Positions 1 to 64,000 of a stretch of DNA of 64,000 nucleotides are shown here, one piece after another (position 1 is the stretch's first letter; each line of letters begins with the position of its first letter). The position numbers and the translations under genes were made by a program. Source of the DNA: Larkinella humicola (GTDB taxonomy: Bacteria > Bacteroidota > Bacteroidia > Cytophagales > Spirosomataceae); contig NZ_VTWS01000006.1 of NCBI RefSeq assembly GCF_008727875.1, positions 372,001 to 436,000 on the forward strand, written 5' to 3'. The notes beneath the pieces were generated by a model, which did no database searches, was not told where the DNA came from, and worked only from the letters and a program-made list of their open reading frames with translations.

Positions 1-842
1 TGGCACTGTCCGGCAAACCCATCGCCACCCGGGATTTTCAGTGGACGAGCAGTTTCAACGTGACCTTCAACCGGAATAAAGTGTTGCGGCTCGGTTCGGA
101 GGGCGAACAGCTCTTTTCCGACGGCGGACGCGGGGATGTCAGCATCACGCAGGTGGGCCAGCCCATCGGGAGTTTCTTCGGCCACGTAGCCGAAGGCGTT
201 TTTCTGACGCAGGAACAGCTTTCGACCCATGCCAAACAAAATGGAGCCAAGCTGGGGGATTTAATGTACAAGGATGTGGACGGCAACGGCACCATCACCG
301 ACGCCGATCGGACCATCATCGGCAACCCGCAACCTCGCGCATTCTACGGTTTTAACAACACGTTCAGCTACAAAAACTGGTCGCTGAGCGTGCTGATGAA
401 CGGCGTTCAGGGGCGCGATGTGTTCTGGGCCGGGGCGGTTTTTGTGCGCGGGTATCACGGGGTGCAGAACAACCTCAGTGAAGTCATCGACAACTACTGG
501 AAATCACCCACCGACCCGGGCGACGGCAAATCCCCCCGCATCATCCGGGGTGCCCTCAACAACAACCTGCGCTACAGTTCCTTCTTCAATTTCGACGGTT
601 CGTACCTGCGGGTTCGTAACGTCACCCTGAACTATAATCTGTCGCAAGGGCTGGCGAAACGGCTGGGGATGCAAACCGGCCGGGTTTACCTGACGAGCAA
701 CAACCTCTTCACGTTTACGAAATACCCCGGCTACGACCCCGAAATCAGCAACTCCGGCGACAACATGCTGGCGGCCGGAATCGACTACCTCGGCTATCCG
801 CCCGCCCGCACCTTCACCCTTGGTTTAAGTCTCACCTTCTGA
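1..842 (+). CDS. susC: SusC-family TonB-dependent outer-membrane receptor, C-terminal part
   Basis: This is the 3' end of a gene that begins before the window; the open frame runs from base 3 to the TGA at 840-842, about 279 residues. Visible are beta-barrel strands typical of a SusC end, including the stretch SLSVLMNGVQGRDVF, a loop reading RVYLTSNNLFTFTKYPGYDP, and the terminal strand PARTFTLGLSLTF, which ends in the aromatic residue expected of an outer-membrane barrel. In the Sus family this protein forms the TonB-powered channel that imports glycans bound by the lidding SusD protein. The susD gene follows after 14 bases, so the two are surely co-transcribed. The plug domain and signal peptide lie outside the window. 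The substrate cannot be read from this part, but the downstream enzymes suggest an acidic plant polysaccharide. Confidence 0.93.
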   Translation, partial: ALSGKPIATRDFQWTSSFNVTFNRNKVLRLGSEGEQLFSDGGRGDVSITQVGQPIGSFFGHVAEGVFLTQEQLSTHAKQNGAKLGDLMYKDVDGNGTITDADRTIIGNPQPRAFYGFNNTFSYKNWSLSVLMNGVQGRDVFWAGAVFVRGYHGVQNNLSEVIDNYWKSPTDPGDGKSPRIIRGALNNNLRYSSFFNFDGSYLRVRNVTLNYNLSQGLAKRLGMQTGRVYLTSNNLFTFTKYPGYDPEISNSGDNMLAAGIDYLGYPPARTFTLGLSLTF

Positions 843-856
843 CCAAACCCGACCTC

Positions 857-2269
857 ATGAAAGCCAAAAGCCTTTTTCTTTCGCTGTTCAGCCTGCTCAT
901 TCTGGCCGGTTGTCAGGATGATTTTCTGGCCCTGTCGCCCGAAACCGACCGCAACACGGTTAATTTTTACAAAACCGCAGCCGATTTCAACAATGCCGTG
1001 GTGGGAACGTATGCTTCGCTCAAACTGGGTGGCACCTACAACACATCCTTGTACTGGATGGGCGAAGTATCGACCGATAACGCCAATTACGGCGTAACGA
1101 CCCGGCAGGCTGTCAACGTCGACAATTTTCAGTTCATCGATCATTCCTACACCTCGCTCAACGACATCATCTACGCGGCCTGGCGCGATCATTACCGGGG
1201 CATTAGCCGCGCCAACGCCATCCTGAGCCGCATTGAAACCGCCAGCATTCCCGATAACCTGAAGGCACAGTACCGGGGAGAAGCCCAGTTTCTGCGGGCG
1301 TTGCTGTATTTTAACCTGGTCCGCCTGTACGGCGATGTGCCGCTGGTAACAACCGAAATCACCGACGCCGACGGTGCCAGCAACCTCACCCGAACCCCAA
1401 CCGCTGAAGTCTATAACCTGATCATCAGCGATTTGCAAAGCGCCGAACAGGTTTTGCCCGTCACCTATGGTTCAACGGATGTCGGGCGGGCACCGCAGGG
1501 CGCGGCCAAAGCCCTGCTCGGCAAGGTGTACCTGACCCGCAAGGAATGGGACAAAGCCGCTACTAAACTCAAGGAAGTCATTTCGTCGGGCCGGTTTCAG
1601 TTGCTGCCCAAATATGCAGATGTCTTCAGCTTTGCCACACCGACCAATGCCGAAACCCTGTTCAATGTTCAGTATAAATCGGGCAACACGGGTCAGGGAA
1701 GCGGTTTCGGGCCGGTTCAGGCCAGTGAAGGCGCGCGCATAACGGGCGGGAGCATGCGGTATGTGACGGCAGACATGGAAACCGCTTACGAGACCGGCGA
1801 CCTCCGCAAGTCCTTTTCGATGAAATCTTCCTACCTTGATGCCACCGGGCAACTGGTGACGCAGCGGTATGTCAGTAAATACGTGCAATTCGGAGCCCTC
1901 GCCGGGGATTCGGACATCGACTTTCCCGTCATCCGCTATGCCGACGTGCTGCTGATGTCCGCCGAAGCACTCAACGAAGTGGGTTTCAACCCCGAAGCCG
2001 TGACGTATCTGAACCAGGTGCGCCAGCGGGCGGGACTGGCGGCCACGACGGCCACTAACCAGAGCAGTTTCCGGCTGGCCATCGAACAGGAACGGCGGGT
2101 GGAATTTGCTTTTGAAAACCACCGCTGGTTTGATCTGGTTCGGACGGGGCGGTATACCACGGTGATGAATGCCAAAGGGCTGACTGTGCAGGATTTTCAC
2201 ATGCTTTACCTGATTCCGCAACGGGAAATGGACCTGAATCGGTCACTAACCCAAAACCCTGGCTATTAA
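857..2269 (+). CDS. susD: SusD/RagB-family glycan-binding outer-membrane lipoprotein
   Basis: This 470-residue protein begins with a lipoprotein signal peptide whose lipobox reads LILAGC near residues 15-20, followed by QDDFLALSPETD, so it should be a surface lipoprotein. The body has the helical TPR-like fold signatures of SusD: an N-terminal NFYKTAADFNNAVVGTYA segment, a central AQFLRALLYFNLVRLYGDVP segment, and a C-terminal YADVLLMSAEALNEVG followed by YLNQVRQRAG and FENHRWFDLVRTGRY. The ending LNRSLTQNPGY is the usual SusD terminus. It should bind oligosaccharide and close over the SusC channel encoded just upstream. Length is normal for the family. Substrate is not determined by sequence. 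Confidence 0.95.
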   Translation: MKAKSLFLSLFSLLILAGCQDDFLALSPETDRNTVNFYKTAADFNNAVVGTYASLKLGGTYNTSLYWMGEVSTDNANYGVTTRQAVNVDNFQFIDHSYTSLNDIIYAAWRDHYRGISRANAILSRIETASIPDNLKAQYRGEAQFLRALLYFNLVRLYGDVPLVTTEITDADGASNLTRTPTAEVYNLIISDLQSAEQVLPVTYGSTDVGRAPQGAAKALLGKVYLTRKEWDKAATKLKEVISSGRFQLLPKYADVFSFATPTNAETLFNVQYKSGNTGQGSGFGPVQASEGARITGGSMRYVTADMETAYETGDLRKSFSMKSSYLDATGQLVTQRYVSKYVQFGALAGDSDIDFPVIRYADVLLMSAEALNEVGFNPEAVTYLNQVRQRAGLAATTATNQSSFRLAIEQERRVEFAFENHRWFDLVRTGRYTTVMNAKGLTVQDFHMLYLIPQREMDLNRSLTQNPGY

Positions 2270-2275
2270 GCACCC

Positions 2276-3778
2276 ATGAATCGGCGGGAATTTACACAAC
2301 GGACCCTTTTTTACGCGCTGGCGGTTTCCATTCCTCGCGGGATGGAACAGAACCCTTATTGGGTAGCCAGTAACGTAAAAGCTCCTGAGCTGGAACTTCC
2401 CGCCGGAAAACGAGTGCCGTTTGGCTGGCCCGCCTTTGCGGTTTCTCCGGACAAATCCGGAAACGACGTGATTCTGCATTTTCCGAAACCGATTCCCCAA
2501 AAACCGCTGCGTCTGCGGCTGACCGTCGCCATCGACACCCGGGAAGTGAAGAAAGTGGAAGTTCGGTCGGCTCAAACGAATCAATGGCTGGGGGAAATGG
2601 ATTTGCGGTTTTCGTACGCGACCGAACTCTACGAGGTTTTGCTTTCCACTGAAAAAGCCGCCATCCTGCGGCAGGAAGGCATTCGGCTCCGGATGGTCAG
2701 CGGCACCTCCCCCATCTGGTTTCTGGCCCCGGCAAAGAATCCGGCGTATGCCGGGTTGCAACCGCACGTATTAACAGACACCGTTCCATTAAATCGCGAA
2801 ACGGTTTTCTGGAACAATCTGGCGTCACTCCGGTCGATTCAACAATTTAGCTGGATGGAAGGCTGCGTGACCGACGGCCTGATGGACTGGTGGCTTCAAA
2901 GCCGCTCACCCGAAGCAAAACAGGCACTGGAAGCGCATTTTGCCTTGTTTTTTGATCCGCAACAGCGGCTGGTGTACGAAAACGCCCGCAGCGAACCCGC
3001 CGACGGAACGATTTACGGCATCGAATGTCCGCTGCCGCTGGCGGCTTTGTCGCAACGGCAACCGAATCATCCGGCGCTTGATCTGCTGGTGTCGTTTGCC
3101 CGGCAAAAAAGCCAGCCCAACGGACTCATTCGAGATCAGAGTTTGACGACCGAAGGCTGTTACACGCTGGCGTATCCGCTGGCGGTGCTGGCCCGGAAAC
3201 GCCAGGATGTGGAATTGGCGCGGCTGGCCTTGGCCAATCTACACCACCGTCAGGAAGCACTGGTTACGCCCGATGTGGTATATCAGGGACGGAATCAAGC
3301 GGGCGAATGGAATGCGTATCCCAACTGGGGGCGTGGATTGGTCTGGTATCTGCTGGGCACGGTGCGCACACTGAACGAACTGACCCCTTTGGCGGCTCAG
3401 CTTGATCCGGCGGTTCTGCAAAAGCTGAAGGCCACGTTCCTGCAAACCGCCGAACGGATGCTGAAAGACTGCGACGCACGGGGTTGCTGGCACGGCTTCG
3501 TGGGCGAACCCCAAACCCGTATCGACACCTCGGCCACGGCGGGCATCGCGGCCTCGCTGGCCCTGGCGACGCAGTACGGCTGGTTGCCTTCCAAAACGCT
3601 TAAAACCCTCGAAATCACGAAAAAAACCTTGTTTCAGTACCTCACACCCGACGGTTTTCTGACGGGAGCCTGTCAGTCGAACCGGGGCGGTGCCGAATTA
3701 CAACGGAGTGGTTATCGGGTCATTTCGCAATATGCCGCCGGATTGATGGCGCAGTTTCTGGTAGCAATGAAAACGTAA
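2276..3778 (+). CDS. Exported GH88/GH105-like six-hairpin glycosidase (putative)
   Basis: The 500-residue product starts six bases after susD. Its N terminus MNRREFTQRTLFYALAVS resembles a Tat-type signal, with twin arginine at residues 3-4, although the hydrophobic core is short. The first 170 residues look beta-rich. The rest is alpha-helical with repeated hairpins: TDGLMDWWLQSRS, then LTTEGCYTLAYPLAVLARKR, then NWGRGLVWYLLGTV near residue 349, and DTSATAGIAASLALATQYG near residue 416. The WGRG-x-WYL block and the D/E-TS-x-T block recur in unsaturated uronyl hydrolases of families GH88 and GH105, which remove the unsaturated uronic acid left by polysaccharide lyases. I infer that activity weakly; it would fit the lyase-like gene at 17505. 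The extra N-terminal domain is not typical of GH105, so a new subfamily or a different six-hairpin enzyme is possible. Confidence 0.6.
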   Translation: MNRREFTQRTLFYALAVSIPRGMEQNPYWVASNVKAPELELPAGKRVPFGWPAFAVSPDKSGNDVILHFPKPIPQKPLRLRLTVAIDTREVKKVEVRSAQTNQWLGEMDLRFSYATELYEVLLSTEKAAILRQEGIRLRMVSGTSPIWFLAPAKNPAYAGLQPHVLTDTVPLNRETVFWNNLASLRSIQQFSWMEGCVTDGLMDWWLQSRSPEAKQALEAHFALFFDPQQRLVYENARSEPADGTIYGIECPLPLAALSQRQPNHPALDLLVSFARQKSQPNGLIRDQSLTTEGCYTLAYPLAVLARKRQDVELARLALANLHHRQEALVTPDVVYQGRNQAGEWNAYPNWGRGLVWYLLGTVRTLNELTPLAAQLDPAVLQKLKATFLQTAERMLKDCDARGCWHGFVGEPQTRIDTSATAGIAASLALATQYGWLPSKTLKTLEITKKTLFQYLTPDGFLTGACQSNRGGAELQRSGYRVISQYAAGLMAQFLVAMKT

Positions 3779-3785
3779 GTAAAAC

Positions 3786-4484
3786 ATGAAAAAAAGAACC
3801 GGTATAGTGGGTCTTCTAGTGATTTGGCTGCTGATTAATGCCGTACAACCCCTGCCGAAACTGTACGTCATCGGCGACAGCATTTCGATGCGGTATGGTC
3901 CGTTTCTGGAAAAATACGTTCAGGGCGTTTGGCAATACGACCGGAAAAGCGACGACGGACAGGCGGCTAAAAATCTGGATGTGCCGGTGGGCGCCAACGG
4001 GGGCGATTCGCGCATGGTGCTCGAATACCTGAAACTGAAAGCCCCCGACAAAACCTTCCAACCGGATGTGCTGCTCCTGAACTGCGGTTTGCACGACATC
4101 AAACGACTCCCGGAAACCAATGCCATTCAGGTTGATTCGGCCAGTTACCGGAAAAATCTGGAAGCCATTTACCAACTCCTGAAAAAACGCAACATCCGGC
4201 TGGTCTGGATGCGGACCACCTCCGTGGAAGACGAACGGCACAACACCCGCTCGAAAGCCTTCAAACGGTACGCCCGCGATCTGGATGACTACAACCGCAT
4301 TGCCGACGAGGTGATGCAGAAACACGCCGTTCCGGTCATCGACCTGTACACCTTCACGCGAAGTTTGGGTAGTGAGCATTTTGTCGATCACGTGCATTAC
4401 GACGACTCGGCGATGCAGTTACAGGCCGCTTACATTGCCGGTTATTTACAGGCCAACCGTTCCCTAATCCTGAAAAGAAAATGA
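3786..4484 (+). CDS. SGNH/GDSL-family hydrolase, probable carbohydrate esterase
   Basis: The 232-residue protein has an N-terminal hydrophobic segment (IVGLLVIWLLINAV) followed by the SGNH block I opening LYVIGDSISMRYG, with the candidate catalytic serine at residue 32. Block II appears as GANGGDSRMVLEYLK, block III as LLLNCGLHDIKR (Asn and Gly of the oxyanion hole), and block V as DHVHYDD near residue 201, which supplies the Asp-x-x-His pair. SGNH enzymes in such loci usually remove acetyl groups from sugars; the exact ester is unknown. It begins 7 bases after the previous gene, and its TGA overlaps the ATG of the next gene (ATGA at 4481-4484), showing tight translational coupling. Confidence 0.85.
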   Translation: MKKRTGIVGLLVIWLLINAVQPLPKLYVIGDSISMRYGPFLEKYVQGVWQYDRKSDDGQAAKNLDVPVGANGGDSRMVLEYLKLKAPDKTFQPDVLLLNCGLHDIKRLPETNAIQVDSASYRKNLEAIYQLLKKRNIRLVWMRTTSVEDERHNTRSKAFKRYARDLDDYNRIADEVMQKHAVPVIDLYTFTRSLGSEHFVDHVHYDDSAMQLQAAYIAGYLQANRSLILKRK

Positions 4485-7294
4485 AATTCCTAACCCCTTT
4501 CCTTCTGTCAATCAGCCTGTTTTCGATTGGGCAACCAACGGCATCGGCCCAAAATCCGGCACCCGGCCTAACGGTTTCAGAGCCAAAAGGTTTCCGGGAA
4601 GTGGCGCAGCTTCGGCTGCGTTCCACGAAAGAAATCAAGTCGTCGACCTGGTCCATCGGGGGCGAAACCCTCGACCGCGATTATACCGACTACCAATCGT
4701 ACCGGCACTACCTCGGGCCACTGGGGGCCAAGCGAATCCGGTTGCAGGGCGGCTGGTCGAAGTGCGAAAAAGTGAAGGGGCAGTACGATTTTGCCTGGCT
4801 CGACGCCGTCATTCCGGATGCCTATTCGCGCGGGGTATCGCCCTGGGTAGAACTATCGTACGGCAATCCGATTTATCCCGGTGGTGGCGAACCCAAACTG
4901 GGCGGGCGGATTCCTACCTCGGAGGAAGCGTTAGTGGCCTGGGACAACTGGGTTCGGGCGATGGTAAACCGCTATAAAAACCAGGTGACGGAGTGGGAAA
5001 TCTGGAACGAACCCGACCTCAACAAGCTGAATACCGGCGAGGAAGTAGCTGTTTTCTACATCCGCACCGCCAAACTGGTGAAGGCCATACAGCCCAACGC
5101 CAAATTGATTGCCCTTGGCGTCGCCGGAGTTCCGGCAACGGCCTTCATGCGCCCGTTCCTCGATCATTTGAAGAAGGAAAACGCACTGGATCTGGTCGAT
5201 ATTCTGACCTACCACGGCTACGCGCCAAACCCCGACACCTCGTATCCGAAAATTGAGGAAATGCGTAAAATGGTCTGGAGTTACAATCCAAAAATCACCT
5301 TCATGCAGGGCGAAAACGGGGCACCTTCAACCGCCAGTGCGGTCACGATCGGGGCTTTGCGGCAATACGACTGGACCGAACTGAGCCAGGCCAAATGGGA
5401 TTTGCGCCGGATGCTGGCCGACCACGGACGCGGCATTGCCACCAACCTCTTCACGATCAGCGACATCCACTATGCCGCCGGTGACCACATGACGGGCGTC
5501 AACACGAAAGGTTTGCTAAAAACCAACCCTGACAAAACCATCGAACGTCCAAAAATGGCCTACAAAGCCGCCCAGCACGTTTTTTCAACCTTTGACGATC
5601 AGTTAGAATTGCTCGATCAGGCCAAACCAAGTGTCAGCCAGTCCACGGTTTCGGCGTTTCAATACCGCCAGCGGAAAAACAGCGGGAGCCTCGTCACGCT
5701 CTGGAGCGCCGAAGCCCGACCCGCCGAAACCTATGAACCAAAACCTACCGATGTGACCATCAAGGGGAAATTTGACCAACCGGTTTTTGTCGACCTCGTA
5801 TCTGGTAAAGTATACGAAATTCCGAAAAACCAGTGGAAAAAATCGGGCGATAGCTACACGTTTACGGCCATTCCGGTGCCGGATTATCCGGTTTTGATTG
5901 CCGAAAAAACCGCCCTGCATTTGCTAACGCCCACCGGACAATCGGCCAATCCATCGTTCAAATTCCTGGGAAAAATTGCACCCAAAAATTCACGTAATAT
6001 TCAATCGTCAAACTGGTCGGTGGGTGCCGAATACATGGATCGGGATTATACGGTTTATGCGAACTGGAAAGACTATTTAGGCAAACTCGGCGTCAAAAAA
6101 GCCCGCATTCAATCGGGCTGGGCAAAGTGTGAAAAAGTGAAAGCGGAGGGCCGCCCCGGGCAGTACGATTTTGCGTGGCTCGATGAAATTGTTTTCGACA
6201 TGGTGAAACAGGGCGTGACGCCCTGGATCGATCTGTGTTACGGCAATCCGCTGTATTCGGGCGGTGGCGGAACCACACTGAATGCCGCCATTCCGTTTTC
6301 GGGTGAAGCCCTGGCAGGCTGGAAAAATTATGTAGCCGCTGTCGTGGCCCGGTATAGCGACAAAGTAACGGAATGGGAAATCTGGAACGAACCGAATTAC
6401 AAAATTTCCATTCCCGATTACGCCGATTTTTTCATTACGACCGCCGAAACCGTTCGATCAGTGCAGCCTAAGGCCCAAATCATTGCCTTCGCGCTGGGCA
6501 GTGGCGTCGATTACAAATTTGCAGATAATGTCTTGAAAATTATTCAGGAGAAAGGAAAACTGGGTTTAGTCAACCAAATCAGCCACCACCGGCACATTCC
6601 GAACCCCGACAACCGGGATGCGGAAGTGGAACTGGAGAAAGTGGTCGCCAACTACAGCCCCGCCATTCGCATTCGGCAGGGCGAAGCGGGTTGCCCGTCG
6701 GAATGGAACAACAATTTTGCGCTGAACAAGTACCCGTGGACGGAATTGACGCAATCGAAGCACATTCTGCGCCGGTTGCTAACCGATCTGGGCCACGACA
6801 AGGAGTCGTGCTGCTTCACGATCATGGACGCCAAAACGCCCCAGGAATGGAATCACAAAGGGCTGCTGAAAGCGAACGAAGACCTGACCGTGGCCTACGC
6901 CAAACCGGCGTATTACGCGTTTCAAAATCTGATTTCCGTCTTCGACGATAAGCTGGAACGGCTCGAAACGTATCCGTATTCCGTAAAAAAAGACGATAAC
7001 AGCACGCTTTCGCTGTATTCGTATGCCGATAAAGCCAATCAGCTTCAGGCCGTCACGGTCTGGATAAAAGACAACGTTCCTTCCGATAACAACGAGCAAA
7101 CCTTGTGTGATTTTACCTTCGCCAACGCCCGTTTTAAAAACCCGGTTTGGGTGGATCTCATCGCCGGAACGGTGTACGAAATTCCGAAAGAAAACTGGTC
7201 GAAAAAAGAGAACCTGTTCCGGCAAATTCCGCTGTACGATTCGCCCATTCTGATTGCGGACAAATCGTTGATTAATCTGTCGGTCAACCCATAA
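4481..7294 (+). CDS. Tandem two-domain clan GH-A glycoside hydrolase, secreted
   Basis: The 937-residue protein has a signal peptide ending near TASAQ and then two homologous halves, about residues 40-480 and 490-930. Each half carries the clan GH-A pair of glutamates: EIWNEPD with Glu177 and QGENGAPS with Glu278 in the first half, EIWNEPN with Glu637 and RQGEAGCPS with Glu735 in the second. In clan GH-A retaining enzymes the NEP glutamate is the acid/base and the later one the nucleophile. Each half ends in a beta-rich segment with a shared motif of the form V-Y-E-I-P-K-x-x-W. The overall pattern is closest to GH39/GH5-like enzymes, but I cannot assign a numbered family. The single-domain paralogue at 9458 has the same motifs. 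Both halves look catalytically intact, which is unusual for a duplicated enzyme. Confidence 0.8.
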   Translation: MKFLTPFLLSISLFSIGQPTASAQNPAPGLTVSEPKGFREVAQLRLRSTKEIKSSTWSIGGETLDRDYTDYQSYRHYLGPLGAKRIRLQGGWSKCEKVKGQYDFAWLDAVIPDAYSRGVSPWVELSYGNPIYPGGGEPKLGGRIPTSEEALVAWDNWVRAMVNRYKNQVTEWEIWNEPDLNKLNTGEEVAVFYIRTAKLVKAIQPNAKLIALGVAGVPATAFMRPFLDHLKKENALDLVDILTYHGYAPNPDTSYPKIEEMRKMVWSYNPKITFMQGENGAPSTASAVTIGALRQYDWTELSQAKWDLRRMLADHGRGIATNLFTISDIHYAAGDHMTGVNTKGLLKTNPDKTIERPKMAYKAAQHVFSTFDDQLELLDQAKPSVSQSTVSAFQYRQRKNSGSLVTLWSAEARPAETYEPKPTDVTIKGKFDQPVFVDLVSGKVYEIPKNQWKKSGDSYTFTAIPVPDYPVLIAEKTALHLLTPTGQSANPSFKFLGKIAPKNSRNIQSSNWSVGAEYMDRDYTVYANWKDYLGKLGVKKARIQSGWAKCEKVKAEGRPGQYDFAWLDEIVFDMVKQGVTPWIDLCYGNPLYSGGGGTTLNAAIPFSGEALAGWKNYVAAVVARYSDKVTEWEIWNEPNYKISIPDYADFFITTAETVRSVQPKAQIIAFALGSGVDYKFADNVLKIIQEKGKLGLVNQISHHRHIPNPDNRDAEVELEKVVANYSPAIRIRQGEAGCPSEWNNNFALNKYPWTELTQSKHILRRLLTDLGHDKESCCFTIMDAKTPQEWNHKGLLKANEDLTVAYAKPAYYAFQNLISVFDDKLERLETYPYSVKKDDNSTLSLYSYADKANQLQAVTVWIKDNVPSDNNEQTLCDFTFANARFKNPVWVDLIAGTVYEIPKENWSKKENLFRQIPLYDSPILIADKSLINLSVNP

Positions 7295-7307
7295 AAAAGG
7301 CTGAACC

Positions 7308-8234
7308 ATGAACGTCCAACGCACCCCGATCCGAATCGCCGGTTTGCTCCTCGCAGGTTTCCTGTTGAGCCAACCCGGCGTGGCCCAGCCGGAGCCGGAA
7401 GTGCCTTTGTACACGGCTGTCCTTCCAAACTCGGTGACCAGTTCACAGCCGGAACGCCGAACTTACAACGCATCACAGCAGCTAACGGCGATTTCGAACA
7501 TCATCACGCCCCGCCTGCTCGTATTCAAACCTGCTACGCCGAACGGAACCGGGGTCATTATCTGCCCGGGTGGCGGCTACCGCAATCTGAATATCGAAAA
7601 CGTGCGATTCATCGCGCACCGGTTGAATCAACAGGGCATAACGGTTTTTGGGCTCCTTTATCGTCTGCCCGCCGACGGGTTGATGCCGGATCGGAAGGTT
7701 GGGATTTTGCAGGATGCCCAACAGGCGCTCCGGCTGGTTCGCCAGCGCGCAACCGGCTGGGGACTTCGACCAAACCGACTCGGCTTGTGGGGTTCGTCGG
7801 CCGGTGGACATCTGGCGGCTATGACAGCGACCCATTTTACGACGGCCTTTGAACCTGGAAAAGACACCACCGGCCTGCGTCCCGATTTTCTGGTGCTGGC
7901 CTGGCCCGTCGTCAGTTTCCAGCCCGACATCGCCCACAGCGGTTCGGTGAAAAACCTGCTGGGTGAGCAGCCAACGACCCAGCAACGGGCGGACAATTCG
8001 CCGGAAGAGCACGTGACGGTCCTGACGCCACCCACCTTTCTGGTTCATGCCGGTGACGACGCCACGGTTTCGTTCGCCAACAGCATCCGGTTTTATCAGG
8101 CCCTGAAAAAGGCGAACGTACCCGCCGAGTTGCATCTCTATGAAAAAGGCGGACACGGTTTTGGCATCAAACCGGACGTCACCGACTCCTGGATGACGCA
8201 ACTGGAAATCTGGCTCCGCAATCGCGGTTTTTAA
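7308..8234 (+). CDS. Secreted alpha/beta-hydrolase, probable acetyl esterase
   Basis: The 308-residue product has a signal peptide ending near GVAQ. The alpha/beta-hydrolase core shows an oxyanion-hole turn GVIICPGGGYRNL, the nucleophile elbow GSSAG at residues 162-166 with Ser164, an acid-bearing loop VHAGDDATVSFANS, and a C-terminal catalytic histidine in EKGGHGFG. The combination CPGGGY plus GSSAGGHLAA is typical of the BD-FAE-like carbohydrate esterases found beside xylan and pectin enzymes in Bacteroidota. The likely role is de-acetylation of the polysaccharide or its fragments in the periplasm. It follows the two-domain glycosidase by 13 bases in the same operon. Confidence 0.85.
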   Translation: MNVQRTPIRIAGLLLAGFLLSQPGVAQPEPEVPLYTAVLPNSVTSSQPERRTYNASQQLTAISNIITPRLLVFKPATPNGTGVIICPGGGYRNLNIENVRFIAHRLNQQGITVFGLLYRLPADGLMPDRKVGILQDAQQALRLVRQRATGWGLRPNRLGLWGSSAGGHLAAMTATHFTTAFEPGKDTTGLRPDFLVLAWPVVSFQPDIAHSGSVKNLLGEQPTTQQRADNSPEEHVTVLTPPTFLVHAGDDATVSFANSIRFYQALKKANVPAELHLYEKGGHGFGIKPDVTDSWMTQLEIWLRNRGF

Positions 8235-8245
8235 AACGCTCCTGA

Positions 8246-9439
8246 ATGACAAATCTGAAGTACCAAAAAGAGACCAACGAGAAAATCATGGAAACACCAG
8301 GCTATCAACGGATGAAACAATCGGCACTGCGTTTTGTCGATGCCATGAAAATCGGCGACACGCCGGGCGTGTACCGCAAGGAACGGGGCGAAGGTGAAAG
8401 TTTTTACGGCTCCTACCATGCCGCCCACGTCCTCGACCTGTTCGGCGAATTGCAAAATCGCCCGGCGGCTGACCTCGACACCTGGGCCGAACAATTCCAG
8501 GGTCGCCAAACCGAACAGGGGTATTTTTCGGGGAAACCCGCCGAGTTCGGGCGCATCCGGACGCTGGACGAACTGGAACCGGTCTGGCACTACACGCGCG
8601 GTAACATTTGGGCCTTGCGGATGCTCAACCGTCAACCCGAACGCGAACTGCGGTTTCTGGCCCCCCTGCTCGACGCCGACCGGCTGTATCGCTGGGTGAA
8701 ACATTACGACTGGCGCAATTCGTGGGCGGCTGGAAATCAGGTACTGGCAGCCGCGACGGCTCTGTTTGCGCTGCGCGATTGGTTCGGCGCGTCGGAAGTG
8801 GATTCGTTGATGGAAAAGGCGGTTTTTCCGGCCCTGGAAGAATTGCAGGACCCGAAAACCGGCTACTGGGGAACGCAACTGGGCGCCGATCCGGCCAATG
8901 GGTTGTTCGGAACCATTCACGTCGTCCCGATCTATTTTGCCCTGGGCTGGCCGCTGCGCCACCTCGAACGCTCCGTCGATTCGACCCTGGCGTGTCAATT
9001 GCCCGACGGCTCGTTCTGGCCCGGCGGCTCCGACTGCCCGGATTTCGACGGAGCCTATCAACTGGTGAACCTGATGGCCCTGACCGACTACCGGCGCGAC
9101 GACGTTGAAGCCGCCTGCCGACGGTATCTGGCTCACGCGCTGCAGCACGAAAGCGCCGACGGTGTCGGCTGGCTGTTGCACCGCCGGGACAGCAAGCCCG
9201 CCGACTGGGTGCCGCGCCCGCACTGGATCTGGAAAGAAGGCGAAACCACAGCCTCGGCAGAACTGCGGGATGAAGACCCGAACCGTACGCACATCATGCT
9301 GGGGTCCTGGTTTTATCCGCTTTCGATTGCGTTGGCCAGTCATTTCCTCGGCGATACCGGATACGAAGGCCCCTATCATTTCAACAGCCATTCGCTGCAC
9401 GTCTGCAATGTGTTCAATGAGCCGTTGCGTTATTCCTAA
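8246..9439 (+). CDS. Unknown protein with alpha/alpha-toroid (squalene-cyclase-like) repeats
   Basis: The 397-residue protein has no signal peptide or membrane segment. An internal ATG at 8288 (METPGYQRMKQSALRF) is an equally possible start; I kept the first ATG, 11 bases after the previous stop. The sequence is helical, with repeated pairs that resemble the toroid of prenyltransferase/squalene-oxidase proteins, such as SFYGSYHAAHVLDLFGEL, LACQLPDGSFWPGGSDCPD and QHESADGVGWLLHRRDS. The glycine-aspartate turns (PDGSFWPGG) and scattered aromatic residues suggest a sugar-binding cavity. I do not recognise a named family. Its place among glycosidases suggests a cytoplasmic role on oligosaccharides, but this is inference only. 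Confidence 0.75.
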   Translation: MTNLKYQKETNEKIMETPGYQRMKQSALRFVDAMKIGDTPGVYRKERGEGESFYGSYHAAHVLDLFGELQNRPAADLDTWAEQFQGRQTEQGYFSGKPAEFGRIRTLDELEPVWHYTRGNIWALRMLNRQPERELRFLAPLLDADRLYRWVKHYDWRNSWAAGNQVLAAATALFALRDWFGASEVDSLMEKAVFPALEELQDPKTGYWGTQLGADPANGLFGTIHVVPIYFALGWPLRHLERSVDSTLACQLPDGSFWPGGSDCPDFDGAYQLVNLMALTDYRRDDVEAACRRYLAHALQHESADGVGWLLHRRDSKPADWVPRPHWIWKEGETTASAELRDEDPNRTHIMLGSWFYPLSIALASHFLGDTGYEGPYHFNSHSLHVCNVFNEPLRYS

Positions 9440-9457
9440 ACCCTGAAACCCAACCTA

Positions 9458-10963
9458 ATGATGGAAAATAACCGCCGGGATTTCCTGAAAACACTATCCA
9501 TCCTGCCGTTTACAACGTCTTTAAAAATGGATTCAGAACCGGTTGCTGTGGTTTCTGAATCCGCCAATCCACTGAAAAAAATTGGCTCGGTTCGGCTCAA
9601 AAAACCGTCCGAAATCAAGCTTTCGCCGTTCGGAATTGGCTGCGAAACGCTGGACCGAGACTTGTGGAAACCGAAAGAAGTGTATCCGTGGATCGACAAC
9701 CTGCCGGTGAAATGGGGACGTTTACAAACCGGCTGGGGCCGCGTCGAACGCGAAAAAGGGAAGTACGACTGGGCCTGGCTCGACGAAAGTGTCGATGGGT
9801 TGGTCAGCCGGGGGGTGAAGCCGTTTTTCAATGTTGGCTACGGCAATACCAATTATACGACCGGCGAGGTGGGCCATCATCCGCTGGACGTTCCGGTGGC
9901 AAACGAAGCCTGGAAACGGTACGTAACCGCCCTGACCAAACGCTACAAGGACAAAATCAAGCATTACGAAATCTGGAACGAGCCCAATCTGGGAGGATTC
10001 TGGGCACCCGATAAACCCAATGCCAAGAAATACGTACAACTGGTCCGGGAAACCGCGCCGATTATCCGGAAAAACTGCCCCGATGCCGTTATTGTCGGCG
10101 GGGTGGTTTCGCGCATGCCCGCCAAATTCATTCGGGAGCTTTTTGAAGCCGGGCTTGCCGATCTGATCGATATTTTTTCCTTCCATCCCTACACGACCAT
10201 TCCCGAAAGTTACTCGGAGCGGACGCTGGCCTTGCGCAAACTGATCGATCACTACAACCCCAAAATCAAGATCTGGCAGGGCGAAAACGGTTTCCCGTCC
10301 GACTCCAACAGCACCGGTTTTTCGGGTGAAGGGCCGTGGACGGAAGCTATTCAGGCCAAAATCATGCTCCGCCGATTGCTGACCGATTGCTCGCTGGATC
10401 TGCCGATGACTTTGTGGTTTCTCATTGTCGATCTGCACGATTATCCGAAGGGTTCCGGCAAAGTGAATTACAAGGGGATTTTGCGGCAAAAACCGGAAAT
10501 CAAACCCAAGATCGCCTATAAAGCCCTGCAACATTTGGGGAGTCTGGTTCACGGTGATGTCCATACCCGCGGCTCCATCGTTCATGCGGTGTCTGGTAAA
10601 GAGCCGGTTGCGGAGAAAGACTACCAGCTTTTTGGCGATGGGATCAAAAAAAGCCTGGCAGGAATCTGTTCGACGGTTTTGAATACCGACAACGGCCCGG
10701 TGCTGGCCTACTGGTCGGGCGAGAAAGCCGCCGACAGCAAGCCCGCCGAGAGCATCCACCTCTACCACTGGGACTGGGAAGGTCCGGGGTTTGCGGATCC
10801 GGTTTTGGTAGACTTGCTCTCGGGCGACATTCTCGAATTAACGGGGCAGGAAAAGCTTTTCGACAACGACAAGTACCGCGTCGGATCGGAAGCCCAGCTT
10901 TTCCGGCAACTGCCTTTGCAGGATTATCCGATGTTGATTATGGAAAAAAGTAAAGTGGTGTAA
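9458..10963 (+). CDS. Single-domain clan GH-A glycoside hydrolase, Tat-type signal
   Basis: The 501-residue protein begins MMENNRRDFLKTLSILPFT, a twin-arginine-like export signal. The barrel carries YEIWNEPNLGGFW with the candidate acid/base Glu175 and KIWQGENGFPSDSN with the candidate nucleophile Glu276. It also has the CETLDRD and GRLQTGWGRVEREKGKYDWA segments that are shared with both halves of the enzyme at 4481. A C-terminal beta-rich part ends with LPLQDYPMLIMEKSKVV, again matching the ends of the two-domain enzyme (LYDSPILIADKS). It is therefore a paralogue, and the pair probably act on related linkages. The family number within clan GH-A is not certain. Confidence 0.8.
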   Translation: MMENNRRDFLKTLSILPFTTSLKMDSEPVAVVSESANPLKKIGSVRLKKPSEIKLSPFGIGCETLDRDLWKPKEVYPWIDNLPVKWGRLQTGWGRVEREKGKYDWAWLDESVDGLVSRGVKPFFNVGYGNTNYTTGEVGHHPLDVPVANEAWKRYVTALTKRYKDKIKHYEIWNEPNLGGFWAPDKPNAKKYVQLVRETAPIIRKNCPDAVIVGGVVSRMPAKFIRELFEAGLADLIDIFSFHPYTTIPESYSERTLALRKLIDHYNPKIKIWQGENGFPSDSNSTGFSGEGPWTEAIQAKIMLRRLLTDCSLDLPMTLWFLIVDLHDYPKGSGKVNYKGILRQKPEIKPKIAYKALQHLGSLVHGDVHTRGSIVHAVSGKEPVAEKDYQLFGDGIKKSLAGICSTVLNTDNGPVLAYWSGEKAADSKPAESIHLYHWDWEGPGFADPVLVDLLSGDILELTGQEKLFDNDKYRVGSEAQLFRQLPLQDYPMLIMEKSKVV

Positions 10964-10966
10964 AGG

Positions 10967-11055
10967 CCCCTAATCCCCTAAAGGGGACTTGGACACGACT
11001 AATCCGGAGTTGAAAAGTCCGGCAGCAGCCGACCGTCCTCTAGGAGATTTAGGGG
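10967..11055. repeat. Inverted-repeat element with CCCCTAA termini
   Basis: The left arm at 10967-10990 (CCCCTAATCCCCTAAAGGGG then ACTT) is nearly the reverse complement of the right arm at 11035-11055, whose complement reads CCCCTAAATCTCCTAGAGG then AC. A smaller inner hairpin pairs CCGGA near 11005 with TCCGG near 11020. It fills almost the whole gap between the GH-A gene and the first GH28 gene. Intergenic repeats with these CCCCTAAA ends are, from general knowledge, widespread in Bacteroidota. It may act as a terminator or attenuator, or be a non-autonomous mobile repeat. Confidence 0.75.
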
Positions 11056-11076
11056 CACAATCCGAAACTGGCAGAA

Positions 11077-12720
11077 ATGATGAATCAAGTTCCAACGTTA
11101 TTTTTTTACGTGCTGCTTCTTGTGGCAACTGCCGGTTTGGCCCAAAAACCGCCCGGGGTGTGGGATGTTTTCGACACGGGTGCGAAAGGTGATGGCAAAA
11201 CAATGGACACCAAAGCCATCCAGACCGCCATCGATCGCTGCCACGCAGCCGGGGGTGGCAAGGTGTATTTGCACAACGGGCGGTTTCTGTCCGGAACGAT
11301 CTATCTGAAAAGCCAGGTAACGCTCTACCTCGAAGCCGGAGCGGTTTTATTGGGCAGCGAAAAGGCATCCGATTACCCGGATCAGACGTCAGAATACCCC
11401 ACCTACGACGAACATCCGCTGACCAGCAAAGCATTTATTTACGCCGAAAACAGCCAAAATGTGACGATTGAAGGGCGCGGAACCATCGACGGCCGGGGTG
11501 ATTTGATCGACAACCGCAAGCTGACCGATCCATATGTACGGCCCTCGTTCAAATACCGTCCCCGCATTCTCCACCTGCGCGGCTGCGAAAATGTTCAGGT
11601 CAGAAGCCTGACGCTGCGCAATGCAGCCTCCTGGTTGCAAACCTATCAGGCCTGTAAAAACCTGGTCATCGATGGGATTACCGTTGACACCCGGGAGAAC
11701 AAGGATGTCGAGAATCCGAATCGGGAACACGCCGTTCGCCACCGCAACACGGACGGGCTGGACGTGGTCGATTGCGAGCAGGTTCGCATTGCCAACTGTA
11801 CCATCAGCAGTGGCGACGACGGAATTTGCCTCAAGAGTTTTTCGCCGGACCGCGGCTGCCGGAACATTACCATTACCAATTGCATCGTCAGTTGCGGAGC
11901 CAGCGGGATCAAAATCGGGACCGAAACCGCCGGGGCTTTCGAGGACATTACGATCCAGAACTGCACGGTTTTCGACACCTTTGGCGAAGGAATTGCCATC
12001 ATGACCGTCGATGGGGCGCGGATCGAACGGGTCACGATTTCGAACATTACGCTGCGAAATATCAAACGCTCGGCGCTGTTTATCCGGCTCAATACCCGCA
12101 ATAAGCAATTCGGCCAACCGGGACCGGTCAACAAACCAATCCTGAAAGACATCATCATCGAGAACATTCAGGGGACACGGCTTGCGTCGCTGGGCTGTTC
12201 GATCACCGGCCTGGCCGACTATCCGCTGGAAAACGTGCTGATCCGAACGATCCATTTTGAATTCGAGGGCGGAATTACGGACGTAAAACCGGGCGCTTTG
12301 GTGCCGGAAAAGGCCGATGCCTATCCGGTCGGAACGATGTTTGGCCCTGCCTTGCCCGCGTACGGTTTTTACGTTCGACACGTCAAAAACAGTACGTTCG
12401 ACCAGATTCATCTGCGTTTTGCCCAACCGGATTACCGGCCTGCCTTGGTGATCGACAGCGCGGAAGAGGTGGAAATTCGGGGACTGAAAGCGCAAACTGT
12501 GGCCCGGACTCCGGAATTGATCCGTCTGGTCAATGCCCGAAAAGTCACCATTGCCAACTCCCGGCTCACAGCACCGGTCGGTTCTTTCCTATCGGTGTAT
12601 GGCGATCAATCAGCCGCTATTGTCCTGACCGATAACCAGTTGGGTGAAGCAAAACAAGCCTATAGTTTTGAAAAACCGGCCTTGAAAGCCGCCCTGAAAG
12701 AATACGGAACGATTCAGTGA
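11077..12720 (+). CDS. GH28-family polygalacturonase-like protein (first copy)
   Basis: The 547-residue product has a signal peptide ending near GLAQ and then the GH28 right-handed beta-helix. Seen in order are the N-terminal VFDTGAKGDGKTMDTKAIQ box, the NTDG motif in HRNTDGLDVVDC, the catalytic double aspartate in SSGDDGICLKS, and repeated helix rungs such as NITITNCIVS. In classical polygalacturonases a GHG histidine and an RIK motif follow; here the matching place reads CGASGIKIGTET, so the canonical histidine is absent. Many bacterial GH28-like proteins share this variant, and its specificity is less sure. It is the first of two tandem copies and should cleave galacturonan or rhamnogalacturonan outside the cytoplasm. 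Confidence 0.88.
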   Translation: MMNQVPTLFFYVLLLVATAGLAQKPPGVWDVFDTGAKGDGKTMDTKAIQTAIDRCHAAGGGKVYLHNGRFLSGTIYLKSQVTLYLEAGAVLLGSEKASDYPDQTSEYPTYDEHPLTSKAFIYAENSQNVTIEGRGTIDGRGDLIDNRKLTDPYVRPSFKYRPRILHLRGCENVQVRSLTLRNAASWLQTYQACKNLVIDGITVDTRENKDVENPNREHAVRHRNTDGLDVVDCEQVRIANCTISSGDDGICLKSFSPDRGCRNITITNCIVSCGASGIKIGTETAGAFEDITIQNCTVFDTFGEGIAIMTVDGARIERVTISNITLRNIKRSALFIRLNTRNKQFGQPGPVNKPILKDIIIENIQGTRLASLGCSITGLADYPLENVLIRTIHFEFEGGITDVKPGALVPEKADAYPVGTMFGPALPAYGFYVRHVKNSTFDQIHLRFAQPDYRPALVIDSAEEVEIRGLKAQTVARTPELIRLVNARKVTIANSRLTAPVGSFLSVYGDQSAAIVLTDNQLGEAKQAYSFEKPALKAALKEYGTIQ

Positions 12721-12743
12721 TTTCCCAAAACAGATTACACACG

Positions 12744-14255
12744 ATGCCTGGCTTCTTCAAAATCATTTTGCTCTGCCTGACGTTCGCAACGGCCGGTTTT
12801 CCCCAGAAAACCACTGGCGTTTGGGATGTTGTGGCGTTTGGTGCGAAAGGCGACGGCAAAACGATGAATACGAAAGCCATCCAAACCGCCATCGACCGCT
12901 GCCACGCGGCCGGGGGCGGCAAGGTGTATTTGCACAACGGGCAGTTTCTGTCCGGAACGATTTACCTGAAAAGCCACGTGACGCTCTACGTCGAAGCCGG
13001 GGCGGTTTTACTGGGGAGTGCCAACGTGAACGATTACCCCAGCACGGCGTCGAAATACCCGGCGTATGGCGGTGAGCTGGTGACCGAAAAGATGTTCATT
13101 TACGCCGAAGACGCCCGGAATATTTCCATCGCGGGCCGGGGCACCATCGACGGGCGCGGGGACGATTTCAACGGCCCTTACCTCTCCCCTTCTTTCAGTG
13201 GCCGCCCGCGCATTCTGCACTTCCGGCATTGCGAGGATGTGCAGATTCGGGAGGTGACGCTGCGCAATTCGGGTTCGTGGGTGCAGTTCTACCAGTCCTG
13301 CAAAAACCTGGTGATCGACGGCATTACGGTCGATAGCCGCGAGAACAAAGACATTGAGAAATTCCGGCATGCCGATGCAAAAGGCCGCAACACCGACGGC
13401 ATGGATCTGGTCGACTGCCAGCTCGTCCGGGTATCCAACTGCCTGATCAACAGCGGAGACGACGCCATTTGCCTCAAAAGTCTGTCGCCCAACGAAGGCT
13501 GCCGCGACATTACCATCACCAATTGCATCGTGAGTTCCAATGCCTCCGGCATCAAGATTGGCACCGAAACGAGCGGTTTTTTTGAAGACATTACGGTTCA
13601 GAACAGCACGGTTTTCGACACGCGGGTGGACGCCATCAGCCTCATGACGGTGGACGGCGCGCGCCTTGAACGCATCAACATTTCCAACATCTCGGTGCGC
13701 AACATCAAGGGAACAGCCATTTTCATCCGGCTGGGTGCCCGAAACCGCCCGTATCGGAAAAATGCCAAAATCAACACCGGAATCCTGAAAGATATTCTGA
13801 TCGAGAATGTGCAGGGAACGCGCATTGGCGGTTACGGCTGTTCCATTACCGGCATTCCGGGTTCTCCGGTCGAAAACATTACGCTCAGGCAAATCCGGCT
13901 CACGTTCGACGGCAGCAACAAACCCCTGCTGGGCGACGATGACCGCCGACAACCGGTCGCCACCGAGCCCCCCGCTGTCAATGAGGTGGTTCCCGAAAAA
14001 GTCGAAGCGTATCCGCGTGGTGAAATGTTCGGACGGTTGCCAGCCTACGGTTTTTACATCCGGCACGGCAGAAACATTTCCCTCGAAAATCTTGCGCTCG
14101 ATTACGTGGACGAAGAAAACCGCCCGGCCCTTGTCGCCGATGATGTCGATACGCTGGAAATCGTCGGCCTAAAAGCCAAAGCCAGCCCGAACGTGCCGGA
14201 ATTAATGCAACTGAAAAACGTCAGAAACTCCCCTAACCTTCCTAAACCCAACTAA
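12744..14255 (+). CDS. GH28-family polygalacturonase-like protein (second copy)
   Basis: I place the start at the ATG at 12744 (MPGFFKIILLCLTFATAG), which gives a clean signal peptide and 503 residues; a GTG at 12717 overlaps the previous stop but adds an uncharged leader of no apparent use. The beta-helix carries NTDGMDLVDC, the double aspartate in NSGDDAICLKS, and the same variant third motif NASGIKIGTET without the GHG histidine. The region coding residues 30-80 is almost identical in DNA to the upstream copy, which points to a recent tandem duplication or gene conversion. An insertion near residues 400-420 (LLGDDDRRQPVATEPP) is absent from the first copy. It probably acts with its neighbour on pectin fragments. 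Confidence 0.88.
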   Translation: MPGFFKIILLCLTFATAGFPQKTTGVWDVVAFGAKGDGKTMNTKAIQTAIDRCHAAGGGKVYLHNGQFLSGTIYLKSHVTLYVEAGAVLLGSANVNDYPSTASKYPAYGGELVTEKMFIYAEDARNISIAGRGTIDGRGDDFNGPYLSPSFSGRPRILHFRHCEDVQIREVTLRNSGSWVQFYQSCKNLVIDGITVDSRENKDIEKFRHADAKGRNTDGMDLVDCQLVRVSNCLINSGDDAICLKSLSPNEGCRDITITNCIVSSNASGIKIGTETSGFFEDITVQNSTVFDTRVDAISLMTVDGARLERINISNISVRNIKGTAIFIRLGARNRPYRKNAKINTGILKDILIENVQGTRIGGYGCSITGIPGSPVENITLRQIRLTFDGSNKPLLGDDDRRQPVATEPPAVNEVVPEKVEAYPRGEMFGRLPAYGFYIRHGRNISLENLALDYVDEENRPALVADDVDTLEIVGLKAKASPNVPELMQLKNVRNSPNLPKPN

Positions 14256-14257
14256 CC

Positions 14258-15997
14258 GTGCAAACCCTCCAATCCTTAGACTATTGGGCCATTGCCATTT
14301 ACATGCTGCTGATGGCGGGCATCGGGCTGTTTCTGGGCAAGTTTGTCAAGAACATCAGCGATTATTTCAAAGGCGGCAACGCCATTCCGTGGGTGTCGGG
14401 CGCCATCAGCAACTTCATGACCAAGTTCAGCACGTTCATTTTTGTGGCCTACGCCGGGATTGCGTATCAACACGGTTTTGTGGCCCTGACGCTGATCTGG
14501 AGTACGGTGTTGCCCGCGCTGGTCGGCGTTGCGATTTTTGCCAAACGCTGGCGTCGGGCGGGGGTGCTGACGCCCCTGGAATACCTCGAAACCCGGTTCA
14601 ACGCGCCGGTTCGGCAGGTATTTTCGTGGATGGGCGTGTTCTTTAAAATCCTCGACAACATGGTGCGGTTGTATGCCCTCGGCCTGTTTGTCAAAGCCGC
14701 CACCTCGCTTTCGTTGGAAACCTCCATTCTGGTTTGCGGCATCATCGTCGCGCTGTACACGGTGGTCGGCGGCCTGTGGGCCGTCGTCGTGACGGATGTC
14801 GTTCAGTTCATCATCCTGATCGTGGCCACGCTGATCCTGGTACCGCTCACCATCCAGGCTGCCGGAGGATTATCCAACATGATGGCGACGATTCCAGACC
14901 ATTTTACCTGGTTCAACGGCCCGAAAGGCATGCCGCTCTACCTGATGGTTTATTACCTCATGATTCTGGTGAAATACAGCGGCAACTGGACGTTCATTCA
15001 GCGGTTTTACAGCGTCCGCGACGAACGCGCCAGCCAGAAACAGGGGATGCTGACGGCGGTTTTCTTTTTCCTGTTTCCGATCATTTTCCTCTTCCCTTCG
15101 ATTGCCGCCAAAGCCCTGATTCCCAACCTGGAAAACCCGGAAATGGCCTACGTCAGCGTCTGTCTGAAATTACTGCCGGAAGGCATCATGGGGCTGATGG
15201 TGGCCGCCATGTTTGCGGCCACCATGTCGGTTTTGAGTGGCGAATACAACGTGACGGCGGGCGTGCTGACCCGCGACATTTACCAGCGGCTCTTCAATCC
15301 CAAAGCCGCCGACAAAGAGATGCTCTGGGTCGGTCGGCTGATGACGGTGGTGCTGGGGTCACTCATCACGATTGGCGCGCTGTACGTCGGCGGTTTTGGC
15401 GGGGCATTTGAAGCCAATAAACTGTTTACGGGCCTGTTTGCCATTCCGATGACATTGCCCCTGGTGCTGGGCATTGTTCTGAAAAAACCGCAGCCGTGGG
15501 GGGCGTTTGCCACGCTAATTGTGGGAATGGGACTGGGGTTGATCTTGAACGCCATGCCGCAGGTTTCGTGGGAGTGGGCGACGTTCATCGAGATTGTGGC
15601 CTGTGTACTGGTGTTCCTGCTGTCGGGCATCACCTCCGTTCAAACCGACGCGTACCGCCTTCGCGTGGAAGCCTTTTTCCGGCGATTAAATACCCCATTG
15701 ACCGAAGCTGAAAAACCGCAGGAAAATCCGGCATTCATGCAGGTCATGAACCGCCTGTACGCCGTAGCCCTGACGGTAACCGGAAGCCTTTTTCTCGTGA
15801 TGAGCCTGCCTTCCCTGTCCGAAACCAGCGGCCGGGTGGCCTGCGGTGCCGGTTTGCTGTGTCTGTTGCTGGCCCCGCTGATGTGGTACCGAACCCGGAA
15901 TTTGCCGAATGCTGGTTCGGATTTGCAATCCGAACCCCTGTCTGTCGCGGATTTGAAATCCGCAGCCAAAGTCCATTCGGATTCCAAATCGAAATGA
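14258..15997 (+). CDS. Sodium/solute symporter (SSS family)
   Basis: The 579-residue inner-membrane protein starts at a GTG two bases after the previous TAA. It has about 13-14 hydrophobic segments with SSS hallmarks: FLGKFVKNISDYFKGGNAIP and WVSGAISNFMTKFSTFIF near the N terminus, where sodium-binding residues lie in this family, then GGLWAVVVTDVVQFIIL and a MVAAMFAATMSVLSGEYN segment. SSS transporters couple sodium entry to uptake of sugars, sugar acids or sialic acid; here a uronic acid or oligosaccharide product is the obvious guess. The last 30 residues are hydrophilic and are encoded by a cluster of inverted repeats that continues into the intergenic region, so the tail is probably not functional protein. 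Confidence 0.9.
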   Translation: MQTLQSLDYWAIAIYMLLMAGIGLFLGKFVKNISDYFKGGNAIPWVSGAISNFMTKFSTFIFVAYAGIAYQHGFVALTLIWSTVLPALVGVAIFAKRWRRAGVLTPLEYLETRFNAPVRQVFSWMGVFFKILDNMVRLYALGLFVKAATSLSLETSILVCGIIVALYTVVGGLWAVVVTDVVQFIILIVATLILVPLTIQAAGGLSNMMATIPDHFTWFNGPKGMPLYLMVYYLMILVKYSGNWTFIQRFYSVRDERASQKQGMLTAVFFFLFPIIFLFPSIAAKALIPNLENPEMAYVSVCLKLLPEGIMGLMVAAMFAATMSVLSGEYNVTAGVLTRDIYQRLFNPKAADKEMLWVGRLMTVVLGSLITIGALYVGGFGGAFEANKLFTGLFAIPMTLPLVLGIVLKKPQPWGAFATLIVGMGLGLILNAMPQVSWEWATFIEIVACVLVFLLSGITSVQTDAYRLRVEAFFRRLNTPLTEAEKPQENPAFMQVMNRLYAVALTVTGSLFLVMSLPSLSETSGRVACGAGLLCLLLAPLMWYRTRNLPNAGSDLQSEPLSVADLKSAAKVHSDSKSK

Positions 15998-16085
15998 GCA
16001 AGCTAGCATCAAACGACGGGCGGATTTAAAATCCGCAACAGAAATTAAATTCATTCGGATTACAAATCCGCATGAGCAAACTAGA
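15914..16085. repeat. Cluster of CGGATTTNNAATCCG palindromes at the end of the symporter gene
   Basis: At least four short palindromes lie here: GGTTCGGATTTGCAATCCGA with its ACC end at 15914-15936, GCGGATTTGAAATCCGC at 15947-15963, GCGGATTTAAAATCCGC at 16020-16036, and CGGATTACAAATCCG at 16056-16070. A degenerate fifth copy lies at 15974-15996. In addition a direct repeat of about 33 bases, ending ATGAGCAARCTAG, occurs at 15974-16006 and again at 16052-16084. The TGA stop of the symporter at 15995-15997 lies inside the first direct-repeat copy. Confidence 0.8.
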
Positions 16086-16099
16086 CAAATCAACTGATT

Positions 16100-16801
16100 A
16101 TGAATAACGTAAAAGACAAAACCATCTTTATCACCGGCGCATCGGGCGGCATTGGAAAAGCCACGGCACTGGAACTCCTCGAACAGGGAGCAAAAGTGTT
16201 CGACTTCAGCCGAACCCACCAGCTAGCCGACGAAATCAGTCACGAAAACCTGCGGTCGTTCAAAGGTGATGTCAGCCAGGAAGTCGATGTGCTGGCCGGT
16301 TTTGCGGCATGTACCGATGCCTTCGGCACCGTCGATGTGCTGATTAACAACGCCGGCATCGGGCTGCTTTCCACGGACCTTTCGACCACCGACCTCGACA
16401 CCTACGAACAAATGATGAACACCAACGTTCGGGGTGTTTTTCTGTGCAACCGCGAAGCCCTGAAGGTGATGAAACCCAAAAAACAGGGCCACATCGTGAC
16501 GGTTATTTCGATGGCGGGCTACCGGACCAATCCAAACGCACCGATCTACTGCGCTTCCAAATTCGGAGCGCGGGGTCTTAGCAGCGGACTGGCCGATCAG
16601 GTGCTGAAAGAAGGCATCAAAGTCACCGACGTCAACCCCGGCCCAACCGACAGCAACTACTGGGGCGACCGCAAAGTGGCCCGCGAAAAATTCCTGAACG
16701 TGGCGGATGTCGCCCGCGTCATCGTCTTCGTGCTGAACCAGCCGGACTACGTCGTCATTCGGGAAATCAATTTTGACAACATGAAATTTTTAGCAGGATG
16801 A
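16100..16801 (+). CDS. Short-chain dehydrogenase/reductase (SDR)
   Basis: The 233-residue cytoplasmic protein has the classical SDR landmarks: the nucleotide-binding ITGASGGIGKA near residue 12, LINNAGIG near residue 84, a catalytic serine region VISMAGY, and the YCASK form of the Y-x-x-x-K active site near residue 152, then NPGPTDSNYW. The substrate is unknown. Its stop overlaps the ATG of the RraA-like gene (ATGA at 16798-16801), and it lies inside the polysaccharide operon, so oxidation or reduction of a sugar acid is a reasonable inference. Confidence 0.9.
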   Translation: MNNVKDKTIFITGASGGIGKATALELLEQGAKVFDFSRTHQLADEISHENLRSFKGDVSQEVDVLAGFAACTDAFGTVDVLINNAGIGLLSTDLSTTDLDTYEQMMNTNVRGVFLCNREALKVMKPKKQGHIVTVISMAGYRTNPNAPIYCASKFGARGLSSGLADQVLKEGIKVTDVNPGPTDSNYWGDRKVAREKFLNVADVARVIVFVLNQPDYVVIREINFDNMKFLAG

Positions 16802-17505
16802 ACACCATCGAATCCAACGGACATAGCCCGGCAAAAACCGCGTCGATGTACCCCATCTCCATTGCCGAAATGCGGGAGCGGTATCTGAAACTCTATACCG
16901 GAGCCGTCAACGACGTACTACGGTTTCGCTACACCATGCAGGCCAGCAGTCTGCCCGCGCAGTTTGCGCCCTTGCGGGAAGAAATGAAGCTGGCCGGGCA
17001 GGCTTTCACCATCAAAGGCGGGCCCGACATTACGACCGACGGCGAAATGGAAACCCGCGCCGAAATGCTTGAAGCGCTGCACCAGGATTCGGTCGTCGTC
17101 TGGGATTGCACCGGCGACACCGTGACCTCGCAGTGGGGCGAAGTGATGACGATGGCGGCCATTCGCGCGGGGTGTCGGGGAGCCATCATCAACGGCATCC
17201 GGGACACGCAAGCCATTCTGGAACAGCACTTTCCGGTATTTTTCAAATACAAAGCAAATACCGGGATGCTGGGGCGGTTTCGCATGTATCATTACCAGAA
17301 ACCGATCCTGATGGGTGAAGTCGTGGTGCAGCCCGGTGACTGGATTTTTGGCGACATCGACGGCGTTATTTCGGTTCCGCAGGCAATTGCCTACGATGTG
17401 TTGCTGGCAGCCGAGGACATTGTCCACAACGAGGTGAACATCAAGGAGATGGTCGAAAGCGGCATGCGACCGACGGAGGTGGTTCGTAACGGCGGCTATT
17501 TCTGA
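16798..17505 (+). CDS. RraA-like / HMG-aldolase family protein
   Basis: The 235-residue protein belongs to the RraA-like fold group, once misnamed demethylmenaquinone methyltransferase. Landmarks are VVVWDCTGDTVTSQWGEVMT, the GCRGAIINGIRDTQAI block, whose G-x-R-D residues bind a divalent metal and substrate carboxylate in the aldolase members, and GDWIFGDIDGVISVPQ near the C terminus. Family members include 4-hydroxy-4-methyl-2-oxoglutarate aldolases and relatives of the RNase E inhibitor RraA. Between an SDR and a lyase-like gene, an aldolase or decarboxylase step on a keto-acid from sugar breakdown is more likely than RNase control. Its TGA overlaps the next ATG (TGATG at 17503-17507). Confidence 0.85.
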   Translation: MNTIESNGHSPAKTASMYPISIAEMRERYLKLYTGAVNDVLRFRYTMQASSLPAQFAPLREEMKLAGQAFTIKGGPDITTDGEMETRAEMLEALHQDSVVVWDCTGDTVTSQWGEVMTMAAIRAGCRGAIINGIRDTQAILEQHFPVFFKYKANTGMLGRFRMYHYQKPILMGEVVVQPGDWIFGDIDGVISVPQAIAYDVLLAAEDIVHNEVNIKEMVESGMRPTEVVRNGGYF

Positions 17506-19601
17506 TGGAAACCGTCGACACCTTGCGTCTGTTTTTGACCGACTCCGAAAAAGAAGCGATTCTGACCAGCACCGACGCAACGGTCAAGCGGTTTCGGAAC
17601 GCGCTCGAACGGCGGGTCACCGAGCGATTGGCGACACCCGGTTTGCAAGCTGAAAACCCGGCACCTGGCCGGGCCTCGCTGGGATGGTGGTATCCGGCGG
17701 CTGAATACCTGTCCGACGCAGCCATGCAGTATGCCCTCACTCCTACCGACGAGCTGGCCAACTGGCTGCGGAGCGCGACGCTGTACATCGCCCGCCGTCC
17801 TGCCAGCGACTGGGTCGGCCCGTGGTTTCGGGATCATTCCCAGCCGTTTACGGGTCATCTGGAAACCGCTCACCTCTGTTGGGGCGTGTCGGCGGTGCTG
17901 GATCTGGCCGGAACGGTTTTCACCGAAGCGGAATGGGAAGAAGTGGGCGAAGCTTTGTCTGAGAAAGGCATCACTTTGTGCCGCCGGTGGTTGCAAAAAA
18001 ACAATCACCTGGCCAACTGGCGGGGCATTCTGGCATCCGGGGCGCTGGTGGCTTCGGCTACTTTGGGTCGGGAAGACTGGCTCGACGAATTGACGCCCGC
18101 ACTGGCGCAGATGGCGCACGCCTTTCAACCCGACGGTTCGTATGGCGAGTCGTTGCAATACGGAAACTACCTGGCGAATGCGCTGATGCTGGCCTACGAG
18201 TCGCTGGTTCGGAAGTACCCGGTTCACGCCCGGCAACTGGATATCGACGCCTATGGCCGGGGCATGAGTTGGCTGGCGCAGAGCATGTTGTATAGAAAAC
18301 CGATGGCAAACTGGGGTGACGAACCCCGCGCCCGGGCCGTCAATTTCAATGATTCGGCGGCTTTGTTTCGGCCCTCAGGCGATTTACTGCTGCACGTCGC
18401 CGTCCGTTCCGACAATCCGGTACAGGCGGGTTTGGCGCGCTGGCTTTTTCAGGACTATTACGAACCCTGCCCGACGCAGGGACCGCACGATCTGGCCACG
18501 TTCGGTATGCGGAACGACTGGGGTTTTCTGACCCTGCCGCTATTGATTCCCCAAAGCCAACCCACCAGTCCGCAGAAAACCGGGTTGCCCCTGACAACCT
18601 CGTTCAGCAACGGTCATGCGTTTATGCGCGATGCCTGGGATGGCCGCACAGTCGTTGCCATCAACGGCGGTGGCGACGGTTTATACGGCCCCGGCCACCT
18701 GCACGGCGATCTGAACAGTTTCATTTTGGTTCATAACCGCGAACGGCTGTTGGTCGATCCGGGTCATAGCTGCTACCGAAACCTGATTCATGGGCTGGAA
18801 AGCAGTACGCAAACCCACAACACCTGTACCTTTCTGGTGGAAAGCGAATCGCTGGGTTTGCAGGAAGACCTCGCGAAAGCATCCCTGCTCGAACAGAAAA
18901 GTGTGCTGCCCCGTCGGTTGCTCGTCAACGGCATTCCCGGCCCACCCATCGACCGGGGCAACCGGCGACGGGTGGTGGAACGCGAGGGGCTGGTTTCCGT
19001 CATTAGCTCGGACGTTGGAAGTGCTTATGGCTCACCCATTCAACGGTTTACGCGGCTCTGGCTGCTGGCCGGTAGCCATGTTCTCTTCGTTGTGGACCGG
19101 ATCGAAGCGACGCAACCCGTTACGACAGTCTGGAACTGGCTCGTCAACAACCGCGATGGAAAGGCCCAGGTAGACAGTCCGGGCAATGGCCTGACGGTTT
19201 GCCGGAATGATGCCGGCATGAAACTATTCCACACGGGGTCGGGCCGGTCGGGCCATCCGATCTATGGCTACGTTCACGATGCCTACCACGTCGAGCCCGA
19301 TCAGCTGGGCGAAGGACGACCGGGAAGTGGTTTGCTGTACCGCTGGACTGAAACAAAACCAGCCCTGAAGCGAACCGTAGTTCATGCAATAGCCCTCGAT
19401 GACGCTTTCCAACTGGATCAATGGCAGTTACAATCGAATGATGCGGCTTTTACGCTGACCAACGGACCGCAACACTGGACGCTCCGGATTCTGGACGAAA
19501 CCGCCAGCCACCTTTCGCTGACTTCGGGACAGGGGCAACAGTGGACCATTCAGCAACACGATGAAATATATACCTTAACCCGACAATATCCACATGGCTA
19601 A
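17505..19601 (+). CDS. Heparinase II/III-family polysaccharide lyase-like protein
   Basis: The 698-residue protein has an N-terminal alpha/alpha-toroid part to about residue 370, including NHLANWRGILASGALVAS and PDGSYGESLQYGNYLANALM, followed by a beta-sandwich with the heparinase II/III signature GPGHLHGDLNSFILVHNR and LLVDPGHSCYRN near residues 390-425. In this family the His and Tyr residues of these regions carry out beta-elimination of uronic-acid polysaccharides. No signal peptide is visible, so the enzyme may act in the cytoplasm on imported oligosaccharides, or exported through an unseen route. Product removal would need a GH88/105 enzyme like that at 2276. It overlaps the VOC gene by 8 bases. 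Confidence 0.85.
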   Translation: METVDTLRLFLTDSEKEAILTSTDATVKRFRNALERRVTERLATPGLQAENPAPGRASLGWWYPAAEYLSDAAMQYALTPTDELANWLRSATLYIARRPASDWVGPWFRDHSQPFTGHLETAHLCWGVSAVLDLAGTVFTEAEWEEVGEALSEKGITLCRRWLQKNNHLANWRGILASGALVASATLGREDWLDELTPALAQMAHAFQPDGSYGESLQYGNYLANALMLAYESLVRKYPVHARQLDIDAYGRGMSWLAQSMLYRKPMANWGDEPRARAVNFNDSAALFRPSGDLLLHVAVRSDNPVQAGLARWLFQDYYEPCPTQGPHDLATFGMRNDWGFLTLPLLIPQSQPTSPQKTGLPLTTSFSNGHAFMRDAWDGRTVVAINGGGDGLYGPGHLHGDLNSFILVHNRERLLVDPGHSCYRNLIHGLESSTQTHNTCTFLVESESLGLQEDLAKASLLEQKSVLPRRLLVNGIPGPPIDRGNRRRVVEREGLVSVISSDVGSAYGSPIQRFTRLWLLAGSHVLFVVDRIEATQPVTTVWNWLVNNRDGKAQVDSPGNGLTVCRNDAGMKLFHTGSGRSGHPIYGYVHDAYHVEPDQLGEGRPGSGLLYRWTETKPALKRTVVHAIALDDAFQLDQWQLQSNDAAFTLTNGPQHWTLRILDETASHLSLTSGQGQQWTIQQHDEIYTLTRQYPHG

Positions 19602-19986
19602 CCCTCTGAAAATTACGGGCATCGATCACCCCGGCGTAGCGGCCAACGATGTTGAACAACTGGCCGACTGGTATTGCGAGGTCTTTGGTTACGAAAAATG
19701 GTTTCGCCATGACAAGCCGGTCTGGATGCTCAAAGCGCCCGACGGTACATTGCTCGAAGTGATGCCTAAAGACGACACCGTCCGGCCTGAACGTACGACC
19801 TGGACACCCGGCTGGTCGCACCTGGCCCTGCGGGTTGCCAATCTGGAGGAAGCCATTGCTTTTTTAGATACCAAAAACGTTGTGTGGGGCGGATCGGTCA
19901 TCAACGCCATCGGGGGCGGCAAAGTCCGCACGCTCTATGACCCCGACGGCAACATGCTCCAGATTCTGGAGCGAATGCGTAAATGA
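19594..19986 (+). CDS. VOC-superfamily (glyoxalase/dioxygenase-fold) protein
   Basis: The 130-residue protein has the vicinal-oxygen-chelate pattern of two beta-alpha-beta-beta-beta units. Metal-ligand candidates are His in GIDHPGVA near residue 9, Glu in GTLLEVM near residue 53, His in WSHLALRV near residue 74, while the final ligand position reads YDPDGNMLQILER, a Gln where Glu is common. Family members isomerise or cleave small organic acids; no substrate can be assigned. The ATG lies within the end of the lyase-like gene, with an 8-base overlap, so it belongs to the same transcript. Confidence 0.85.
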   Translation: MANPLKITGIDHPGVAANDVEQLADWYCEVFGYEKWFRHDKPVWMLKAPDGTLLEVMPKDDTVRPERTTWTPGWSHLALRVANLEEAIAFLDTKNVVWGGSVINAIGGGKVRTLYDPDGNMLQILERMRK

Positions 19987-19997
19987 CGCCAGCCGAC

Positions 19998-20040
19998 TGG
20001 CATTCACGCATTCAATCATTCGCTCATTCACTCATTGATT
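19998..20040. repeat. CATTCA-type low-complexity repeat
   Basis: The gap between the VOC and dehydrogenase genes consists of imperfect repeats of CATTCA/CATTCG (CATTCACGCATTCAATCATT and onward). It has no counterpart as a promoter or terminator. Similar short AT-rich repeats of TATTCG type occur near 59800 and 62850. Confidence 0.5.
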
Positions 20041-20041
20041 T

Positions 20042-21058
20042 ATGAAAGCACTCCATTTTACAGGAAACAAAACATTTGATTTACAGGAGGTTGACCATCA
20101 GCCGGTGTTACCCGGTGAGGTTCGTCTGAAAGTGGCCTACTGTGGCGTTTGCGGAACCGACGTGCATATTTACCACGGCGCAATGGCCCAGCGCCTTTCG
20201 CTGCCGCAAGTGATCGGCCACGAGGTGTCGGGCGAAATCGACGCGGTGGGCGAAGGCGTTACCGGCTGGCAACCGGGCGACCGGGTGACGGTTCGACCCC
20301 TCAAACCGGGGACGGAAATGCCCGTCGACAACGGCGTTCGGCACATCGGACAGAACCTGAAATTCATCGGTATCGACACGCCGGGCGGGATGCAGCAATA
20401 CTGGAATGTGCCCGCTTACACGCTCCACCGGCTCCCCGACCAGTTGCCGCTCCCGATCGGTGCCCTGATTGAACCGCTGGCGGTGGCCTGCCACGATGTG
20501 CGGCTTGGCGACGTAAAACCGGGGGAAAACGTCGTCATCATCGGCGGTGGCCCCATCGGTATGCTGGTCGCGCTGGTCGCTCAACAGAAGGGAGCCAATG
20601 TCCTGATTTCTGAGGTCAACCCGACGCGTCTGCAACTGGCTGAATCGCTGAAACTGGCGACGGTGAACCCCAAGGAAACCGATCTGGTGGCCCGCGTAGA
20701 GGAGTTTACGGGTGGCGCGATGGCCGATGTCGTTTTTGAGGTTTCGGGGGTACAGGCGGGGGTGGCGGCCATGACCAGTCTGGCGCGGGTACGGGGTCGG
20801 ATTGTGATGGTTGCCATTCACGCCGAACCCAAAGCCGTCGATCTGTTCCGGTTTTTCTGGCGCGAACTCAAGCTCATCGGTGCCCGGGTCTACGAACCCG
20901 AAGACTTCGAAGAAGCCATTGCGTTGGCCGCCAGCGCATCGCTGCCGCTCGACGCGCTCATTACGCAGGTTTCTCCCCTGGCCGATGCACAGGCGGTTTT
21001 TGAAACCATCGACAACAATCCCGCCGGGATGAAATACCTGCTGCAATGTGACGTCTAG
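20042..21058 (+). CDS. Zinc-type medium-chain alcohol/polyol dehydrogenase lacking structural-zinc cysteines
   Basis: The 338-residue protein has an MDR catalytic domain with the zinc-site block CGVCGTDVHIYHG, the GHE pair in QVIGHEVSGE, and the third-ligand region GALIEPLAVACHDV, followed by the Rossmann motif VVIIGGGPIGML near residue 168. It resembles threonine, butanediol and sorbitol dehydrogenases, including the GQNLKFIGIDTPGG segment. In those enzymes four cysteines before this segment bind a structural zinc; here the stretch reads RPLKPGTEMPVDNGVRHIG with no cysteine at all. The catalytic site looks intact. A role in oxidising a sugar acid or polyol from the locus is likely. A strong hairpin follows the gene. 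Confidence 0.88.
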   Translation: MKALHFTGNKTFDLQEVDHQPVLPGEVRLKVAYCGVCGTDVHIYHGAMAQRLSLPQVIGHEVSGEIDAVGEGVTGWQPGDRVTVRPLKPGTEMPVDNGVRHIGQNLKFIGIDTPGGMQQYWNVPAYTLHRLPDQLPLPIGALIEPLAVACHDVRLGDVKPGENVVIIGGGPIGMLVALVAQQKGANVLISEVNPTRLQLAESLKLATVNPKETDLVARVEEFTGGAMADVVFEVSGVQAGVAAMTSLARVRGRIVMVAIHAEPKAVDLFRFFWRELKLIGARVYEPEDFEEAIALAASASLPLDALITQVSPLADAQAVFETIDNNPAGMKYLLQCDV

Positions 21059-21087
21059 TCCTGTAGTTACCAACGAAAAAAGCTGCC

Positions 21088-21124
21088 GGGTAAGGATCGT
21101 CGACCAGACGAATCCTTACCCTTT
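21088..21124 (+). terminator. Strong hairpin terminator after the dehydrogenase gene
   Basis: GGGTAAGGATCGTC at 21088-21101 pairs with GACGAATCCTTACCC at 21107-21121, broken only by one extra A, around a five-base loop, and is followed by TTT. It sits 29 bases after the dehydrogenase stop and would end the main operon transcript before the esterase gene at 21215. Confidence 0.75.
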
Positions 21125-21214
21125 CTGTTGGGTCAGCCTGGAAACAAATGGGCGTTTTAAACGAAAAATACAGTATAACTGGCGCTCCTGTGAGTTTTAT
21201 CCCAAATTAGCCCC

Positions 21215-22009
21215 ATGAAAACATTCGTCAAAGCCGCGGTTTTCGCGCTGGTTCTCGGTATTGTCCTGGCGTTCAGGCAGGATGCCCCGCCCCGTTTGCA
21301 GCTTTTCCTCCTCATTGGCCAGTCGAACATGGCGGGTCGCGGAGTTCCCGAAGCCGAAGACCAGCAACCCAATCCGCACATCTGGATGCTGACCAAAGAG
21401 CAAACCTGGGTTCCGGCCCGCGATCCGATGCACTTCGACAAACCAGCAGTGATCGGCGTTGGGCCGGGTCTGGCCTTCGCGAAACGGCTGGCCGAAACCG
21501 ATCCCAGCCTGAACATCGGGCTGGTTCCCTGCGCGGTGGGCGGTTCGGGCATCGATGTCTGGAAACCGGGGGCTTATTACGAACCGACGAAATCCTATCC
21601 GTACGACGATGCGATGCGACGGGCGAAAAAAGCGCTTGAAAACGGTCAACTGGCCGGTATTCTGTGGCATCAGGGCGAGTCGGATTCCAAACCGGGCAAC
21701 ACGGCGGTGTATGGTGAAAAACTGGCAGAACTGGTGCAGCGGTTGCGGAAAGAACTAAACGCGCCGAAGGTGCCGTTTGTCGTCGGAACGCTGGGCGATT
21801 TTGTCGTCAAGCGAAATCCGAATGCCGGGCTCATCAACGAAGCCTTGCAACGGGCCACCAAAACCATCCCCCATTCATACTATGCCGTGGCCACCGGTTT
21901 AACGCACAAGGGCGATTCTACGCATTTCGATACGCCTTCGGCCCGAACGCTGGGCCGCCGGTATGCCGACGTTTTTATTCAGCATAAACTCCTGAAAACC
22001 AAACCATGA
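21215..22009 (+). CDS. SASA/CE6-type carbohydrate acetylesterase (SGNH fold), exported
   Basis: The 264-residue protein starts with a short signal peptide (MKTFVKAAVFALVLGIVLAF). It then shows the sialate O-acetylesterase/CE6 signature FLLIGQSNMAGRG with the nucleophile Ser near residue 38, VPCAVGGSGIDVWKPG, the oxyanion-hole segment GILWHQGESDS, and a C-terminal Asp/His region DSTHFDTPSARTLGRRYAD. These enzymes remove acetyl groups from xylan, pectin or sialic acid. It overlaps the next gene by four bases (ATGA at 22006-22009). It fits the locus as an accessory de-acetylase. Confidence 0.88.
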   Translation: MKTFVKAAVFALVLGIVLAFRQDAPPRLQLFLLIGQSNMAGRGVPEAEDQQPNPHIWMLTKEQTWVPARDPMHFDKPAVIGVGPGLAFAKRLAETDPSLNIGLVPCAVGGSGIDVWKPGAYYEPTKSYPYDDAMRRAKKALENGQLAGILWHQGESDSKPGNTAVYGEKLAELVQRLRKELNAPKVPFVVGTLGDFVVKRNPNAGLINEALQRATKTIPHSYYAVATGLTHKGDSTHFDTPSARTLGRRYADVFIQHKLLKTKP

Positions 22010-22893
22010 GTATCTTCTTTCCTTCTCCGGCGCAGCGATGGGTAGCCGTTCTCGTTTTCGTTTTAACGGCTGGCCTGGCCAAAAGCCAGCTCGTGAGTGA
22101 TTCCGTGTCGATCGAAGGCCATTCCCGAACCTTCCACTTTCTGAAACCGGCCCGCCCGAATGCGACGCTGCTGTTTGTGCTGCACGGTTCGGGTGGAAAC
22201 GGGCAGGGCGTTCGGAATGGCGCGAAGAAGCTGGAAGAAATTGCGCCAGATGAAAACATCCTGCTGGTGTATCCCGACGGCTATAAAAAATACTGGAACG
22301 AATGCCGAAAAACCGCCCAATCGGCAGCTAATCAGGAGAATATCAACGACAATGCGTTTTTTGAGACGATGATCGGATACTTCCGGAAAAACTACCAGAT
22401 TGACCCCAAACGCGTTTTTGCGGTCGGCACGTCCGGCGGTGGCCACATGGCCTACAAACTGGCATTGACGATGCCCGAACAATTCCGGGCCATCACCGCC
22501 CTCATTGCCAACCTGCCCGACACGAACAACCTGGACTGCCCTGAAAAACGGGTAGCGGTTCCGGTGCTGATCGTGAATGGAACGGCAGATCAAACAAATC
22601 CGTATGAAGGCGGGGAAGTCAAAACCAATGGGATCAGTCTGGGAATGGTGCGGTCGACGGATCGAACGTTTCATTACTGGTCGGAACTGGCCGGTTATGC
22701 CCGAAAACCGAAGAAAAGCCGCCTGCCCGATACCGACCCGACCGACGGGAAAACCATTGAGCAATATACCTACAAGCAGAAAGGAAAACCGGAAGTAACG
22801 CTGCTGAAAGTGCTGGGTGGCAAGCACGACTACCCCAACGACATCAACGTCTATCTCGAAGCCTGGGCGTTTTTCAAGCGGCAACTGGAGTAG
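22006..22893 (+). CDS. Secreted CE1-like / PHB-depolymerase-family esterase
   Basis: The 295-residue product has a signal peptide ending near GLAKSQ. It carries the oxyanion turn LLFVLHGSGGNGQGVRNG, the DGYKKYWNECR segment typical of the LpqC/PHB-depolymerase-like group, the nucleophile elbow VGTSGGGHMAYKLA near residue 142, an acid loop VNGTADQTNPYEGG, and a final histidine in LGGKHDYPND. Such enzymes act as feruloyl or acetyl-xylan esterases in plant polysaccharide loci. It ends the plus-strand gene run; the next gene is convergent, with a gap of only ten bases and no obvious terminator. Confidence 0.88.
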   Translation: MSIFFPSPAQRWVAVLVFVLTAGLAKSQLVSDSVSIEGHSRTFHFLKPARPNATLLFVLHGSGGNGQGVRNGAKKLEEIAPDENILLVYPDGYKKYWNECRKTAQSAANQENINDNAFFETMIGYFRKNYQIDPKRVFAVGTSGGGHMAYKLALTMPEQFRAITALIANLPDTNNLDCPEKRVAVPVLIVNGTADQTNPYEGGEVKTNGISLGMVRSTDRTFHYWSELAGYARKPKKSRLPDTDPTDGKTIEQYTYKQKGKPEVTLLKVLGGKHDYPNDINVYLEAWAFFKRQLE

Positions 22894-22903
22894 TAAAGAT
22901 GGG

Positions 22904-23305
22904 TTAACTAATCACTTTCAGCCCTTCTGAACCGTATTTTTTCACATTCTCATCGTCGCTAATAAATGCGTAATTGGCTTTGAGCGCTTGCCAAATTAAG
23001 ATCCGATCAAAAGGATCTTTGTGATAATCGGCCGATAATTGGTGAAATGAACTTGTTTCCAAATCAGTAAGTGGAATTAATTCATAGCCAGATTCAAGGC
23101 AAATTTTCGGTAAGTCGTCAGGCCAGAGATCGTCTAACCCTATTTTTCCAGTACGGAATTTGATGGAAATTTCCCAGAAACTCACGGCACTCACGTAGAC
23201 TTGATTAGCTTCCCGATCCGCCAAAACAGCACGTACACGACTGGATAGTTTAGAAGGTTCAAACAGAACCCAAATCAAGATGTGTGTATCCAGCAGATAC
23301 TTCAT
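22904..23305 (-). CDS. PIN-domain toxin of a type II toxin-antitoxin pair (VapC-like)
   Basis: The 133-residue protein has the PIN-domain pattern: MKYLLDTHILIWVL with the first acidic residue Asp6, VSAVSFWEISIK with the conserved Glu, and a C-terminal DPFDRILIWQALKANYAFISDD containing the remaining acidic residues. PIN toxins are RNases that cut tRNA or rRNA. Its ATG overlaps the stop of the antitoxin gene (ATGA read on the minus strand at 23302-23305), as is usual for these pairs. Codon use is more AT-rich than in the neighbouring operon, which suggests later acquisition. Confidence 0.9.
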   Translation of the reverse strand: MKYLLDTHILIWVLFEPSKLSSRVRAVLADREANQVYVSAVSFWEISIKFRTGKIGLDDLWPDDLPKICLESGYELIPLTDLETSSFHQLSADYHKDPFDRILIWQALKANYAFISDDENVKKYGSEGLKVIS

Positions 23306-23532
23306 ATTTCAAATTCTTCACTGGTCGTTATACCGAAATCATCCCTGAGAAAATATTTTTTTCCTTGCAGGGCTCCCAATTTTCTAGGCTTTATTTCTTC
23401 TTCTTTAGGAACCAGAAAAGCCTTTATCTCTTTCTTTTTACCAAAAGTGATGGCCACTTTTGCTCCGGCTTCAACTTCTTTTAAGACTTCAGAAAAATGA
23501 GTTTTCAACTCGCCTACACTCATCGTTTTCAT
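23302..23532 (-). CDS. Phd/YefM-like antitoxin
   Basis: The 76-residue protein begins MKTMSVGELKTHFSEVLKEV, the DNA-binding half typical of Phd/YefM antitoxins, followed by a VAITFGKKKEIKAFLVP beta-strand region and a charged tail that would wrap the toxin. It precedes the PIN gene and should repress the shared promoter. The start is the only good ATG, and an inverted repeat lies 30-55 bases upstream. Confidence 0.88.
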   Translation of the reverse strand: MKTMSVGELKTHFSEVLKEVEAGAKVAITFGKKKEIKAFLVPKEEEIKPRKLGALQGKKYFLRDDFGITTSEEFEI

Positions 23533-23562
23533 AGAACATTATCATTTTTTACTAAACTATAT

Positions 23563-23587
23563 TTTTCTTGCCAACTTGACAAGAAAA
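23563..23587. promoter_or_regulatory. Possible operator for the Phd/PIN operon
   Basis: TTTTCTTG at 23563-23570 and CAAGAAAA at 23580-23587 form a perfect 8-base inverted repeat about 31 bases before the antitoxin start on the minus strand. Antitoxins of this type bind such palindromes to repress their own operon. It could also be a weak terminator for the regulator gene that ends at 23627. Confidence 0.4.
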
Positions 23588-23626
23588 GCACCATTTAGGT
23601 TCATATCAAACGCAAAACCTTTGGTT

Positions 23627-24364
23627 TCAACCCGCCAGTCGTTTGTTGATCTGCCCGGCGGCTTCCCGAACGGCATTGATGATGACGGGGGTGCGGTTGG
23701 AGGTGTAGCGGCTTTCGGGCAAAAACACGCTCAGACTGGCGACCACCTGCCCGCCTTTCCACAACGGAACGGCAATGCCGACAATGTGTTTGAGCGAGCG
23801 GGTGATGACCATTTCCTCCCGGCGAATCGCGTCCAGAGCCGCCAGAAACTGCTCCCGGGTTTCGACGTTCGGCCAGACCGGTGCAGCCGGCAGTCCAATG
23901 GCTTCTACCAGGGCGTCAATTTCTTTCAGGGACAAAAAAGCCACCAGAATGCGCCCGGTAGCGGTCGAATAAATGTCCGATTCGGTGCGGCTTCGTACCT
24001 GCAAATCCTGGTCGCTGTTGGCAATGTGGAGCAAAAACCGCTTGTTGTTTCGCAGAATCCCCAGCAGGGACGTTTCGTTAAGCCGGTCCGTCAACTCCTC
24101 CATAATGTCTTTGGCCGCCAGCACCAGATGTTCGTTATACGCCACATTATCAGTCAGTTGGTAGGCCATTGCGCCCAGCCGGTAACCCTTTCTGCGGCCC
24201 ACGTGGTCTAAATATTTTTTATCGACCAAAGTCTTTACAATATTTGCACAGGTAGGCTGATTCAGGCCGACAGCTGCAGCCAGTTCCGTCAGAGTCGTGG
24301 GGTCATTCTCTTTCTTGGCCACATACTCTAAAATTTCTAACGCGCGGACAACAACCTGAATCAT
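23627..24364 (-). CDS. IclR-family transcriptional regulator
   Basis: The protein has an N-terminal winged helix (LTELAAAVGLNQPTCANIVKT helix-turn-helix, then the wing GRRKGYRLG) and a C-terminal IclR effector domain, including VRSRTESDIYSTATGRILVA and ITRSLKHIVGIAVPLWKG. I place the start at 24364 (MIQVVVRALEILEYVAK), giving 245 residues; an earlier ATG at 24442 would overlap the divergent gene and adds an untypical leader. IclR regulators commonly control sugar-acid and aromatic catabolism and bind a small acid. A link to the upstream polysaccharide operon or to the divergent transporter is plausible but not shown. Confidence 0.92.
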   Translation of the reverse strand: MIQVVVRALEILEYVAKKENDPTTLTELAAAVGLNQPTCANIVKTLVDKKYLDHVGRRKGYRLGAMAYQLTDNVAYNEHLVLAAKDIMEELTDRLNETSLLGILRNNKRFLLHIANSDQDLQVRSRTESDIYSTATGRILVAFLSLKEIDALVEAIGLPAAPVWPNVETREQFLAALDAIRREEMVITRSLKHIVGIAVPLWKGGQVVASLSVFLPESRYTSNRTPVIINAVREAAGQINKRLAG

Positions 24365-24420
24365 CATGAGAGGGAATTTGGGGCCGTAATTTACGAATAA
24401 TTCAACCATCCTGACGTGTT

Positions 24421-25428
24421 GTGAAAAACCGCTCCTTTTCAATTTCCTCCCTTCGTTCGGTAGCCGCCCGGGCGGGATTAGACTGGTTTTTGCTGGCCAT
24501 GCTCAGCATGATCGGTCTGGCGTATCTGTGGCCCACACCCGGCATTCAGGAAGGGCCTTTTTCCCTGTCGAATCTGGCCAATCTGGGCGTTTCGATCATT
24601 TTCTTTTTCTACGGCCTGCGACTCAGTGGCGACAAGCTCCGGGCGGGGCTTAGCAACTGGCAACTCCACGCGACGATCCACCTGACCACGTTTGTGGTTT
24701 TTCCGCTGGTGGTCTGGGCAGCCATGCAGGTGTTCGGCACCGACGAAACCCGCCTGCTGTGGCTCGGTGCGTTTTACGTAGCCGCCTTGCCGTCAACGGT
24801 TTCGTCGTCGGTGGTGATGGTTTCCATTGCGGGCGGCAACATTCCGGCGGCCATTTTCAACGCCAGCATTTCCAGCCTGATCGGCGTCTTCCTGACGCCC
24901 TTGTGGATGGGACTCTTCCTATCGACCGGTTCGGGGGATTACGATCTGGCGAGTGTCATCGGAAAGCTGGCGTTGCAGGTCATTGCGCCGGTTGTTTTCG
25001 GTATTCTGCTCAACCGCTGGCTGGGTGCCTGGGCGGATCGGTACAAAAAAGCGTTGAGCACCTTCGACAAGATTGTCATCCTGATGATCGTCTATACCTC
25101 GTTTTGCGAATCCTTCGAGCGCCGGATGTTTCAGAGTCTGACGGTTTCGGATTTGCTGGTACTGGGCACCTGTATGCTCGGTTTGTTTTTTCTGATTTAC
25201 GGCCTGGTCAATGGCATCAGCCGCCTGCTCGGTTTCAACCGAGCCGACCGGATCACGGCTTTGTTCTGCGGCTCTAAAAAATCACTGGTTCAGGGCAGCG
25301 TGATGGTCACGGTTTTGTTTCCGGCCAATGTCGTCGGCATCGCTCTGTTGCCCATCATGATGTACCACGCCCTGCAACTCATTGCCGCCAGTGTGCTGGC
25401 CCAGGCCATGGCCCGGCGGGGTGCGTAA
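24421..25428 (+). CDS. Bile acid:sodium symporter-like transporter (SLC10A7/YfeH type)
   Basis: The 335-residue protein starts at a GTG and has about ten hydrophobic segments. The segments SLSNLANLGVSIIFFFYGLR, LPSTVSSSVVMVSIAGGN, ALQVIAPVVFGILLNRWLG and ALFCGSKKSLVQGSVMVTVL match the SLC10A7/YfeH branch of the bile acid:sodium symporter family, with the PSTVSSSVV crossover motif and the SKKSL motif. Natural substrates in bacteria are mostly unknown organic anions. It is transcribed away from the IclR gene, so the two share a control region of about 56 bases, and it may be a target of that regulator. Confidence 0.88.
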   Translation: MKNRSFSISSLRSVAARAGLDWFLLAMLSMIGLAYLWPTPGIQEGPFSLSNLANLGVSIIFFFYGLRLSGDKLRAGLSNWQLHATIHLTTFVVFPLVVWAAMQVFGTDETRLLWLGAFYVAALPSTVSSSVVMVSIAGGNIPAAIFNASISSLIGVFLTPLWMGLFLSTGSGDYDLASVIGKLALQVIAPVVFGILLNRWLGAWADRYKKALSTFDKIVILMIVYTSFCESFERRMFQSLTVSDLLVLGTCMLGLFFLIYGLVNGISRLLGFNRADRITALFCGSKKSLVQGSVMVTVLFPANVVGIALLPIMMYHALQLIAASVLAQAMARRGA

Positions 25429-25454
25429 TGGTCATTGCTCGGGGCAAAAAAAAA

Positions 25455-25488
25455 TTTGCATTTTCGCCCGTACGCCCCCGCAACTTTG
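25455..25488 (+). promoter_or_regulatory. Promoter for the AmpG-like permease gene
   Basis: A TTTG element at 25455-25458 is followed, after 22 bases, by CAACTTTG at 25481-25488, close to the Bacteroidota -33/-7 consensus TTTG-N17-23-TAnnTTTG. Transcription would begin near 25495, which supports the ATG at 25513 and excludes the earlier TTG at 25435. Confidence 0.55.
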
Positions 25489-25512
25489 CAGAGTCCTTTT
25501 AGTTGTAAGGGA

Positions 25513-26787
25513 ATGTCATCTTTTCCCCCACTAGCTGAAAGCGCCCGCTTACGGTATGCCACTTTCTTTTATCTGTATTTTATGCAGGGTATTCCGTCCG
25601 GATTTGCCCTCACGGCATTGGCTAATTACCTGATTGGACGAGGATTGCCGGCGGCAGCCGTGGGCAGCTTTGTTTCCATTGTGGGTCTGCCCTGGATTCT
25701 GCAACTGGTATGGGGGCCGTTCATCGACCGCTACCGCTATTCGGTGGTGGGGCATTACAAACATTGGATCGTTCTTACCCAATGGGCGGCAGCGGGAGCG
25801 TCACTGGTGCTGTTAGTGGTGCAAGATCCGGCGGTTCAGACAGGGTTGCTGGGGACGCTTTTCTTTGCGCATTCGGTGGTGGCGTCTGTGCAGGACGCAA
25901 GTGTCGATGCCATGGCAATTCTGCTAACGCCGGAACGCGAACGGGGACGCGTAAATGCCTTCATGCGGGGCGGCCTTCTGCTGGGCATTTCGTTCGGTGC
26001 GGCTGCCTTGTCAGTGGTGTTGCATCGCTACGGTTTTCGGGTGGCGGTGGGCGTGCAATCGGCTCTGCTGGTGATTTTTTCACTGCTGTTTTTCGTCACG
26101 AAATTACACCGCACCGATCCGCTTTTGCCCCGGTTTGGTCGGCCAGCCACCGGCGGCTCCCGGGCCGAAGAGTGGAGCTTGCGCCACTTGTTTAGTCAAT
26201 TGGGTGCCGCTTTGATCAACCCACTGAGCCTGCGCATCTTCGGGGTCATCGGGCTATCGTACCTTAGCTTTGCGGTTTTTATCCGATCGCTGAATTTTTA
26301 CCTGATCCGTACGCTTCATTGGAGTGATCAGGACCTTTCGATACTTACTGGCGGTTGGGGAAGCCTGACAACCCTGGCCGTTGTGTTTGCCGGCGGTTAT
26401 CTGGCCGACCGGCTAGGTCCCGTTCGTCTGCAAATCCGGGTGTTGCTGGTGCTAGCGTTTTTTTTGATTGGATTCAATGTGCTGCTTTTTACGGTGACGA
26501 ACCGAACGTTGATAACCGCCGGCCTTCTGTTCTGGGGCATTGCTGATCCGCTGTACAGCATTGCCGCTTTTCCCATTTTAATGACGCTTTGCCGGAAAGA
26601 AATTGCCGGTTCGCAGTTTACCGCGTATATGGCACTGATCAACCTCTCGGACATTGGCGGAGCCTACGCCAGTGGCTGGTTGCTGGAAGTGGTGCCCGGA
26701 CCGCTTTTGGGTCTGTCGGCGGGCTTGGTGCTGCTGATTTTGCTGGGATGGCTCGCACGGCTGCAAAACAAAGAAGAAGCGGTTTAG
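25513..26787 (+). CDS. AmpG-like MFS permease (PAT family)
   Basis: From the ATG at 25513 the product is 424 residues with about 12 hydrophobic segments. The opening YFMQGIPSGFALTALANYL, the GLPWILQLVWGPFIDRY loop, and especially VVASVQDASVDAMAILLTPE followed by GRVNAFMRGGLLLG match the peptide/acetyl-CoA transporter group that contains AmpG. AmpG imports anhydro-muropeptides from cell-wall turnover; relatives may carry other solutes. The C terminus has a GSQFTAYMALINLSDIGGAY segment also seen in AmpG relatives. The gene has its own promoter and is not part of the polysaccharide operon. Confidence 0.85.
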   Translation: MSSFPPLAESARLRYATFFYLYFMQGIPSGFALTALANYLIGRGLPAAAVGSFVSIVGLPWILQLVWGPFIDRYRYSVVGHYKHWIVLTQWAAAGASLVLLVVQDPAVQTGLLGTLFFAHSVVASVQDASVDAMAILLTPERERGRVNAFMRGGLLLGISFGAAALSVVLHRYGFRVAVGVQSALLVIFSLLFFVTKLHRTDPLLPRFGRPATGGSRAEEWSLRHLFSQLGAALINPLSLRIFGVIGLSYLSFAVFIRSLNFYLIRTLHWSDQDLSILTGGWGSLTTLAVVFAGGYLADRLGPVRLQIRVLLVLAFFLIGFNVLLFTVTNRTLITAGLLFWGIADPLYSIAAFPILMTLCRKEIAGSQFTAYMALINLSDIGGAYASGWLLEVVPGPLLGLSAGLVLLILLGWLARLQNKEEAV

Positions 26788-26885
26788 AACATGCCGGACG
26801 ATAAGCCCTCTTTTCGCTGGCTAATCTGCACTTTCGTCCTTAACTTGAAACCGCATTAAAAAAAGCACCCTTATACGCCCCAATA

Positions 26886-27557
26886 ATGAGAGGAAGTCAA
26901 CTGGATTTGTACCTGAGCCTGGGTTATTTTCGGATGCATCAGAAGCTGTTTACATGCCGGTATTTGCTTTCCTACGACACCATTCTGCCCGTTCACTGGC
27001 TGCGGTTTACATTGGCCAACGTACGCTACGGGAGCAAACAACGCAGTTTGATGCGACGCAACGAGAAATTCTCACTATCCGTGAAACCCTTTGTGCTGAC
27101 GGAAGAAGCCGAAGAACTTTTTAGCCTGTATCGCGAAACCGTCGACTTTGAAGCCCCGGATTCGGTCGAATTCTGGCTGTTTAATGAGGCCATCTATCCC
27201 TACAGCGTGTTTGATACGTACGCCATCGAAGTCCGGGATGGCGGGCGGTTGATTGCGGTCGGCATTTTCGATAAGGGCGACCAAAGCATTGCCGGGATCA
27301 TGAATTTTTACCACCCCGACTACCGCAAATACAGCCTGGGAAAATACCTGATGCTGCAAAAAATCAACTACGCCCGGCTTCAGCACATGCAGTTTTACTA
27401 CCCCGGTTACATTGTCAGCAATTACCCCAAATTTGATTACAAACTGTTTCCCGGCGAAGCAGCCAGCGAGGTCTACGATGACAACAGCGGGGACTGGCTT
27501 CCGTTCTCCTGGGAAACCGTTCACGCGCTGGCAGCCGTGATTCTGGACGAACCGTAA
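26886..27557 (+). CDS. Arginyl-tRNA--protein transferase-like protein (ATE/Bpt C-terminal fold)
   Basis: The 223-residue protein shows the C-terminal acyltransferase fold of arginyl/leucyl-tRNA-protein transferases: the FSLYRETVDFEAPDSVEF region, LIAVGIFDKGDQSIAGIMNF, the HPDYRKYSLGKYLMLQKINY segment with SLG-x-x-L, and the QFYYPGYIVSNYPKFDYK block that in ATE/Bpt proteins reads Y-x-G-Y-Y-I plus M-x-Y-K. Such enzymes add an amino acid to protein N termini for the N-degron pathway. The usual cysteine-rich N-terminal ATE domain is missing, so activity is uncertain. An equally fair name is a GNAT-like aminoacyl transferase. A perfect terminator follows. Confidence 0.7.
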   Translation: MRGSQLDLYLSLGYFRMHQKLFTCRYLLSYDTILPVHWLRFTLANVRYGSKQRSLMRRNEKFSLSVKPFVLTEEAEELFSLYRETVDFEAPDSVEFWLFNEAIYPYSVFDTYAIEVRDGGRLIAVGIFDKGDQSIAGIMNFYHPDYRKYSLGKYLMLQKINYARLQHMQFYYPGYIVSNYPKFDYKLFPGEAASEVYDDNSGDWLPFSWETVHALAAVILDEP

Positions 27558-27577
27558 CCAGCCGTTTCCCCGGCCAC

Positions 27578-27603
27578 AAAAAAAGCGGATTGCTCCGCTT
27601 TTT
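27578..27603. terminator. Rho-independent terminator
   Basis: AAAAAGCGGA pairs with TCCGCTTTTT around a TTGC loop, flanked by an A tract on one side and a T tract on the other, 20 bases after the transferase-like gene. It can work in both directions and separates that gene from the convergent gene at 27681. Confidence 0.9.
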
Positions 27604-27680
27604 CAGTCAAGAAAGGGTGGGTATGTGAACTCCCTCGTCGATGAGAACGATTTTACAATGGGCAGGAGTCATAAAGCGAC

Positions 27681-28127
27681 TTAGTACCGGCGCCCGTAGT
27701 AACCGCGATCGTTCCGACGGTATTGTTGTTGGTAAGCAAATAATCTTTCGCGTTGGTTGGGGGTCAATACCGCCATCATTTCCTGATTTTTCCGACGCAG
27801 CGTATATTGGTAAGCCTGAGGATCGCGCCGTCTGGCGGCTTCCATTTCGCGGTAATCGTACCGGTCTTCGATGCGCTTCAGTTGCCGCTCCTGATGACGC
27901 GACAGACCAACGATGGCATCCAGGCGGTCAATTTTAATGTCTTCCTGAATATCGTCCCGGCGTTGGTTGTCGTAGCGGCCGTTACCGTAGCGATCGTTAT
28001 CGTAGCGTGGGTTGTCGTAGCGTGGGTTGGGGGCCGGGTAACGGTCGTTGTCGTATCCGCGCTGGGCCATGACAGTTCCGGTGCTTAAAAAGGCTAAGGT
28101 GACGAGGGTGATGATGGTCGTTTTCAT
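27681..28127 (-). CDS. Secreted Tyr/Arg/Asp-rich protein of unknown function
   Basis: The 148-residue product has a clear signal peptide (MKTTIITLVTLAFLSTGTVM then AQ). The mature N terminus is built of short repeats rich in Arg, Tyr, Asp and Asn (PRYDNPRYDNDRYGNGRYDN). A helical part follows (LSRHQERQLKRIEDRYDYRE, then LTPNQRERLFAYQQQYRR), which recalls the L-T-x-x-Q turns of Spy/CpxP-like periplasmic proteins, but I do not assign it to them. The end is RRNDRGYYGRRY. Its promoter region would be the AT-rich gap above 28127. Confidence 0.8.
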   Translation of the reverse strand: MKTTIITLVTLAFLSTGTVMAQRGYDNDRYPAPNPRYDNPRYDNDRYGNGRYDNQRRDDIQEDIKIDRLDAIVGLSRHQERQLKRIEDRYDYREMEAARRRDPQAYQYTLRRKNQEMMAVLTPNQRERLFAYQQQYRRNDRGYYGRRY

Positions 28128-28397
28128 GGTTGGTCGTTTTTATTTGTTGTAATATGCCTCTTAGAGGGGCAACCCCGACCAACGTTTAATGCGGTTTTAT
28201 TTATTTCTTTTCACCCCCGCCTTTTATCGACCAATGGCCTGTTTTTGCCGATAAATTCTATTTTTTAATCGATCAATCTTATTTTACCCCTTCATTCCGC
28301 TGGTTCCTCCGTGTACTCGTACGCAAGAATACCGCCGGGCAACAACATTCCGTTCCGAAGCGGGTTGAATACAGAAGGACTGAAAGACAAACGAACC
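28128..28397. other. Intergenic region between divergent genes
   Basis: This 270-base gap separates the secreted Tyr-rich protein gene (minus) from the SDR gene (plus). It is AT-rich at 28190-28300 and must hold both promoters, but I see no exact TAnnTTTG element. A GTG at 28311 opens the SDR frame early; the ATG at 28398 fits the protein better. Confidence 0.5.
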
Positions 28398-29435
28398 ATG
28401 AAATTATCCAACACAAATAGAATGGGGCTGTGGGGTTTGGCGGGCATTGGTGTCGCCGTGGCGGCCAAAACGCTGATCGACCAATGGCGAAAAACCGACT
28501 TTCGGGGCAAAACCGTTGTCATCACGGGCGGTTCGCGCGGGTTGGGTCTGGTGCTGGCGCGGGAATTTGCGCAGGAAGGTGCCAACCTGGCCATTTGCGC
28601 CCGCGACCCGGAAGAGCTGGAACGCGCCAAAGCCGACCTCGAACTGAATGGCGTTACGGTTTTTACCTACGCCTGTGATGTCACTGAGAAAGAGCAGGTT
28701 GTAGCCTTCATTCAGGCCGTTCAGCAGGAAGTGGGGCCGGTGGACGTGCTGGTGAACAACGCCGGAACGATTCTGGTGACACCCATCGAACACGCAACAG
28801 AAGCTGACTTTCGGGAAGTGATGGAAACCAATTTCTGGGCGGCTTTTCACACCATCAACGCGGTATTGCCCCGGATGCGCGAACGCCGGTCGGCGGGGGG
28901 ACGTATCATCAACATAGCGTCGTTCGGCGGAAAAGTGGCTTTTCCGCACCTGCTGCCTTATTCGACCAGTAAATTCGCCTTGGTCGGTTATTCGGAAGGA
29001 CTCCGGGCCGAACTGATCAAAGACGGTATTTATGTCACCACCGTTTGCCCCGGTTTGATGCGAACCGGAAGCCCCCGGAATGCGCTGTTCAAAGGGCAGA
29101 ACGAGAAAGAGTATGCGTGGTTCAAGATCGGCGACTCCCTGCCGGTTTTGTCGAAGAGCGCGGAAGAAAGCGCCCGTCAAATCGTGGAAGCCTGCCGGTA
29201 TGGCCGTGCCGAACTCATTATTTCACTGCCGGCCAAAGTCGCTGCCGCGGTGCACGGGTTGTTTCCGGGGCTGACGGCCGAAGTGCTGTCGGTCATCAAT
29301 TTGTTGCTCCCGGCTCCCGGCGGCATTGGCGAACAACGGGCCAAAGGAAAAGACAGCGAATCGTCCCTGAGCCGCTCGGTTTTAACAACCCGGACCGACG
29401 ACGCTGCGGAAGCAAACAATCAATATACCTGGTAA
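28398..29435 (+). CDS. SDR-family oxidoreductase with N-terminal membrane anchor
   Basis: Starting at the ATG at 28398 the protein has 345 residues. A hydrophobic segment at the N terminus (GLWGLAGIGVAVAAKTLI) may anchor it in the membrane. The SDR core follows: VVITGGSRGLGLVLAREF, the VLVNNAGTILV block, INIASFGGKVAF with the catalytic serine, and YSTSK with Tyr and Lys of the active site, then TVCPGLMRTGSP. The roughly 70-residue C-terminal extension is outside the fold and ends with a low-complexity tail. The substrate is unknown; lipid-linked reductases often have this layout. Confidence 0.88.
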   Translation: MKLSNTNRMGLWGLAGIGVAVAAKTLIDQWRKTDFRGKTVVITGGSRGLGLVLAREFAQEGANLAICARDPEELERAKADLELNGVTVFTYACDVTEKEQVVAFIQAVQQEVGPVDVLVNNAGTILVTPIEHATEADFREVMETNFWAAFHTINAVLPRMRERRSAGGRIINIASFGGKVAFPHLLPYSTSKFALVGYSEGLRAELIKDGIYVTTVCPGLMRTGSPRNALFKGQNEKEYAWFKIGDSLPVLSKSAEESARQIVEACRYGRAELIISLPAKVAAAVHGLFPGLTAEVLSVINLLLPAPGGIGEQRAKGKDSESSLSRSVLTTRTDDAAEANNQYTW

Positions 29436-29457
29436 CTTCTTTTCAGCTATGGCTTTC

Positions 29458-29510
29458 GGAATGCTTTGTCTTTGTTCAACTTATCGGTAAGTTGCTGACA
29501 AAAGCATTCC
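29458..29510. repeat. Composite hairpin between SDR and esterase genes
   Basis: GGAATGCTTTGTC at 29458-29470 pairs with GACAAAAGCATTCC at 29497-29510 with one bulged base. Inside it, CAACTTA at 29477-29483 pairs with TAAGTTG at 29488-29494 around a TCGG loop. The structure ends ten bases before the esterase ATG. It lacks a T tract, so it may be an mRNA-stability or attenuation element as well as a terminator. Confidence 0.6.
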
Positions 29511-29520
29511 TGAACCGTAT

Positions 29521-30591
29521 ATGAAAACATCACGAGTTTCCGCCCTTGCGATTCTGTTCGCGGTCTGCATCGCCTTCCCGGCCACCAGCCAGTCGGCTGC
29601 CCCCAAAAAAGGCACCGCCGAACGCATCAAAGTTCACGGCAAAGGTCTGGAGGGCAACCTTTCCGGCGATTCGCCCGACCGTGATGTGTCGGTCTATCTG
29701 CCGCCCAGTTATAAAACCGACAAAAACCGTCGGTATCCGGTGTTGTATCTCCTGCACGGTTTTACGGATAACGACGCCCAGTGGTACGGTTTTACCAAAC
29801 ACTGGATCAACCTGCCGGACGTGGTCGATAAAGCCTTTGCCGACCCCGCCGTGCGCGAAATGATCATCGTCACGCCCAATGCGTATACCAGGTTTTTTGG
29901 AAGTTTTTACTCCAATTCAGTCACCACCGGCAACTGGGAAGACTACGTAGCGAAGGAACTGGTGGGCTACATCGACAATCATTACCGAACCATTCCGATT
30001 GCCGCCAGCCGTGGGTTAAGCGGGCATTCGATGGGCGGTTACGGCACCCTGCGGATCGGTCAGAAGTACCCGGATATTTTTTCCAGCATCTACCTGCTGA
30101 GTCCCTGCTGCCTAAGTGCCAACCTCAATCCCAATCGGAACGAAGCGGCTGCGGGCCGGATGGAAGCCATCAAAAGTATGGAAGAACTGGAGAAATCCGA
30201 TTTTGGCACCAAGGCGGCTTTTTCAACGGCTGCGGCCTGGGCTCCTAACCCGACCAGACCGCCTTTTTACCTGGATTTGCCGGTCAAGGACGGACAGCCC
30301 CAGCCGGGCATTCTGGCAAAGCTGGCGGCCAACGCCCCGCTGTCAGGGATTGACCAGTCGATATCAAACCTGAAAAAACTACGCGCCATTGCCTTCGACG
30401 CGGGTTCGAAAGATGTTAGCATTGCCGCCAACAACAAAGTGCTGGACGGCATTCTTACTGATTATCAGATCAAGCACACCTACGAAGAATACGAGGGTGA
30501 TCACATCAACCGGATTGGGGAACGCATTGGAACCAAAGTGTTGCAGTTTTTTTCGGCCAATCTATCATTCGAGCCACCGAAGCGTCGTTAG
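29521..30591 (+). CDS. Secreted esterase of the Fes/esterase-D-like CE1 group
   Basis: The 356-residue protein has a signal peptide ending near TSQSA. It follows with the CE1-like features [20 protein letters not shown], the nucleophile elbow [16 protein letters not shown] near residue 165, and a C-terminal catalytic histidine in [14 protein letters not shown]. The early [19 protein letters not shown] strand is typical of tributyrin esterase and feruloyl esterase relatives. It probably cleaves an ester outside the cytoplasm. It stands alone behind a stem-loop and is followed by an inverted repeat that may end its transcript. Confidence 0.88.
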
Positions 30592-30674
30592 GGTTGGAAC
30601 GCGGATCAAGCGGATCAAAAACGGATTTTAATCTGCGCTAATCCGTTCCATCCGTTTGATCCGCGTTCCAAACC
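30592..30674. repeat. Long inverted repeat with GGAACGCGGATCAA arms
   Basis: TTGGAACGCGGATCAA at 30594-30609 and its complement at 30657-30672 form the outer stem, and GCGGAT/ACGGATT units inside pair with AATCCGTT and ATCCG units near 30640-30656. The element fills the gap between the convergent esterase and lipoprotein genes. It could serve as a two-way terminator; repeats of GCGGAT/ATCCGC type are common in Bacteroidota genomes. Confidence 0.75.
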
Positions 30675-30691
30675 ATGAAGTAGCCCATCTC

Positions 30692-30925
30692 TTATTTTTG
30701 GGTCGAATCCTTTTTCAGATCCCGGTAATCCTGGCGGGCTGAATCCAGTTCAGCCTGTTCTTCCTGAACATCGCTGCTGTCTCCTTCCTGCTGGGCCTCA
30801 ATTACATCCTTGTATTCGTCACCGACTTTCTCGGCTTTATTTTCGGTTTTGGAATCACAGGCCAACTGCGTGGTGGCCGTGAACAGGACTAGTGAAAGTC
30901 CCCAGATCCATGATTTCGTTTTCAT
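30692..30925 (-). CDS. Small lipoprotein, charged and helical
   Basis: From the ATG at 30925 the product is 77 residues with a lipoprotein signal (MKTKSWIWGLSLVLFTATTQ, then LAC), followed by a charged chain rich in Asp, Glu and Lys (DEYKDVIEAQQEGDSSDVQE) that is probably helical. A longer reading frame to 31117 exists, but its leader has no signal and overlaps the gap. Function is not known. Small lipoproteins of this type are often envelope-stress or cell-wall associated. Confidence 0.75.
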   Translation of the reverse strand: MKTKSWIWGLSLVLFTATTQLACDSKTENKAEKVGDEYKDVIEAQQEGDSSDVQEEQAELDSARQDYRDLKKDSTQK

Positions 30926-31070
30926 ACGTTGAAGATCGTTCTTTTCGAAAAGAACCGTCTGCGGACCGGTTTGTTCGAAAAAATACGGCGACGCCATCGC
31001 ATCAATTCCTTCGCAGGGTGATTTACAGGGGCTAAACCGTCTCGCTACGGCTTGGGAGCCCGTGGTCCAA

Positions 31071-31400
31071 TCACTGTCGGCGTACCCAATTTTCCAGGGC
31101 TGACAAGGCCCCTTCAAAACGATTGGTTCCGCAGATTGCCACTCCCCTTCCGACCTGTAGATTCAGGACCAATTCGCAGGAAACCCGGCCCGGATACCGC
31201 CGAACACTCAGTTGGACGACCGAATCACTAAGCCACGCAATCGGCCCGGCGCTCCAGACCTCGCCCCGCAAGTCAAAAAGGAGCGCGTCATCTGCCAGAC
31301 GGAAGATTCCCGGCACTTCGACCCAGTGGCTCATTCGTACTTCAAAAACATCGAACCGGATGGCATACGTGCCTTCGGGCGATAACGATTCGTCTTTCAT
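31071..31400 (-). CDS. Hypothetical protein, beta-rich
   Basis: This frame is open from 31535, but the best start is the ATG at 31400 (MKDESLSPEGTYAIRFDVFE), which gives 109 residues. The upstream part is AT-rich and reads poorly. The sequence SPEGTYAIRFDVFEVRMSHW, then DDALLFDLRGEVWSAGPIAW and DSVVQLSVRRYPG, suggests a small beta-sheet domain resembling beta-propeller-type 'SPDG' repeats. No catalytic motif or export signal is seen. I do not recognise the family. Confidence 0.6.
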   Translation of the reverse strand: MKDESLSPEGTYAIRFDVFEVRMSHWVEVPGIFRLADDALLFDLRGEVWSAGPIAWLSDSVVQLSVRRYPGRVSCELVLNLQVGRGVAICGTNRFEGALSALENWVRRQ

Positions 31401-31691
31401 CGGACCGGGTAAAACCAGCGTGGGTAGCGAATTGTGCGGTAACAATACGGCTTTAAAATCTATGTTACTTTTTCTTGAAAGTAGACACAAAGATGCGATT
31501 AAAAAGTTGGAGAAATGGAATGAAAAACCTATCATTGAAGTAGTATTCTACACTTTTTGTCTGGAATTTCTAAGCCAATCTTTTGATCATCAAGCGCAAT
31601 TCTACCACTTTTTATTCCGGTAGTGCGGTAAATGCAAGCATAAAAATCACAAGTTCTCTGAATCCTATTTTGAAATGTAACCCGTTTAAAA
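31401..31691. other. AT-rich intergenic region before the response regulator
   Basis: Between the small hypothetical gene and the LytTR regulator lie about 290 AT-rich bases. They must hold the promoters of both divergent genes. A TATTTTGA sequence near 31669 is the nearest match to a Bacteroidota -7 element, but it is imperfect. Confidence 0.4.
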
Positions 31692-32432
31692 ATGCCGATT
31701 CACGTATTGGTCATCGAAGATGAAGCGCAGATCCGGAAAAATTTACAGGATATGCTGGTCATGCGGGGCTATGAAGTGACTGCCGCTGCCAACGGCCAGG
31801 GGGGCATCGCCGAGGCCATTCAGCAGCCACCGGATTTAATTCTGTGCGACATTATGATGCCAAAACTGGATGGCTACAAGGTTCTGGAATCGATTCGTAC
31901 CAACCCGTCCTTAGCCCATGTTCCGTTTATTTTCCTGACGGCCAAAGCCGACATGACTGACCTGCGCCGGGGCATGACGCTGGGCGCGGATGACTACCTT
32001 GCCAAGCCCTTTGGCATGAAGGAACTGGTGGCCGCCATCGAAAGCCGGCTCAAACGGCAGCAACAGAAGCGGGAGGCACCCCCGCCGGTTCTGTTTATGA
32101 AAACCCTTCAGGGGCACGATGAACGGGGCCACATGGTGCTCCAAACCGAAGACTGCCTGTATTTCTTCATCCAGAACAAAAAAAATTTTGTTCGACATCC
32201 GCTGGGCACGTTTCAAATTCATGTCCCATTCGAGAAGTTAGCCGCCGAACTCAATCCCAGCCTCTTTTTCAGGGCCAATCGACACAGCATTATTCATCGG
32301 AAAACCGTTCAGAAATACGCGTATTGGGAAAATGGCAAATATTGTCTGTTTCTGCTGATCGATGGCCAAAACCAGGAAGCTATTCTGCCCCGGGCGCGCT
32401 TCAATTCGTTCAAGAAGTGGCTGGCCGAATAG
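31692..32432 (+). CDS. LytTR-family response regulator
   Basis: The 246-residue protein has an N-terminal receiver domain with the acidic residues Glu9-Asp10, the phosphoacceptor Asp53 in LILCDIMMPKLDG, Thr83 and Lys105 in DDYLAKPFG. A C-terminal LytTR DNA-binding domain follows, from about residue 140, with FFRANRHSIIHRKTVQKYAY as its core. Such regulators activate genes after phosphorylation by a partner kinase. The large sensor kinase gene starts 34 bases downstream and is its likely partner, although LytTR regulators more often pair with LytS-type kinases than with the HisKA type found here. Confidence 0.93.
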   Translation: MPIHVLVIEDEAQIRKNLQDMLVMRGYEVTAAANGQGGIAEAIQQPPDLILCDIMMPKLDGYKVLESIRTNPSLAHVPFIFLTAKADMTDLRRGMTLGADDYLAKPFGMKELVAAIESRLKRQQQKREAPPPVLFMKTLQGHDERGHMVLQTEDCLYFFIQNKKNFVRHPLGTFQIHVPFEKLAAELNPSLFFRANRHSIIHRKTVQKYAYWENGKYCLFLLIDGQNQEAILPRARFNSFKKWLAE

Positions 32433-32465
32433 CCTGCCCCGCTCTCCTCCTAAACCCGGTCTGAT

Positions 32466-35400
32466 GTGGAAAAGCTTTTGCAGTACTGGTTCAATCGTTC
32501 ACAGCAGGGCGTTGCCATCCTGGAGCCGATTCGCAACGAGTACCAGACGATCATTGATTTTCGCTGTCGGCTCGTCAATACAGCATTCGCCCGGATAGCC
32601 GGGCTTCCGGTCGACGAACTAACCGGAATAACCGTCAGCGGATGCTGGCCAGCGGCTGACGCCCGTCGGCGGCTGGAGCGGTTGGTCTCGTTTCTTCAAC
32701 TGGGGCTTCCGCAGCAACTTGATGAACACTATCAAACCAAAAACCTGGACGTTTGGGTCCACATAACCCTCACGCCCATTGAGGACCAGTTTTTAGCTGA
32801 AGTTCAGGATATTACCGAACAAAAAACCGCCGAACAGGAACTCCAGCGACGGCTTTCCATGGAATCCATCGTTTCGGCCATTTCGGGTCAACTCATCACC
32901 CTCGACGGTTTTGAACTGGATGCCTACATTACCGACGCACTGGAACAGATCAGTCGTTTTAACGGTGCCGACCGGGCCGCGATCTTCCGGTATTCTGACG
33001 ATCAGCAACGGGGAAGCTGTTCGCACGAATGGTGCGCACCCGGCATTACGTCCAGCAGCCACCTGTTTCAAAATTTACCGCGAACCGTTTTCGCCTGGCT
33101 CTACACCCGGCTGGAAAACCGGCGGGTGATTCAGTTGGACACCGACAAACTGCCTCCGGAGGCCGTGGAAGAAAAAGCCATTTTCGATTCCGTTTTCATT
33201 CGGTCGATGATTGCGGTTCCGCTGATTCAGGATGACAAAACCCGGGGGTTCATCGGTTTTTATGCCATTGGCAAACCCAAAGTGTGGGACGAAAACGACG
33301 TCCATCTGCTGCAGACGTTCAGCACCCTGATTAGCAACGCCCAGCACCGTCAGCAGCAGGAAGCGGCCATTCGCCGGGCGAATCAGCGGCTCCAGGGCCT
33401 TCATACGATCGATCAGGCGCTCCTGAGCCACCAACCGATTGAACAGTCGCCCCTGCTAACCGCCCTGCGCCACATCAACACACTGGTTCCCTGTGAACGG
33501 CTCACAATTTTTCGTTTTCACGAAGCCTCCGGTCTGGCCGTGGCCGAATACCGGCTGGCGGAGGGTCGGCTGGAGGTCAACCCCGGCCTGGCTTTTTCAA
33601 GTCATTTCATCATCGATCAGCTCCGGCAGCCGAGCCACGTTCAGTACCTTCCCGATCTGCAACCGGACGACGACGGTTTTCCGCCGGGACTTCACCCGTA
33701 CGAACAGGGCTTTCGTTCGCTGGTAATCCTTCCGCTCTACCGCCGGCAGGTATGCATCGGCGCGTTCACCCTCGTGTCGACGGTTTCTCATTTCTTCACG
33801 GAAGAACACCTGCAGATTGCCCAGGAAGTAGCCAGCCAGTTGGCGTTTGTCTTGAATCAGCACCTGGAAGACAAGGAACTGAAACAACAGAACGAACACC
33901 TCGAACAGCGCGTGGAGGAACGCACCCGGGAAATCGGGCAGTTGTCGGCGCTGCATCAGGCGGTGCTGCAACACGCCGGTCAGGCCATCGTTTCTACCGA
34001 CATCAACGGGGTTGTTCAGACGGCGAACCAGGCCGCCGAAAAATTACTGGGCTACCAGAACCGGGAGTTGATCGGCCGGGTTCCGAAGATCTGCCCCGGC
34101 CCGCCCGACAACCCTCTCCCCTGCATCACCTACGAGTTGAAGGATTCGGAGAATGCTCCCTCCGACCTCTTTCAGGTGGCCCTGAAAAACAGGGATTACT
34201 CCTACCAGGAATGCATTTCCGTCGGAAAAGATGGCCGACAGGTCCCGATTCTGCTCGTAACCACCACGCTGAAAGACCATGCAGGGACAGTGGTTGGCTA
34301 CGTGGGCATCTGCACCGACATTTCAGCGCTGAAAGCCGCCGAAACCCAGTTAAGAAACCTCAACCAGCGTCTCCAACTGGCGACGCAGGCCGTGGGTCAG
34401 GGAATCTGGGAGGACGATCTGATCAATAACCGGTTAATCTGGGATGATCACCTCTGGGCGATTTTCGGGATGAAACCGGGCCGGACTGACTGGACCTTTC
34501 AAAAGTTCACGGAGATGGTTCATCCCGACGATCTTCCGGCTTTTCTGGAAGGAACCCGTCAGGGAAAACACCAGGATACCCTGGACGATCGCTTCTCAAA
34601 CGTTTGCCGGATTATTAAACCGGACGGCCAAATCATCTATCTGGAGCAGAATGGGCTGGTGGTAAGGGATCATCAGGGCCGTGCCATACGGGCCATCGGC
34701 GTCGCCTGGGACGTTACGGAGCGGAAACTGGCCGAAGAAGCGCTTCGGGAAAGTGAACAGCGGTTTCGGGAAATTGCCGAAAACGTCGATGAGGTTTTCT
34801 GGATTCATTCCGTCGAGCCCTTCGAACTGCTGTACATCAATCCGGCGTATGCGCGCGTATTTGGGAGTTCGTCGCCCCACACGGCGTCGTTTCTGAATAC
34901 CGTTCTGGAAGACGACCGGGCGCTGGTCAAAGCCGAATTTAAAAAATACCGGCAGGGCCAGGAAGTGACGCTTCAGTGCCGCGTGCGGGGTATGCACCAG
35001 GAAATCCGCTGGCTTCACATTCGGACCTTCGTCATGAAAGACAACCGGGGCATGCCGGTACGCTACATTGGCATCGTCAATGACATCTCCAGCCAGAAAG
35101 AAAAAGAATTCGTGCTGCTGAAATCCCTGGAGCGGGAGCAGGAACTGAACCAGCTCAAGTCGCAGTTTGTCAGCACCGCTTCGCACGAGTTTCGGACGCC
35201 CCTCACCACCATTCAGTCCAGCGTCGATCTGATCCGGTTGTACCTGGACAGTCCGGCAACCACCGCTCAACCCGCCATCCGGAAGCATTTGAGGGTCATC
35301 GAAAAAGAGATTGAACGCGTGAGCGAACTCCTCAGCGATTTGCTGACCATCGGCACCATTGAGGCTGGGAAAGTCAGTTTCAAGCCCCGGTGGGTCGATG

Positions 35401-35921
35401 TCATCGCGGTTTGCATGGAAATCATTGCCACTCATTTTCGGCAGCGAAGCGACGAGCGGGCCGTCCTGGTGCTGGTCGAAGGAACGCCTTGCCCGGCGTA
35501 TCTGGACGAAAAACTCATGAACCATGTAATTGTCAATCTGTTGTCGAATGCCTTTAAGTTTTCGAAAGACGATCCGCACCTGCGCATTCTATTCCGAAAA
35601 GACAGCCTGGTTTTGCAGGTAATCGACCGGGGCATCGGCATACCGGCCAAAGATCTTTCGATGCTCTTCCAGGGATTCTTCCGGGCCAGCAACACCGCCG
35701 GCATTCAGGGGACCGGCCTGGGTCTGGTCATCACCCGCCAGTTTGTGGAAATACACGGAGGGCATCTGGACATTCAGAGTGAAGAGAACAATGGAACAAC
35801 TGTCACCGTCACGCTGACAAAAGCGCTGAGTGATCCCTCGGCGTCGGCCAGTCTCCCGAAAGTCGCAGATGCTGCTTCTCCCAGCGCCCCTCATTTTCAA
35901 TCGCAGCGTTCCATCCGTTGA
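32466..35921 (+). CDS. Multi-sensor histidine kinase (PAS/GAF/HisKA/HATPase)
   Basis: The 1151-residue protein starts at a GTG. Approximate domains are a PAS at residues 5-120, GAF domains at 145-290 and 310-460, a coiled coil at 460-500 (EDKELKQQNEHLEQRVEER), three PAS domains at 500-640, 640-770 and 770-890, HisKA with the phosphorylated His907 in TASHEFRTPLTTIQ, and HATPase from 1010 with the N box NHVIVNLLSNAFKFS and G boxes VIDRGIGIP and GTGLGLVITRQFVE. There is no transmembrane segment, so it should sense cytoplasmic signals. There is no receiver domain. It probably phosphorylates the LytTR regulator encoded immediately upstream. Confidence 0.93.
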   Translation: MEKLLQYWFNRSQQGVAILEPIRNEYQTIIDFRCRLVNTAFARIAGLPVDELTGITVSGCWPAADARRRLERLVSFLQLGLPQQLDEHYQTKNLDVWVHITLTPIEDQFLAEVQDITEQKTAEQELQRRLSMESIVSAISGQLITLDGFELDAYITDALEQISRFNGADRAAIFRYSDDQQRGSCSHEWCAPGITSSSHLFQNLPRTVFAWLYTRLENRRVIQLDTDKLPPEAVEEKAIFDSVFIRSMIAVPLIQDDKTRGFIGFYAIGKPKVWDENDVHLLQTFSTLISNAQHRQQQEAAIRRANQRLQGLHTIDQALLSHQPIEQSPLLTALRHINTLVPCERLTIFRFHEASGLAVAEYRLAEGRLEVNPGLAFSSHFIIDQLRQPSHVQYLPDLQPDDDGFPPGLHPYEQGFRSLVILPLYRRQVCIGAFTLVSTVSHFFTEEHLQIAQEVASQLAFVLNQHLEDKELKQQNEHLEQRVEERTREIGQLSALHQAVLQHAGQAIVSTDINGVVQTANQAAEKLLGYQNRELIGRVPKICPGPPDNPLPCITYELKDSENAPSDLFQVALKNRDYSYQECISVGKDGRQVPILLVTTTLKDHAGTVVGYVGICTDISALKAAETQLRNLNQRLQLATQAVGQGIWEDDLINNRLIWDDHLWAIFGMKPGRTDWTFQKFTEMVHPDDLPAFLEGTRQGKHQDTLDDRFSNVCRIIKPDGQIIYLEQNGLVVRDHQGRAIRAIGVAWDVTERKLAEEALRESEQRFREIAENVDEVFWIHSVEPFELLYINPAYARVFGSSSPHTASFLNTVLEDDRALVKAEFKKYRQGQEVTLQCRVRGMHQEIRWLHIRTFVMKDNRGMPVRYIGIVNDISSQKEKEFVLLKSLEREQELNQLKSQFVSTASHEFRTPLTTIQSSVDLIRLYLDSPATTAQPAIRKHLRVIEKEIERVSELLSDLLTIGTIEAGKVSFKPRWVDVIAVCMEIIATHFRQRSDERAVLVLVEGTPCPAYLDEKLMNHVIVNLLSNAFKFSKDDPHLRILFRKDSLVLQVIDRGIGIPAKDLSMLFQGFFRASNTAGIQGTGLGLVITRQFVEIHGGHLDIQSEENNGTTVTVTLTKALSDPSASASLPKVADAASPSAPHFQSQRSIR

Positions 35922-35968
35922 GCAACGCAAAAATCACCCGAACAAAGCCCTGCGGGGCTGGCATTTGG

Positions 35969-36126
35969 ATAACCCCGGATGCAATCCGGGGATGGGGATG
36001 GGGGTGGGGTGGGGCTGGGCTGGGGGTGGACATGGACCTGGTGTACGGGCCGCGTGCCAGAGACGCATAGCTGTAGCCGCCCCTATCCCTATCCTCACCC
36101 CCACCCCGGATGCCATCCGGGGTTGC
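35969..36126. repeat. GC-rich inverted repeat of CCCCGGATGCAATCCGGGG type
   Basis: The left part at 35971-36010 starts AACCCCGGATGCAATCCGGG and continues with GGGGATG/GGGGTGGGG runs. The right part at about 36083-36123 is the matching complement, ending CCCCGGATGCCATCCGGGG then TT. Each end is itself a short palindrome, and the G-rich/C-rich runs pair with each other across a core of about 70 bases. Its ends, GGATAACC and GGTTGCAC, recur in the large palindrome at 46543-46665. Confidence 0.7.
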
Positions 36127-36157
36127 ACGACAGAAACCCGCTTCATAAAAATCATCG

Positions 36158-36193
36158 TTTGCGATAATTTCAAAAAGTTTCCTCGTACCTTTG
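36158..36193 (+). promoter_or_regulatory. Promoter for the Hsp70-like gene
   Basis: TACCTTTG at 36186-36193 matches the Bacteroidota -7 consensus TAnnTTTG exactly. A TTTG lies at 36158-36161, 24 bases before it, at the long end of the accepted spacing. It is 100 bases before the ATG at 36294 and downstream of the repeat element. Confidence 0.55.
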
Positions 36194-36293
36194 CGCCCCT
36201 TTATCCAATCACAGCCGTGCTATCCTGCTTCGGTCAGGTTCTTTTCCTGACGGTGAAAGGCCTTTGCTGGCTACATTTTGAGCTAAAACCGGG

Positions 36294-37580
36294 ATGACAA
36301 CACTCTCTTGCGGAATCGACTTTGGTACCTCCAACTCCAGCATTGCCCTTGCCAGCGACGGCGAAATCAGCCTCGTACCGGTTGAACAGACGCACGTAAC
36401 CATTCCGAGTGCCATTTTCTTCCAGCGCGTCGACAACAAGGCGTTCTATGGCCGAACCGCCGTCAACCTGTTTTTCGACCGCCAGCAGGGCCGCTTCATG
36501 CGGAGTCTGAAGCGGGTTTTGGGAACGCCCCTGATGAAACACGGCACCGTGGTGAACGGCACCACCATGAATTTCTCCAGTATCATCGCTTCTTTTCTGA
36601 AAAAAATGAAAGAAAAAGCGGATGCCGTGGCAGGTCAGGAAATTGAGAATGTGGTGATGGGCCGCCCCGTTCATTTCGTCGATCACTCGCCCGAATCGGA
36701 TGCCCAGGCGCAGGCCGAACTGAAAGAAATTGCGTTGCGGATTGGTTTCAAAACCGTTGAATTCCAGTTTGAACCCATCGCGGCCGCTTTTGCCCACGAA
36801 GCCCGGCTCACCGGCGAGAAACTGGCGATCGTGGCCGATCTGGGCGGTGGCACCTCCGATTTTACCGTAATCCGGTTATCGAGTCAATCCGTCCGGAAAA
36901 CGGATCGTTCGTCGGACATTTTAGCCAATACGGGGGTGCGGGTTGGGGGCAACGATTTCGACAAAGACCTGAGCCTGGCCGCCATCATGCCCGAACTGGG
37001 TTACCGGAGCCGCTATGGCGACAAACAACTGGAAGTTCCGCTGAAACCGTTTCACGATCTGGCCGAATGGAGCAAGGTCAACTTCCTCTACACGCCCAAA
37101 CTCATCATGCAAACCCGGCAGTTGCTGTTTCAGTCGCACGACAAAAAGCGGTACAAACGGCTCCTGAGTGTTCTCGAAAACGAAACCGGTCATGCCGTCC
37201 TGGCGGCTACCGAAGGCGCCAAAATTGCCCTGACGGACCACGCCGAATACGCCACACCTTTCGATTGTGTGGAAACGGATTTCGTAATTCCGATCCGGCG
37301 GACGCTGTTTGAAACGGCCATTTTCGGCGAAGTTGAAAAGATTGTGGCATCAGCCACGGAATGTTTGCAGAATGCCGGGGTGCGGCAACAGGACATTGAC
37401 CTGGTCATTCTGACTGGCGGCTCCACCGAAGTACCACTGATTCAGGCCGAATTCAAGCGGCTTTTCCCGAATGCGGCCATTGCCGATGAAAACAAGCTCT
37501 CCAGCGTTGGCCTGGGGCTGGCCTACGACAGCCAGAGCAAATTCGGCCGGAATTCGGCCCGCCAAATCGCATCGGTCTAG
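36294..37580 (+). CDS. yegD: Hsp70-family ATPase, YegD-like
   Basis: The 428-residue protein has the actin/Hsp70 ATPase fold without a C-terminal peptide-binding domain. Seen are the phosphate-1 motif CGIDFGTSNSSIALAS, the phosphate-2 motif VADLGGGTSDFTVI near residue 180, and the adenosine motif VILTGGSTEVPLI near residue 370. Length and motif spacing match YegD, a DnaK relative of poorly known role in E. coli. It is cytoplasmic and stands alone after its own promoter. It has no J-domain partner in the window. Proteins of this size cannot act as full chaperones in the DnaK way, so a regulatory ATPase role is the safer statement. Confidence 0.88.
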   Translation: MTTLSCGIDFGTSNSSIALASDGEISLVPVEQTHVTIPSAIFFQRVDNKAFYGRTAVNLFFDRQQGRFMRSLKRVLGTPLMKHGTVVNGTTMNFSSIIASFLKKMKEKADAVAGQEIENVVMGRPVHFVDHSPESDAQAQAELKEIALRIGFKTVEFQFEPIAAAFAHEARLTGEKLAIVADLGGGTSDFTVIRLSSQSVRKTDRSSDILANTGVRVGGNDFDKDLSLAAIMPELGYRSRYGDKQLEVPLKPFHDLAEWSKVNFLYTPKLIMQTRQLLFQSHDKKRYKRLLSVLENETGHAVLAATEGAKIALTDHAEYATPFDCVETDFVIPIRRTLFETAIFGEVEKIVASATECLQNAGVRQQDIDLVILTGGSTEVPLIQAEFKRLFPNAAIADENKLSSVGLGLAYDSQSKFGRNSARQIASV

Positions 37581-37733
37581 CCCGCAAACGGTAGCAAACC
37601 GGGTCGGTCGGCTCGCTGCCACAAAACCCGGTTTTTATCGAACGGTCAATAGTAGTCGCTACAGTATCAGGTATTTATCAAAAAAAGGTGGAATTTTAGG
37701 GTCGATTTCCTCACCCGTTCAATCTTCGTTTTG

Positions 37734-40376
37734 ATGAAAACTTTTCTACGCATTTCCCGACCGAATCAGGGCCAGCGGCTGTTGCTGGCCTGCCTGTTCC
37801 TGACCAGCCTGACGGTTTACAGCCAGGAGATTTATTACGTTACCCCAGGCGGAGGGGCCGTTACCAAAGACGGTTCTTCCTGGGAAAATGCCTTCGATGG
37901 CACCCAGCTTCAGACCGCCATCGAAGCCGCCAGCACCTATTCCCAATCCAACGGTAATGTGGACGTTCAGGTCTGGGTGGCCGCCGGTCTCTATAAACCC
38001 ACCGGCTCTGCCGACCGCACCATCAGTTTTTCCATGCGAAACCACGTCGCCGTGTACGGCGGTTTTGAGGGCGACGAAAACCTGTTGAGCGAACGCCCCG
38101 CCCTCAACCTTTCCACCCCTTCCAGCACCACCCTCAGCGGGGAAATCGGGGGAGCCGGTACCACCGACAATTCCTACCACGTCGTCAGCAATCTCTCCGG
38201 ATCGCTAACCACCAGCGCCGTGCTCGACGGTTTTGTGATTACGGCAGGCAATGCCGATAGTGCCGTTGAAGACGTTCATAGGGTTGGCGGAGGAATGACC
38301 AATCTCAACGACAGCCCCACGGTTCGGCACTGTTTCTTTGTGAGCAATACCGCCAAATCGGGCGGAGCAGTGCACAATCTGGCCAATTCGGGCGGCATCT
38401 GCAGCCCGGAATTCATCGATTGCCATTTTATGAGCAATACGGCGGGCATCTCGGACGGGCCGGGCGGGGCGATGTATAACTATGCCGACCTGGGCAGCCA
38501 ATGTCGCCCCAGGCTGACGCACTGTAGCTTTACCCTGAATACCGCCGGAAACGGCGGGAGCCTTTTTAACGGAACCAATGCCGGAGGCACCTGCAGCCCG
38601 GTGATCACCCGGTGCCAATTTACCAACAATACCTCCACCGGCAACAGTGGCGTACTGGCCAACGACGGCGGCAGCCCAACCGTTACGAATTGCAGTTTTG
38701 TTGGCAATTCGGCATCACGCGGAGGTATATCCGTGAATTATTCGATTCAGCTTTTCACCAATTGCAGCTTTTCGGGCAACTCGGCAACCCTGGGCGGAGG
38801 AATCGCGTACCAAACCGGGGGTGGGACTACCTTTAAAAACTGCATCGTCTGGAACAACGGCGGTTCTCAAACCTTCTTTAACTCAAACGGTTCCACCATC
38901 ACCGGCACCTACAGCCTGTTCGATACGGAAGTCACGGGGTATGGCGGAGCCAACAACCTGACCACCGCAGTTCTGCCTTTTGTTGGCGTAGCCGACCTGC
39001 AACTCACGACCGGCTCGCCCGCCATCAACGCCGGGGATCCCACCAGCAGCACCACCACCAGTGGCACCACGGACCTGGCCGGGAATCCCCGTTTCTACAA
39101 CGGCGGCCCCGTCGACATTGGTGCTTTTGAATTTCAGGGGGAATTGCCGACGCCAGTGAGCGGCAGTTTCGACGGGTATATTTACGGCGCCGACTGCGAA
39201 AGTTTCCGGGGCTGGGCCTGGGATCGCGATAAGATCAATACCGTCGTTTCCGTCGACATCCTGGATGGTGATGCGGTGATTGCCACATTGCCCGCGGGTG
39301 ATTTTCGTCCGGATCTGCTCGACGCGGGCAAAGGCAATGGCCAACACGCTTTTCGGTATGTCCTGCCCGAATCGCTCAAAGACAACCTGCCCCACTTCCT
39401 GTCGGCCCGGGTGACGGGCAGCGGTTTTATCCTCAAAAATTCACCCAAAGCACTCATCTGCCAGAACAGCACCGAACCGGTGGGCAACCAGCCCCCCGTG
39501 CCGCCCTCGCCCACGGTGCTGATTACGCCCCTGACCGCGCAGGTGGATGTGCCTTTCTCGGCTACCCTTCCCGCCTTCACCGACCCCGAAGGCAGCCCCC
39601 TGACGTATGCCCTCAGCGGTTTACCGGCGGGTTTGAGTCTGGGTTCGGAAAACCGGATGATCAGCGGAACACCCACCGAACCGGGGAGCTTCCTGCTGAC
39701 GTATTCGGCCACGGATGTGCCCGGTTCCACCAACAGCGTAAGCTTTGTTTTAACCGTCCATCCCGCGTCAACTACCACGGTAACAGGGAGTTTCGACGGC
39801 TACCTGGACAAAGTCGAATGCGGTACGATCCGGGGCTGGGTGTGGGATCGCAATAAACCCAACACGCCGGTGACGGTGGAGTTCTACACCGATGACACGG
39901 TTTGGGGCAGCACCGTCGCCAACATCTACCGGGATGATTTGAAGAATGCCGGGAAAGGCAACGGGGCGCATGCCTACCGCTTCGAAGTTCCGGTCGCGCT
40001 GAAAGGAACCGGCCCGCATCTGATCTCGGCGCGGGTGCAGGGCAGCACGTTTGTATTGAAGAACTCGGGAAAACTTTTGAACTGCCCCCTGCCCGGCCGG
40101 AAGGGTGCCGAACAACCCGAAGCGCTGGAAATGATCGTGTTGGGCAATCCGGTTTTCGGCCCGACGCTCGGGGTGGAAGTCCGGGGGGCAGAGGGACGCC
40201 CCCTGCGCCTGCAACTGACGGACGCGAACGGCCGGGCCGTGGCCGATTGGGCGGTCGGAGCAGCCGCGAAAGTAGAACAAAAAACGTTGTTCCTCGGTTA
40301 TCAACCTGCAGGGCTGCTGTTCCTGCGGGCCACCAGCGGGGCAAGAACCGCAACCTTGAAAGTACTCAAACCGTAG
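37734..40376 (+). CDS. Secreted beta-helix protein with repeated C-terminal modules and T9SS sorting domain
   Basis: From the ATG at 37734 the product is 880 residues with a signal peptide ending near TVYSQ. Residues 25-460 form a right-handed beta-helix of the polymorphic-outer-membrane/choice-of-anchor Q type, with repeated glycine-rich rungs (GGAVHNLANSGGICSPEFID). Two homologous modules follow at about 475-580 and 681-785, each opening SGSFDGYIYG/TGSFDGYLDK and containing the RGWAWDR/RGWVWDR and DAGKGNGQHAFRY/NAGKGNGAHAYRF motifs. A putative Ig domain (TLPAFTDPEGSPLTYALSGL) lies between them. The last 80 residues look like a type IX secretion sorting domain, so the protein should be exported to the surface by T9SS. 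Function may be adhesion or polysaccharide binding. Confidence 0.85.
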   Translation: MKTFLRISRPNQGQRLLLACLFLTSLTVYSQEIYYVTPGGGAVTKDGSSWENAFDGTQLQTAIEAASTYSQSNGNVDVQVWVAAGLYKPTGSADRTISFSMRNHVAVYGGFEGDENLLSERPALNLSTPSSTTLSGEIGGAGTTDNSYHVVSNLSGSLTTSAVLDGFVITAGNADSAVEDVHRVGGGMTNLNDSPTVRHCFFVSNTAKSGGAVHNLANSGGICSPEFIDCHFMSNTAGISDGPGGAMYNYADLGSQCRPRLTHCSFTLNTAGNGGSLFNGTNAGGTCSPVITRCQFTNNTSTGNSGVLANDGGSPTVTNCSFVGNSASRGGISVNYSIQLFTNCSFSGNSATLGGGIAYQTGGGTTFKNCIVWNNGGSQTFFNSNGSTITGTYSLFDTEVTGYGGANNLTTAVLPFVGVADLQLTTGSPAINAGDPTSSTTTSGTTDLAGNPRFYNGGPVDIGAFEFQGELPTPVSGSFDGYIYGADCESFRGWAWDRDKINTVVSVDILDGDAVIATLPAGDFRPDLLDAGKGNGQHAFRYVLPESLKDNLPHFLSARVTGSGFILKNSPKALICQNSTEPVGNQPPVPPSPTVLITPLTAQVDVPFSATLPAFTDPEGSPLTYALSGLPAGLSLGSENRMISGTPTEPGSFLLTYSATDVPGSTNSVSFVLTVHPASTTTVTGSFDGYLDKVECGTIRGWVWDRNKPNTPVTVEFYTDDTVWGSTVANIYRDDLKNAGKGNGAHAYRFEVPVALKGTGPHLISARVQGSTFVLKNSGKLLNCPLPGRKGAEQPEALEMIVLGNPVFGPTLGVEVRGAEGRPLRLQLTDANGRAVADWAVGAAAKVEQKTLFLGYQPAGLLFLRATSGARTATLKVLKP

Positions 40377-40415
40377 ACCCGGTCAGGGCGGTTTTCAAAC
40401 CACACGAAAACCGCC

Positions 40416-40799
40416 CTAGTGCAATCCCAGCGTCTTTGCATACGCTTTCCCCCAGTCCACCATCGACTGCAAAACCGGCAGGGTGGCGTTCCCCTGTTCC
40501 GTCAGACTGTATTCGACCCGGGGCGGAATTTCGGCGTAGATTTTCCGGTTCAGGATTCCGTTTCGCTCCAGATCCCGCAGTTCCTGCGTCAGCATTTTCT
40601 TGCTGATACCGGGCATGGCGCGCTGCATTTCGCCGAATCGGTTGATCCCCCGCGACACGTTGTAAATAATAACCGGCTTCCATTTTCCGCCAATGATCAG
40701 GCTGGTGAGCGTCACCGGACACTTCGTCAACCCATAAGCCGCTAAATCTTCCGAACTATTTCCTTTTTCAAGTACCTCATTATCAATTATAGTCTCCAT
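40416..40799 (-). CDS. HxlR-family winged-helix regulator
   Basis: Starting at the ATG at 40799 the protein has 127 residues. HxlR features are the KCPVTLTSLIIGGKWKPVII helix with the conserved Cys, then GINRFGEMQRAMPGISKKML (recognition helix), LRDLERNGILNRKIYAE, and PPRVEYSLTEQGNATLPVL. HxlR regulators respond to redox or electrophilic compounds and often sit beside a quinone or NAD(P)H reductase gene, as YtfH does beside YtfG in E. coli. It is divergent from an NmrA-type reductase, and two matching operator-like sequences lie in the shared promoter region. Confidence 0.93.
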   Translation of the reverse strand: METIIDNEVLEKGNSSEDLAAYGLTKCPVTLTSLIIGGKWKPVIIYNVSRGINRFGEMQRAMPGISKKMLTQELRDLERNGILNRKIYAEIPPRVEYSLTEQGNATLPVLQSMVDWGKAYAKTLGLH

Positions 40800-40819
40800 T
40801 TTGATACTAAGAAACATTA

Positions 40820-40831
40820 AAGTGATTACTT
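40820..40831. promoter_or_regulatory. Operator-like AAGT-N4-ACTT site 1
   Basis: AAGTGATTACTT covers the start of the minus transcript and touches the -33 element of the plus promoter. A second AAGT-N5-ACTT site lies at 40880. HxlR proteins bind inverted repeats of this kind; that this one does is inference. Confidence 0.5.
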
Positions 40832-40861
40832 GACAAATATAAACTATTGGCTCTAGTTTTG
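40830..40861 (+). promoter_or_regulatory. Promoter of the NmrA-family gene
   Basis: TTG at 40830-40832 and TAGTTTTG at 40854-40861 are separated by 21 bases and match the Bacteroidota consensus. Transcription should begin about 40867, giving a leader of about 33 bases before the ATG at 40900. Confidence 0.7.
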
Positions 40862-40865
40862 GCAA
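40834..40865 (-). promoter_or_regulatory. Promoter of the HxlR gene
   Basis: On the minus strand, TTG at 40865-40863 and TATATTTG at 40841-40834 are again spaced by 21 bases, an exact -7 match. It overlaps the plus promoter almost completely, so the two genes should be controlled together. Confidence 0.7.
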
Positions 40866-40879
40866 GATTTATTTCTAAA

Positions 40880-40892
40880 AAGTAATCAACTT
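40880..40892. promoter_or_regulatory. Operator-like AAGT-N5-ACTT site 2
   Basis: AAGTAATCAACTT lies just downstream of the plus start point, a good place for repression. It also contains AAGTAATC, the exact complement of the GATTACTT core of site 1. Confidence 0.5.
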
Positions 40893-40899
40893 AAGTGCT

Positions 40900-41793
40900 A
40901 TGTACGTCATCACAGGAGCCAGCGGCCATACGGGCACACCCATCGCCCGGCAACTTCTACAAGCCGGAAAACCGGTCAGGGTCATCGGTCGGTCAGCCGA
41001 CCATTTGAAAGAACTCATCGACAGCGGTGCCCAGGCGGCCATCGGAAGTCTGGAAGACCCGGATTTTCTGATTGAGGCTTTTCGGGGTGCTACGGCGGTC
41101 TATGCCATCATTCCTCCCAACTTTACGACCCCCGATTTTACAGGCTATCAAAAACGAGTGGCCGACGCTCTGACAGCCGCCATTCGGGCCAATCACATTC
41201 CCTACGTGGTCAGTTTAAGCAGCTTTGGGGCACATTTGCCCGACCAGAACGGCGTCATTCAGGGCATGACCTATCTGGAAAACCAACTCAACGCGGTGGA
41301 AGATCTGCGGGTCGTTCATCTGCGGGCCGGTTTCTTTTTTCAGAATCTTTTCAGCAGCATCGGTTTACTGAAAGCAACGGGTTTGCTGGCGGGTTTTCCC
41401 ATCGAAGGCGATAAACCGCTGGCGCTGGTTCACACCGACGACATTGCCGCCGTAGCCGCCCACCAGTTGCTGGCCTTGGATTTTGAAGGCAAAACCGTCC
41501 GGTTTGTGGCCGGACCGCGTGACCTGACCTTCGACGAAGTGGCGCAGATTGTGGGCCAGGCCCTCGGAAAACCGAATTTAGCCTGGACCGCTTTCCCCTA
41601 CGAGCAGGCGCGGGCGGGCATGATCCAGTCGGGCATGACGCCCAGTCTGGCCGATAACTACGTGGAATTCTGCCAGCGCGTTAACGATGGCGGTCTGATG
41701 GGCGGTTTTGAACGCAATGCCGACAACACCACGCCGACAACCCTCGAAGACTTTGCCCGCAACGAACTGGTCCCCGTCTATCAGGCGAACTAA
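40900..41793 (+). CDS. NmrA-family NAD(P)-binding reductase, QorB-like
   Basis: The 297-residue protein begins MYVITGASGHTGTPIARQLL, a Rossmann motif of the NmrA/HSCARG and QorB type, followed by VRVIGRSADHLKELIDSGAQ and the central region VEDLRVVHLRAGFFFQNL. The position of the catalytic tyrosine of extended SDRs is not conserved, as in other NmrA-like proteins. The divergent HxlR gene and the overlapping promoters make a quinone- or electrophile-responsive pair like YtfG/YtfH a good guess. It is cytoplasmic, and a long hairpin follows the gene. Confidence 0.88.
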   Translation: MYVITGASGHTGTPIARQLLQAGKPVRVIGRSADHLKELIDSGAQAAIGSLEDPDFLIEAFRGATAVYAIIPPNFTTPDFTGYQKRVADALTAAIRANHIPYVVSLSSFGAHLPDQNGVIQGMTYLENQLNAVEDLRVVHLRAGFFFQNLFSSIGLLKATGLLAGFPIEGDKPLALVHTDDIAAVAAHQLLALDFEGKTVRFVAGPRDLTFDEVAQIVGQALGKPNLAWTAFPYEQARAGMIQSGMTPSLADNYVEFCQRVNDGGLMGGFERNADNTTPTTLEDFARNELVPVYQAN

Positions 41794-41801
41794 GCAGAAG
41801 C

Positions 41802-41869
41802 GACGGAAATCCTGCTCATGATCCGGGTGATTGCTCACAAAATGCCGGATCGTGAGTAGGATTTCCGTC
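41802..41869 (+). terminator. Long hairpin with G-U wobble pairs after the NmrA gene
   Basis: The 25-base arm at 41802-41826 (GACGGAAATCCTGCTCATGA then TCCGG) pairs with the arm at 41845-41869. Only two positions differ from perfect complementarity, and both give G-U pairs in the plus-strand RNA. The loop is 18 bases. It lies between two plus-strand genes, nine bases after the NmrA stop. Confidence 0.65.
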
Positions 41870-41910
41870 AAATCGATTTTAGGAGGAAGAAGCCGACTAA
41901 CCGTTCGATC

Positions 41911-43335
41911 ATGCGTACCCTGCTTGTTTCCTTTTATCTGCTGTTTTCCCTGCCTGCTTTTGTTACGGCCCAAACCCGTCCCAACATTATCTTCATTCTG
42001 GCCGACGACCTGGGCTACGGCGACCTGGGCATCAACGGTCAGAAGCTGATCAAAACCCCGAACATCGACCGGCTAGCGGCCGAAGGGGTGCGGTTTACGC
42101 AGTTTTACGCGGGAACGTCGGTTTGCGCGCCCTCCCGTTCGTCGCTCATGACGGGCCACCACACCGGGCATACCTACATCCGGGGCAACAAAGGTGTCGA
42201 CCCCGAGGGCCAGCAACCCCTGGCCGATTCGGTGGTGACGATGGCGGAAATTCTGAAGAAAACGGGTTACACGACGGCCGCTTTTGGCAAATGGGGACTG
42301 GGGCCAGTCGGTTCCGAAGGCGATCCCAACCAACAGGGCTTCGACCGCTTCTACGGCTACAACTGCCAGAGCCTGGCGCACCGGTATTATCCGAATCACC
42401 TCTGGGACAACAGCCAGAAAATCGTTCTGGCCGAAAATGAAAACCTGTTAAAAACCAGCCAGTATGGCCCTGATCTGATTCAGCAACAGGCCCTGGGTTT
42501 CGTCAAAAACAACGACCCGAAAAAACCATTTTTCCTCTTCCTGCCGTATACCCTCCCCCACGCCGAACTGCTGGTTCCCAACGACAGCATTTTCCAGTAT
42601 TACAAAGGAAAATTCGCCGAAAAACCGTACAAAGGAGCCGATTATGGCCCGAACGCCAGCGTCGGCGGCTATGCCTCGCAGGAATATCCTCGGGCTACGT
42701 TCGCAGCGATTGTCACCCGGCTCGATCTGTACGTCGGTCAGCTTTTGGCGACCTTGAAAGAAAAAGGACTGGACCAGAACACGCTCATTATTTTTTCCAG
42801 CGACAACGGCCCGCACCGCGAAGGGGGTGCCGACCCGGTTTTCTTCAATAGCGGGGGCGGTTTTCGCGGTTTCAAGCGCGACCTCTACGAAGGCGGCATC
42901 CGGGAGCCGATGATTGCCCGCTGGCCCGGCACGATCAAGCCCGGCACCCAAAATGAGCACGTGGGAGCCTTCTGGGATTTGCTGCCCACCTTTGCCGAAC
43001 TGGCCGGAACAAAGGCCCCCGCAGGCATCGACGGAATTTCGTTCGTTCCGGCTCTGACGGGAAAAGGCACTCAGAAAAAACACGCCTATCTGTACTGGGA
43101 GTTTCACGAACAGGGGGGTAAACAGGCCGTTCGGCAGGGCAACTGGAAGGCTGTTCGACTGAATGCCGCCGGGAACACCACCCAGCCCGTCGAACTCTAC
43201 GACCTGGCGAAAGACCCGGCCGAAACCACGAATCTGGCGGCCAAACACCCCGCGAAAGCCACCGAATTAGGCCGATTGATGACCGAATCCCACACGCCCT
43301 CGGCTTTGTTCCCGTTCGGCAGCGCAGGGCGGTAA
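41911..43335 (+). CDS. Exported S1-family sulfatase (arylsulfatase type)
   Basis: The 474-residue protein has a signal peptide ending near FVTAQ. The S1 sulfatase hallmarks are clear: metal-binding FILADDLGYGDLGINGQK, the C-x-P-S-R maturation motif in SVCAPSRSSLMTGHHTG with Cys72 as the residue that becomes formylglycine, and FSSDNGPHREGGADPV with the C-terminal Asp-Asn pair. It should remove sulfate from a sugar or aryl ester in the periplasm, after activation by a formylglycine-generating enzyme or an anSME that is not in the window. Subfamily is not assigned. Such sulfatases in Bacteroidota often act on marine or host polysaccharides. Confidence 0.93.
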   Translation: MRTLLVSFYLLFSLPAFVTAQTRPNIIFILADDLGYGDLGINGQKLIKTPNIDRLAAEGVRFTQFYAGTSVCAPSRSSLMTGHHTGHTYIRGNKGVDPEGQQPLADSVVTMAEILKKTGYTTAAFGKWGLGPVGSEGDPNQQGFDRFYGYNCQSLAHRYYPNHLWDNSQKIVLAENENLLKTSQYGPDLIQQQALGFVKNNDPKKPFFLFLPYTLPHAELLVPNDSIFQYYKGKFAEKPYKGADYGPNASVGGYASQEYPRATFAAIVTRLDLYVGQLLATLKEKGLDQNTLIIFSSDNGPHREGGADPVFFNSGGGFRGFKRDLYEGGIREPMIARWPGTIKPGTQNEHVGAFWDLLPTFAELAGTKAPAGIDGISFVPALTGKGTQKKHAYLYWEFHEQGGKQAVRQGNWKAVRLNAAGNTTQPVELYDLAKDPAETTNLAAKHPAKATELGRLMTESHTPSALFPFGSAGR

Positions 43336-43763
43336 CCCGATTCAGCCAAAAGTAGCATTCGATTTTTACCTAAAAACAGTGGTAATCCTCAACGCATGGG
43401 CAAACACTTCTTCTACGGTGCATTCATCAGCCGGTGACGAAGCAAAGGCTACCCTTGATTTCCTTCCTCTTTCTACGACGGCTATCCTTTGCTTGTCTAG
43501 GTCAACGGCTCCTGTATCACCTGACTGGCACAACTGCCCGCTCACATGCCTGCGGAACAAGCGGTTTTACGATACCATCAAGTCTGAAGCGGTTTCGTTA
43601 ACCTTCCGGTAATATCCCAACGACTTCGTTCAAAACAGCGACCAACAATTACCATAAAGGTCTGTTAAAAAGCCTGTTAAATAATTGTTAAGCTTTCCGT
43701 CACGTGGTTTCGGTCCCTGATCGGCTCCTATTTTTGTTTCTTTCACCCCTCATAAACACGAGC
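43336..43763. other. Intergenic region without a recognised gene
   Basis: This 428-base stretch between the sulfatase and the lipoprotein has lower GC than its flanks. Short open frames at 43379-43612 (plus) and 43366-43560 (minus) have no signal, motif or credible ribosome site. Only the promoter at 43708-43736 is recognisable. It could be a worn remnant of a gene, but I cannot name it. Confidence 0.5.
43708..43736 (+). promoter_or_regulatory. Promoter for the choice-of-anchor I lipoprotein
   Basis: TATTTTTG at 43729-43736 is an exact match to the TAnnTTTG -7 element, with TTTC at 43708-43711 as a -33-like element 17 bases before. Transcription would start near 43743, after the alternative GTG at 43704, so the ATG at 43764 is the real start. 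Confidence 0.6.
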
Positions 43764-45275
43764 ATGATTCAGAAAAAATGGCGGATCGGGCTGGCCCTTT
43801 TGGCGGTATTGACCAACGCCTGTATCAACGATCACCAGCCTCCCGGGGCGTCGCAGGAAAACCCGGCCACCTTCAAGGAAATTTCCTCAACGGATTTAGG
43901 CGGGGAAGCCTCCGCCGAAATTGCGACCTACGACCCGATCAGCAAACGCCTGTTTGTGGTCAACAATGAATCGACCCCCAAAGTCGATGTCCTGGATCTG
44001 ACGGCCTATCCGACCGTTACCAAATTACAACCCATCGATCTGACGGCCCTGGGCGGTGTAGCCAACAGCGTGGCGGTATACGGCGGAAAACTTGCCATCG
44101 CCCTCGAAGCCACCAACAAACAGGCGAATGGGAGCGTGATCGTTCTGAACACGACGGATTTGTCTTCCATCAAACAGGTTACCGTGGGCGCACTGCCCGA
44201 TATGGTCACCTTTAGCCCCAATGGTGCCTACATCGTTACGGCCAACGAGGGCGAACCCAGTGCCGACTACACCACTGATCCGGTGGGTTCCATTTCGATC
44301 ATCAATGTCGCCGATAACTACAGCGTCAAAACCCTCACCTTCGAATCGTTTGCGGGTTCGTTGCCGCAGTTATCGGCGGGCGGTTTCCGAATCTACGGCC
44401 CCGGTGCGACCTTTGCGCAGGATGTGGAGCCGGAATACGTAGCGATTTCGTCGGATTCCCAAAAAGCGTGGGTAACGCTCCAGGAAAACAATGGCATTGC
44501 CGAGGTTGATCTGGTGACGGGAACCATTCTGAGCATTAAACCGCTGGGAACCAAGGATATTAACCTGGCCAACAACGCCATGGACCCCAGCGATCAGGAC
44601 AGTAAAATTAGTCTGGGGACCTGGCCCGTTCAATCCTTTTTCCTGCCCGACGCGATTTCCTACTTTTCAGCCAGTGGCAATGGGTATCTGATTACGGCCA
44701 ACGAAGGCGACGCCCGGGAATATTCGGCGTTTGATGAACAGGTACGGGTCAGCAGCCTCACCCTGGACGCCACGGCTTTTCCAACCGCAGCGAACTTGAA
44801 ACTGCCCGCCAACCTGGGCCGTCTACGGGTGACCAAAACGGCCGGAAACAGTGGTGGCGTCTACACCGGGCTTTACGGCTTTGGTGGCCGCGGCTTCAGC
44901 ATTTACAATGCATCTACCGGAGCGCGGGTGTATGACTCGGGCAAAAGTCTGGAAGAACAGGTTATTGCCGCCAACCTCAACCTCTATGATGATGGGCGTT
45001 CGGACGACAAGGGTGTAGAACCGGAAGGCGTCACCGTCGGAATGATCAACGGCAAACCCATCGCGTTTGTCGGAATGGAACGGGCGGATGCGATTGCCAT
45101 CTATGACGTTACCAACCCGGCGGCTCCCCAATTTCTCCAGCTTTTCAAAACCGGTGATGCCCCGGAAGGCGTGTTGTTTGTTCCGGCCGAAAACAGCCCC
45201 AACGGCCGCAGTATGCTGGTTGTGAGCAGCGAAGGCGACGGAACGGTTAAGATTTATCAGCCGGATAAATTATAA
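43764..45275 (+). CDS. Choice-of-anchor I family beta-propeller lipoprotein
   Basis: The 503-residue protein has a lipoprotein signal (MIQKKWRIGLALLAVLTNAC). The body is a beta-propeller of the choice-of-anchor I type, resembling the mesenchyme-specific cell-surface glycoprotein family. Repeated blades include KRLFVVNNESTPKVDVLDL, ANSVAVYGGKLAIALEA, GAYIVTANEGEPSADY and the NEGDAREYSAFDEQVRV region. Members are often fused to alkaline phosphatases or lie beside phosphate-stress genes; here it stands alone. It is probably on the outer membrane. Its function in binding or catalysis is not established. A strong terminator follows. Confidence 0.88.
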   Translation: MIQKKWRIGLALLAVLTNACINDHQPPGASQENPATFKEISSTDLGGEASAEIATYDPISKRLFVVNNESTPKVDVLDLTAYPTVTKLQPIDLTALGGVANSVAVYGGKLAIALEATNKQANGSVIVLNTTDLSSIKQVTVGALPDMVTFSPNGAYIVTANEGEPSADYTTDPVGSISIINVADNYSVKTLTFESFAGSLPQLSAGGFRIYGPGATFAQDVEPEYVAISSDSQKAWVTLQENNGIAEVDLVTGTILSIKPLGTKDINLANNAMDPSDQDSKISLGTWPVQSFFLPDAISYFSASGNGYLITANEGDAREYSAFDEQVRVSSLTLDATAFPTAANLKLPANLGRLRVTKTAGNSGGVYTGLYGFGGRGFSIYNASTGARVYDSGKSLEEQVIAANLNLYDDGRSDDKGVEPEGVTVGMINGKPIAFVGMERADAIAIYDVTNPAAPQFLQLFKTGDAPEGVLFVPAENSPNGRSMLVVSSEGDGTVKIYQPDKL

Positions 45276-45296
45276 GACACGCTTACGTTCTGATTG

Positions 45297-45334
45297 ACAC
45301 TACAGGAATGATGCGGACATCATTCCTGTAGTGT
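45297..45334. terminator. Perfect 17-bp hairpin terminator
   Basis: ACACTACAGGAATGATG at 45297-45313 pairs perfectly with its complement at 45318-45334 around a CGGA loop. It lies 22 bases after the lipoprotein stop and should separate it from the minus-strand genes that end at 45372. Confidence 0.8.
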
Positions 45335-45371
45335 TCAAACGCAGCATGGTTATTCTCTGCTCATCATTTCG

Positions 45372-45659
45372 TCATTCCGTAGCCTCCCGCCCCTCCGGTG
45401 TAAACCTCACCCGGGCATCACCGAGCATTCCATCCTCCTTTTTCGTCACGCGTTTTAACCGGGCAAACGCATCTTTCCGCACCTTGATCGAGGCATCATC
45501 GAAGCGTTTGAACGTGGCCCAGTCGACATAAGCCCGGTTGGCATCGGTGTCCAGAAAACCGCCATATTCGAGTTGGTGTTTGTCCAGTTCCAGCACGTAA
45601 ATCACGGTCAGCGTAATGGGCTGGTTCGTTTTGGAGTAGAAAGTCCAGGTCAGTTTCAT
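45372..45659 (-). CDS. Hypothetical small protein after the transposase gene
   Basis: From the ATG at 45659 the product is 95 residues (MKLTWTFYSKTNQPITLTVI). It reads as an alpha/beta protein with a positively charged helical end (KVRKDAFARLKRVTKKEDG). No export signal or known motif is visible. It begins 35 bases after the transposase gene on the same strand and could be co-transcribed, but it is not an IS200-type accessory gene that I know of. It may be a normal chromosomal gene next to which the element lies. Confidence 0.55.
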   Translation of the reverse strand: MKLTWTFYSKTNQPITLTVIYVLELDKHQLEYGGFLDTDANRAYVDWATFKRFDDASIKVRKDAFARLKRVTKKEDGMLGDARVRFTPEGREATE

Positions 45660-45693
45660 ACCGGTAAGGTACGTTCTGGTTTTGTAGAAGCCA

Positions 45694-46128
45694 TCACTTT
45701 TCCTCGTATCGCAGGCCATTTTCTTCCAGTAAGGATCTGTATTCCTCCATAAAAGGCACTTTTTTGTGGTGTTCTTTCTGCTTTTTGATGTAGCGGATAA
45801 TTTTGTCCCGCTCCCGAATCGAATACGTGAAGGCTCCGTACCCGTCGGCCCACCCTTCAAACTCAGGAAAAAGCCCACTCTCTTTCATCCAGCGCGAACT
45901 GCCCGCTTTGATGTCTTTCACCAGATCAGCCAGCGCAACGGTGGGGTGCAAATCGCTAAGAATGTGGATGTGGTCTTCAACTCCGTTGATGCGGAACAAT
46001 TGACAGTTTTTGCTTTTGACAATGCCCCAAACATACCGGTATAATTCAGTGCAATGGATTTCGTTGATGGTTGGTTTGCGGTATTTGGTTCCAAAAACGA
46101 TTTGATACAGGATTTGACGGTAGCTCAT
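45694..46128 (-). CDS. IS200-type Y1 transposase (TnpA/RAYT-like)
   Basis: From the ATG at 46128 (MSYRQILYQIVFGTKYRKPT) the protein has 144 residues, the normal size of a Y1 HUH transposase. The HUH metal-binding motif appears as DHIHILSDLHP, and the C-terminal helix with the catalytic tyrosine as RDKIIRYIKKQKEHHKK. Y1 enzymes cut and join single-stranded DNA at hairpins. No typical IS200 end hairpins are obvious, and it lies about 160 bases from a very large palindrome, so it may be a domesticated, repeat-associated (RAYT-like) form. An in-frame ATG at 46143 is less likely to be the start. Confidence 0.85.
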   Translation of the reverse strand: MSYRQILYQIVFGTKYRKPTINEIHCTELYRYVWGIVKSKNCQLFRINGVEDHIHILSDLHPTVALADLVKDIKAGSSRWMKESGLFPEFEGWADGYGAFTYSIRERDKIIRYIKKQKEHHKKVPFMEEYRSLLEENGLRYEEK

Positions 46129-46292
46129 GAGAATGCTGGTCAAGGTGGTTTATGTTTTTTACAGTGAGACGGTATCCAGCCCCTGGAGTCACATCCCATT
46201 CAGAGGACGTAGGTAGTTATAGTGTCGGCTATCGCAGGAGCGACGGCCTATCCGTAGGTCGACTTCGGGCGCAGACGTGCAGCACTAGCATG

Positions 46293-46553
46293 ACCGAGGG
46301 CACTGGCTCGACCGAGGGCTCCGACGAGACCGAGGGCTCCGACGAGACCGAGGGCTCCGACGCGACCGAGGGCTCCGACGAGACCGAGGGCTCCGACGAG
46401 ACCGAGGGCTCCGACGAGACCGAGGGCACCGACGCGACCGAGGGCACCGACGCGACCGAGGGCTCCGACGAGACCGAGGGCTCCGACACGACCGAGGGCT
46501 CCGACGCGACCGAGGGCTCCGACGCGACCGAGGGCTCCGACGCGACCGAGGGT
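46293..46553. repeat. Left arm: about 15 tandem copies of an 18-bp unit
   Basis: The unit is GACCGAGGGCTCCGACGA with small changes, mostly GA/GC/AC before GACC and CTCC/CACC inside. Fifteen ACCGAG starts lie exactly 18 bases apart from 46293 to 46545. In one forward frame it reads [12 protein letters not shown], and in a reverse frame GALGRV. Confidence 0.9.
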
Positions 46554-46665
46554 TGCACCCCCGGTTATCAATTCTCAACCCTCGGAGGGTTGTAAGTGAT
46601 CGGGAGCTTGCCGATTAACGCCGAAGGTTTTAAGTATGGATAACCGGGGGTGCAACCCTCGGTCG
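46543..46665. repeat. Central inverted repeat with perfect 27-bp arms
   Basis: The arm at 46543-46569 (CGACCGAGGGTTGCACCCCC then GGTTATC) is exactly complementary to 46639-46665. Inside lies a second palindrome, CAACCCTCGGAGGGTTG, at 46576-46592. The outer tandem repeats continue the pairing on both sides. Confidence 0.9.
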
Positions 46666-46790
46666 TGCCAGTGTCCTCGGTCGCGTCGGAGCCCTCGGTC
46701 GTGTCGGAGCCCTCGGTCGTGCCAGTGCCCTCGGTCGTGTCGGAGCCCTCGGTCGTGCCAGTGCCCTCGGTCGTGCAGGTGCTGGGCGAT
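46658..46790. repeat. Right arm: tandem 18-bp units in inverse orientation
   Basis: About seven units, read CCTCGGTCGTGTCGGAGC on the plus strand, are the complement of the left-arm unit. They mix GTGTCGGAGC and GTGCCAGTGC variants, so the right arm has diverged and is shorter than the left arm. Together the arms could form a cruciform of about 500 bases. Confidence 0.85.
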
Positions 46791-46940
46791 CATGCCAGTG
46801 CTCATCAGCCACGCCAGTGCTGGGCGATCATGCCAACGCTCGGCGGCCTTGTCCGTACTCAACGCCCCCGCATATTGATTTGCGCCCACTTTCTGACTAC
46901 TTTTATTATTTCCAGCTTTCCATCAGCCCAGTCCATTCCC

Positions 46941-49082
46941 GTGAAAAACCCGCTTTTCCTTTGTTTGGCTTGCTTTCTGTTTTCGTTTACTGCCGGAATT
47001 GCCCAAAAAACCGCCCAGCCAGCCCCATCCGTAAAATGGCCGGACAACCTGCCGTGGTGGAAAGCCAACAACCTGCGCGTGATCCAGACGAATTTACCCG
47101 CCTACGAAGCCGCAACCCTCCACCCGGATTCGCTGCTGAAAGACCTGCTGGCGTGTTCGGCCAACACGCTGCTGATCAACGCGGGCGGCATTATGGCCTT
47201 CTACCCCACCCAGCTCGATTTTCAGTATACCAACCCCTACATGAAACCGAATACGCTGGCCGAGGTCATCAAAAAGTGCCACGAAAACGGCATTCGGGTG
47301 GTGGTGCGGTTCGACTTCAGCCGGGTTCACGAAAGCATCTTCAAGGCCCACCCCGACTGGTGTTATATTTCCCCAAAAGGCGAACGGATCATCAACACGG
47401 ATATGTACGTGGTGTCGATCAACGCGCCGTATGTACAGGACCGGGCGTTCAAAATCATCGCCGAGGTGATCGACCAGTTTCCCATCGACGGAATTTTCCT
47501 GAACATGCCGGGCTATCAGGTCAACAACCCGTATGAGGGCAAATACCACGGCATCGACCAGAACGAAGCAGACAAAAAAGCCTTCGCAGCTTTTAGTTCG
47601 GGAATGACCTTGCCCACCGTCGAGAACAAAGCCGACCCGGTTTTTCAAAAGTACCTGGCCTTTAAAAAAGCCACGGTCGAAGACTGGTCGAAACGATTGC
47701 ACGAACTGGTAAAGTCCAAAAATAACCAGATTGCGATCTGCACGTACATGGACAAATATGTCGACATCATCCGGCACGAATCCCAGTCGAACACCAGCCT
47801 TCCCTACTGGCCTTACACGGCTTCCGACAATGTGAGCAATGCCGTCAACTCCTTTCCCAACCACATCATTAGCAACGCCAGCATTCAGCAGATTTCGTTT
47901 CAGTCGCGCTACAATGCCGTGGAACCGGAGGAAGTCGGAATTCGGTTGTACGAAAACATCGCCAACGGTTCGGGCCTGGATATCAGCCTGATGGGCGACA
48001 TGCGGGGTTACGAAGACGAACGCAACTTCGACATCGTCAAAACCATTTACGCCCACCACAAGAAGCACGAACCGTATTTCGGAAACTACCAATCCGTCGC
48101 TAAAATCGCCGTCGTAGCCCCCGGCGCCTGGCCGAGTGGCGAACCCATGCAGGAATACCGGGGCATCGTGCTGATGCTGAAAGAAGCGCACCTGCCGTTC
48201 GACATCATCGAAGACGGGCAGCTCGGCAACCTGGCCGAGAAAGTCAAAAAATACAAACTCCTGATTCTGCCGGAAATCACCTACCTGAGTGCCGAAGCCA
48301 TCCGGGTTTTGAAAGAAGCGAGCCAGCAGGGTACCCACCTCATTGCCACCAACCGGACGCTGTTCGACAGTCCGGAAACTTTGCAGGACTTGTTCGGGGC
48401 CAAGATCATCCAGAAAGACCACGACGGGGCCGGTTTTTACCTTAATCCCGAAAACAAAACCGTCTTCAAGCGTTTTCAGAAACAGTCGATGCTTTTCTGG
48501 AAATTCAATCTGGGACTCTACGATCTGAAAGCCGCCGATGCGCTTTTTCTGCCCATTCTGGCGAGGGGTCGCCCCGGCCCGCCGGAGATCATCGGCGGCC
48601 ATGATCCCACCGGGTATTACGCGATGGGTGTTAAAAAACACGCTAAAAGTCTGGCGATTATTCTACCAATTAATCTGGGGCGGCTCTATTACATGCACGG
48701 TTACGAACAACACAAAAACATTCTGCTCGACGCCATCGACTACCTGTTGCCGGAAGCGAACCAACTGGTTCAGACCAACGCGCCCGAACGCATCGAGGTT
48801 ATTTTGCAGGAATACACGAAAAACGTTCCGGCCAACGTCACGAAGAAAACCACCGACGGCCTGATTCTGCATCTGGTCAACCTGACCGGTTTTAGCGGAA
48901 ACACGTATTTCAAACCGCTGCCGGTTTACGAGCTAAGCTTCAGAATCAAGGCGGACTTTAAGCCCTCGAAAGTCTTCTCGATGGTGACCGAAAAACCGGT
49001 TCCATTTACGTGGAAAGACGGTTTTGTGGAGCTGAAAGTGGCTAAACTCGGCGACTTCGACGGGCTGGTGCTGGACCGGTAA
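46941..49082 (+). CDS. GHL6/GH42-like glycoside hydrolase with A4-type trimerisation domain, secreted
   Basis: The start is best placed at the GTG at 46941, giving 713 residues with a signal peptide (VKNPLFLCLACFLFSF, then TAGIAQ); an upstream open frame runs into the repeats and has no suitable start. The N-terminal barrel carries CSANTLLINAGGIMAFYP, CHENGIRVVVRFDFSRVHES, and FPIDGIFLNMPGYQV, typical of the Hypothetical Glycosyl Hydrolase 6 type. A middle Rossmann-like domain (LLILPEITYLSAEAIRVLKE) resembles the beta-galactosidase trimerisation domain of GH42. A beta-sandwich ends the chain. The substrate is unknown. It stands alone after the repeat region. Confidence 0.8.
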   Translation: MKNPLFLCLACFLFSFTAGIAQKTAQPAPSVKWPDNLPWWKANNLRVIQTNLPAYEAATLHPDSLLKDLLACSANTLLINAGGIMAFYPTQLDFQYTNPYMKPNTLAEVIKKCHENGIRVVVRFDFSRVHESIFKAHPDWCYISPKGERIINTDMYVVSINAPYVQDRAFKIIAEVIDQFPIDGIFLNMPGYQVNNPYEGKYHGIDQNEADKKAFAAFSSGMTLPTVENKADPVFQKYLAFKKATVEDWSKRLHELVKSKNNQIAICTYMDKYVDIIRHESQSNTSLPYWPYTASDNVSNAVNSFPNHIISNASIQQISFQSRYNAVEPEEVGIRLYENIANGSGLDISLMGDMRGYEDERNFDIVKTIYAHHKKHEPYFGNYQSVAKIAVVAPGAWPSGEPMQEYRGIVLMLKEAHLPFDIIEDGQLGNLAEKVKKYKLLILPEITYLSAEAIRVLKEASQQGTHLIATNRTLFDSPETLQDLFGAKIIQKDHDGAGFYLNPENKTVFKRFQKQSMLFWKFNLGLYDLKAADALFLPILARGRPGPPEIIGGHDPTGYYAMGVKKHAKSLAIILPINLGRLYYMHGYEQHKNILLDAIDYLLPEANQLVQTNAPERIEVILQEYTKNVPANVTKKTTDGLILHLVNLTGFSGNTYFKPLPVYELSFRIKADFKPSKVFSMVTEKPVPFTWKDGFVELKVAKLGDFDGLVLDR

Positions 49083-49168
49083 ATTTAATGGCTTTCCGCC
49101 AAAGGCTACTGACATAGGGCTGTCACCGGGTCGCGTTTACTTTGTATCGTAAACAAACCCCAACGACT

Positions 49169-49666
49169 ATGTCACAGATCGAAATGCTTTTGAAGGAAAT
49201 GGATCAGGAAGCCAAAACCACCCGGAACATGCTCGGCCGCGTTCCCAATGACCAATACGACTGGCGACCGCACGAAAAAAGCATGACTGTCCGGGCGCTG
49301 GCCACTCACATTGCCGAACTGCCTTCGTGGGTGACGCTGGCGTTGACAACCGATGAACTCGATTTTGCCACGACTCCGTATCAACCCGTCCCAATTAATG
49401 ATACGGCCCAGTTGCTGGACTATTTTGAACGGATGCTGGCCGACGGAAAAGCGCATCTGGAACAGGCTACTGACGACCAACTGGAAGGCCGGTGGGTGCT
49501 GCGCGAAGGCGAACAAATCTACAGCGACACCTCGAAAGGCGAAATGATCCGCATTTCGTTCAGCCAGATTGTGCACCACCGGGCGCAACTGGGTGTATAC
49601 CTGCGTCTGCTGAATATTCCGATTCCAGGCAGCTATGGCCCAAGTGCTGATGAACCTGGTTTTTGA
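49169..49666 (+). CDS. DinB-family four-helix protein
   Basis: The 165-residue protein shows the DinB/YfiT four-helix pattern: MLKEMDQEAKTTRNMLGRVP, the motif DYWRPHEKSMTVRALATHI read here as DQYDWRPHEKSMTVRALATHI in part, and FSQIVHHRAQLGVYLRLLNI, with His residues near 49, 126 and 130 as metal-binding candidates. Family members are metal-dependent thiol transferases or unknown stress proteins. The start at 49169 fits the fold better than the GTG at 49142. It stands alone. Confidence 0.85.
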   Translation: MSQIEMLLKEMDQEAKTTRNMLGRVPNDQYDWRPHEKSMTVRALATHIAELPSWVTLALTTDELDFATTPYQPVPINDTAQLLDYFERMLADGKAHLEQATDDQLEGRWVLREGEQIYSDTSKGEMIRISFSQIVHHRAQLGVYLRLLNIPIPGSYGPSADEPGF

Positions 49667-49671
49667 GTGAG

Positions 49672-49762
49672 CGATGAAAGAAAGGAGACGAGAGAGTAAA
49701 GACTTAACTACTGAACAACCATGCGTTTTTTCTTTGCTCTCACTTCTCTGCTCTTTAGTCTC
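49672..49762. repeat. Imperfect purine/pyrimidine inverted repeat
   Basis: A purine-rich run (GAAAGAAAGGAGACGAGAGA at about 49677) is followed by a pyrimidine-rich run (CTTTGCTCTCACTTCTCTGC at about 49733) that partly complements it. It lies between the DinB gene and the convergent helicase gene. It may help end transcription. Confidence 0.35.
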
Positions 49763-49770
49763 GCGTTGAA

Positions 49771-50913
49771 TCAATACCCCTTCAAACTAAGGTCCTCGGT
49801 ATCGACCATTTCAACGCGCTTGCCCATTTTTTTCTGGATGATTTTAAAATGGTGTTCGTCGTCGGGGCAGATCAGGGAAATGGCTTCCCCTTCGGCCTCG
49901 GCGCGACCCGTTCTGCCAATCCGGTGAATGTAATCTTTGGGGGAACGCGGCAGTTCGTAGTTGATCACAAACGGCAACAATTGAATATCGATCCCTCTGG
50001 AAATCAGATCGGTAGCCACCATCACCGGCAACTTCCCGGATTTGAATTTACTCAGCGTTTCGGTCCGTGCGCCCTGGCTTTTGTCGCCGTGAATGGCTTC
50101 AGCCTGAACGCCGTTTTTCCGCAGCTTCACCACCAGATTGTCGGCCGTCCGGGTCGATGAAACAAACACCAGCACCTGCGTCATCTTCCGTTCCTTGATC
50201 AAATACCGCAGCAACGGCCCTTTCCGTTCCGGGTCGATCCGGTAGGCAACCTGCTTGATCAGATCCAGATTCTGCGGTTCTTCGGCAATTTCAATTTTAA
50301 TCGGATTGCGCAGCAGATTTTCCCGGATTCCCTGAATCGCATCCCCCAGCGTGGCCGAAAACAGAATGTTCTGACGGTTTTTAGGCAACATCTCAAAAAT
50401 CTCATTCATCTCGCCGGCAAAGCCCAGATCCAGCATTTTATCGGCTTCGTCGAGCACCAGAATCGCCACTTCCCAGAGGTGTAAGGCATTGGACGACACC
50501 AGGTCCAGCAGGCGGCCCGGCGTTGCCACCACAATTTCGGCACCCAGCAAGGCCATCATCTGGGGATTGATCGACACCCCACCATAAACCGCCAGGGTTT
50601 TCACTTTTCGGGGCAAATTGGCACTTAAGGTTTGAAACACTTCGGCCACTTGAACGGCCAGTTCGCGGGTGGGCACCAGCACCAGTACTTTTACATTGCG
50701 ATCGTTGGTGGTCTTCCGGCGCTGAAATAGTTCGAGAATCGGCAGCACAAAACCAGCGGTTTTGCCCGAGCCGGTTTTGGCAATTCCCAGCACATCGTGC
50801 CCTTTCAGAATGGTCGGAATCGCTTCCTGCTGAATGGGAAAGGGTTCGGTATATTGCTGCTCCGCGACGGCTTTCAGGAGTGGTTCGGATAATCCAAGCG
50901 ATGAAAAAGACAT
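49771..50913 (-). CDS. DEAD-box RNA helicase
   Basis: The 380-residue protein has all core motifs: the Q motif FPIQQEAIPTILKG, motif I AKTGSGKTAGF, Ia PTRELAVQ, II VLDEADKMLD, III SATLGD, V DLISRGIDIQ and VI HRIGRTGRAEAEG. There is only a short C-terminal tail, so it is a minimal helicase such as the RhlE group. It should remodel RNA in ribosome assembly or decay at low temperature. A TATATTTG at 50955-50962 on the minus strand is a good -7 element for its promoter. Confidence 0.93.
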   Translation of the reverse strand: MSFSSLGLSEPLLKAVAEQQYTEPFPIQQEAIPTILKGHDVLGIAKTGSGKTAGFVLPILELFQRRKTTNDRNVKVLVLVPTRELAVQVAEVFQTLSANLPRKVKTLAVYGGVSINPQMMALLGAEIVVATPGRLLDLVSSNALHLWEVAILVLDEADKMLDLGFAGEMNEIFEMLPKNRQNILFSATLGDAIQGIRENLLRNPIKIEIAEEPQNLDLIKQVAYRIDPERKGPLLRYLIKERKMTQVLVFVSSTRTADNLVVKLRKNGVQAEAIHGDKSQGARTETLSKFKSGKLPVMVATDLISRGIDIQLLPFVINYELPRSPKDYIHRIGRTGRAEAEGEAISLICPDDEHHFKIIQKKMGKRVEMVDTEDLSLKGY

Positions 50914-50986
50914 AATCTGCTAAAAGGTGGAAGGATAGAAACGGCTTCCGGCTTCAAATATACCACTAAATACCGGGGCGGTGGTT

Positions 50987-51021
50987 TTGTACGTATAAAA
51001 TTACTATATTTACACGTACAA
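50987..51021. promoter_or_regulatory. Inverted repeat TTGTACGT-N19-ACGTACAA, operator-like
   Basis: Perfect 8-base arms at 50987-50994 and 51014-51021 frame an AT-rich core that contains TATATTTA, close to a -7 promoter element. It lies 15 bases before the antitoxin gene, the usual place of an autoregulatory operator of a toxin-antitoxin operon. Confidence 0.6.
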
Positions 51022-51035
51022 TTTCATCTTTCCGT

Positions 51036-51290
51036 ATGGACACGAAATTAACGCTGAAGCTCGATGAAGACGTGATTCAGCAAGCTAAAATCTACGCAGC
51101 TTCGCAAAACAGAAGCCTCTCAGGGTTGGTAGAAGGGTATTTAAAATCGCTGGTCAGTCAGAACGATTCAGAAAACGAGGAAATCAAAATTTCTCCGTTC
51201 GTTAAAAGCATGACTTCACGGACAATGATCCCGTCAGATTTGGATACAAAGGATGAATACAACAAGCATCTGATGGAGAAATATCGATGA
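51036..51290 (+). CDS. DUF6364-type antitoxin
   Basis: The 84-residue protein begins MDTKLTLKLDEDVIQQAKIY and continues AASQNRSLSGLVEGYLKSLV, a ribbon-helix-helix-like DNA-binding region typical of DUF6364 antitoxins. The tail is acidic and should bind the toxin. Its TGA overlaps the toxin ATG (ATGA at 51287-51290). It is preceded by a palindrome likely to be its operator. Confidence 0.88.
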   Translation: MDTKLTLKLDEDVIQQAKIYAASQNRSLSGLVEGYLKSLVSQNDSENEEIKISPFVKSMTSRTMIPSDLDTKDEYNKHLMEKYR

Positions 51291-51709
51291 ACGTGCGGCT
51301 TTTTCTGGATACTAACATCATGCTGGATTTACTCGGGCATCGCATTCCGTACTACGAACCCATAGCCAAATTAGCCAGTCTGGCGGAGAAAGAAGAAATC
51401 CAACTAGCGGTTTCGGCCCTTTCGTTTGCTACGGTGAATTATTTTCTGTCCAAATATGAAGGCAAAGAAAGAGCGAAGGATATGCTTCGAAAATTTCGGA
51501 TTATAGCCGAGATCATTAGCGTCGATGACTTGATTATTGAAAAGGGATTAAATTCAAATTTTTCTGATTTTGAAGATTCCCTGCAATACTTCTGTGCATT
51601 AAAAGGCAAGTGCAACAGTATACTAACCCGCAACCCGAAGGATTTTAAAGAGTCAGAACTTCCGATTATGACCGCCCAGGAGTATTTGGTCAGCATTGGA
51701 CGGAAATGA
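51287..51709 (+). CDS. PIN-domain toxin, partner of the DUF6364 antitoxin
   Basis: The 140-residue protein has the PIN pattern: MNVRLFLDTNIMLDLLGHR with Asp8, AVSALSFATVNYF, and DFEDSLQYFCALKGKCNSIL with the conserved acidic residues, then TRNPKDFKESELPIMTAQEY. It should be an RNase held inactive by the antitoxin. The pair is more AT-rich than its surroundings and lies between two helicase genes, which suggests insertion by transfer. Confidence 0.9.
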   Translation: MNVRLFLDTNIMLDLLGHRIPYYEPIAKLASLAEKEEIQLAVSALSFATVNYFLSKYEGKERAKDMLRKFRIIAEIISVDDLIIEKGLNSNFSDFEDSLQYFCALKGKCNSILTRNPKDFKESELPIMTAQEYLVSIGRK

Positions 51710-51770
51710 TCAGTTATCTTTGACCCACAAAATACTGTCAATCAGCCACTTCATACCTAGAAAAGCTTCA

Positions 51771-51794
51771 TGATAGTATCAAATGATACTATCA
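51771..51794. terminator. Perfect palindrome after the toxin gene
   Basis: TGATAGTATCA at 51771-51781 and TGATACTATCA at 51784-51794 form an 11-base inverted repeat with only two bases between. It lies 61 bases after the toxin stop and 36 before the end of the convergent helicase gene. The near-zero loop fits a protein-binding site better than an RNA hairpin, so an operator is also possible. Confidence 0.5.
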
Positions 51795-51829
51795 AAGGTA
51801 AGTTGCCCGGTGCAATTGTAGCTTTCCCG

Positions 51830-53161
51830 TCAGTTATTTTTCCGCGTTTTCTTGATCGGTTTCCCGTACTTCTTCATCATCTCCTCCGCGTGGTTCCGGC
51901 GCACATTGACCTTCTTGTTTTTCTCGATTTTCTCGTGAAATGCCCCGCCAAAGGTATCGCTCAGGTGAATTTTAACGCCCGGGTTTTTCATGTTCACCTT
52001 CGGTTTTTCATCTTCGGTCAGCACATCCGAAATGATAAGATCCTCGGGGAGCGGCAAGATCGGAATGGCGTAATTCATCAACTGCTCGATGGTGGCCTGC
52101 TGCTCTTTTTCCTTTTCGGTAATGAACGCAATGGCGATCCCATTCCGGTCGGCGCGGCCCGTCCGGCCAATCCGGTGAATGTACATTTCGGGCACTTCCG
52201 GGATGTCGAAATTGACGACGTGCGACACCTCGGCCACATCCAACCCGCGGGCAATGATGTCGGTCGCAATCAGAATGCGGTAATTCCCCTCCTGAAACTG
52301 CCGGACCGAATTGAAGCGGTGGTTTTGTTCCTTGTTGGAGTGAATAACGCCGATTTGCTCGGGAAACTTCGCTTCCAGTTGTTCGTAAAGCTGGTTAGCC
52401 AGATTTTTGGTCGCCACAAAAACCAGCACTTTGGTCATGTCGGTATTCTGGCGAAGCAGCAACTCCAGCAGATTGATCTTGGTATAAAAATTGGGAACCG
52501 CATACGCCGTCTGGCTGATGTTTTCCAGGGGCGTTCCCACCGGAGCCGCTTCGACCCGAACCGGGTTGTTGAAATACGTTTCGATCAAGCCCTCCACCTC
52601 TTCGGTCATGGTGGCCGAAAACAGCAGATTCTGCCGCCGGACCGGTAACAAATCCAGAATGGTGGTCAACTGCGTCCGAAACCCCAGGTTCAGCATTTCG
52701 TCCACCTCATCGATCACCAGCCGCTTGATGGTTTTTGTTTTCAGTAACCCTTTGATAGACAAGTCGATCAGCCGACCCGGTGTAGCCACCAGCACATCCA
52801 TTCCCTGCTCCACTTCGGCAATCTGCGGTTTGATATTCACCCCGCCATAGATGCCCACCACGGCCAGACTCATATAGGGGGTCAACTGCTTTACCGCTTC
52901 GACAACCTGCACCACCAGTTCCCGCGTCGGAACAATGATGAGGAGTTGTGGAAGCCGGTCTTTCGAAAACTGGAATTGCCGCAGACACGGCAGCAGGTAA
53001 GCGAACGTCTTGCCGGTTCCGGTTTGAGCAATGCCACACACATCTTTTCCCGACATCACCACCGAAAATACCTTTTGCTGAATGGGCGTAGGCGTGCTGT
53101 AGCCCAGTTCCGTCAAGGCATTTAAAAGCGGTTTAGTCAGATTTAATTCTTCAAAAGTCAT
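51830..53161 (-). CDS. DEAD-box RNA helicase with DEVD motif II
   Basis: From the ATG at 53161 the protein has 443 residues. Motifs are the Q motif TPTPIQQKVF, motif I AQTGTGKTFAYLL, Ia PTRELVVQ, II VIDEVDEMLN in place of DEAD, III SATMTEE, V DIIARGLDVAE and VI HRIGRTGRADRNG. The C terminus is a basic tail (EKIEKNKKVNVRRNHAEEMM then KKYGKPIKKTRKNN) that would bind RNA. The Ala-to-Val change at the third motif-II position is seen in some active helicases. A role in ribosome biogenesis is likely. Confidence 0.93.
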   Translation of the reverse strand: MTFEELNLTKPLLNALTELGYSTPTPIQQKVFSVVMSGKDVCGIAQTGTGKTFAYLLPCLRQFQFSKDRLPQLLIIVPTRELVVQVVEAVKQLTPYMSLAVVGIYGGVNIKPQIAEVEQGMDVLVATPGRLIDLSIKGLLKTKTIKRLVIDEVDEMLNLGFRTQLTTILDLLPVRRQNLLFSATMTEEVEGLIETYFNNPVRVEAAPVGTPLENISQTAYAVPNFYTKINLLELLLRQNTDMTKVLVFVATKNLANQLYEQLEAKFPEQIGVIHSNKEQNHRFNSVRQFQEGNYRILIATDIIARGLDVAEVSHVVNFDIPEVPEMYIHRIGRTGRADRNGIAIAFITEKEKEQQATIEQLMNYAIPILPLPEDLIISDVLTEDEKPKVNMKNPGVKIHLSDTFGGAFHEKIEKNKKVNVRRNHAEEMMKKYGKPIKKTRKNN

Positions 53162-53230
53162 ATCCTTTTCTGTATACAAAACCATTTAGGCTCTTTTACT
53201 CTTTAGTAGAAACGCTTATGCGCAACCTCT

Positions 53231-53668
53231 ATGAAAACACAAAATTACGAAAACCACGTTCGGTATTACCCTCCGCACCACTTTGTATTTTACCCGGTCG
53301 TTCTTATTCTGCTGGGAATCAGCCTTTACTATACGTTCAAAGCCGACGAACCGACCTTGATCTGGTTGTTCATTTCCCTGCTGATTGTCCTGATCACCTG
53401 GGTGGCTTTCATGCTGCGGCAACACTATGCCCTTGGTAATCAGAACCGAATTGTTCGGCTGGAGATGCGGTTTCGGTATTATCTACTGACCAACCGGCGA
53501 TTGGAAACCATCGAAAACCAACTTTCGTTCGGCCAGCTTCTGGCCCTGCGGTTTGCATCGGACGACGAACTGCCGGATTTGACCCAACGCGCTATCGCTG
53601 AAAACCTTAGCCCGGACGAAATCAAAAAGTCGGTTGTCCACTGGATGCCCGATCACCTGCGGGTGTAA
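53231..53668 (+). CDS. DUF6526-family membrane protein
   Basis: The 145-residue protein begins MKTQNYENHVRYYPPHHFVF, the DUF6526 signature, followed by two transmembrane segments (YPVVLILLGISLYYTF and LIWLFISLLIVLITWVAFML). The C-terminal half is cytoplasmic and charged (ALGNQNRIVRLEMRFRYYLL, then LPDLTQRAIAENLSPDEIKK). Its function is unknown. It is divergent from the helicase gene, which starts 70 bases upstream. Confidence 0.88.
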   Translation: MKTQNYENHVRYYPPHHFVFYPVVLILLGISLYYTFKADEPTLIWLFISLLIVLITWVAFMLRQHYALGNQNRIVRLEMRFRYYLLTNRRLETIENQLSFGQLLALRFASDDELPDLTQRAIAENLSPDEIKKSVVHWMPDHLRV

Positions 53669-53756
53669 GCAGAGCGGTTTTCGGTATACGGTTTTCAGTT
53701 TACGCCCGGCCATCGATACGGTAGCTGAACACATATTGCAGAAAACCATCCCTTCG

Positions 53757-54536
53757 TTAGCGCGCCGTTTCTTTCGTCAATGCATACACCAGCGCCTGGT
53801 AATCAGTTACTTTTTTGGTGATCAGTCCCTGCTTATTGATCACGAAATGAGTGGGATACGCGTTGATTTGCAATTGGTCGGTCAGATAACTTTCCTGATC
53901 CGGAATCACGGCATAATCGAATTGTTTTTTCTTTAAAAACGCGGCTACCTTTTGCCGGGGATCCAGACAAAGGCTGAGAAACAGCACGTCCGAGCGGTTT
54001 TCGTAGTGTTTTTTCAGTTGGTTCAAGGCCGGCATTTCCTGTACACACGGCAAACAGGCAATAAACCAGCATTTCAACACCACAATTTTCCCTTTCGTCG
54101 TCTCATTGGTGTAGGTATTTCCTTCCATGTCCGTAAAACGATAGGCAGGCAGCGCCGTCCCTTCCCTTTGAAAATGCTCCAGTTCTTCCAGTCCCCAGTA
54201 TTTCACCGTCGTTTTAATATCCTGACTAGCAGCGTCATCTACTTTAGCCAGTTGATACACGGCGACCGAATCGTCCGATTTCAGCCGCAAGGGAAAGTAC
54301 CGTCCGGTGGCAACGGTTTTCAGGAAACTTTCCTGCGTCATCGGATTGGAAACCGTGTCCAGGGCCTGATAGTCTTCCGACAGCCTTACATTTTTTTCCC
54401 GGTAGGCCAGAAAACTCGTGATGTTTTTCAGAAGGGAATCAGGAGCCGTAACCGGGTCGCCATATTTCTGTTTTTGGTCACAGGCAATGGTAAATAAACT
54501 CACAAAAATGAGTCCGAAAACAACAATCCCTTTCAT
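53757..54536 (-). CDS. Thioredoxin-like (TlpA/redoxin type) lipoprotein
   Basis: From the ATG at 54536 the protein has 259 residues with a lipoprotein signal (MKGIVVFGLIFVSLFTIAC). A helical N-terminal part is followed by the redoxin domain near residue 130: KIVVLKCWFIACLPCVQEMP contains the CLPC redox pair, then LNQLKKHYENRSDVLFLSLC and a cis-proline region INAYPTHFVINKQG. Such proteins act in the periplasm in disulfide reduction or cytochrome and envelope maturation. It is convergent with the DUF6526 gene. Confidence 0.88.
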   Translation of the reverse strand: MKGIVVFGLIFVSLFTIACDQKQKYGDPVTAPDSLLKNITSFLAYREKNVRLSEDYQALDTVSNPMTQESFLKTVATGRYFPLRLKSDDSVAVYQLAKVDDAASQDIKTTVKYWGLEELEHFQREGTALPAYRFTDMEGNTYTNETTKGKIVVLKCWFIACLPCVQEMPALNQLKKHYENRSDVLFLSLCLDPRQKVAAFLKKKQFDYAVIPDQESYLTDQLQINAYPTHFVINKQGLITKKVTDYQALVYALTKETAR

Positions 54537-54801
54537 AGTAACAACTTGATAATTCTCCGTCATTTTTCAATCTATTTGCCAGAAAAGTCCTACTTTTGCA
54601 AAGATCGGTCGTTGCGAATTATTGGGCCGTTCCGTTTAGAACGCAAATTACATCCATTTCGAGTAGTTAAGGCCATCTCTTCCTCATCTGCGAGTTTTAC
54701 AAGTCACCGACCCGAACCATCGGGAGTCGGATAGATCCTCTGTCGGTAGTTAAAGTAAAAATAGCCCCAATCAGGCTTTGTTGTCTATACGAAAAACGCG
54801 A
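54537..54801. other. Intergenic region and long leader of the receptor gene
   Basis: A TACTTTTG at 54591-54598 is an exact -7 promoter match on the plus strand, and no good -33 element is seen. Transcription from there would give a leader of about 200 bases before the receptor ATG at 54802. The leader contains a modest stem (CCGAC near 54707 with GTCGG near 54725). No known riboswitch pattern is recognised. Confidence 0.45.
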
Positions 54802-57282
54802 ATGAACCGAACCTTTACCACCCTTTCCCCCCGGCCGGGTATGCTTTCCTTAAACTTCAAAAAATACATTTTTTACACCATTCAACTGGCTCTTCTCTAT
54901 GTGGTTTCTTCTTCTTTGGGCTATGCTCAGGACGGCAAACTGAAAGTGAAGGGGAAAGCACTGGACGCCCAAACCAACGCGCCACTTATTTTTGCCAGCG
55001 TCCGGTTGTTCAAACCCGCCGACAGTTCATTCGTTGCGGGTGCCATTACCACCGAAACCGGCGAGTTCTCGGTCGATGCCGTGGCCGGAAACTACTACGC
55101 CGTTGTGGAGTTTATTGGGTACAAATCCCTGAAAAAATCCGCCATCCGCCTGACCCGCGACACTTCTCCGCTCGACATCGGCACGCTCAAACTCGCGGCT
55201 TCGGCCAGCACGCTGGATGAAGTGGTGGTGCAGGGTGAAAAAAGTTCGATGGAATTTTCGCTGGATAAAAAGATTTTCAACGTGGGGAAAGACCTCGCCA
55301 ACGCGGGCGGAACAGCCGCCGATATTCTGAGCAATGTGCCGTCGGTGGCCGTGGATGTCGAGGGCAACGTCAGCCTGCGGGGCAGCAACAGCGTCCGGAT
55401 TCTGATCGACGGAAAACCGTCGGGCCTGGTCAGCATCAAGGGTGGTAGCGGTTTGCAACAGTTGCAGGGCAGCAGCATCGAACGCATCGAAGTGATCACC
55501 AACCCGTCAGCGCGCTACGAAGCAGAAGGCATGGGCGGTGTGATCAACATCATTCTGAAGAAAGAACGGAAAGAGGGTTTCAATGGCTCTTTCGACGTCA
55601 TTGCCGGACACCCTACCAATTATGGACTGGCCGCCAACGTCAATTACCGGCGCAAAAACCTGAATTTTTTCGTCAATTATACCGCTGCCTACCGCAACAC
55701 CCCGGGCCGCAGCACTCTGTATCAGGAGCTGTATCGCAACGATTCGACGTTCCTGACCGAGCAAAACTCGACCAGTAAACTCAAGGGCCAAAACAACAAC
55801 GCCCGGGCGGGGATCGACTATTTTTTCAACGACAAGAACGTCCTGACGGGAGCCTATACCTGGCGGATCAGCAAGGGAAAGCGGTTTACCGACATCCGGT
55901 ACCGCGATTACATTGCCAGCCTGAGCAACCCGCAGAGCATCACCTACCGCACGCAGGACGAAACCGAAACCGAGCCCAATTCCGAATACGCCCTGACCTA
56001 CAAACGGTCGTTCAAACGCCAGGGACACGAACTGACCGCCGACCTGCGGTATCTCGATAACTGGGAAAAATCGGATCAGTATTTCGGCCAGCGGACGGTT
56101 CTGCCCGACGGTGGTCCTTCCGGCATCCCGAGTTCGCTGCAACGGTCGATCAACGACGAAACCGAGAAGCAGTTTCTGGTGCAGATCGACTACATCCAGC
56201 CGTTTGCGAAAGATGGCAAGTTTGAGGCCGGTTTGCGGAGCAGCTCGCGGGACATGACCAACAATTACTGGGTGCGGGAACAGACTTCCGACGGCGGCTG
56301 GATTCCGGTTCCGGGCCTGACCAACGACTTTCTGTACGAAGAAAACATCAATGCGGTGTACGGGATGATTGGCAACAAAACCCGCAAATTCTCCTACCAG
56401 GCGGGGTTGCGGGCCGAGTGGACGGACGTCACCACGACGCTGAAACAAACCAATGAGGTCAACCCCCGCAGCTACGCCAACCTGTTTCCGAGCGTTCACG
56501 TGACCTACGACATGCCGCAGCAGAATGCTTTGCAACTGAGCTACAGCCGCCGGGTCCGCCGACCAAACTACAACGACCTCAGCCCGTTTTCGACCTTTAG
56601 TGACAATCGGAACTTCTGGAGCGGCAACCCCGATCTGAACCCGGAATTTACGGATGCCTTCGAAATTGGCCACATCAAATACTTCGCGAAAGGTTCGATC
56701 GGGTCGTCGCTGTACTACCGGCATACCACCGGCAAAATCATACGCATCCGCCGGGTCGATGAAAACGGTTTTTCGAATACGCGCCCCGAAAACCTGGCAA
56801 CTGAAGATTCCTACGGGGCCGAATTTACCAGCTCGTTTACGCCGGTTAAATGGTGGAAAATGGACGGCAGCTTTAACTTCTTCCGCGCCGTTACCAACGG
56901 CGACAACCTCGACGCCAATTTTCAGAGTGACACCTATAGCTGGTTTGTACGGGCCACCAACCGGCTGACGGTTTGGGAAAAAACCGACGTTCAACTGCGC
57001 GCCAACTACGAAGCGCCCCAACTGACCCCGCAGGGAAAACGGAAAGCGATTGCCACGCTGGATTTTGCGGTCAGCAAAGACATCATGAAAAACAACGCCA
57101 CGCTGACCCTGAACGTGATCGACGTGTTTAATTCCCGCCGGTTCCGCTCCATCACCGAGGGCACCAATTTCTACACCGAAACCAACTCGCAGGGGCGACT
57201 TCGGCAAATCAACCTGACGTTCAATTACCGCCTGCGGCAGGCCAAAAAGAAAACGAAAGACGTCGGCGAAGGCGATTATTAA
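54802..57282 (+). CDS. TonB-dependent receptor, outer-membrane beta-barrel family
   Basis: From the ATG at 54802 the protein has 826 residues; a second ATG at 54841 (MLSLNFKKYIFYTIQLALLY) gives a better signal peptide and could be the true start. A carboxypeptidase-regulatory-like domain follows (LKVKGKALDAQTNAPLIFAS), then a TonB plug (GTAADILSNVPSVAVDVEGN, IERIEVITNPSARYEAEGMG) and a C-terminal barrel ending RQINLTFNYRLRQ. It lacks a SusD partner, so it belongs to the TonB receptor group that imports small ligands, perhaps metal complexes or peptides. The GNAT gene follows after 12 bases. Confidence 0.9.
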   Translation: MNRTFTTLSPRPGMLSLNFKKYIFYTIQLALLYVVSSSLGYAQDGKLKVKGKALDAQTNAPLIFASVRLFKPADSSFVAGAITTETGEFSVDAVAGNYYAVVEFIGYKSLKKSAIRLTRDTSPLDIGTLKLAASASTLDEVVVQGEKSSMEFSLDKKIFNVGKDLANAGGTAADILSNVPSVAVDVEGNVSLRGSNSVRILIDGKPSGLVSIKGGSGLQQLQGSSIERIEVITNPSARYEAEGMGGVINIILKKERKEGFNGSFDVIAGHPTNYGLAANVNYRRKNLNFFVNYTAAYRNTPGRSTLYQELYRNDSTFLTEQNSTSKLKGQNNNARAGIDYFFNDKNVLTGAYTWRISKGKRFTDIRYRDYIASLSNPQSITYRTQDETETEPNSEYALTYKRSFKRQGHELTADLRYLDNWEKSDQYFGQRTVLPDGGPSGIPSSLQRSINDETEKQFLVQIDYIQPFAKDGKFEAGLRSSSRDMTNNYWVREQTSDGGWIPVPGLTNDFLYEENINAVYGMIGNKTRKFSYQAGLRAEWTDVTTTLKQTNEVNPRSYANLFPSVHVTYDMPQQNALQLSYSRRVRRPNYNDLSPFSTFSDNRNFWSGNPDLNPEFTDAFEIGHIKYFAKGSIGSSLYYRHTTGKIIRIRRVDENGFSNTRPENLATEDSYGAEFTSSFTPVKWWKMDGSFNFFRAVTNGDNLDANFQSDTYSWFVRATNRLTVWEKTDVQLRANYEAPQLTPQGKRKAIATLDFAVSKDIMKNNATLTLNVIDVFNSRRFRSITEGTNFYTETNSQGRLRQINLTFNYRLRQAKKKTKDVGEGDY

Positions 57283-57294
57283 GATTTTTCGGAC

Positions 57295-58149
57295 ATGAAC
57301 ACCTTCCAAATCCGCCGGATGACGCTGCCGGAAGTACAGGACATTGCCGTGGAATGGGCGGCTGCCGAAGGCTGGAATCCCGGTTTGGGCGACGCAGCCT
57401 GTTTCTATGAAGCGGACCACGACGGTTTTCTGGCGGGCTGGCTCGACGGCCAGCCCGTTGCCTGCATCTCGGCGGTGCGCTATCCACCGGATTTTGGGTT
57501 CATCGGTTTCTACATCGTTCGGCCCGGCTACCGGGGGCAGGGTCACGGTTTGGCTCTCTGGAAAGCGGCCATGCAGCACCTGGAAGGGCGCACCATCGGT
57601 CTGGATGGTGTGGTGGAACAACAGGAAAACTACCGGCGATCCGGTTTTGCGTTGGCCTACAACAACATCCGTTTCGAAGGCACCACACTCCTGCCCTTCA
57701 CCGCAGCAACCGGTGCCACGGTCGTTCCGGCCGACCAGCCTCCCTTTGAGTCCCTGTTGGCCTACGACCGGCGTTATTTCCCGGCTGACCGGGCGGATTT
57801 TCTGGCAGCATGGCTTCGTCAGCCCAATGCCACAGCGTTGGCGGTTGTTGTCGGTAAGGAAATCCAGGGGTATGGCGTGATTCGGCCCAGCCGTGAGGGG
57901 TATAAAATCGGCCCCTTGTTTGCCGAAACGCCCGGTTTTGCCGATCAGCTTCTGACCGGACTCGTTCAGTCCATTGCCCCCCAAACCCGGTTTTATTTGG
58001 ATGTTCCGGCGGCTAACCCGGCAGCCGTGGCCCTCGCCCGGCAGTACGGCATGCAGCCGGTTTTTGAAACCGCCCGGATGTATACCGGAAATGCCCCCCG
58101 AATTGCCGTGAACGGCATCTTTGGCGTAACCACCTTCGAACTGGGCTGA
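57295..58149 (+). CDS. Double-domain GNAT acetyltransferase
   Basis: The 284-residue protein has an N-terminal GNAT domain with the acetyl-CoA loop VRPGYRGQGHGLALWKAAMQ near residues 79-98. A second, diverged domain follows (YDRRYFPADRADFLAAWLRQ, then VGKEIQGYGVIRPSREGYKI) of the Acetyltransf_18 type. Such proteins acetylate small amines or peptides. It follows the TonB receptor on the same strand and may be co-transcribed, but no functional link is clear. Confidence 0.88.
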   Translation: MNTFQIRRMTLPEVQDIAVEWAAAEGWNPGLGDAACFYEADHDGFLAGWLDGQPVACISAVRYPPDFGFIGFYIVRPGYRGQGHGLALWKAAMQHLEGRTIGLDGVVEQQENYRRSGFALAYNNIRFEGTTLLPFTAATGATVVPADQPPFESLLAYDRRYFPADRADFLAAWLRQPNATALAVVVGKEIQGYGVIRPSREGYKIGPLFAETPGFADQLLTGLVQSIAPQTRFYLDVPAANPAAVALARQYGMQPVFETARMYTGNAPRIAVNGIFGVTTFELG

Positions 58150-58321
58150 GGCCGCGATCAATCGCTGGCTCACGGGTATTCAAATCCTGAAAGAGCACCC
58201 GTTATGTACCCAATCCCGCCAGTTACCAATTTGGCGTATTGGAAGTCCTTCAGCCTTGCGATCTTTGAATACCGATCCCAACGACCTGGTCAGCGGGAGC
58301 AAACGCTAACGAACACGACGC

Positions 58322-58975
58322 ATGGCCCTTACACCCCCCTTTAACACGACTCCACAACCGTATTCTCAGGAATCCACCAACGTCATTTACGAACTGTTGT
58401 TCTGTGACTCCCTGACGTATTACAAAAACCGCATTCAGTCGCCGTACGAATATCCGTGGACGGTTTTGCTGGCCGATACCGCAGACGCTTCCGATTTGCA
58501 GAACGTAGCGGCTGATCCGGACGTCGAAACCCGGATCAAAGCCCTTGCCTGTCACCGGTTACGGGAAAATGGACTCCCCATCGAAAAGAGAAAATTGCTG
58601 GCAGTTGTCGTCGAAGTCGGTTTGGATAATGGACTCGATGTACTGGCGTCGTATCAGGACGGAACCGCCCGCTACATCAATCAGACCGAACGGATGGTGA
58701 TTTGGGAAGCCCCCGATTCCCGATCCAACATCCTGACATCCAACCTGTTCAACGCCAGCATCAACATCGTCACCAAAATTGGTCCCTGGGACGGCCCCCG
58801 GCGACCCCATCCCGTCGAAGGAAATGTCCGGATTTCGTTTCTGGTGTCTGACGGACTTTACTTTGGCGAAGGTCCCATCAACGTTCTATTCAGTGACGCC
58901 CTGGCGAGTCCGGCCCTGACGGCCGCCACCGAACTCATGCAGTATGTAACGGAGAAAGACCTCACCAATCAATGA
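58322..58975 (+). CDS. Hypothetical protein, soluble
   Basis: The 217-residue protein (MALTPPFNTTPQPYSQESTN) has no signal or membrane segment. The sequence reads as alpha/beta: NVIYELLFCDSLTYYKNRIQ, KLLAVVVEVGLDNGLDVLAS, YINQTERMVIWEAPDSRSNI and VRISFLVSDGLYFGEGPINV. I do not recognise a family. It ends nine bases before the end of the convergent SDR gene. It could be part of a conserved Spirosoma-type gene set, but this cannot be judged from one genome. Confidence 0.75.
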   Translation: MALTPPFNTTPQPYSQESTNVIYELLFCDSLTYYKNRIQSPYEYPWTVLLADTADASDLQNVAADPDVETRIKALACHRLRENGLPIEKRKLLAVVVEVGLDNGLDVLASYQDGTARYINQTERMVIWEAPDSRSNILTSNLFNASINIVTKIGPWDGPRRPHPVEGNVRISFLVSDGLYFGEGPINVLFSDALASPALTAATELMQYVTEKDLTNQ

Positions 58976-58983
58976 CGTTCTTT

Positions 58984-59775
58984 TTACCAGCTTGTCCAAC
59001 CACCATCGACCAGTAAATTCTGCCCCGTAACAAACGCTGACGCATCAGAGGCCATGAAAACCACCGGGCCTTTGATGTCGTCATCGTTGGCAAAACGGCC
59101 CAGGGGCGTCAGGCGTTTGTAGTTTTCGACAAATTCCTCTTTCCCGCTCATCTGCTCCACACCGGGGCCGTAGCCGCCGGGGCTGATGCAATTCGCCCGG
59201 ATGTTGTCTTTCCCGTAGTAATTCGCCAGCCATTTGGTGAAGCCCACCATGCCCCATTTGTCGTACGTATAATTGACCGGGCTGGTCATGCCGGTCGTTC
59301 CATACACCGGAAAATGGGGACCGACCGCGCCTTGAATCGAGCTGATGTTGATGATGTTACCGGATTTTTGCGGAAGCATCACGAAAAGCACGGCCTGGGT
59401 GATCAGCACCAGCCCGGTCGAATTGATCCGCTGGGCTTTTTCCCAGCTTTCCCTGTCGATGTCGGCCAGATTTTGGAAGCCCTCGCGGGAAACCGCATTG
59501 TTGACCAGCACATCGATCCGGCCAAAGCGGTTTTTTACTTCATCCACAAACGCGCGAATCGAGTTTTCATCTTCCAGATCCAACGCCATGCCCTCGGCCC
59601 GCCAGCCTTTTTCCCGAATGGTCGCGGCAAATTTCCGGCATTTTTCACCATCCCGCGACGCAATGATGACCTCCGCACCGGCTTCGGCCAGAGCCCAGGA
59701 AATGGGTGTTCCGAAGAAGCCCGCGCCACCGGTTACGATGGCAATTTTGCCGTCAAGACTGAATCGATTTTTCAT
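58984..59775 (-). CDS. SDR-family oxidoreductase
   Basis: The 263-residue protein has the SDR motifs IAIVTGGAGFFGTPISWALA near residue 11, DVLVNNAVSREGF, and the active-site YTYDKWGMVGFTKWLA as the Y-x-x-x-K. It ends with ASAFVTGQNLLVDGGWTSW, the usual SDR C terminus. It resembles gluconate 5-dehydrogenase and related sugar-acid reductases, so a role in the minus-strand catabolic cluster is plausible. Confidence 0.92.
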   Translation of the reverse strand: MKNRFSLDGKIAIVTGGAGFFGTPISWALAEAGAEVIIASRDGEKCRKFAATIREKGWRAEGMALDLEDENSIRAFVDEVKNRFGRIDVLVNNAVSREGFQNLADIDRESWEKAQRINSTGLVLITQAVLFVMLPQKSGNIINISSIQGAVGPHFPVYGTTGMTSPVNYTYDKWGMVGFTKWLANYYGKDNIRANCISPGGYGPGVEQMSGKEEFVENYKRLTPLGRFANDDDIKGPVVFMASDASAFVTGQNLLVDGGWTSW

Positions 59776-59785
59776 TTGTTTTTTC

Positions 59786-59933
59786 CTTCGATATTCGACA
59801 TTCGTTTATAAATTTCTTTATTCGTTATTTGTTATTTTTTATTCGTTATTCGTTATTCAATATTTAATCTATAACTAATAGACAAACAACACTTTAATAT
59901 CGAATAATGAATGACGAATATTGAATATCGAAG
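59786..59933. repeat. AT-rich inverted-repeat element ending one base before the stop codon of the reductase gene
   Basis: CTTCGATATTC at 59786-59796 and GAATATCGAAG at 59923-59933 form the perfect ends; inside are many TATTCG/TTATTCG repeats on the left and their CGAATA complements on the right. The right end is directly followed by T and the TTA stop of the aldo/keto reductase gene. A sister element with the same AT-rich core lies at 62817-62957. Confidence 0.65.
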
Positions 59934-59934
59934 T

Positions 59935-60873
59935 TTAAAAACACCACACTGCGGGTGTCACGATCTCTTCCTCCACCGCCTGAAACAAGTCCTGGATTTC
60001 GGCCAGCAAATCAGGCGGAATCGCCGGGCCTGCCAGCAACGCAATATTCTGCTGGATTTGTGATTGATTGACCGCTCCGAAAACGATGCTATCAACCGCA
60101 GGCAAATCCCGGACAAACGAAAAAGCGAGTTGGGCCACAGTCATTTGCGCCCGCTGCGCCAGCTTTTGCAGTGCAACGAGGTGCTGTTCTGCTTTTGTCA
60201 GACTGCCTTTCAACTGCGCCGGATTCATAAAAAACAGCCCCTGCAAAAACACACTGCGCGCAAAAACCAGCTTTGACTGGCTCCGCAACTGATCCAGCAA
60301 GCCGGTTTTCAACAGCCGTTGATCGAACAGATTCACCGGAATCTGCGTCGCTTCCAGCGCGTCTTCGTCCAGAATATACGCCACATCCTCAGGCTCATAC
60401 GCCGAGACGCCCCCGATGTCAATCATCCCTTCTTCTTTCAGCCGGTTGACCATCGTTGGCAGAATTTTGATCACTTCCGACATCGGTTCCGCGCCTTTGT
60501 GATGCAGGCAAACCGGCAGTCGATCGACGTTCAAAGCCGACAGCGACTCCTTTACGCTCCGATGCACCTCCTCCCACGCCCGCTCCGGATGACCGAGGTT
60601 GGCGGGGTTGATTTTGAACTTTGACACCAGATTCAGGTCATGCGCCTTACCGGTTACTTGCAGAAAATCACCGAGAACCTGCTCCGAATGACCGTACTGA
60701 CGGGCGGTATCGAGCGTATTGATCCCGGCTTGTGCAGCAAGCTGAAGCATTTGAAAACTCTCCGCCCGATCCGGCATGCCTTCCGAATTCGAGATGCCGT
60801 AATTCAACCCCAACTGAACGGTTCCCAGCGTCAACTGCGAAAACCGGTAATTATGAAAAATGCGATACGTCAT
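59935..60873 (-). CDS. Aldo/keto reductase
   Basis: From the ATG at 60873 (MTYRIFHNYRFSQLTLGTVQ) the protein has 312 residues. Features are LGLNYGISNSEGMP, the catalytic Asp-Tyr of the family in GINTLDTARQYGHSEQVLGD, and the catalytic-His region VDRLPVCLHHKGAEPMSEVI. A C-terminal NADPH-binding segment is suggested by LPAVDSIVFGAVNQSQIQQN. It is in the minus-strand cluster with kelch, SMP-30 and M81 genes, so it may reduce a sugar-derived keto-compound. Confidence 0.88.
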   Translation of the reverse strand: MTYRIFHNYRFSQLTLGTVQLGLNYGISNSEGMPDRAESFQMLQLAAQAGINTLDTARQYGHSEQVLGDFLQVTGKAHDLNLVSKFKINPANLGHPERAWEEVHRSVKESLSALNVDRLPVCLHHKGAEPMSEVIKILPTMVNRLKEEGMIDIGGVSAYEPEDVAYILDEDALEATQIPVNLFDQRLLKTGLLDQLRSQSKLVFARSVFLQGLFFMNPAQLKGSLTKAEQHLVALQKLAQRAQMTVAQLAFSFVRDLPAVDSIVFGAVNQSQIQQNIALLAGPAIPPDLLAEIQDLFQAVEEEIVTPAVWCF

Positions 60874-60902
60874 GAATGACTTATTTTTTATACACCAGGC
60901 AA

Positions 60903-61964
60903 CTAGTTCACACTCACCACCGACGGCGTCCGAATACCCGGTTTTATTTCTCCGCTGACGTACACCCAACGGTTGTTCCAGAACACCACAGGCAAGGTTA
61001 CCCGGGCTTCGAACCGGGTTTGCTGACCGATGTATTCCCAGCTATCGGTTTCGGGAAAATAAAAAAGCAAACTTTGAATAATTCCGGGATGGGTGGCCGG
61101 GGTTTTATAAGCCGCCGTTACAGCATCGACCCCGCCCCAGAACAAAAACCGGTCGTTGTTCAGAACGGGCAAAACCGTTCCGCCGGCCGACATGCCCCGG
61201 GGCATCGGCGCCAGCTTTTCCCAGGAACCAACCCATTTATTGTTCTTTTGCTCCAACCGTAATCGAAACGCATCCAACAGAATAGACCGGTATTTCTCAC
61301 CTTTGGCATTAAGTCCGACGGTTTCCCCACCAAAGAGATAGAAGTGATTCTGATAAACCGTACAAACCGGAAACTGCCGTTCCGGGCCCGGCCACGCATC
61401 GATTTCGAACCAGCCCCGCAAGCGGTTTTTCAAGTCCAGCGCATAGCATTTTTTCAAGGGTGTTCCGGTTGGCGTGCTGATTCCTCCGGCAATCACCATG
61501 ACATCACCCAGCAGCGTACCGGCCATGTTCGCCAGCAAAACCGGCAGTTCCGGGTAACTCGATTGAATCAGCTTCTTCCCATTCCATTCATACCCGATTA
61601 CCCGGTTCAGATGACCGCTTTCCGTGCTTCCGCCAATCAGAATGAGGGTATTCTGGTACGAAACCGTTACGCCATAGCCCGACGGTTCGGGCAGTTTTTC
61701 ATCCGCTTTCAGCCAATTTTTCCCATCGGCCAGAACGTAGATATCGTCGTACCATTTCTTTTTTCCGCCTTCCCAGGGGTATTTGTCGGGGAAATTGGCC
61801 CCGCCCAGACAAACCAGCGCACCGTGGCTGACACCGGCGTACATTCCTGCCCAGCCTTTTCCACCCGGTAACGGGGGCAATTCCGACCAGTCGACCGCAG
61901 GCTGCGCTACTGTTTTTAATGCAATTGTCATGAGTAAAACCAAGCGGTAAAAGGATAATTTCAT
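60903..61964 (-). CDS. Secreted kelch-repeat protein, N-acetylneuraminate epimerase (NanM)-like
   Basis: From the ATG at 61964 the protein has 353 residues with a signal peptide (MKLSFYRLVLLMTIALKTVA then Q). It is a six-bladed kelch propeller with WSELPPLPGGKGWAGMYAGV, GALVCLGGANFPDKYPWEGG and several YGVTVSYQNTLILIGGSTES-like blades, matching NanM-type mutarotases that convert alpha to beta sialic acid. In Bacteroidota such proteins also lie in other sugar loci. The role here is not certain, since no sialidase or NanT gene is visible. Confidence 0.82.
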   Translation of the reverse strand: MKLSFYRLVLLMTIALKTVAQPAVDWSELPPLPGGKGWAGMYAGVSHGALVCLGGANFPDKYPWEGGKKKWYDDIYVLADGKNWLKADEKLPEPSGYGVTVSYQNTLILIGGSTESGHLNRVIGYEWNGKKLIQSSYPELPVLLANMAGTLLGDVMVIAGGISTPTGTPLKKCYALDLKNRLRGWFEIDAWPGPERQFPVCTVYQNHFYLFGGETVGLNAKGEKYRSILLDAFRLRLEQKNNKWVGSWEKLAPMPRGMSAGGTVLPVLNNDRFLFWGGVDAVTAAYKTPATHPGIIQSLLFYFPETDSWEYIGQQTRFEARVTLPVVFWNNRWVYVSGEIKPGIRTPSVVSVN

Positions 61965-61975
61965 CATCCGTAGAA

Positions 61976-62806
61976 TTAAAAGTAAACCGTGATCAAAACC
62001 ACTCCGCCCGGCCCCGGTTCGCCGAATCCGCCGGTTACGAGCAGCGTCTGACGTTCCGGCTGATCTTCCAGAAAACACAGGTTGCTGGTCAGTGGCAAGG
62101 TGGTATCCAGTGAAAAAAGCCACTCACCCCGGGACGACACCACCTGAATCGCCTGCATCCCGTAATGTGCCACCCAAACCCGACTCTGCTGATCAAGCGC
62201 CAGGCCATCGGGTAAATTGTCAATGGGATTCCCGGAGGGATGGGCCGGAAGATCCGCAAAAACCGTCGCCGGGCTTTTCGGAATCCCCGGTTCGGTCAGT
62301 TCGATCACCAACACCCGGTTTTGGTAACTTTCGGCCACGTATAACTTCGTTTCATCGGCCGACAAAACCAGCCCGTTGGCGTAGTCGATGCTGTCGGCAA
62401 CCACGCGTTCGGTTCCGTCTGCTCCGACGAAAAACACCTTTCCATCGGTTCGGATCGAGTCAGTAAAGTAGAGATTCTGCCGGGAGTCGATCACCAGATC
62501 ATTGGGCGATTGCACATCCACCCTGGCACAAACCTTCTGAATAACAGAACCTTTAAGCGCTCCATCCGAATCAAACTGGCTAATGTCAGCCTGCTTAGGA
62601 TCACATACCCAATGGTCGCCAGTGGGCAAAACAACCTGCCCGTTGGGGCAAGCGGTTTTTCCCCAGACGGTGTAATCCCCCGCTTTATCCAGCCGAATGA
62701 TTTCACCGCCGGTGAGCGTCGTAACATACCAGTTTCCATCCCGATCCACCGCCGGGCCTTCGGTGTAGAAAGGCAGATCAAGAAGCTTTTCGACGGTGTA
62801 GTTCAT
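61976..62806 (-). CDS. SMP-30/gluconolactonase-type beta-propeller hydrolase
   Basis: The 276-residue protein has the SMP-30/LRE layout. Candidate metal ligands are Glu16 in PFYTEGPAVDRDG, the Asn of SPNDLVIDSRQNLYFTDS, and the Asp of NLPDGLALDQQSRVWVAHYG. These bind calcium or zinc for lactone hydrolysis. It has no signal peptide, so it should be cytoplasmic. It lies eleven bases before the kelch gene on the same strand and could open a sugar lactone formed by an oxidoreductase of the cluster. Confidence 0.88.
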   Translation of the reverse strand: MNYTVEKLLDLPFYTEGPAVDRDGNWYVTTLTGGEIIRLDKAGDYTVWGKTACPNGQVVLPTGDHWVCDPKQADISQFDSDGALKGSVIQKVCARVDVQSPNDLVIDSRQNLYFTDSIRTDGKVFFVGADGTERVVADSIDYANGLVLSADETKLYVAESYQNRVLVIELTEPGIPKSPATVFADLPAHPSGNPIDNLPDGLALDQQSRVWVAHYGMQAIQVVSSRGEWLFSLDTTLPLTSNLCFLEDQPERQTLLVTGGFGEPGPGGVVLITVYF

Positions 62807-62816
62807 GTCTTTTTGT

Positions 62817-62957
62817 ACTTCATTATTCGTTACCGCGCGGGCGGCCCCGTCATTATTTAATATTCGACATTTAACTACTTGATAAAAAACGACTTAAGAA
62901 TAAATATCGAACACTGAATATTGACGGGGCCGCCCGCGCGGTAACGAATAATGAAGT
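62817..62957. repeat. Composite inverted repeat with a perfect 36-bp stem and GC-rich core
   Basis: The arm at 62817-62852 is exactly complementary to 62922-62957. Each arm consists of an AT-rich end (ACTTCATTATTCGTT) joined to a GC-rich block (ACCGCGCGGGCGGCCCCGTC). Between the arms are TATTCGACATTTA-type sequences like those of the element at 59786. The right arm touches the TTA stop of the next gene. Confidence 0.85.
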
Positions 62958-64000
62958 TTAGTGGAGTTGATGGGTTTGTTCAAACGGGAACAATGGCCTT
63001 CTCCGGTTTTGATACGCAAATAGCGTCATATCGGCCTGGGTCACGCCCGGCGTGTCGACCTGCACAATGGCCGGGCAAACCGGGGCATAGGCGGCAATCG
63101 GGGCGTTCACGCCTTTGGCGATGATGATGGCAAACGCGTCCGGTTCCAGGCCGAAAGCCGTCATCTGACGCAGGCTGTAGGGCGGTGTTCGGCGGGTCGT
63201 CAGCATAACGGTATTGCCTTTTTGGGTTTCCACCAGCACGGTTTCACCCATGTCGTAATTCACAAAACCGCCGTGTTTGGGTGTCGATTCCGTGAATTTT
63301 CCGTCCGAAAACTGCCTGAGCCTTACCTCCGTTGTGTAGGATTTTTCGGCTTCTCCCATCGCCAGTGAAAACGATTCACCAACGGCGTGTTGGCTCGCTT
63401 CCTTCACCGCCGACGGATCGTACAGGCAGATAAAAACCGGTCCGATTTCCTTCATTTCCAGCGCTTCCAGCAAATGCGTGCTGTTGCCGGGCGCACCCCC
63501 ACCGACGTTGTCGCCCATGTCCAGCATCAAAACCGGTTTGGGCAAGGTCGTTAGCGACGGCAGTACGGCCTGAATACCGGTTTTTAGTCCGTTAAATTCT
63601 TCTTTTCGGTCGAGGATATAGTCAGAAAGCTGCTGCCCGGTTTTCTGGATCAGCTTCTGCGCGTCGGCTTCCTGTTTTTGGTCGGCAATCAGAATAAAAG
63701 CCGAACCCATTTCGGCCACATCGGCATACGGGAAACCCAGCAGCAAACTCGCCGACAGCAGGCGGTTTTGCCTCCCCGTTTCCGTCAAATGCGCCAGCAA
63801 ACTCCGGCAGGGGTCCTGCGAGGTGTATTGTTGCTCGATGCTGATCGCCATCGGCAATTGTACCAGGTGTTGCACCGGCTGAACCGTGCCCCGCAACGTT
63901 TCCACCAGAATCTGGGCGGCTTTCCGGCCCGTCGCCCGCTGGTCGATGTGCGGATTGGTGGCATACGCGACCAGCGCATCCGTGGCCGCCACCATCGCCG
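62958..64000 (-). CDS. M81-family metallopeptidase (MlrC-like), C-terminal part
   Basis: About 347 residues are seen; the gene continues beyond the window's end. The MlrC C-terminal domain is clear: PVLMLDMGDNVGGGAPGNST near residue 153, HLLEALEMKEIGPVFICLYD, VMLTTRRTPPYSLRQMTAFG, and the end VQVDTPGVTQADMTLFAYQN. M81 enzymes include microcystinase C, a metal-dependent amidohydrolase, though most members have unknown substrates. The metal-binding N-terminal domain lies mostly outside. It is the last visible gene of the minus-strand cluster. Confidence 0.88.
   Translation of the reverse strand, partial: AMVAATDALVAYATNPHIDQRATGRKAAQILVETLRGTVQPVQHLVQLPMAISIEQQYTSQDPCRSLLAHLTETGRQNRLLSASLLLGFPYADVAEMGSAFILIADQKQEADAQKLIQKTGQQLSDYILDRKEEFNGLKTGIQAVLPSLTTLPKPVLMLDMGDNVGGGAPGNSTHLLEALEMKEIGPVFICLYDPSAVKEASQHAVGESFSLAMGEAEKSYTTEVRLRQFSDGKFTESTPKHGGFVNYDMGETVLVETQKGNTVMLTTRRTPPYSLRQMTAFGLEPDAFAIIIAKGVNAPIAAYAPVCPAIVQVDTPGVTQADMTLFAYQNRRRPLFPFEQTHQLH

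Follow-up and report, generated by a model that had tools for sequence, protein, structure and literature searches.

The window (the whole stretch of 64,000 nucleotides that was analysed) contains a gene for a Y1 HUH transposase at 45694–46128 on the minus strand, identified by Pfam PF01797, NCBIfam NF033573, motifs and fold, and assigned by signature to TnpA_Y1 subclass 1.2. The product has 144 amino acids from the ATG at 46128; an ORF with a TTG start reaches 46143 (149 aa). The matches to PF01797 (Y1_Tnp, E = 7.1e-23) and to NF033573 (transpos_IS200, 65.7 bits, cut-off 55) bear out the original prediction, which had placed an IS200-type HUH transposase gene next to a giant palindrome. Residues H58, H60, Y118 and Q122 were invariant among the aligned relatives. 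The AF2 model of the protein (pLDDT 91.2) gave ISDra2 TnpA as the best fold match (E = 8.1e-10), with IS608 TnpA also among the most alike; the RAYT structure 4er8 was a weaker match (E = 9.4e-6). The RAYT model NF047646 gave no match to the protein at E ≤ 0.001, and the tyrosine motif is YIKKQ, not Y---NP. By fold and by NCBIfam model, the window protein is nearer to IS200 TnpA than to the RAYTs.

In the accessible text of Quentin 2018 (PMC6006769), subclass 1.2 has the HUH motif DH[IV]H, the Y motif Y---Q--HH and a length of about 148 aa; its members are described there as low-copy, as coming mostly from Cyanobacteria and Bacteroidetes, and as generally lacking the terminal structures typical of IS200. 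The window protein carries DHIH and YIKKQKEHH in 144 aa and comes from a Bacteroidota host, in whose genome the gene is present as a single copy (other Y1 matches are 36–48% identical). Table 1 of the same article, as far as seen in that text, gives REP 'no' for the subclass, a reported property and not a defining sequence feature; on this point the window's clade departs from the entry, with elements beside nearly all of its intact genes (counts below). No TnpB was found in the two neighbouring ORFs scanned beside the gene. A short ORF lies just downstream of it (45372–45659, minus strand; MKLTWTFYSKTN...; no Pfam match), and DNA resembling this ORF adjoins the Y1 gene in genomes G001 and G003.

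Two 18-bp tandem arrays were delimited with Tandem Repeats Finder (TRF), one left of the palindrome centre (46292–46552, 14.5 copies, 94% matches) and one right of it (46656–46782, 7.1 inverted copies, 83% matches), in good agreement with the predicted 15 or so direct copies and about seven in inverse order. When units were counted outward from the central hairpins by TRF and unit listing, the left array comprised 14 units of 18 nt (46292–46545, minus strand) and the right array six 18-nt units and one partial unit (46663–46782, plus strand). Variants of the left unit are TCGCGTCGGAGCCCTCGG, TCTCGTCGGAG... and TCGAGCCAGTG..., and the unit listings were flat, with no polarity seen along the arrays. 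The 9-mer GACCGAGGG occurs 15 times on the plus strand and 6 times on the minus strand of the palindrome stretch and nowhere else in the window (shuffles: mean 0.74, maximum 5). Degenerate 19-nt repeats were found past the right array by repeat search (46779–46873, plus strand; other copies 61–76% to the reference copy; TRF 46779–46835), and speak against a wholly recent origin of the palindrome. Other short tandem repeats lie in the window at 59812–59932 and 27960–28029.

The perfect 27-bp inverted repeat expected at the centre was read directly from the sequence; its left arm (46543–46569) corresponds to the hairpin HP2 (below) with its flanks, its right arm is at 46639–46665, and the smaller palindrome CCGGGGGT-GCA-ACCC(C/T)CGG is nested inside it. 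As single-stranded DNA the centre folds at −47.8 kcal/mol (z = −10.1). The description of the whole as a long near-perfect palindrome holds for this centre and fails for the arms, the longest arm pair being 153 nt at 87% complementarity with 51 nt in between, and the arms being unequal in length (14.5 and 7.1 copies). The outer ends of the two arrays were identical at 38 of 42 aligned nt, 12 of these nt lying beyond the left array; the flanks past both arrays matched from arm to arm no better than chance (50 of 500 shuffles were as good). Because the arms have unit variants in common, the outermost units included, a transfer of sequence between them is probable, through inverted duplication or through conversion of one arm by the other; the likeness fits either process and proves neither. 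Comparison of 46150–46880 with the rest of its own genome gave array-length matches at the window only, and the central element does recur elsewhere.

The centre consists of an inverted pair of one two-hairpin element, which has the plan HP1, 11-nt linker ending in NTA(A/G), HP2; HP1 lies inside and HP2 outside. The left element (46546–46592, minus strand; 30.0 bits and E = 1.3e-5 with the covariance model R1 described below) is composed of HP2 (46546–46564), linker (46565–46575, AGAATTGATAA) and HP1 (46576–46592), and reads CAACCCTCCGAGGGTTG-AGAATTGATAA-CCGGGGGTGCAACCCTCGG. The right element (46616–46662, plus strand; 37.9 bits, E = 9.4e-8) has an imperfect HP1 (46616–46632), followed by the linker (46633–46643) and HP2 (46644–46662) as AGTATGGATAA-CCGGGGGTGCAACCCTCGG. 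A third member of the family is found in the window far from the Y1 gene (35946–35991, plus strand; 28.8 bits, E = 2.8e-5). From its HP2 foot runs a low-complexity 11-bp array (35988–36029, plus strand; TRF period 11, 3.7 copies), and the locus is closed by an HP2-like palindrome (36104–36122), which was read from the sequence and is not an R1 match.

The plan was recognized among 80 Y1 loci found with a Y1 protein alignment, as a hairpin, about 8 nt, TA(A/G) and often a second hairpin; hairpins with recurring flanks were listed before any tag was demanded. When hairpin pairs of the window's clade (loci with ≥46% protein identity) were searched without a tag requirement, TA(A/G) ended 44 of 86 linkers (ATAG 20, TTAG 8, ATAA 7, GTAG 4, GTAA 3 and TTAA 2; the window has ATAA). 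The REP head GT[AG]G is absent from the window, and GTAG is present in only 4 of the 86 clade linkers. HP2 and the NTA(A/G) on its 5' side together resemble a canonical REP whose head is relaxed, and HP1 is an addition to it.

Proximity to Y1 genes was measured in three ways. A strict two-hairpin search that demanded TA(A/G) gave 81 elements at distances of up to 500 bp from the gene (187 kb searched), against 3 in about 504 kb of more distant DNA; 240 kb of random family DNA yielded none. An element lay within 600 bp of the gene in 40 of 191 non-redundant loci. The later search for hairpin pairs, from which the tag was dropped, gave 86 pairs, spread over 32 of the 59 loci that belong to the window's clade; the 240 kb of random DNA contained 2. 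The covariance model R1 was built from 22 elements. Counted by eye, its matches at E ≤ 0.01 lay beside 54 of the 55 intact genes of the clade (that of the window, L162, included), and beside 42 of 43 when the 12 intact loci used for training were set aside; the sole intact gene missing the cut-off was at L121 (E = 0.02). On 240 kb of random DNA, R1 gave one weak match (E = 0.5). Covariation in alignment A2 (99.7% of cells paired) is no independent proof, the stems having been chosen as perfect, and the test lies in the scans outside the training loci. Where the closest element within 300 bp lay upstream, it faced the gene in 19 of 24 loci; where it lay downstream, it did so in 15 of 27; the window has its pair upstream of the gene only.

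The presence of the same repeats beside other copies of the transposase had been proposed as a check; it was confirmed for Bacteroidota and for a few assemblies that carry the labels of other phyla, which supports the association of repeat and transposase. These loci have the central two-hairpin element in common, and not the 18-bp unit, which differs from place to place. Loss of the gene is not reliably accompanied by loss of the repeats, as R1 elements persist beside two of four broken clade genes (at L117, itself a training locus, and L123, not at L171 and L182). The orthologue in G001 is interrupted by one stop, and no element was found between it and the hydrolase gene; that in G003 is intact and has four elements beside it. 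Mobility of gene and elements as a whole unit was also considered and rejected: the duplicate of the gene in G116 lies in a perfect 2829-bp inverted duplication that reaches the ends of the examined stretch, and no element-bounded unit was seen. The two loci concerned (L179 and L191, about 21 kb apart) hold the Y1 gene in this perfect inverted duplication of at least 2.8 kb, which may be an assembly error.

For the genome-level survey, R1 was run on the best 30 candidates of each of 200 family genomes, gene-side elements being included in the counts. At E ≤ 1e-4 it matched in all 20 genomes that have an intact clade gene and in 19 of the 178 that have no clade gene (Fisher p = 5e-17); of the genomes with a broken clade gene, G001 had an R1 element and G029 did not. 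With the same number of candidates and cut-off, dispersal was not evident in G010, G067, G090 and G119 (1, 1, 2 and 1 elements), and G027, G035 and G113, in which no clade gene was detected, had at least 29, 30 and 12 R1 elements among the best 30 candidates scored. The window's own genome has at least 60 R1 matches at E ≤ 0.1 and at least 42 at E ≤ 1e-3 (150 of 3050 candidates scored), so that the same element is dispersed there, as in REPtrons; by eye, at least 16 inverted pairs with starts within 300 bp of each other were counted among the scored matches. Many of the dispersed copies carry another HP2 (such as CCCCGGATGCAATCCGGGG) than the gene-side pair, and may belong to another enzyme. 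The strict pattern GGATAACCNNNGGTNNNACCNNNGG was tried as a family probe and replaced by the covariance model as too narrow (11 matches in the own genome, 5 in G003, one each in G004 and G030, and none in 55 other genomes). The ends of contigs C13 and C20 of the own genome (L272–L274, L290, L299) lie at or near family elements, and array lengths in draft genomes are uncertain for this reason.

Array tests were carried out on 187 distinct elements, obtained by removing duplicates from 198 near-full-length R1 matches (mostly E ≤ 1e-3) chosen by hand from 405; short or weak matches, and 30 from the own genome that had no locus, were left out. Of the 187 elements, 21 had a tandem array that started no more than 12 nt from the HP2 foot, and 3 had one that started equally close to the HP1 foot (18 and 2 when the hairpins were removed from the input); the HP2 foot was free of an array in the remaining 166. 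Units shared at least 4 nt with the 3' end of their own HP2 in 17 of the 21 cases (random HP2s: mean 4.6, maximum 10) and at least 5 nt in 13 (mean 2.4, maximum 7), and four array units lacked 4 nt of the foot. Foot and period were CCCTCGG and 18 at the window, TCCTCGG and 20 at L168, CAGTGCAGGG and 14 at L164, ACGG and 17 at L166, AATCCGGGG and 20 at L285, AATCCGGGG and 30 at L280, and CGGGG and 8 at L030.

The last 7 nt of HP2 occurred 40 times in the element's own 3' flank (permuted mean 3.1, maximum 15 in 500). With the window excluded, 22 of 184 elements had them on the 3' side (after permutation, mean 2.3 and maximum 8 in 1000) and 4 of the same elements on the 5' side. The HP1 foot (7 nt) was copied outward in 13 of the 184 and the reverse complement of the HP2 foot was found in the 3' flank of 15, both above the permuted HP2-foot mean; the HP2 side stands out for foot copies, yet it is not the only side that has them.

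Apart from those at L084 and L093, all foot arrays are in genomes of the window's family. They are found at 8 of the 10 intact closest orthologues (≥71% identity; G000, G003, G010, G067, G068, G152, G191 and G197, not G090 and G119), and they are missing from elements beside the clade genes of G098, G108, G116 and G118. Within the genus of the window, 30 loci of 63 matches were checked. In G002, G005 and G006, where no clade gene was detected, 26 elements were examined and 11 had an HP2-foot array; among these 11, three are copies of a single module, another has the whole element as its repeat and another a unit without the foot. None of 4 elements in G001 had such an array.

Repeats were also common around Y1 genes at large. 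Among Y1 loci with enough flank, local 13-mer repeats covered at least 40 bases in 145 of 176 and at least 80 bases in 123 of 176; the corresponding figures were 14 and 8 of 76 for gene-centred controls (at least 300 bp of intergenic DNA) and 11 and 3 of 140 for random DNA windows. Within the window's clade, repeats of at least 40 bases were found in 45 of the 52 loci with an intact gene and in none of the 4 with a broken one; in other clades the counts were 93 of 112 for intact genes and 7 of 8 for broken ones. Of 113 loci (redundancy kept), 54 had tandem arrays within 800 bp of the Y1 gene; this near zone contained 88 arrays in 172 kb, and the more distant DNA 43 in 338 kb. Beyond the window's clade, hairpins with a GGTA(A/G) tag after them were present in 26 of 120 loci and in 3 of 180 control windows, and other Y1 branches may own separate repeat families. 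In the same-genus genome G005, locus L062 has a second large palindrome with arrays of 16–19 bp round an inverted two-hairpin core, beside a different Y1 gene; R1 gives no score to this core. Three further arrangements were observed: a Y1 gene flanked by two stretches of 310-bp tandem units (L127, 1392–4314; Phaeodactylibacter), a Y1 gene between 300-bp direct repeats that are 98% alike (L114, 2628–3704; a Chlorobiota MAG) and a 3'-end stretch of a Y1 gene that recurs next to the gene with hairpins (L049, 1283–1554).

The window palindrome and the neighbouring TnpA_Y1 subclass 1.2 gene probably form a REPtron-like locus, with an inverted REP-like pair as its core and with arrays that grew in place at the HP2 feet. 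The dispersed element family, as single-stranded hairpin DNA, would be the most likely substrate of the clade enzyme, judging from the association with its genes. The 18-bp arrays do not belong to the dispersed element: unit and period differ between elements, and the arrays appear for this reason to have been made in place, from the outer HP2 foot, each unit being a copy of the HP2 3' foot plus a spacer, repeated outward. We infer that the likeliest route is slipped-strand DNA synthesis as the polymerase exits the HP2 hairpin; cleavage by the Y1 enzyme on the HP2 side may help but would not be required. Slippage on hairpin templates has been reported for archaeal polymerases in vitro (PMC4134008, in the part of the article available), and would account for the start point, the varied periods and the arrays in same-genus genomes in which no clade gene was detected.

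An alternative that we consider unlikely is that the enzyme itself drives the arrays: guided by NTA(A/G) at the 5' foot of HP2, it would cut 3' of HP2, and cycles of cutting, copying and rejoining would build the array. Characterized REP systems have their guide tetranucleotide on the 5' side of the hairpin, with cleavage possible on the hairpin's 3' side (PMC8266576, accessible text); the arrays start on that same 3' side, and their frequency at the closest orthologues is as this mechanism would have it. Against it stand the foot arrays in G002, G005 and G006, the four genomes whose clade genes have elements and no such arrays, and the wide variation of periods. Slippage is the likelier of the two because same-genus genomes without the clade gene also carry arrays. 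The original suggestion that the enzyme maintains or moves the palindrome is weakened by those arrays and by a protein that is nearer to IS200 TnpA than to the RAYTs. A broader form of the idea, in which subclass 1.2 TnpA proteins would be domesticated hairpin processors with two-hairpin REP families of their own, and a cut 3' of HP2 would start repeated local re-synthesis and so build arrays templated on the substrate edge, is regarded as unlikely.

An assembly error as the source of the palindrome, or of changes in it, is improbable. The ends of contigs C13 and C20, which lie in family elements, indicate that the family breaks assemblies, and the inverted duplication in G116 may be an error of this kind; the window lies, however, inside a 646-kb contig, its units differ among themselves (the copy number may still be wrong) and analogous structures are present in other genomes. 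A chance neighbourhood of an ordinary minisatellite with an inverted duplication, unrelated to the transposase, would agree with the lack of another array-length match in the own genome, but was rejected as most improbable on the association of gene and element, both locus by locus and genome by genome, to which the independent large palindrome at L062 and the HP2-foot test of the arrays are added. A protein-coding repeat (18 bp being six codons, for TEGSDE or PSVVSE repeats, one of them joined to a glycoside-hydrolase-like gene) was dismissed as equally improbable: both arrays are open in frames (ORFs 46152–46595 and 46650–49082), but periods of sister elements such as 8, 10, 11, 14, 17 and 20 nt do not keep the frame, and the hydrolase has a signal-peptide-like start after the array (judged by eye).

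A literature search by title and start of abstract, with most subscription journals outside its scope, gave nothing on REPs of subclass 1.2 or on hairpin-foot arrays. A poorly known enzyme group is linked here to a repeat family of its own: a Y1 group that is listed without REPs adjoins its own two-hairpin elements, so that direct tests of its likely substrate have become possible. The arrays are cases of new tandem repeats from a defined point, the hairpin foot, through which the birth of bacterial minisatellites can be tested in vitro and by comparison of strains.

Among known systems, IS200/IS605 has the nearest enzyme to the window protein by fold and NCBIfam model, but several near-identical copies would be expected of such an element, and the window gene is single. 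REPtrons (RAYT/TnpA_REP; Nunvar 2010, PMC2817692; Quentin 2018), in the accessible text of both articles, resemble the window in combining a Y1 HUH gene with inverted hairpin elements, dispersed copies, inverted pairs and a short head at the hairpin foot. Their enzyme is of class 2 (Y---NP), whereas that of the window is of class 1 (Y---Q--HH), and the window's clade differs from them in the head NTA(A/G), in the preceding second hairpin HP1 and in arrays seeded by the hairpin foot. TIRtrons (TIRYT; PMC3733652) are also Y1 genes with long flanking inverted repeats, some double-palindromic and some in repeat families; the accessible part of that article names neither subclass 1.2 nor tandem arrays grown from a palindrome. 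The BIME and REPIN clusters, as far as the available text of PMC2817692 describes them, resemble the window in having REPs in inverted pairs and in tandem clusters. In BIME-2 the repeated unit is a whole REP module, whereas the window unit holds only the 3' foot of one hairpin; the new detail is that the arrays start at the outer HP2 foot and that their units repeat this foot.
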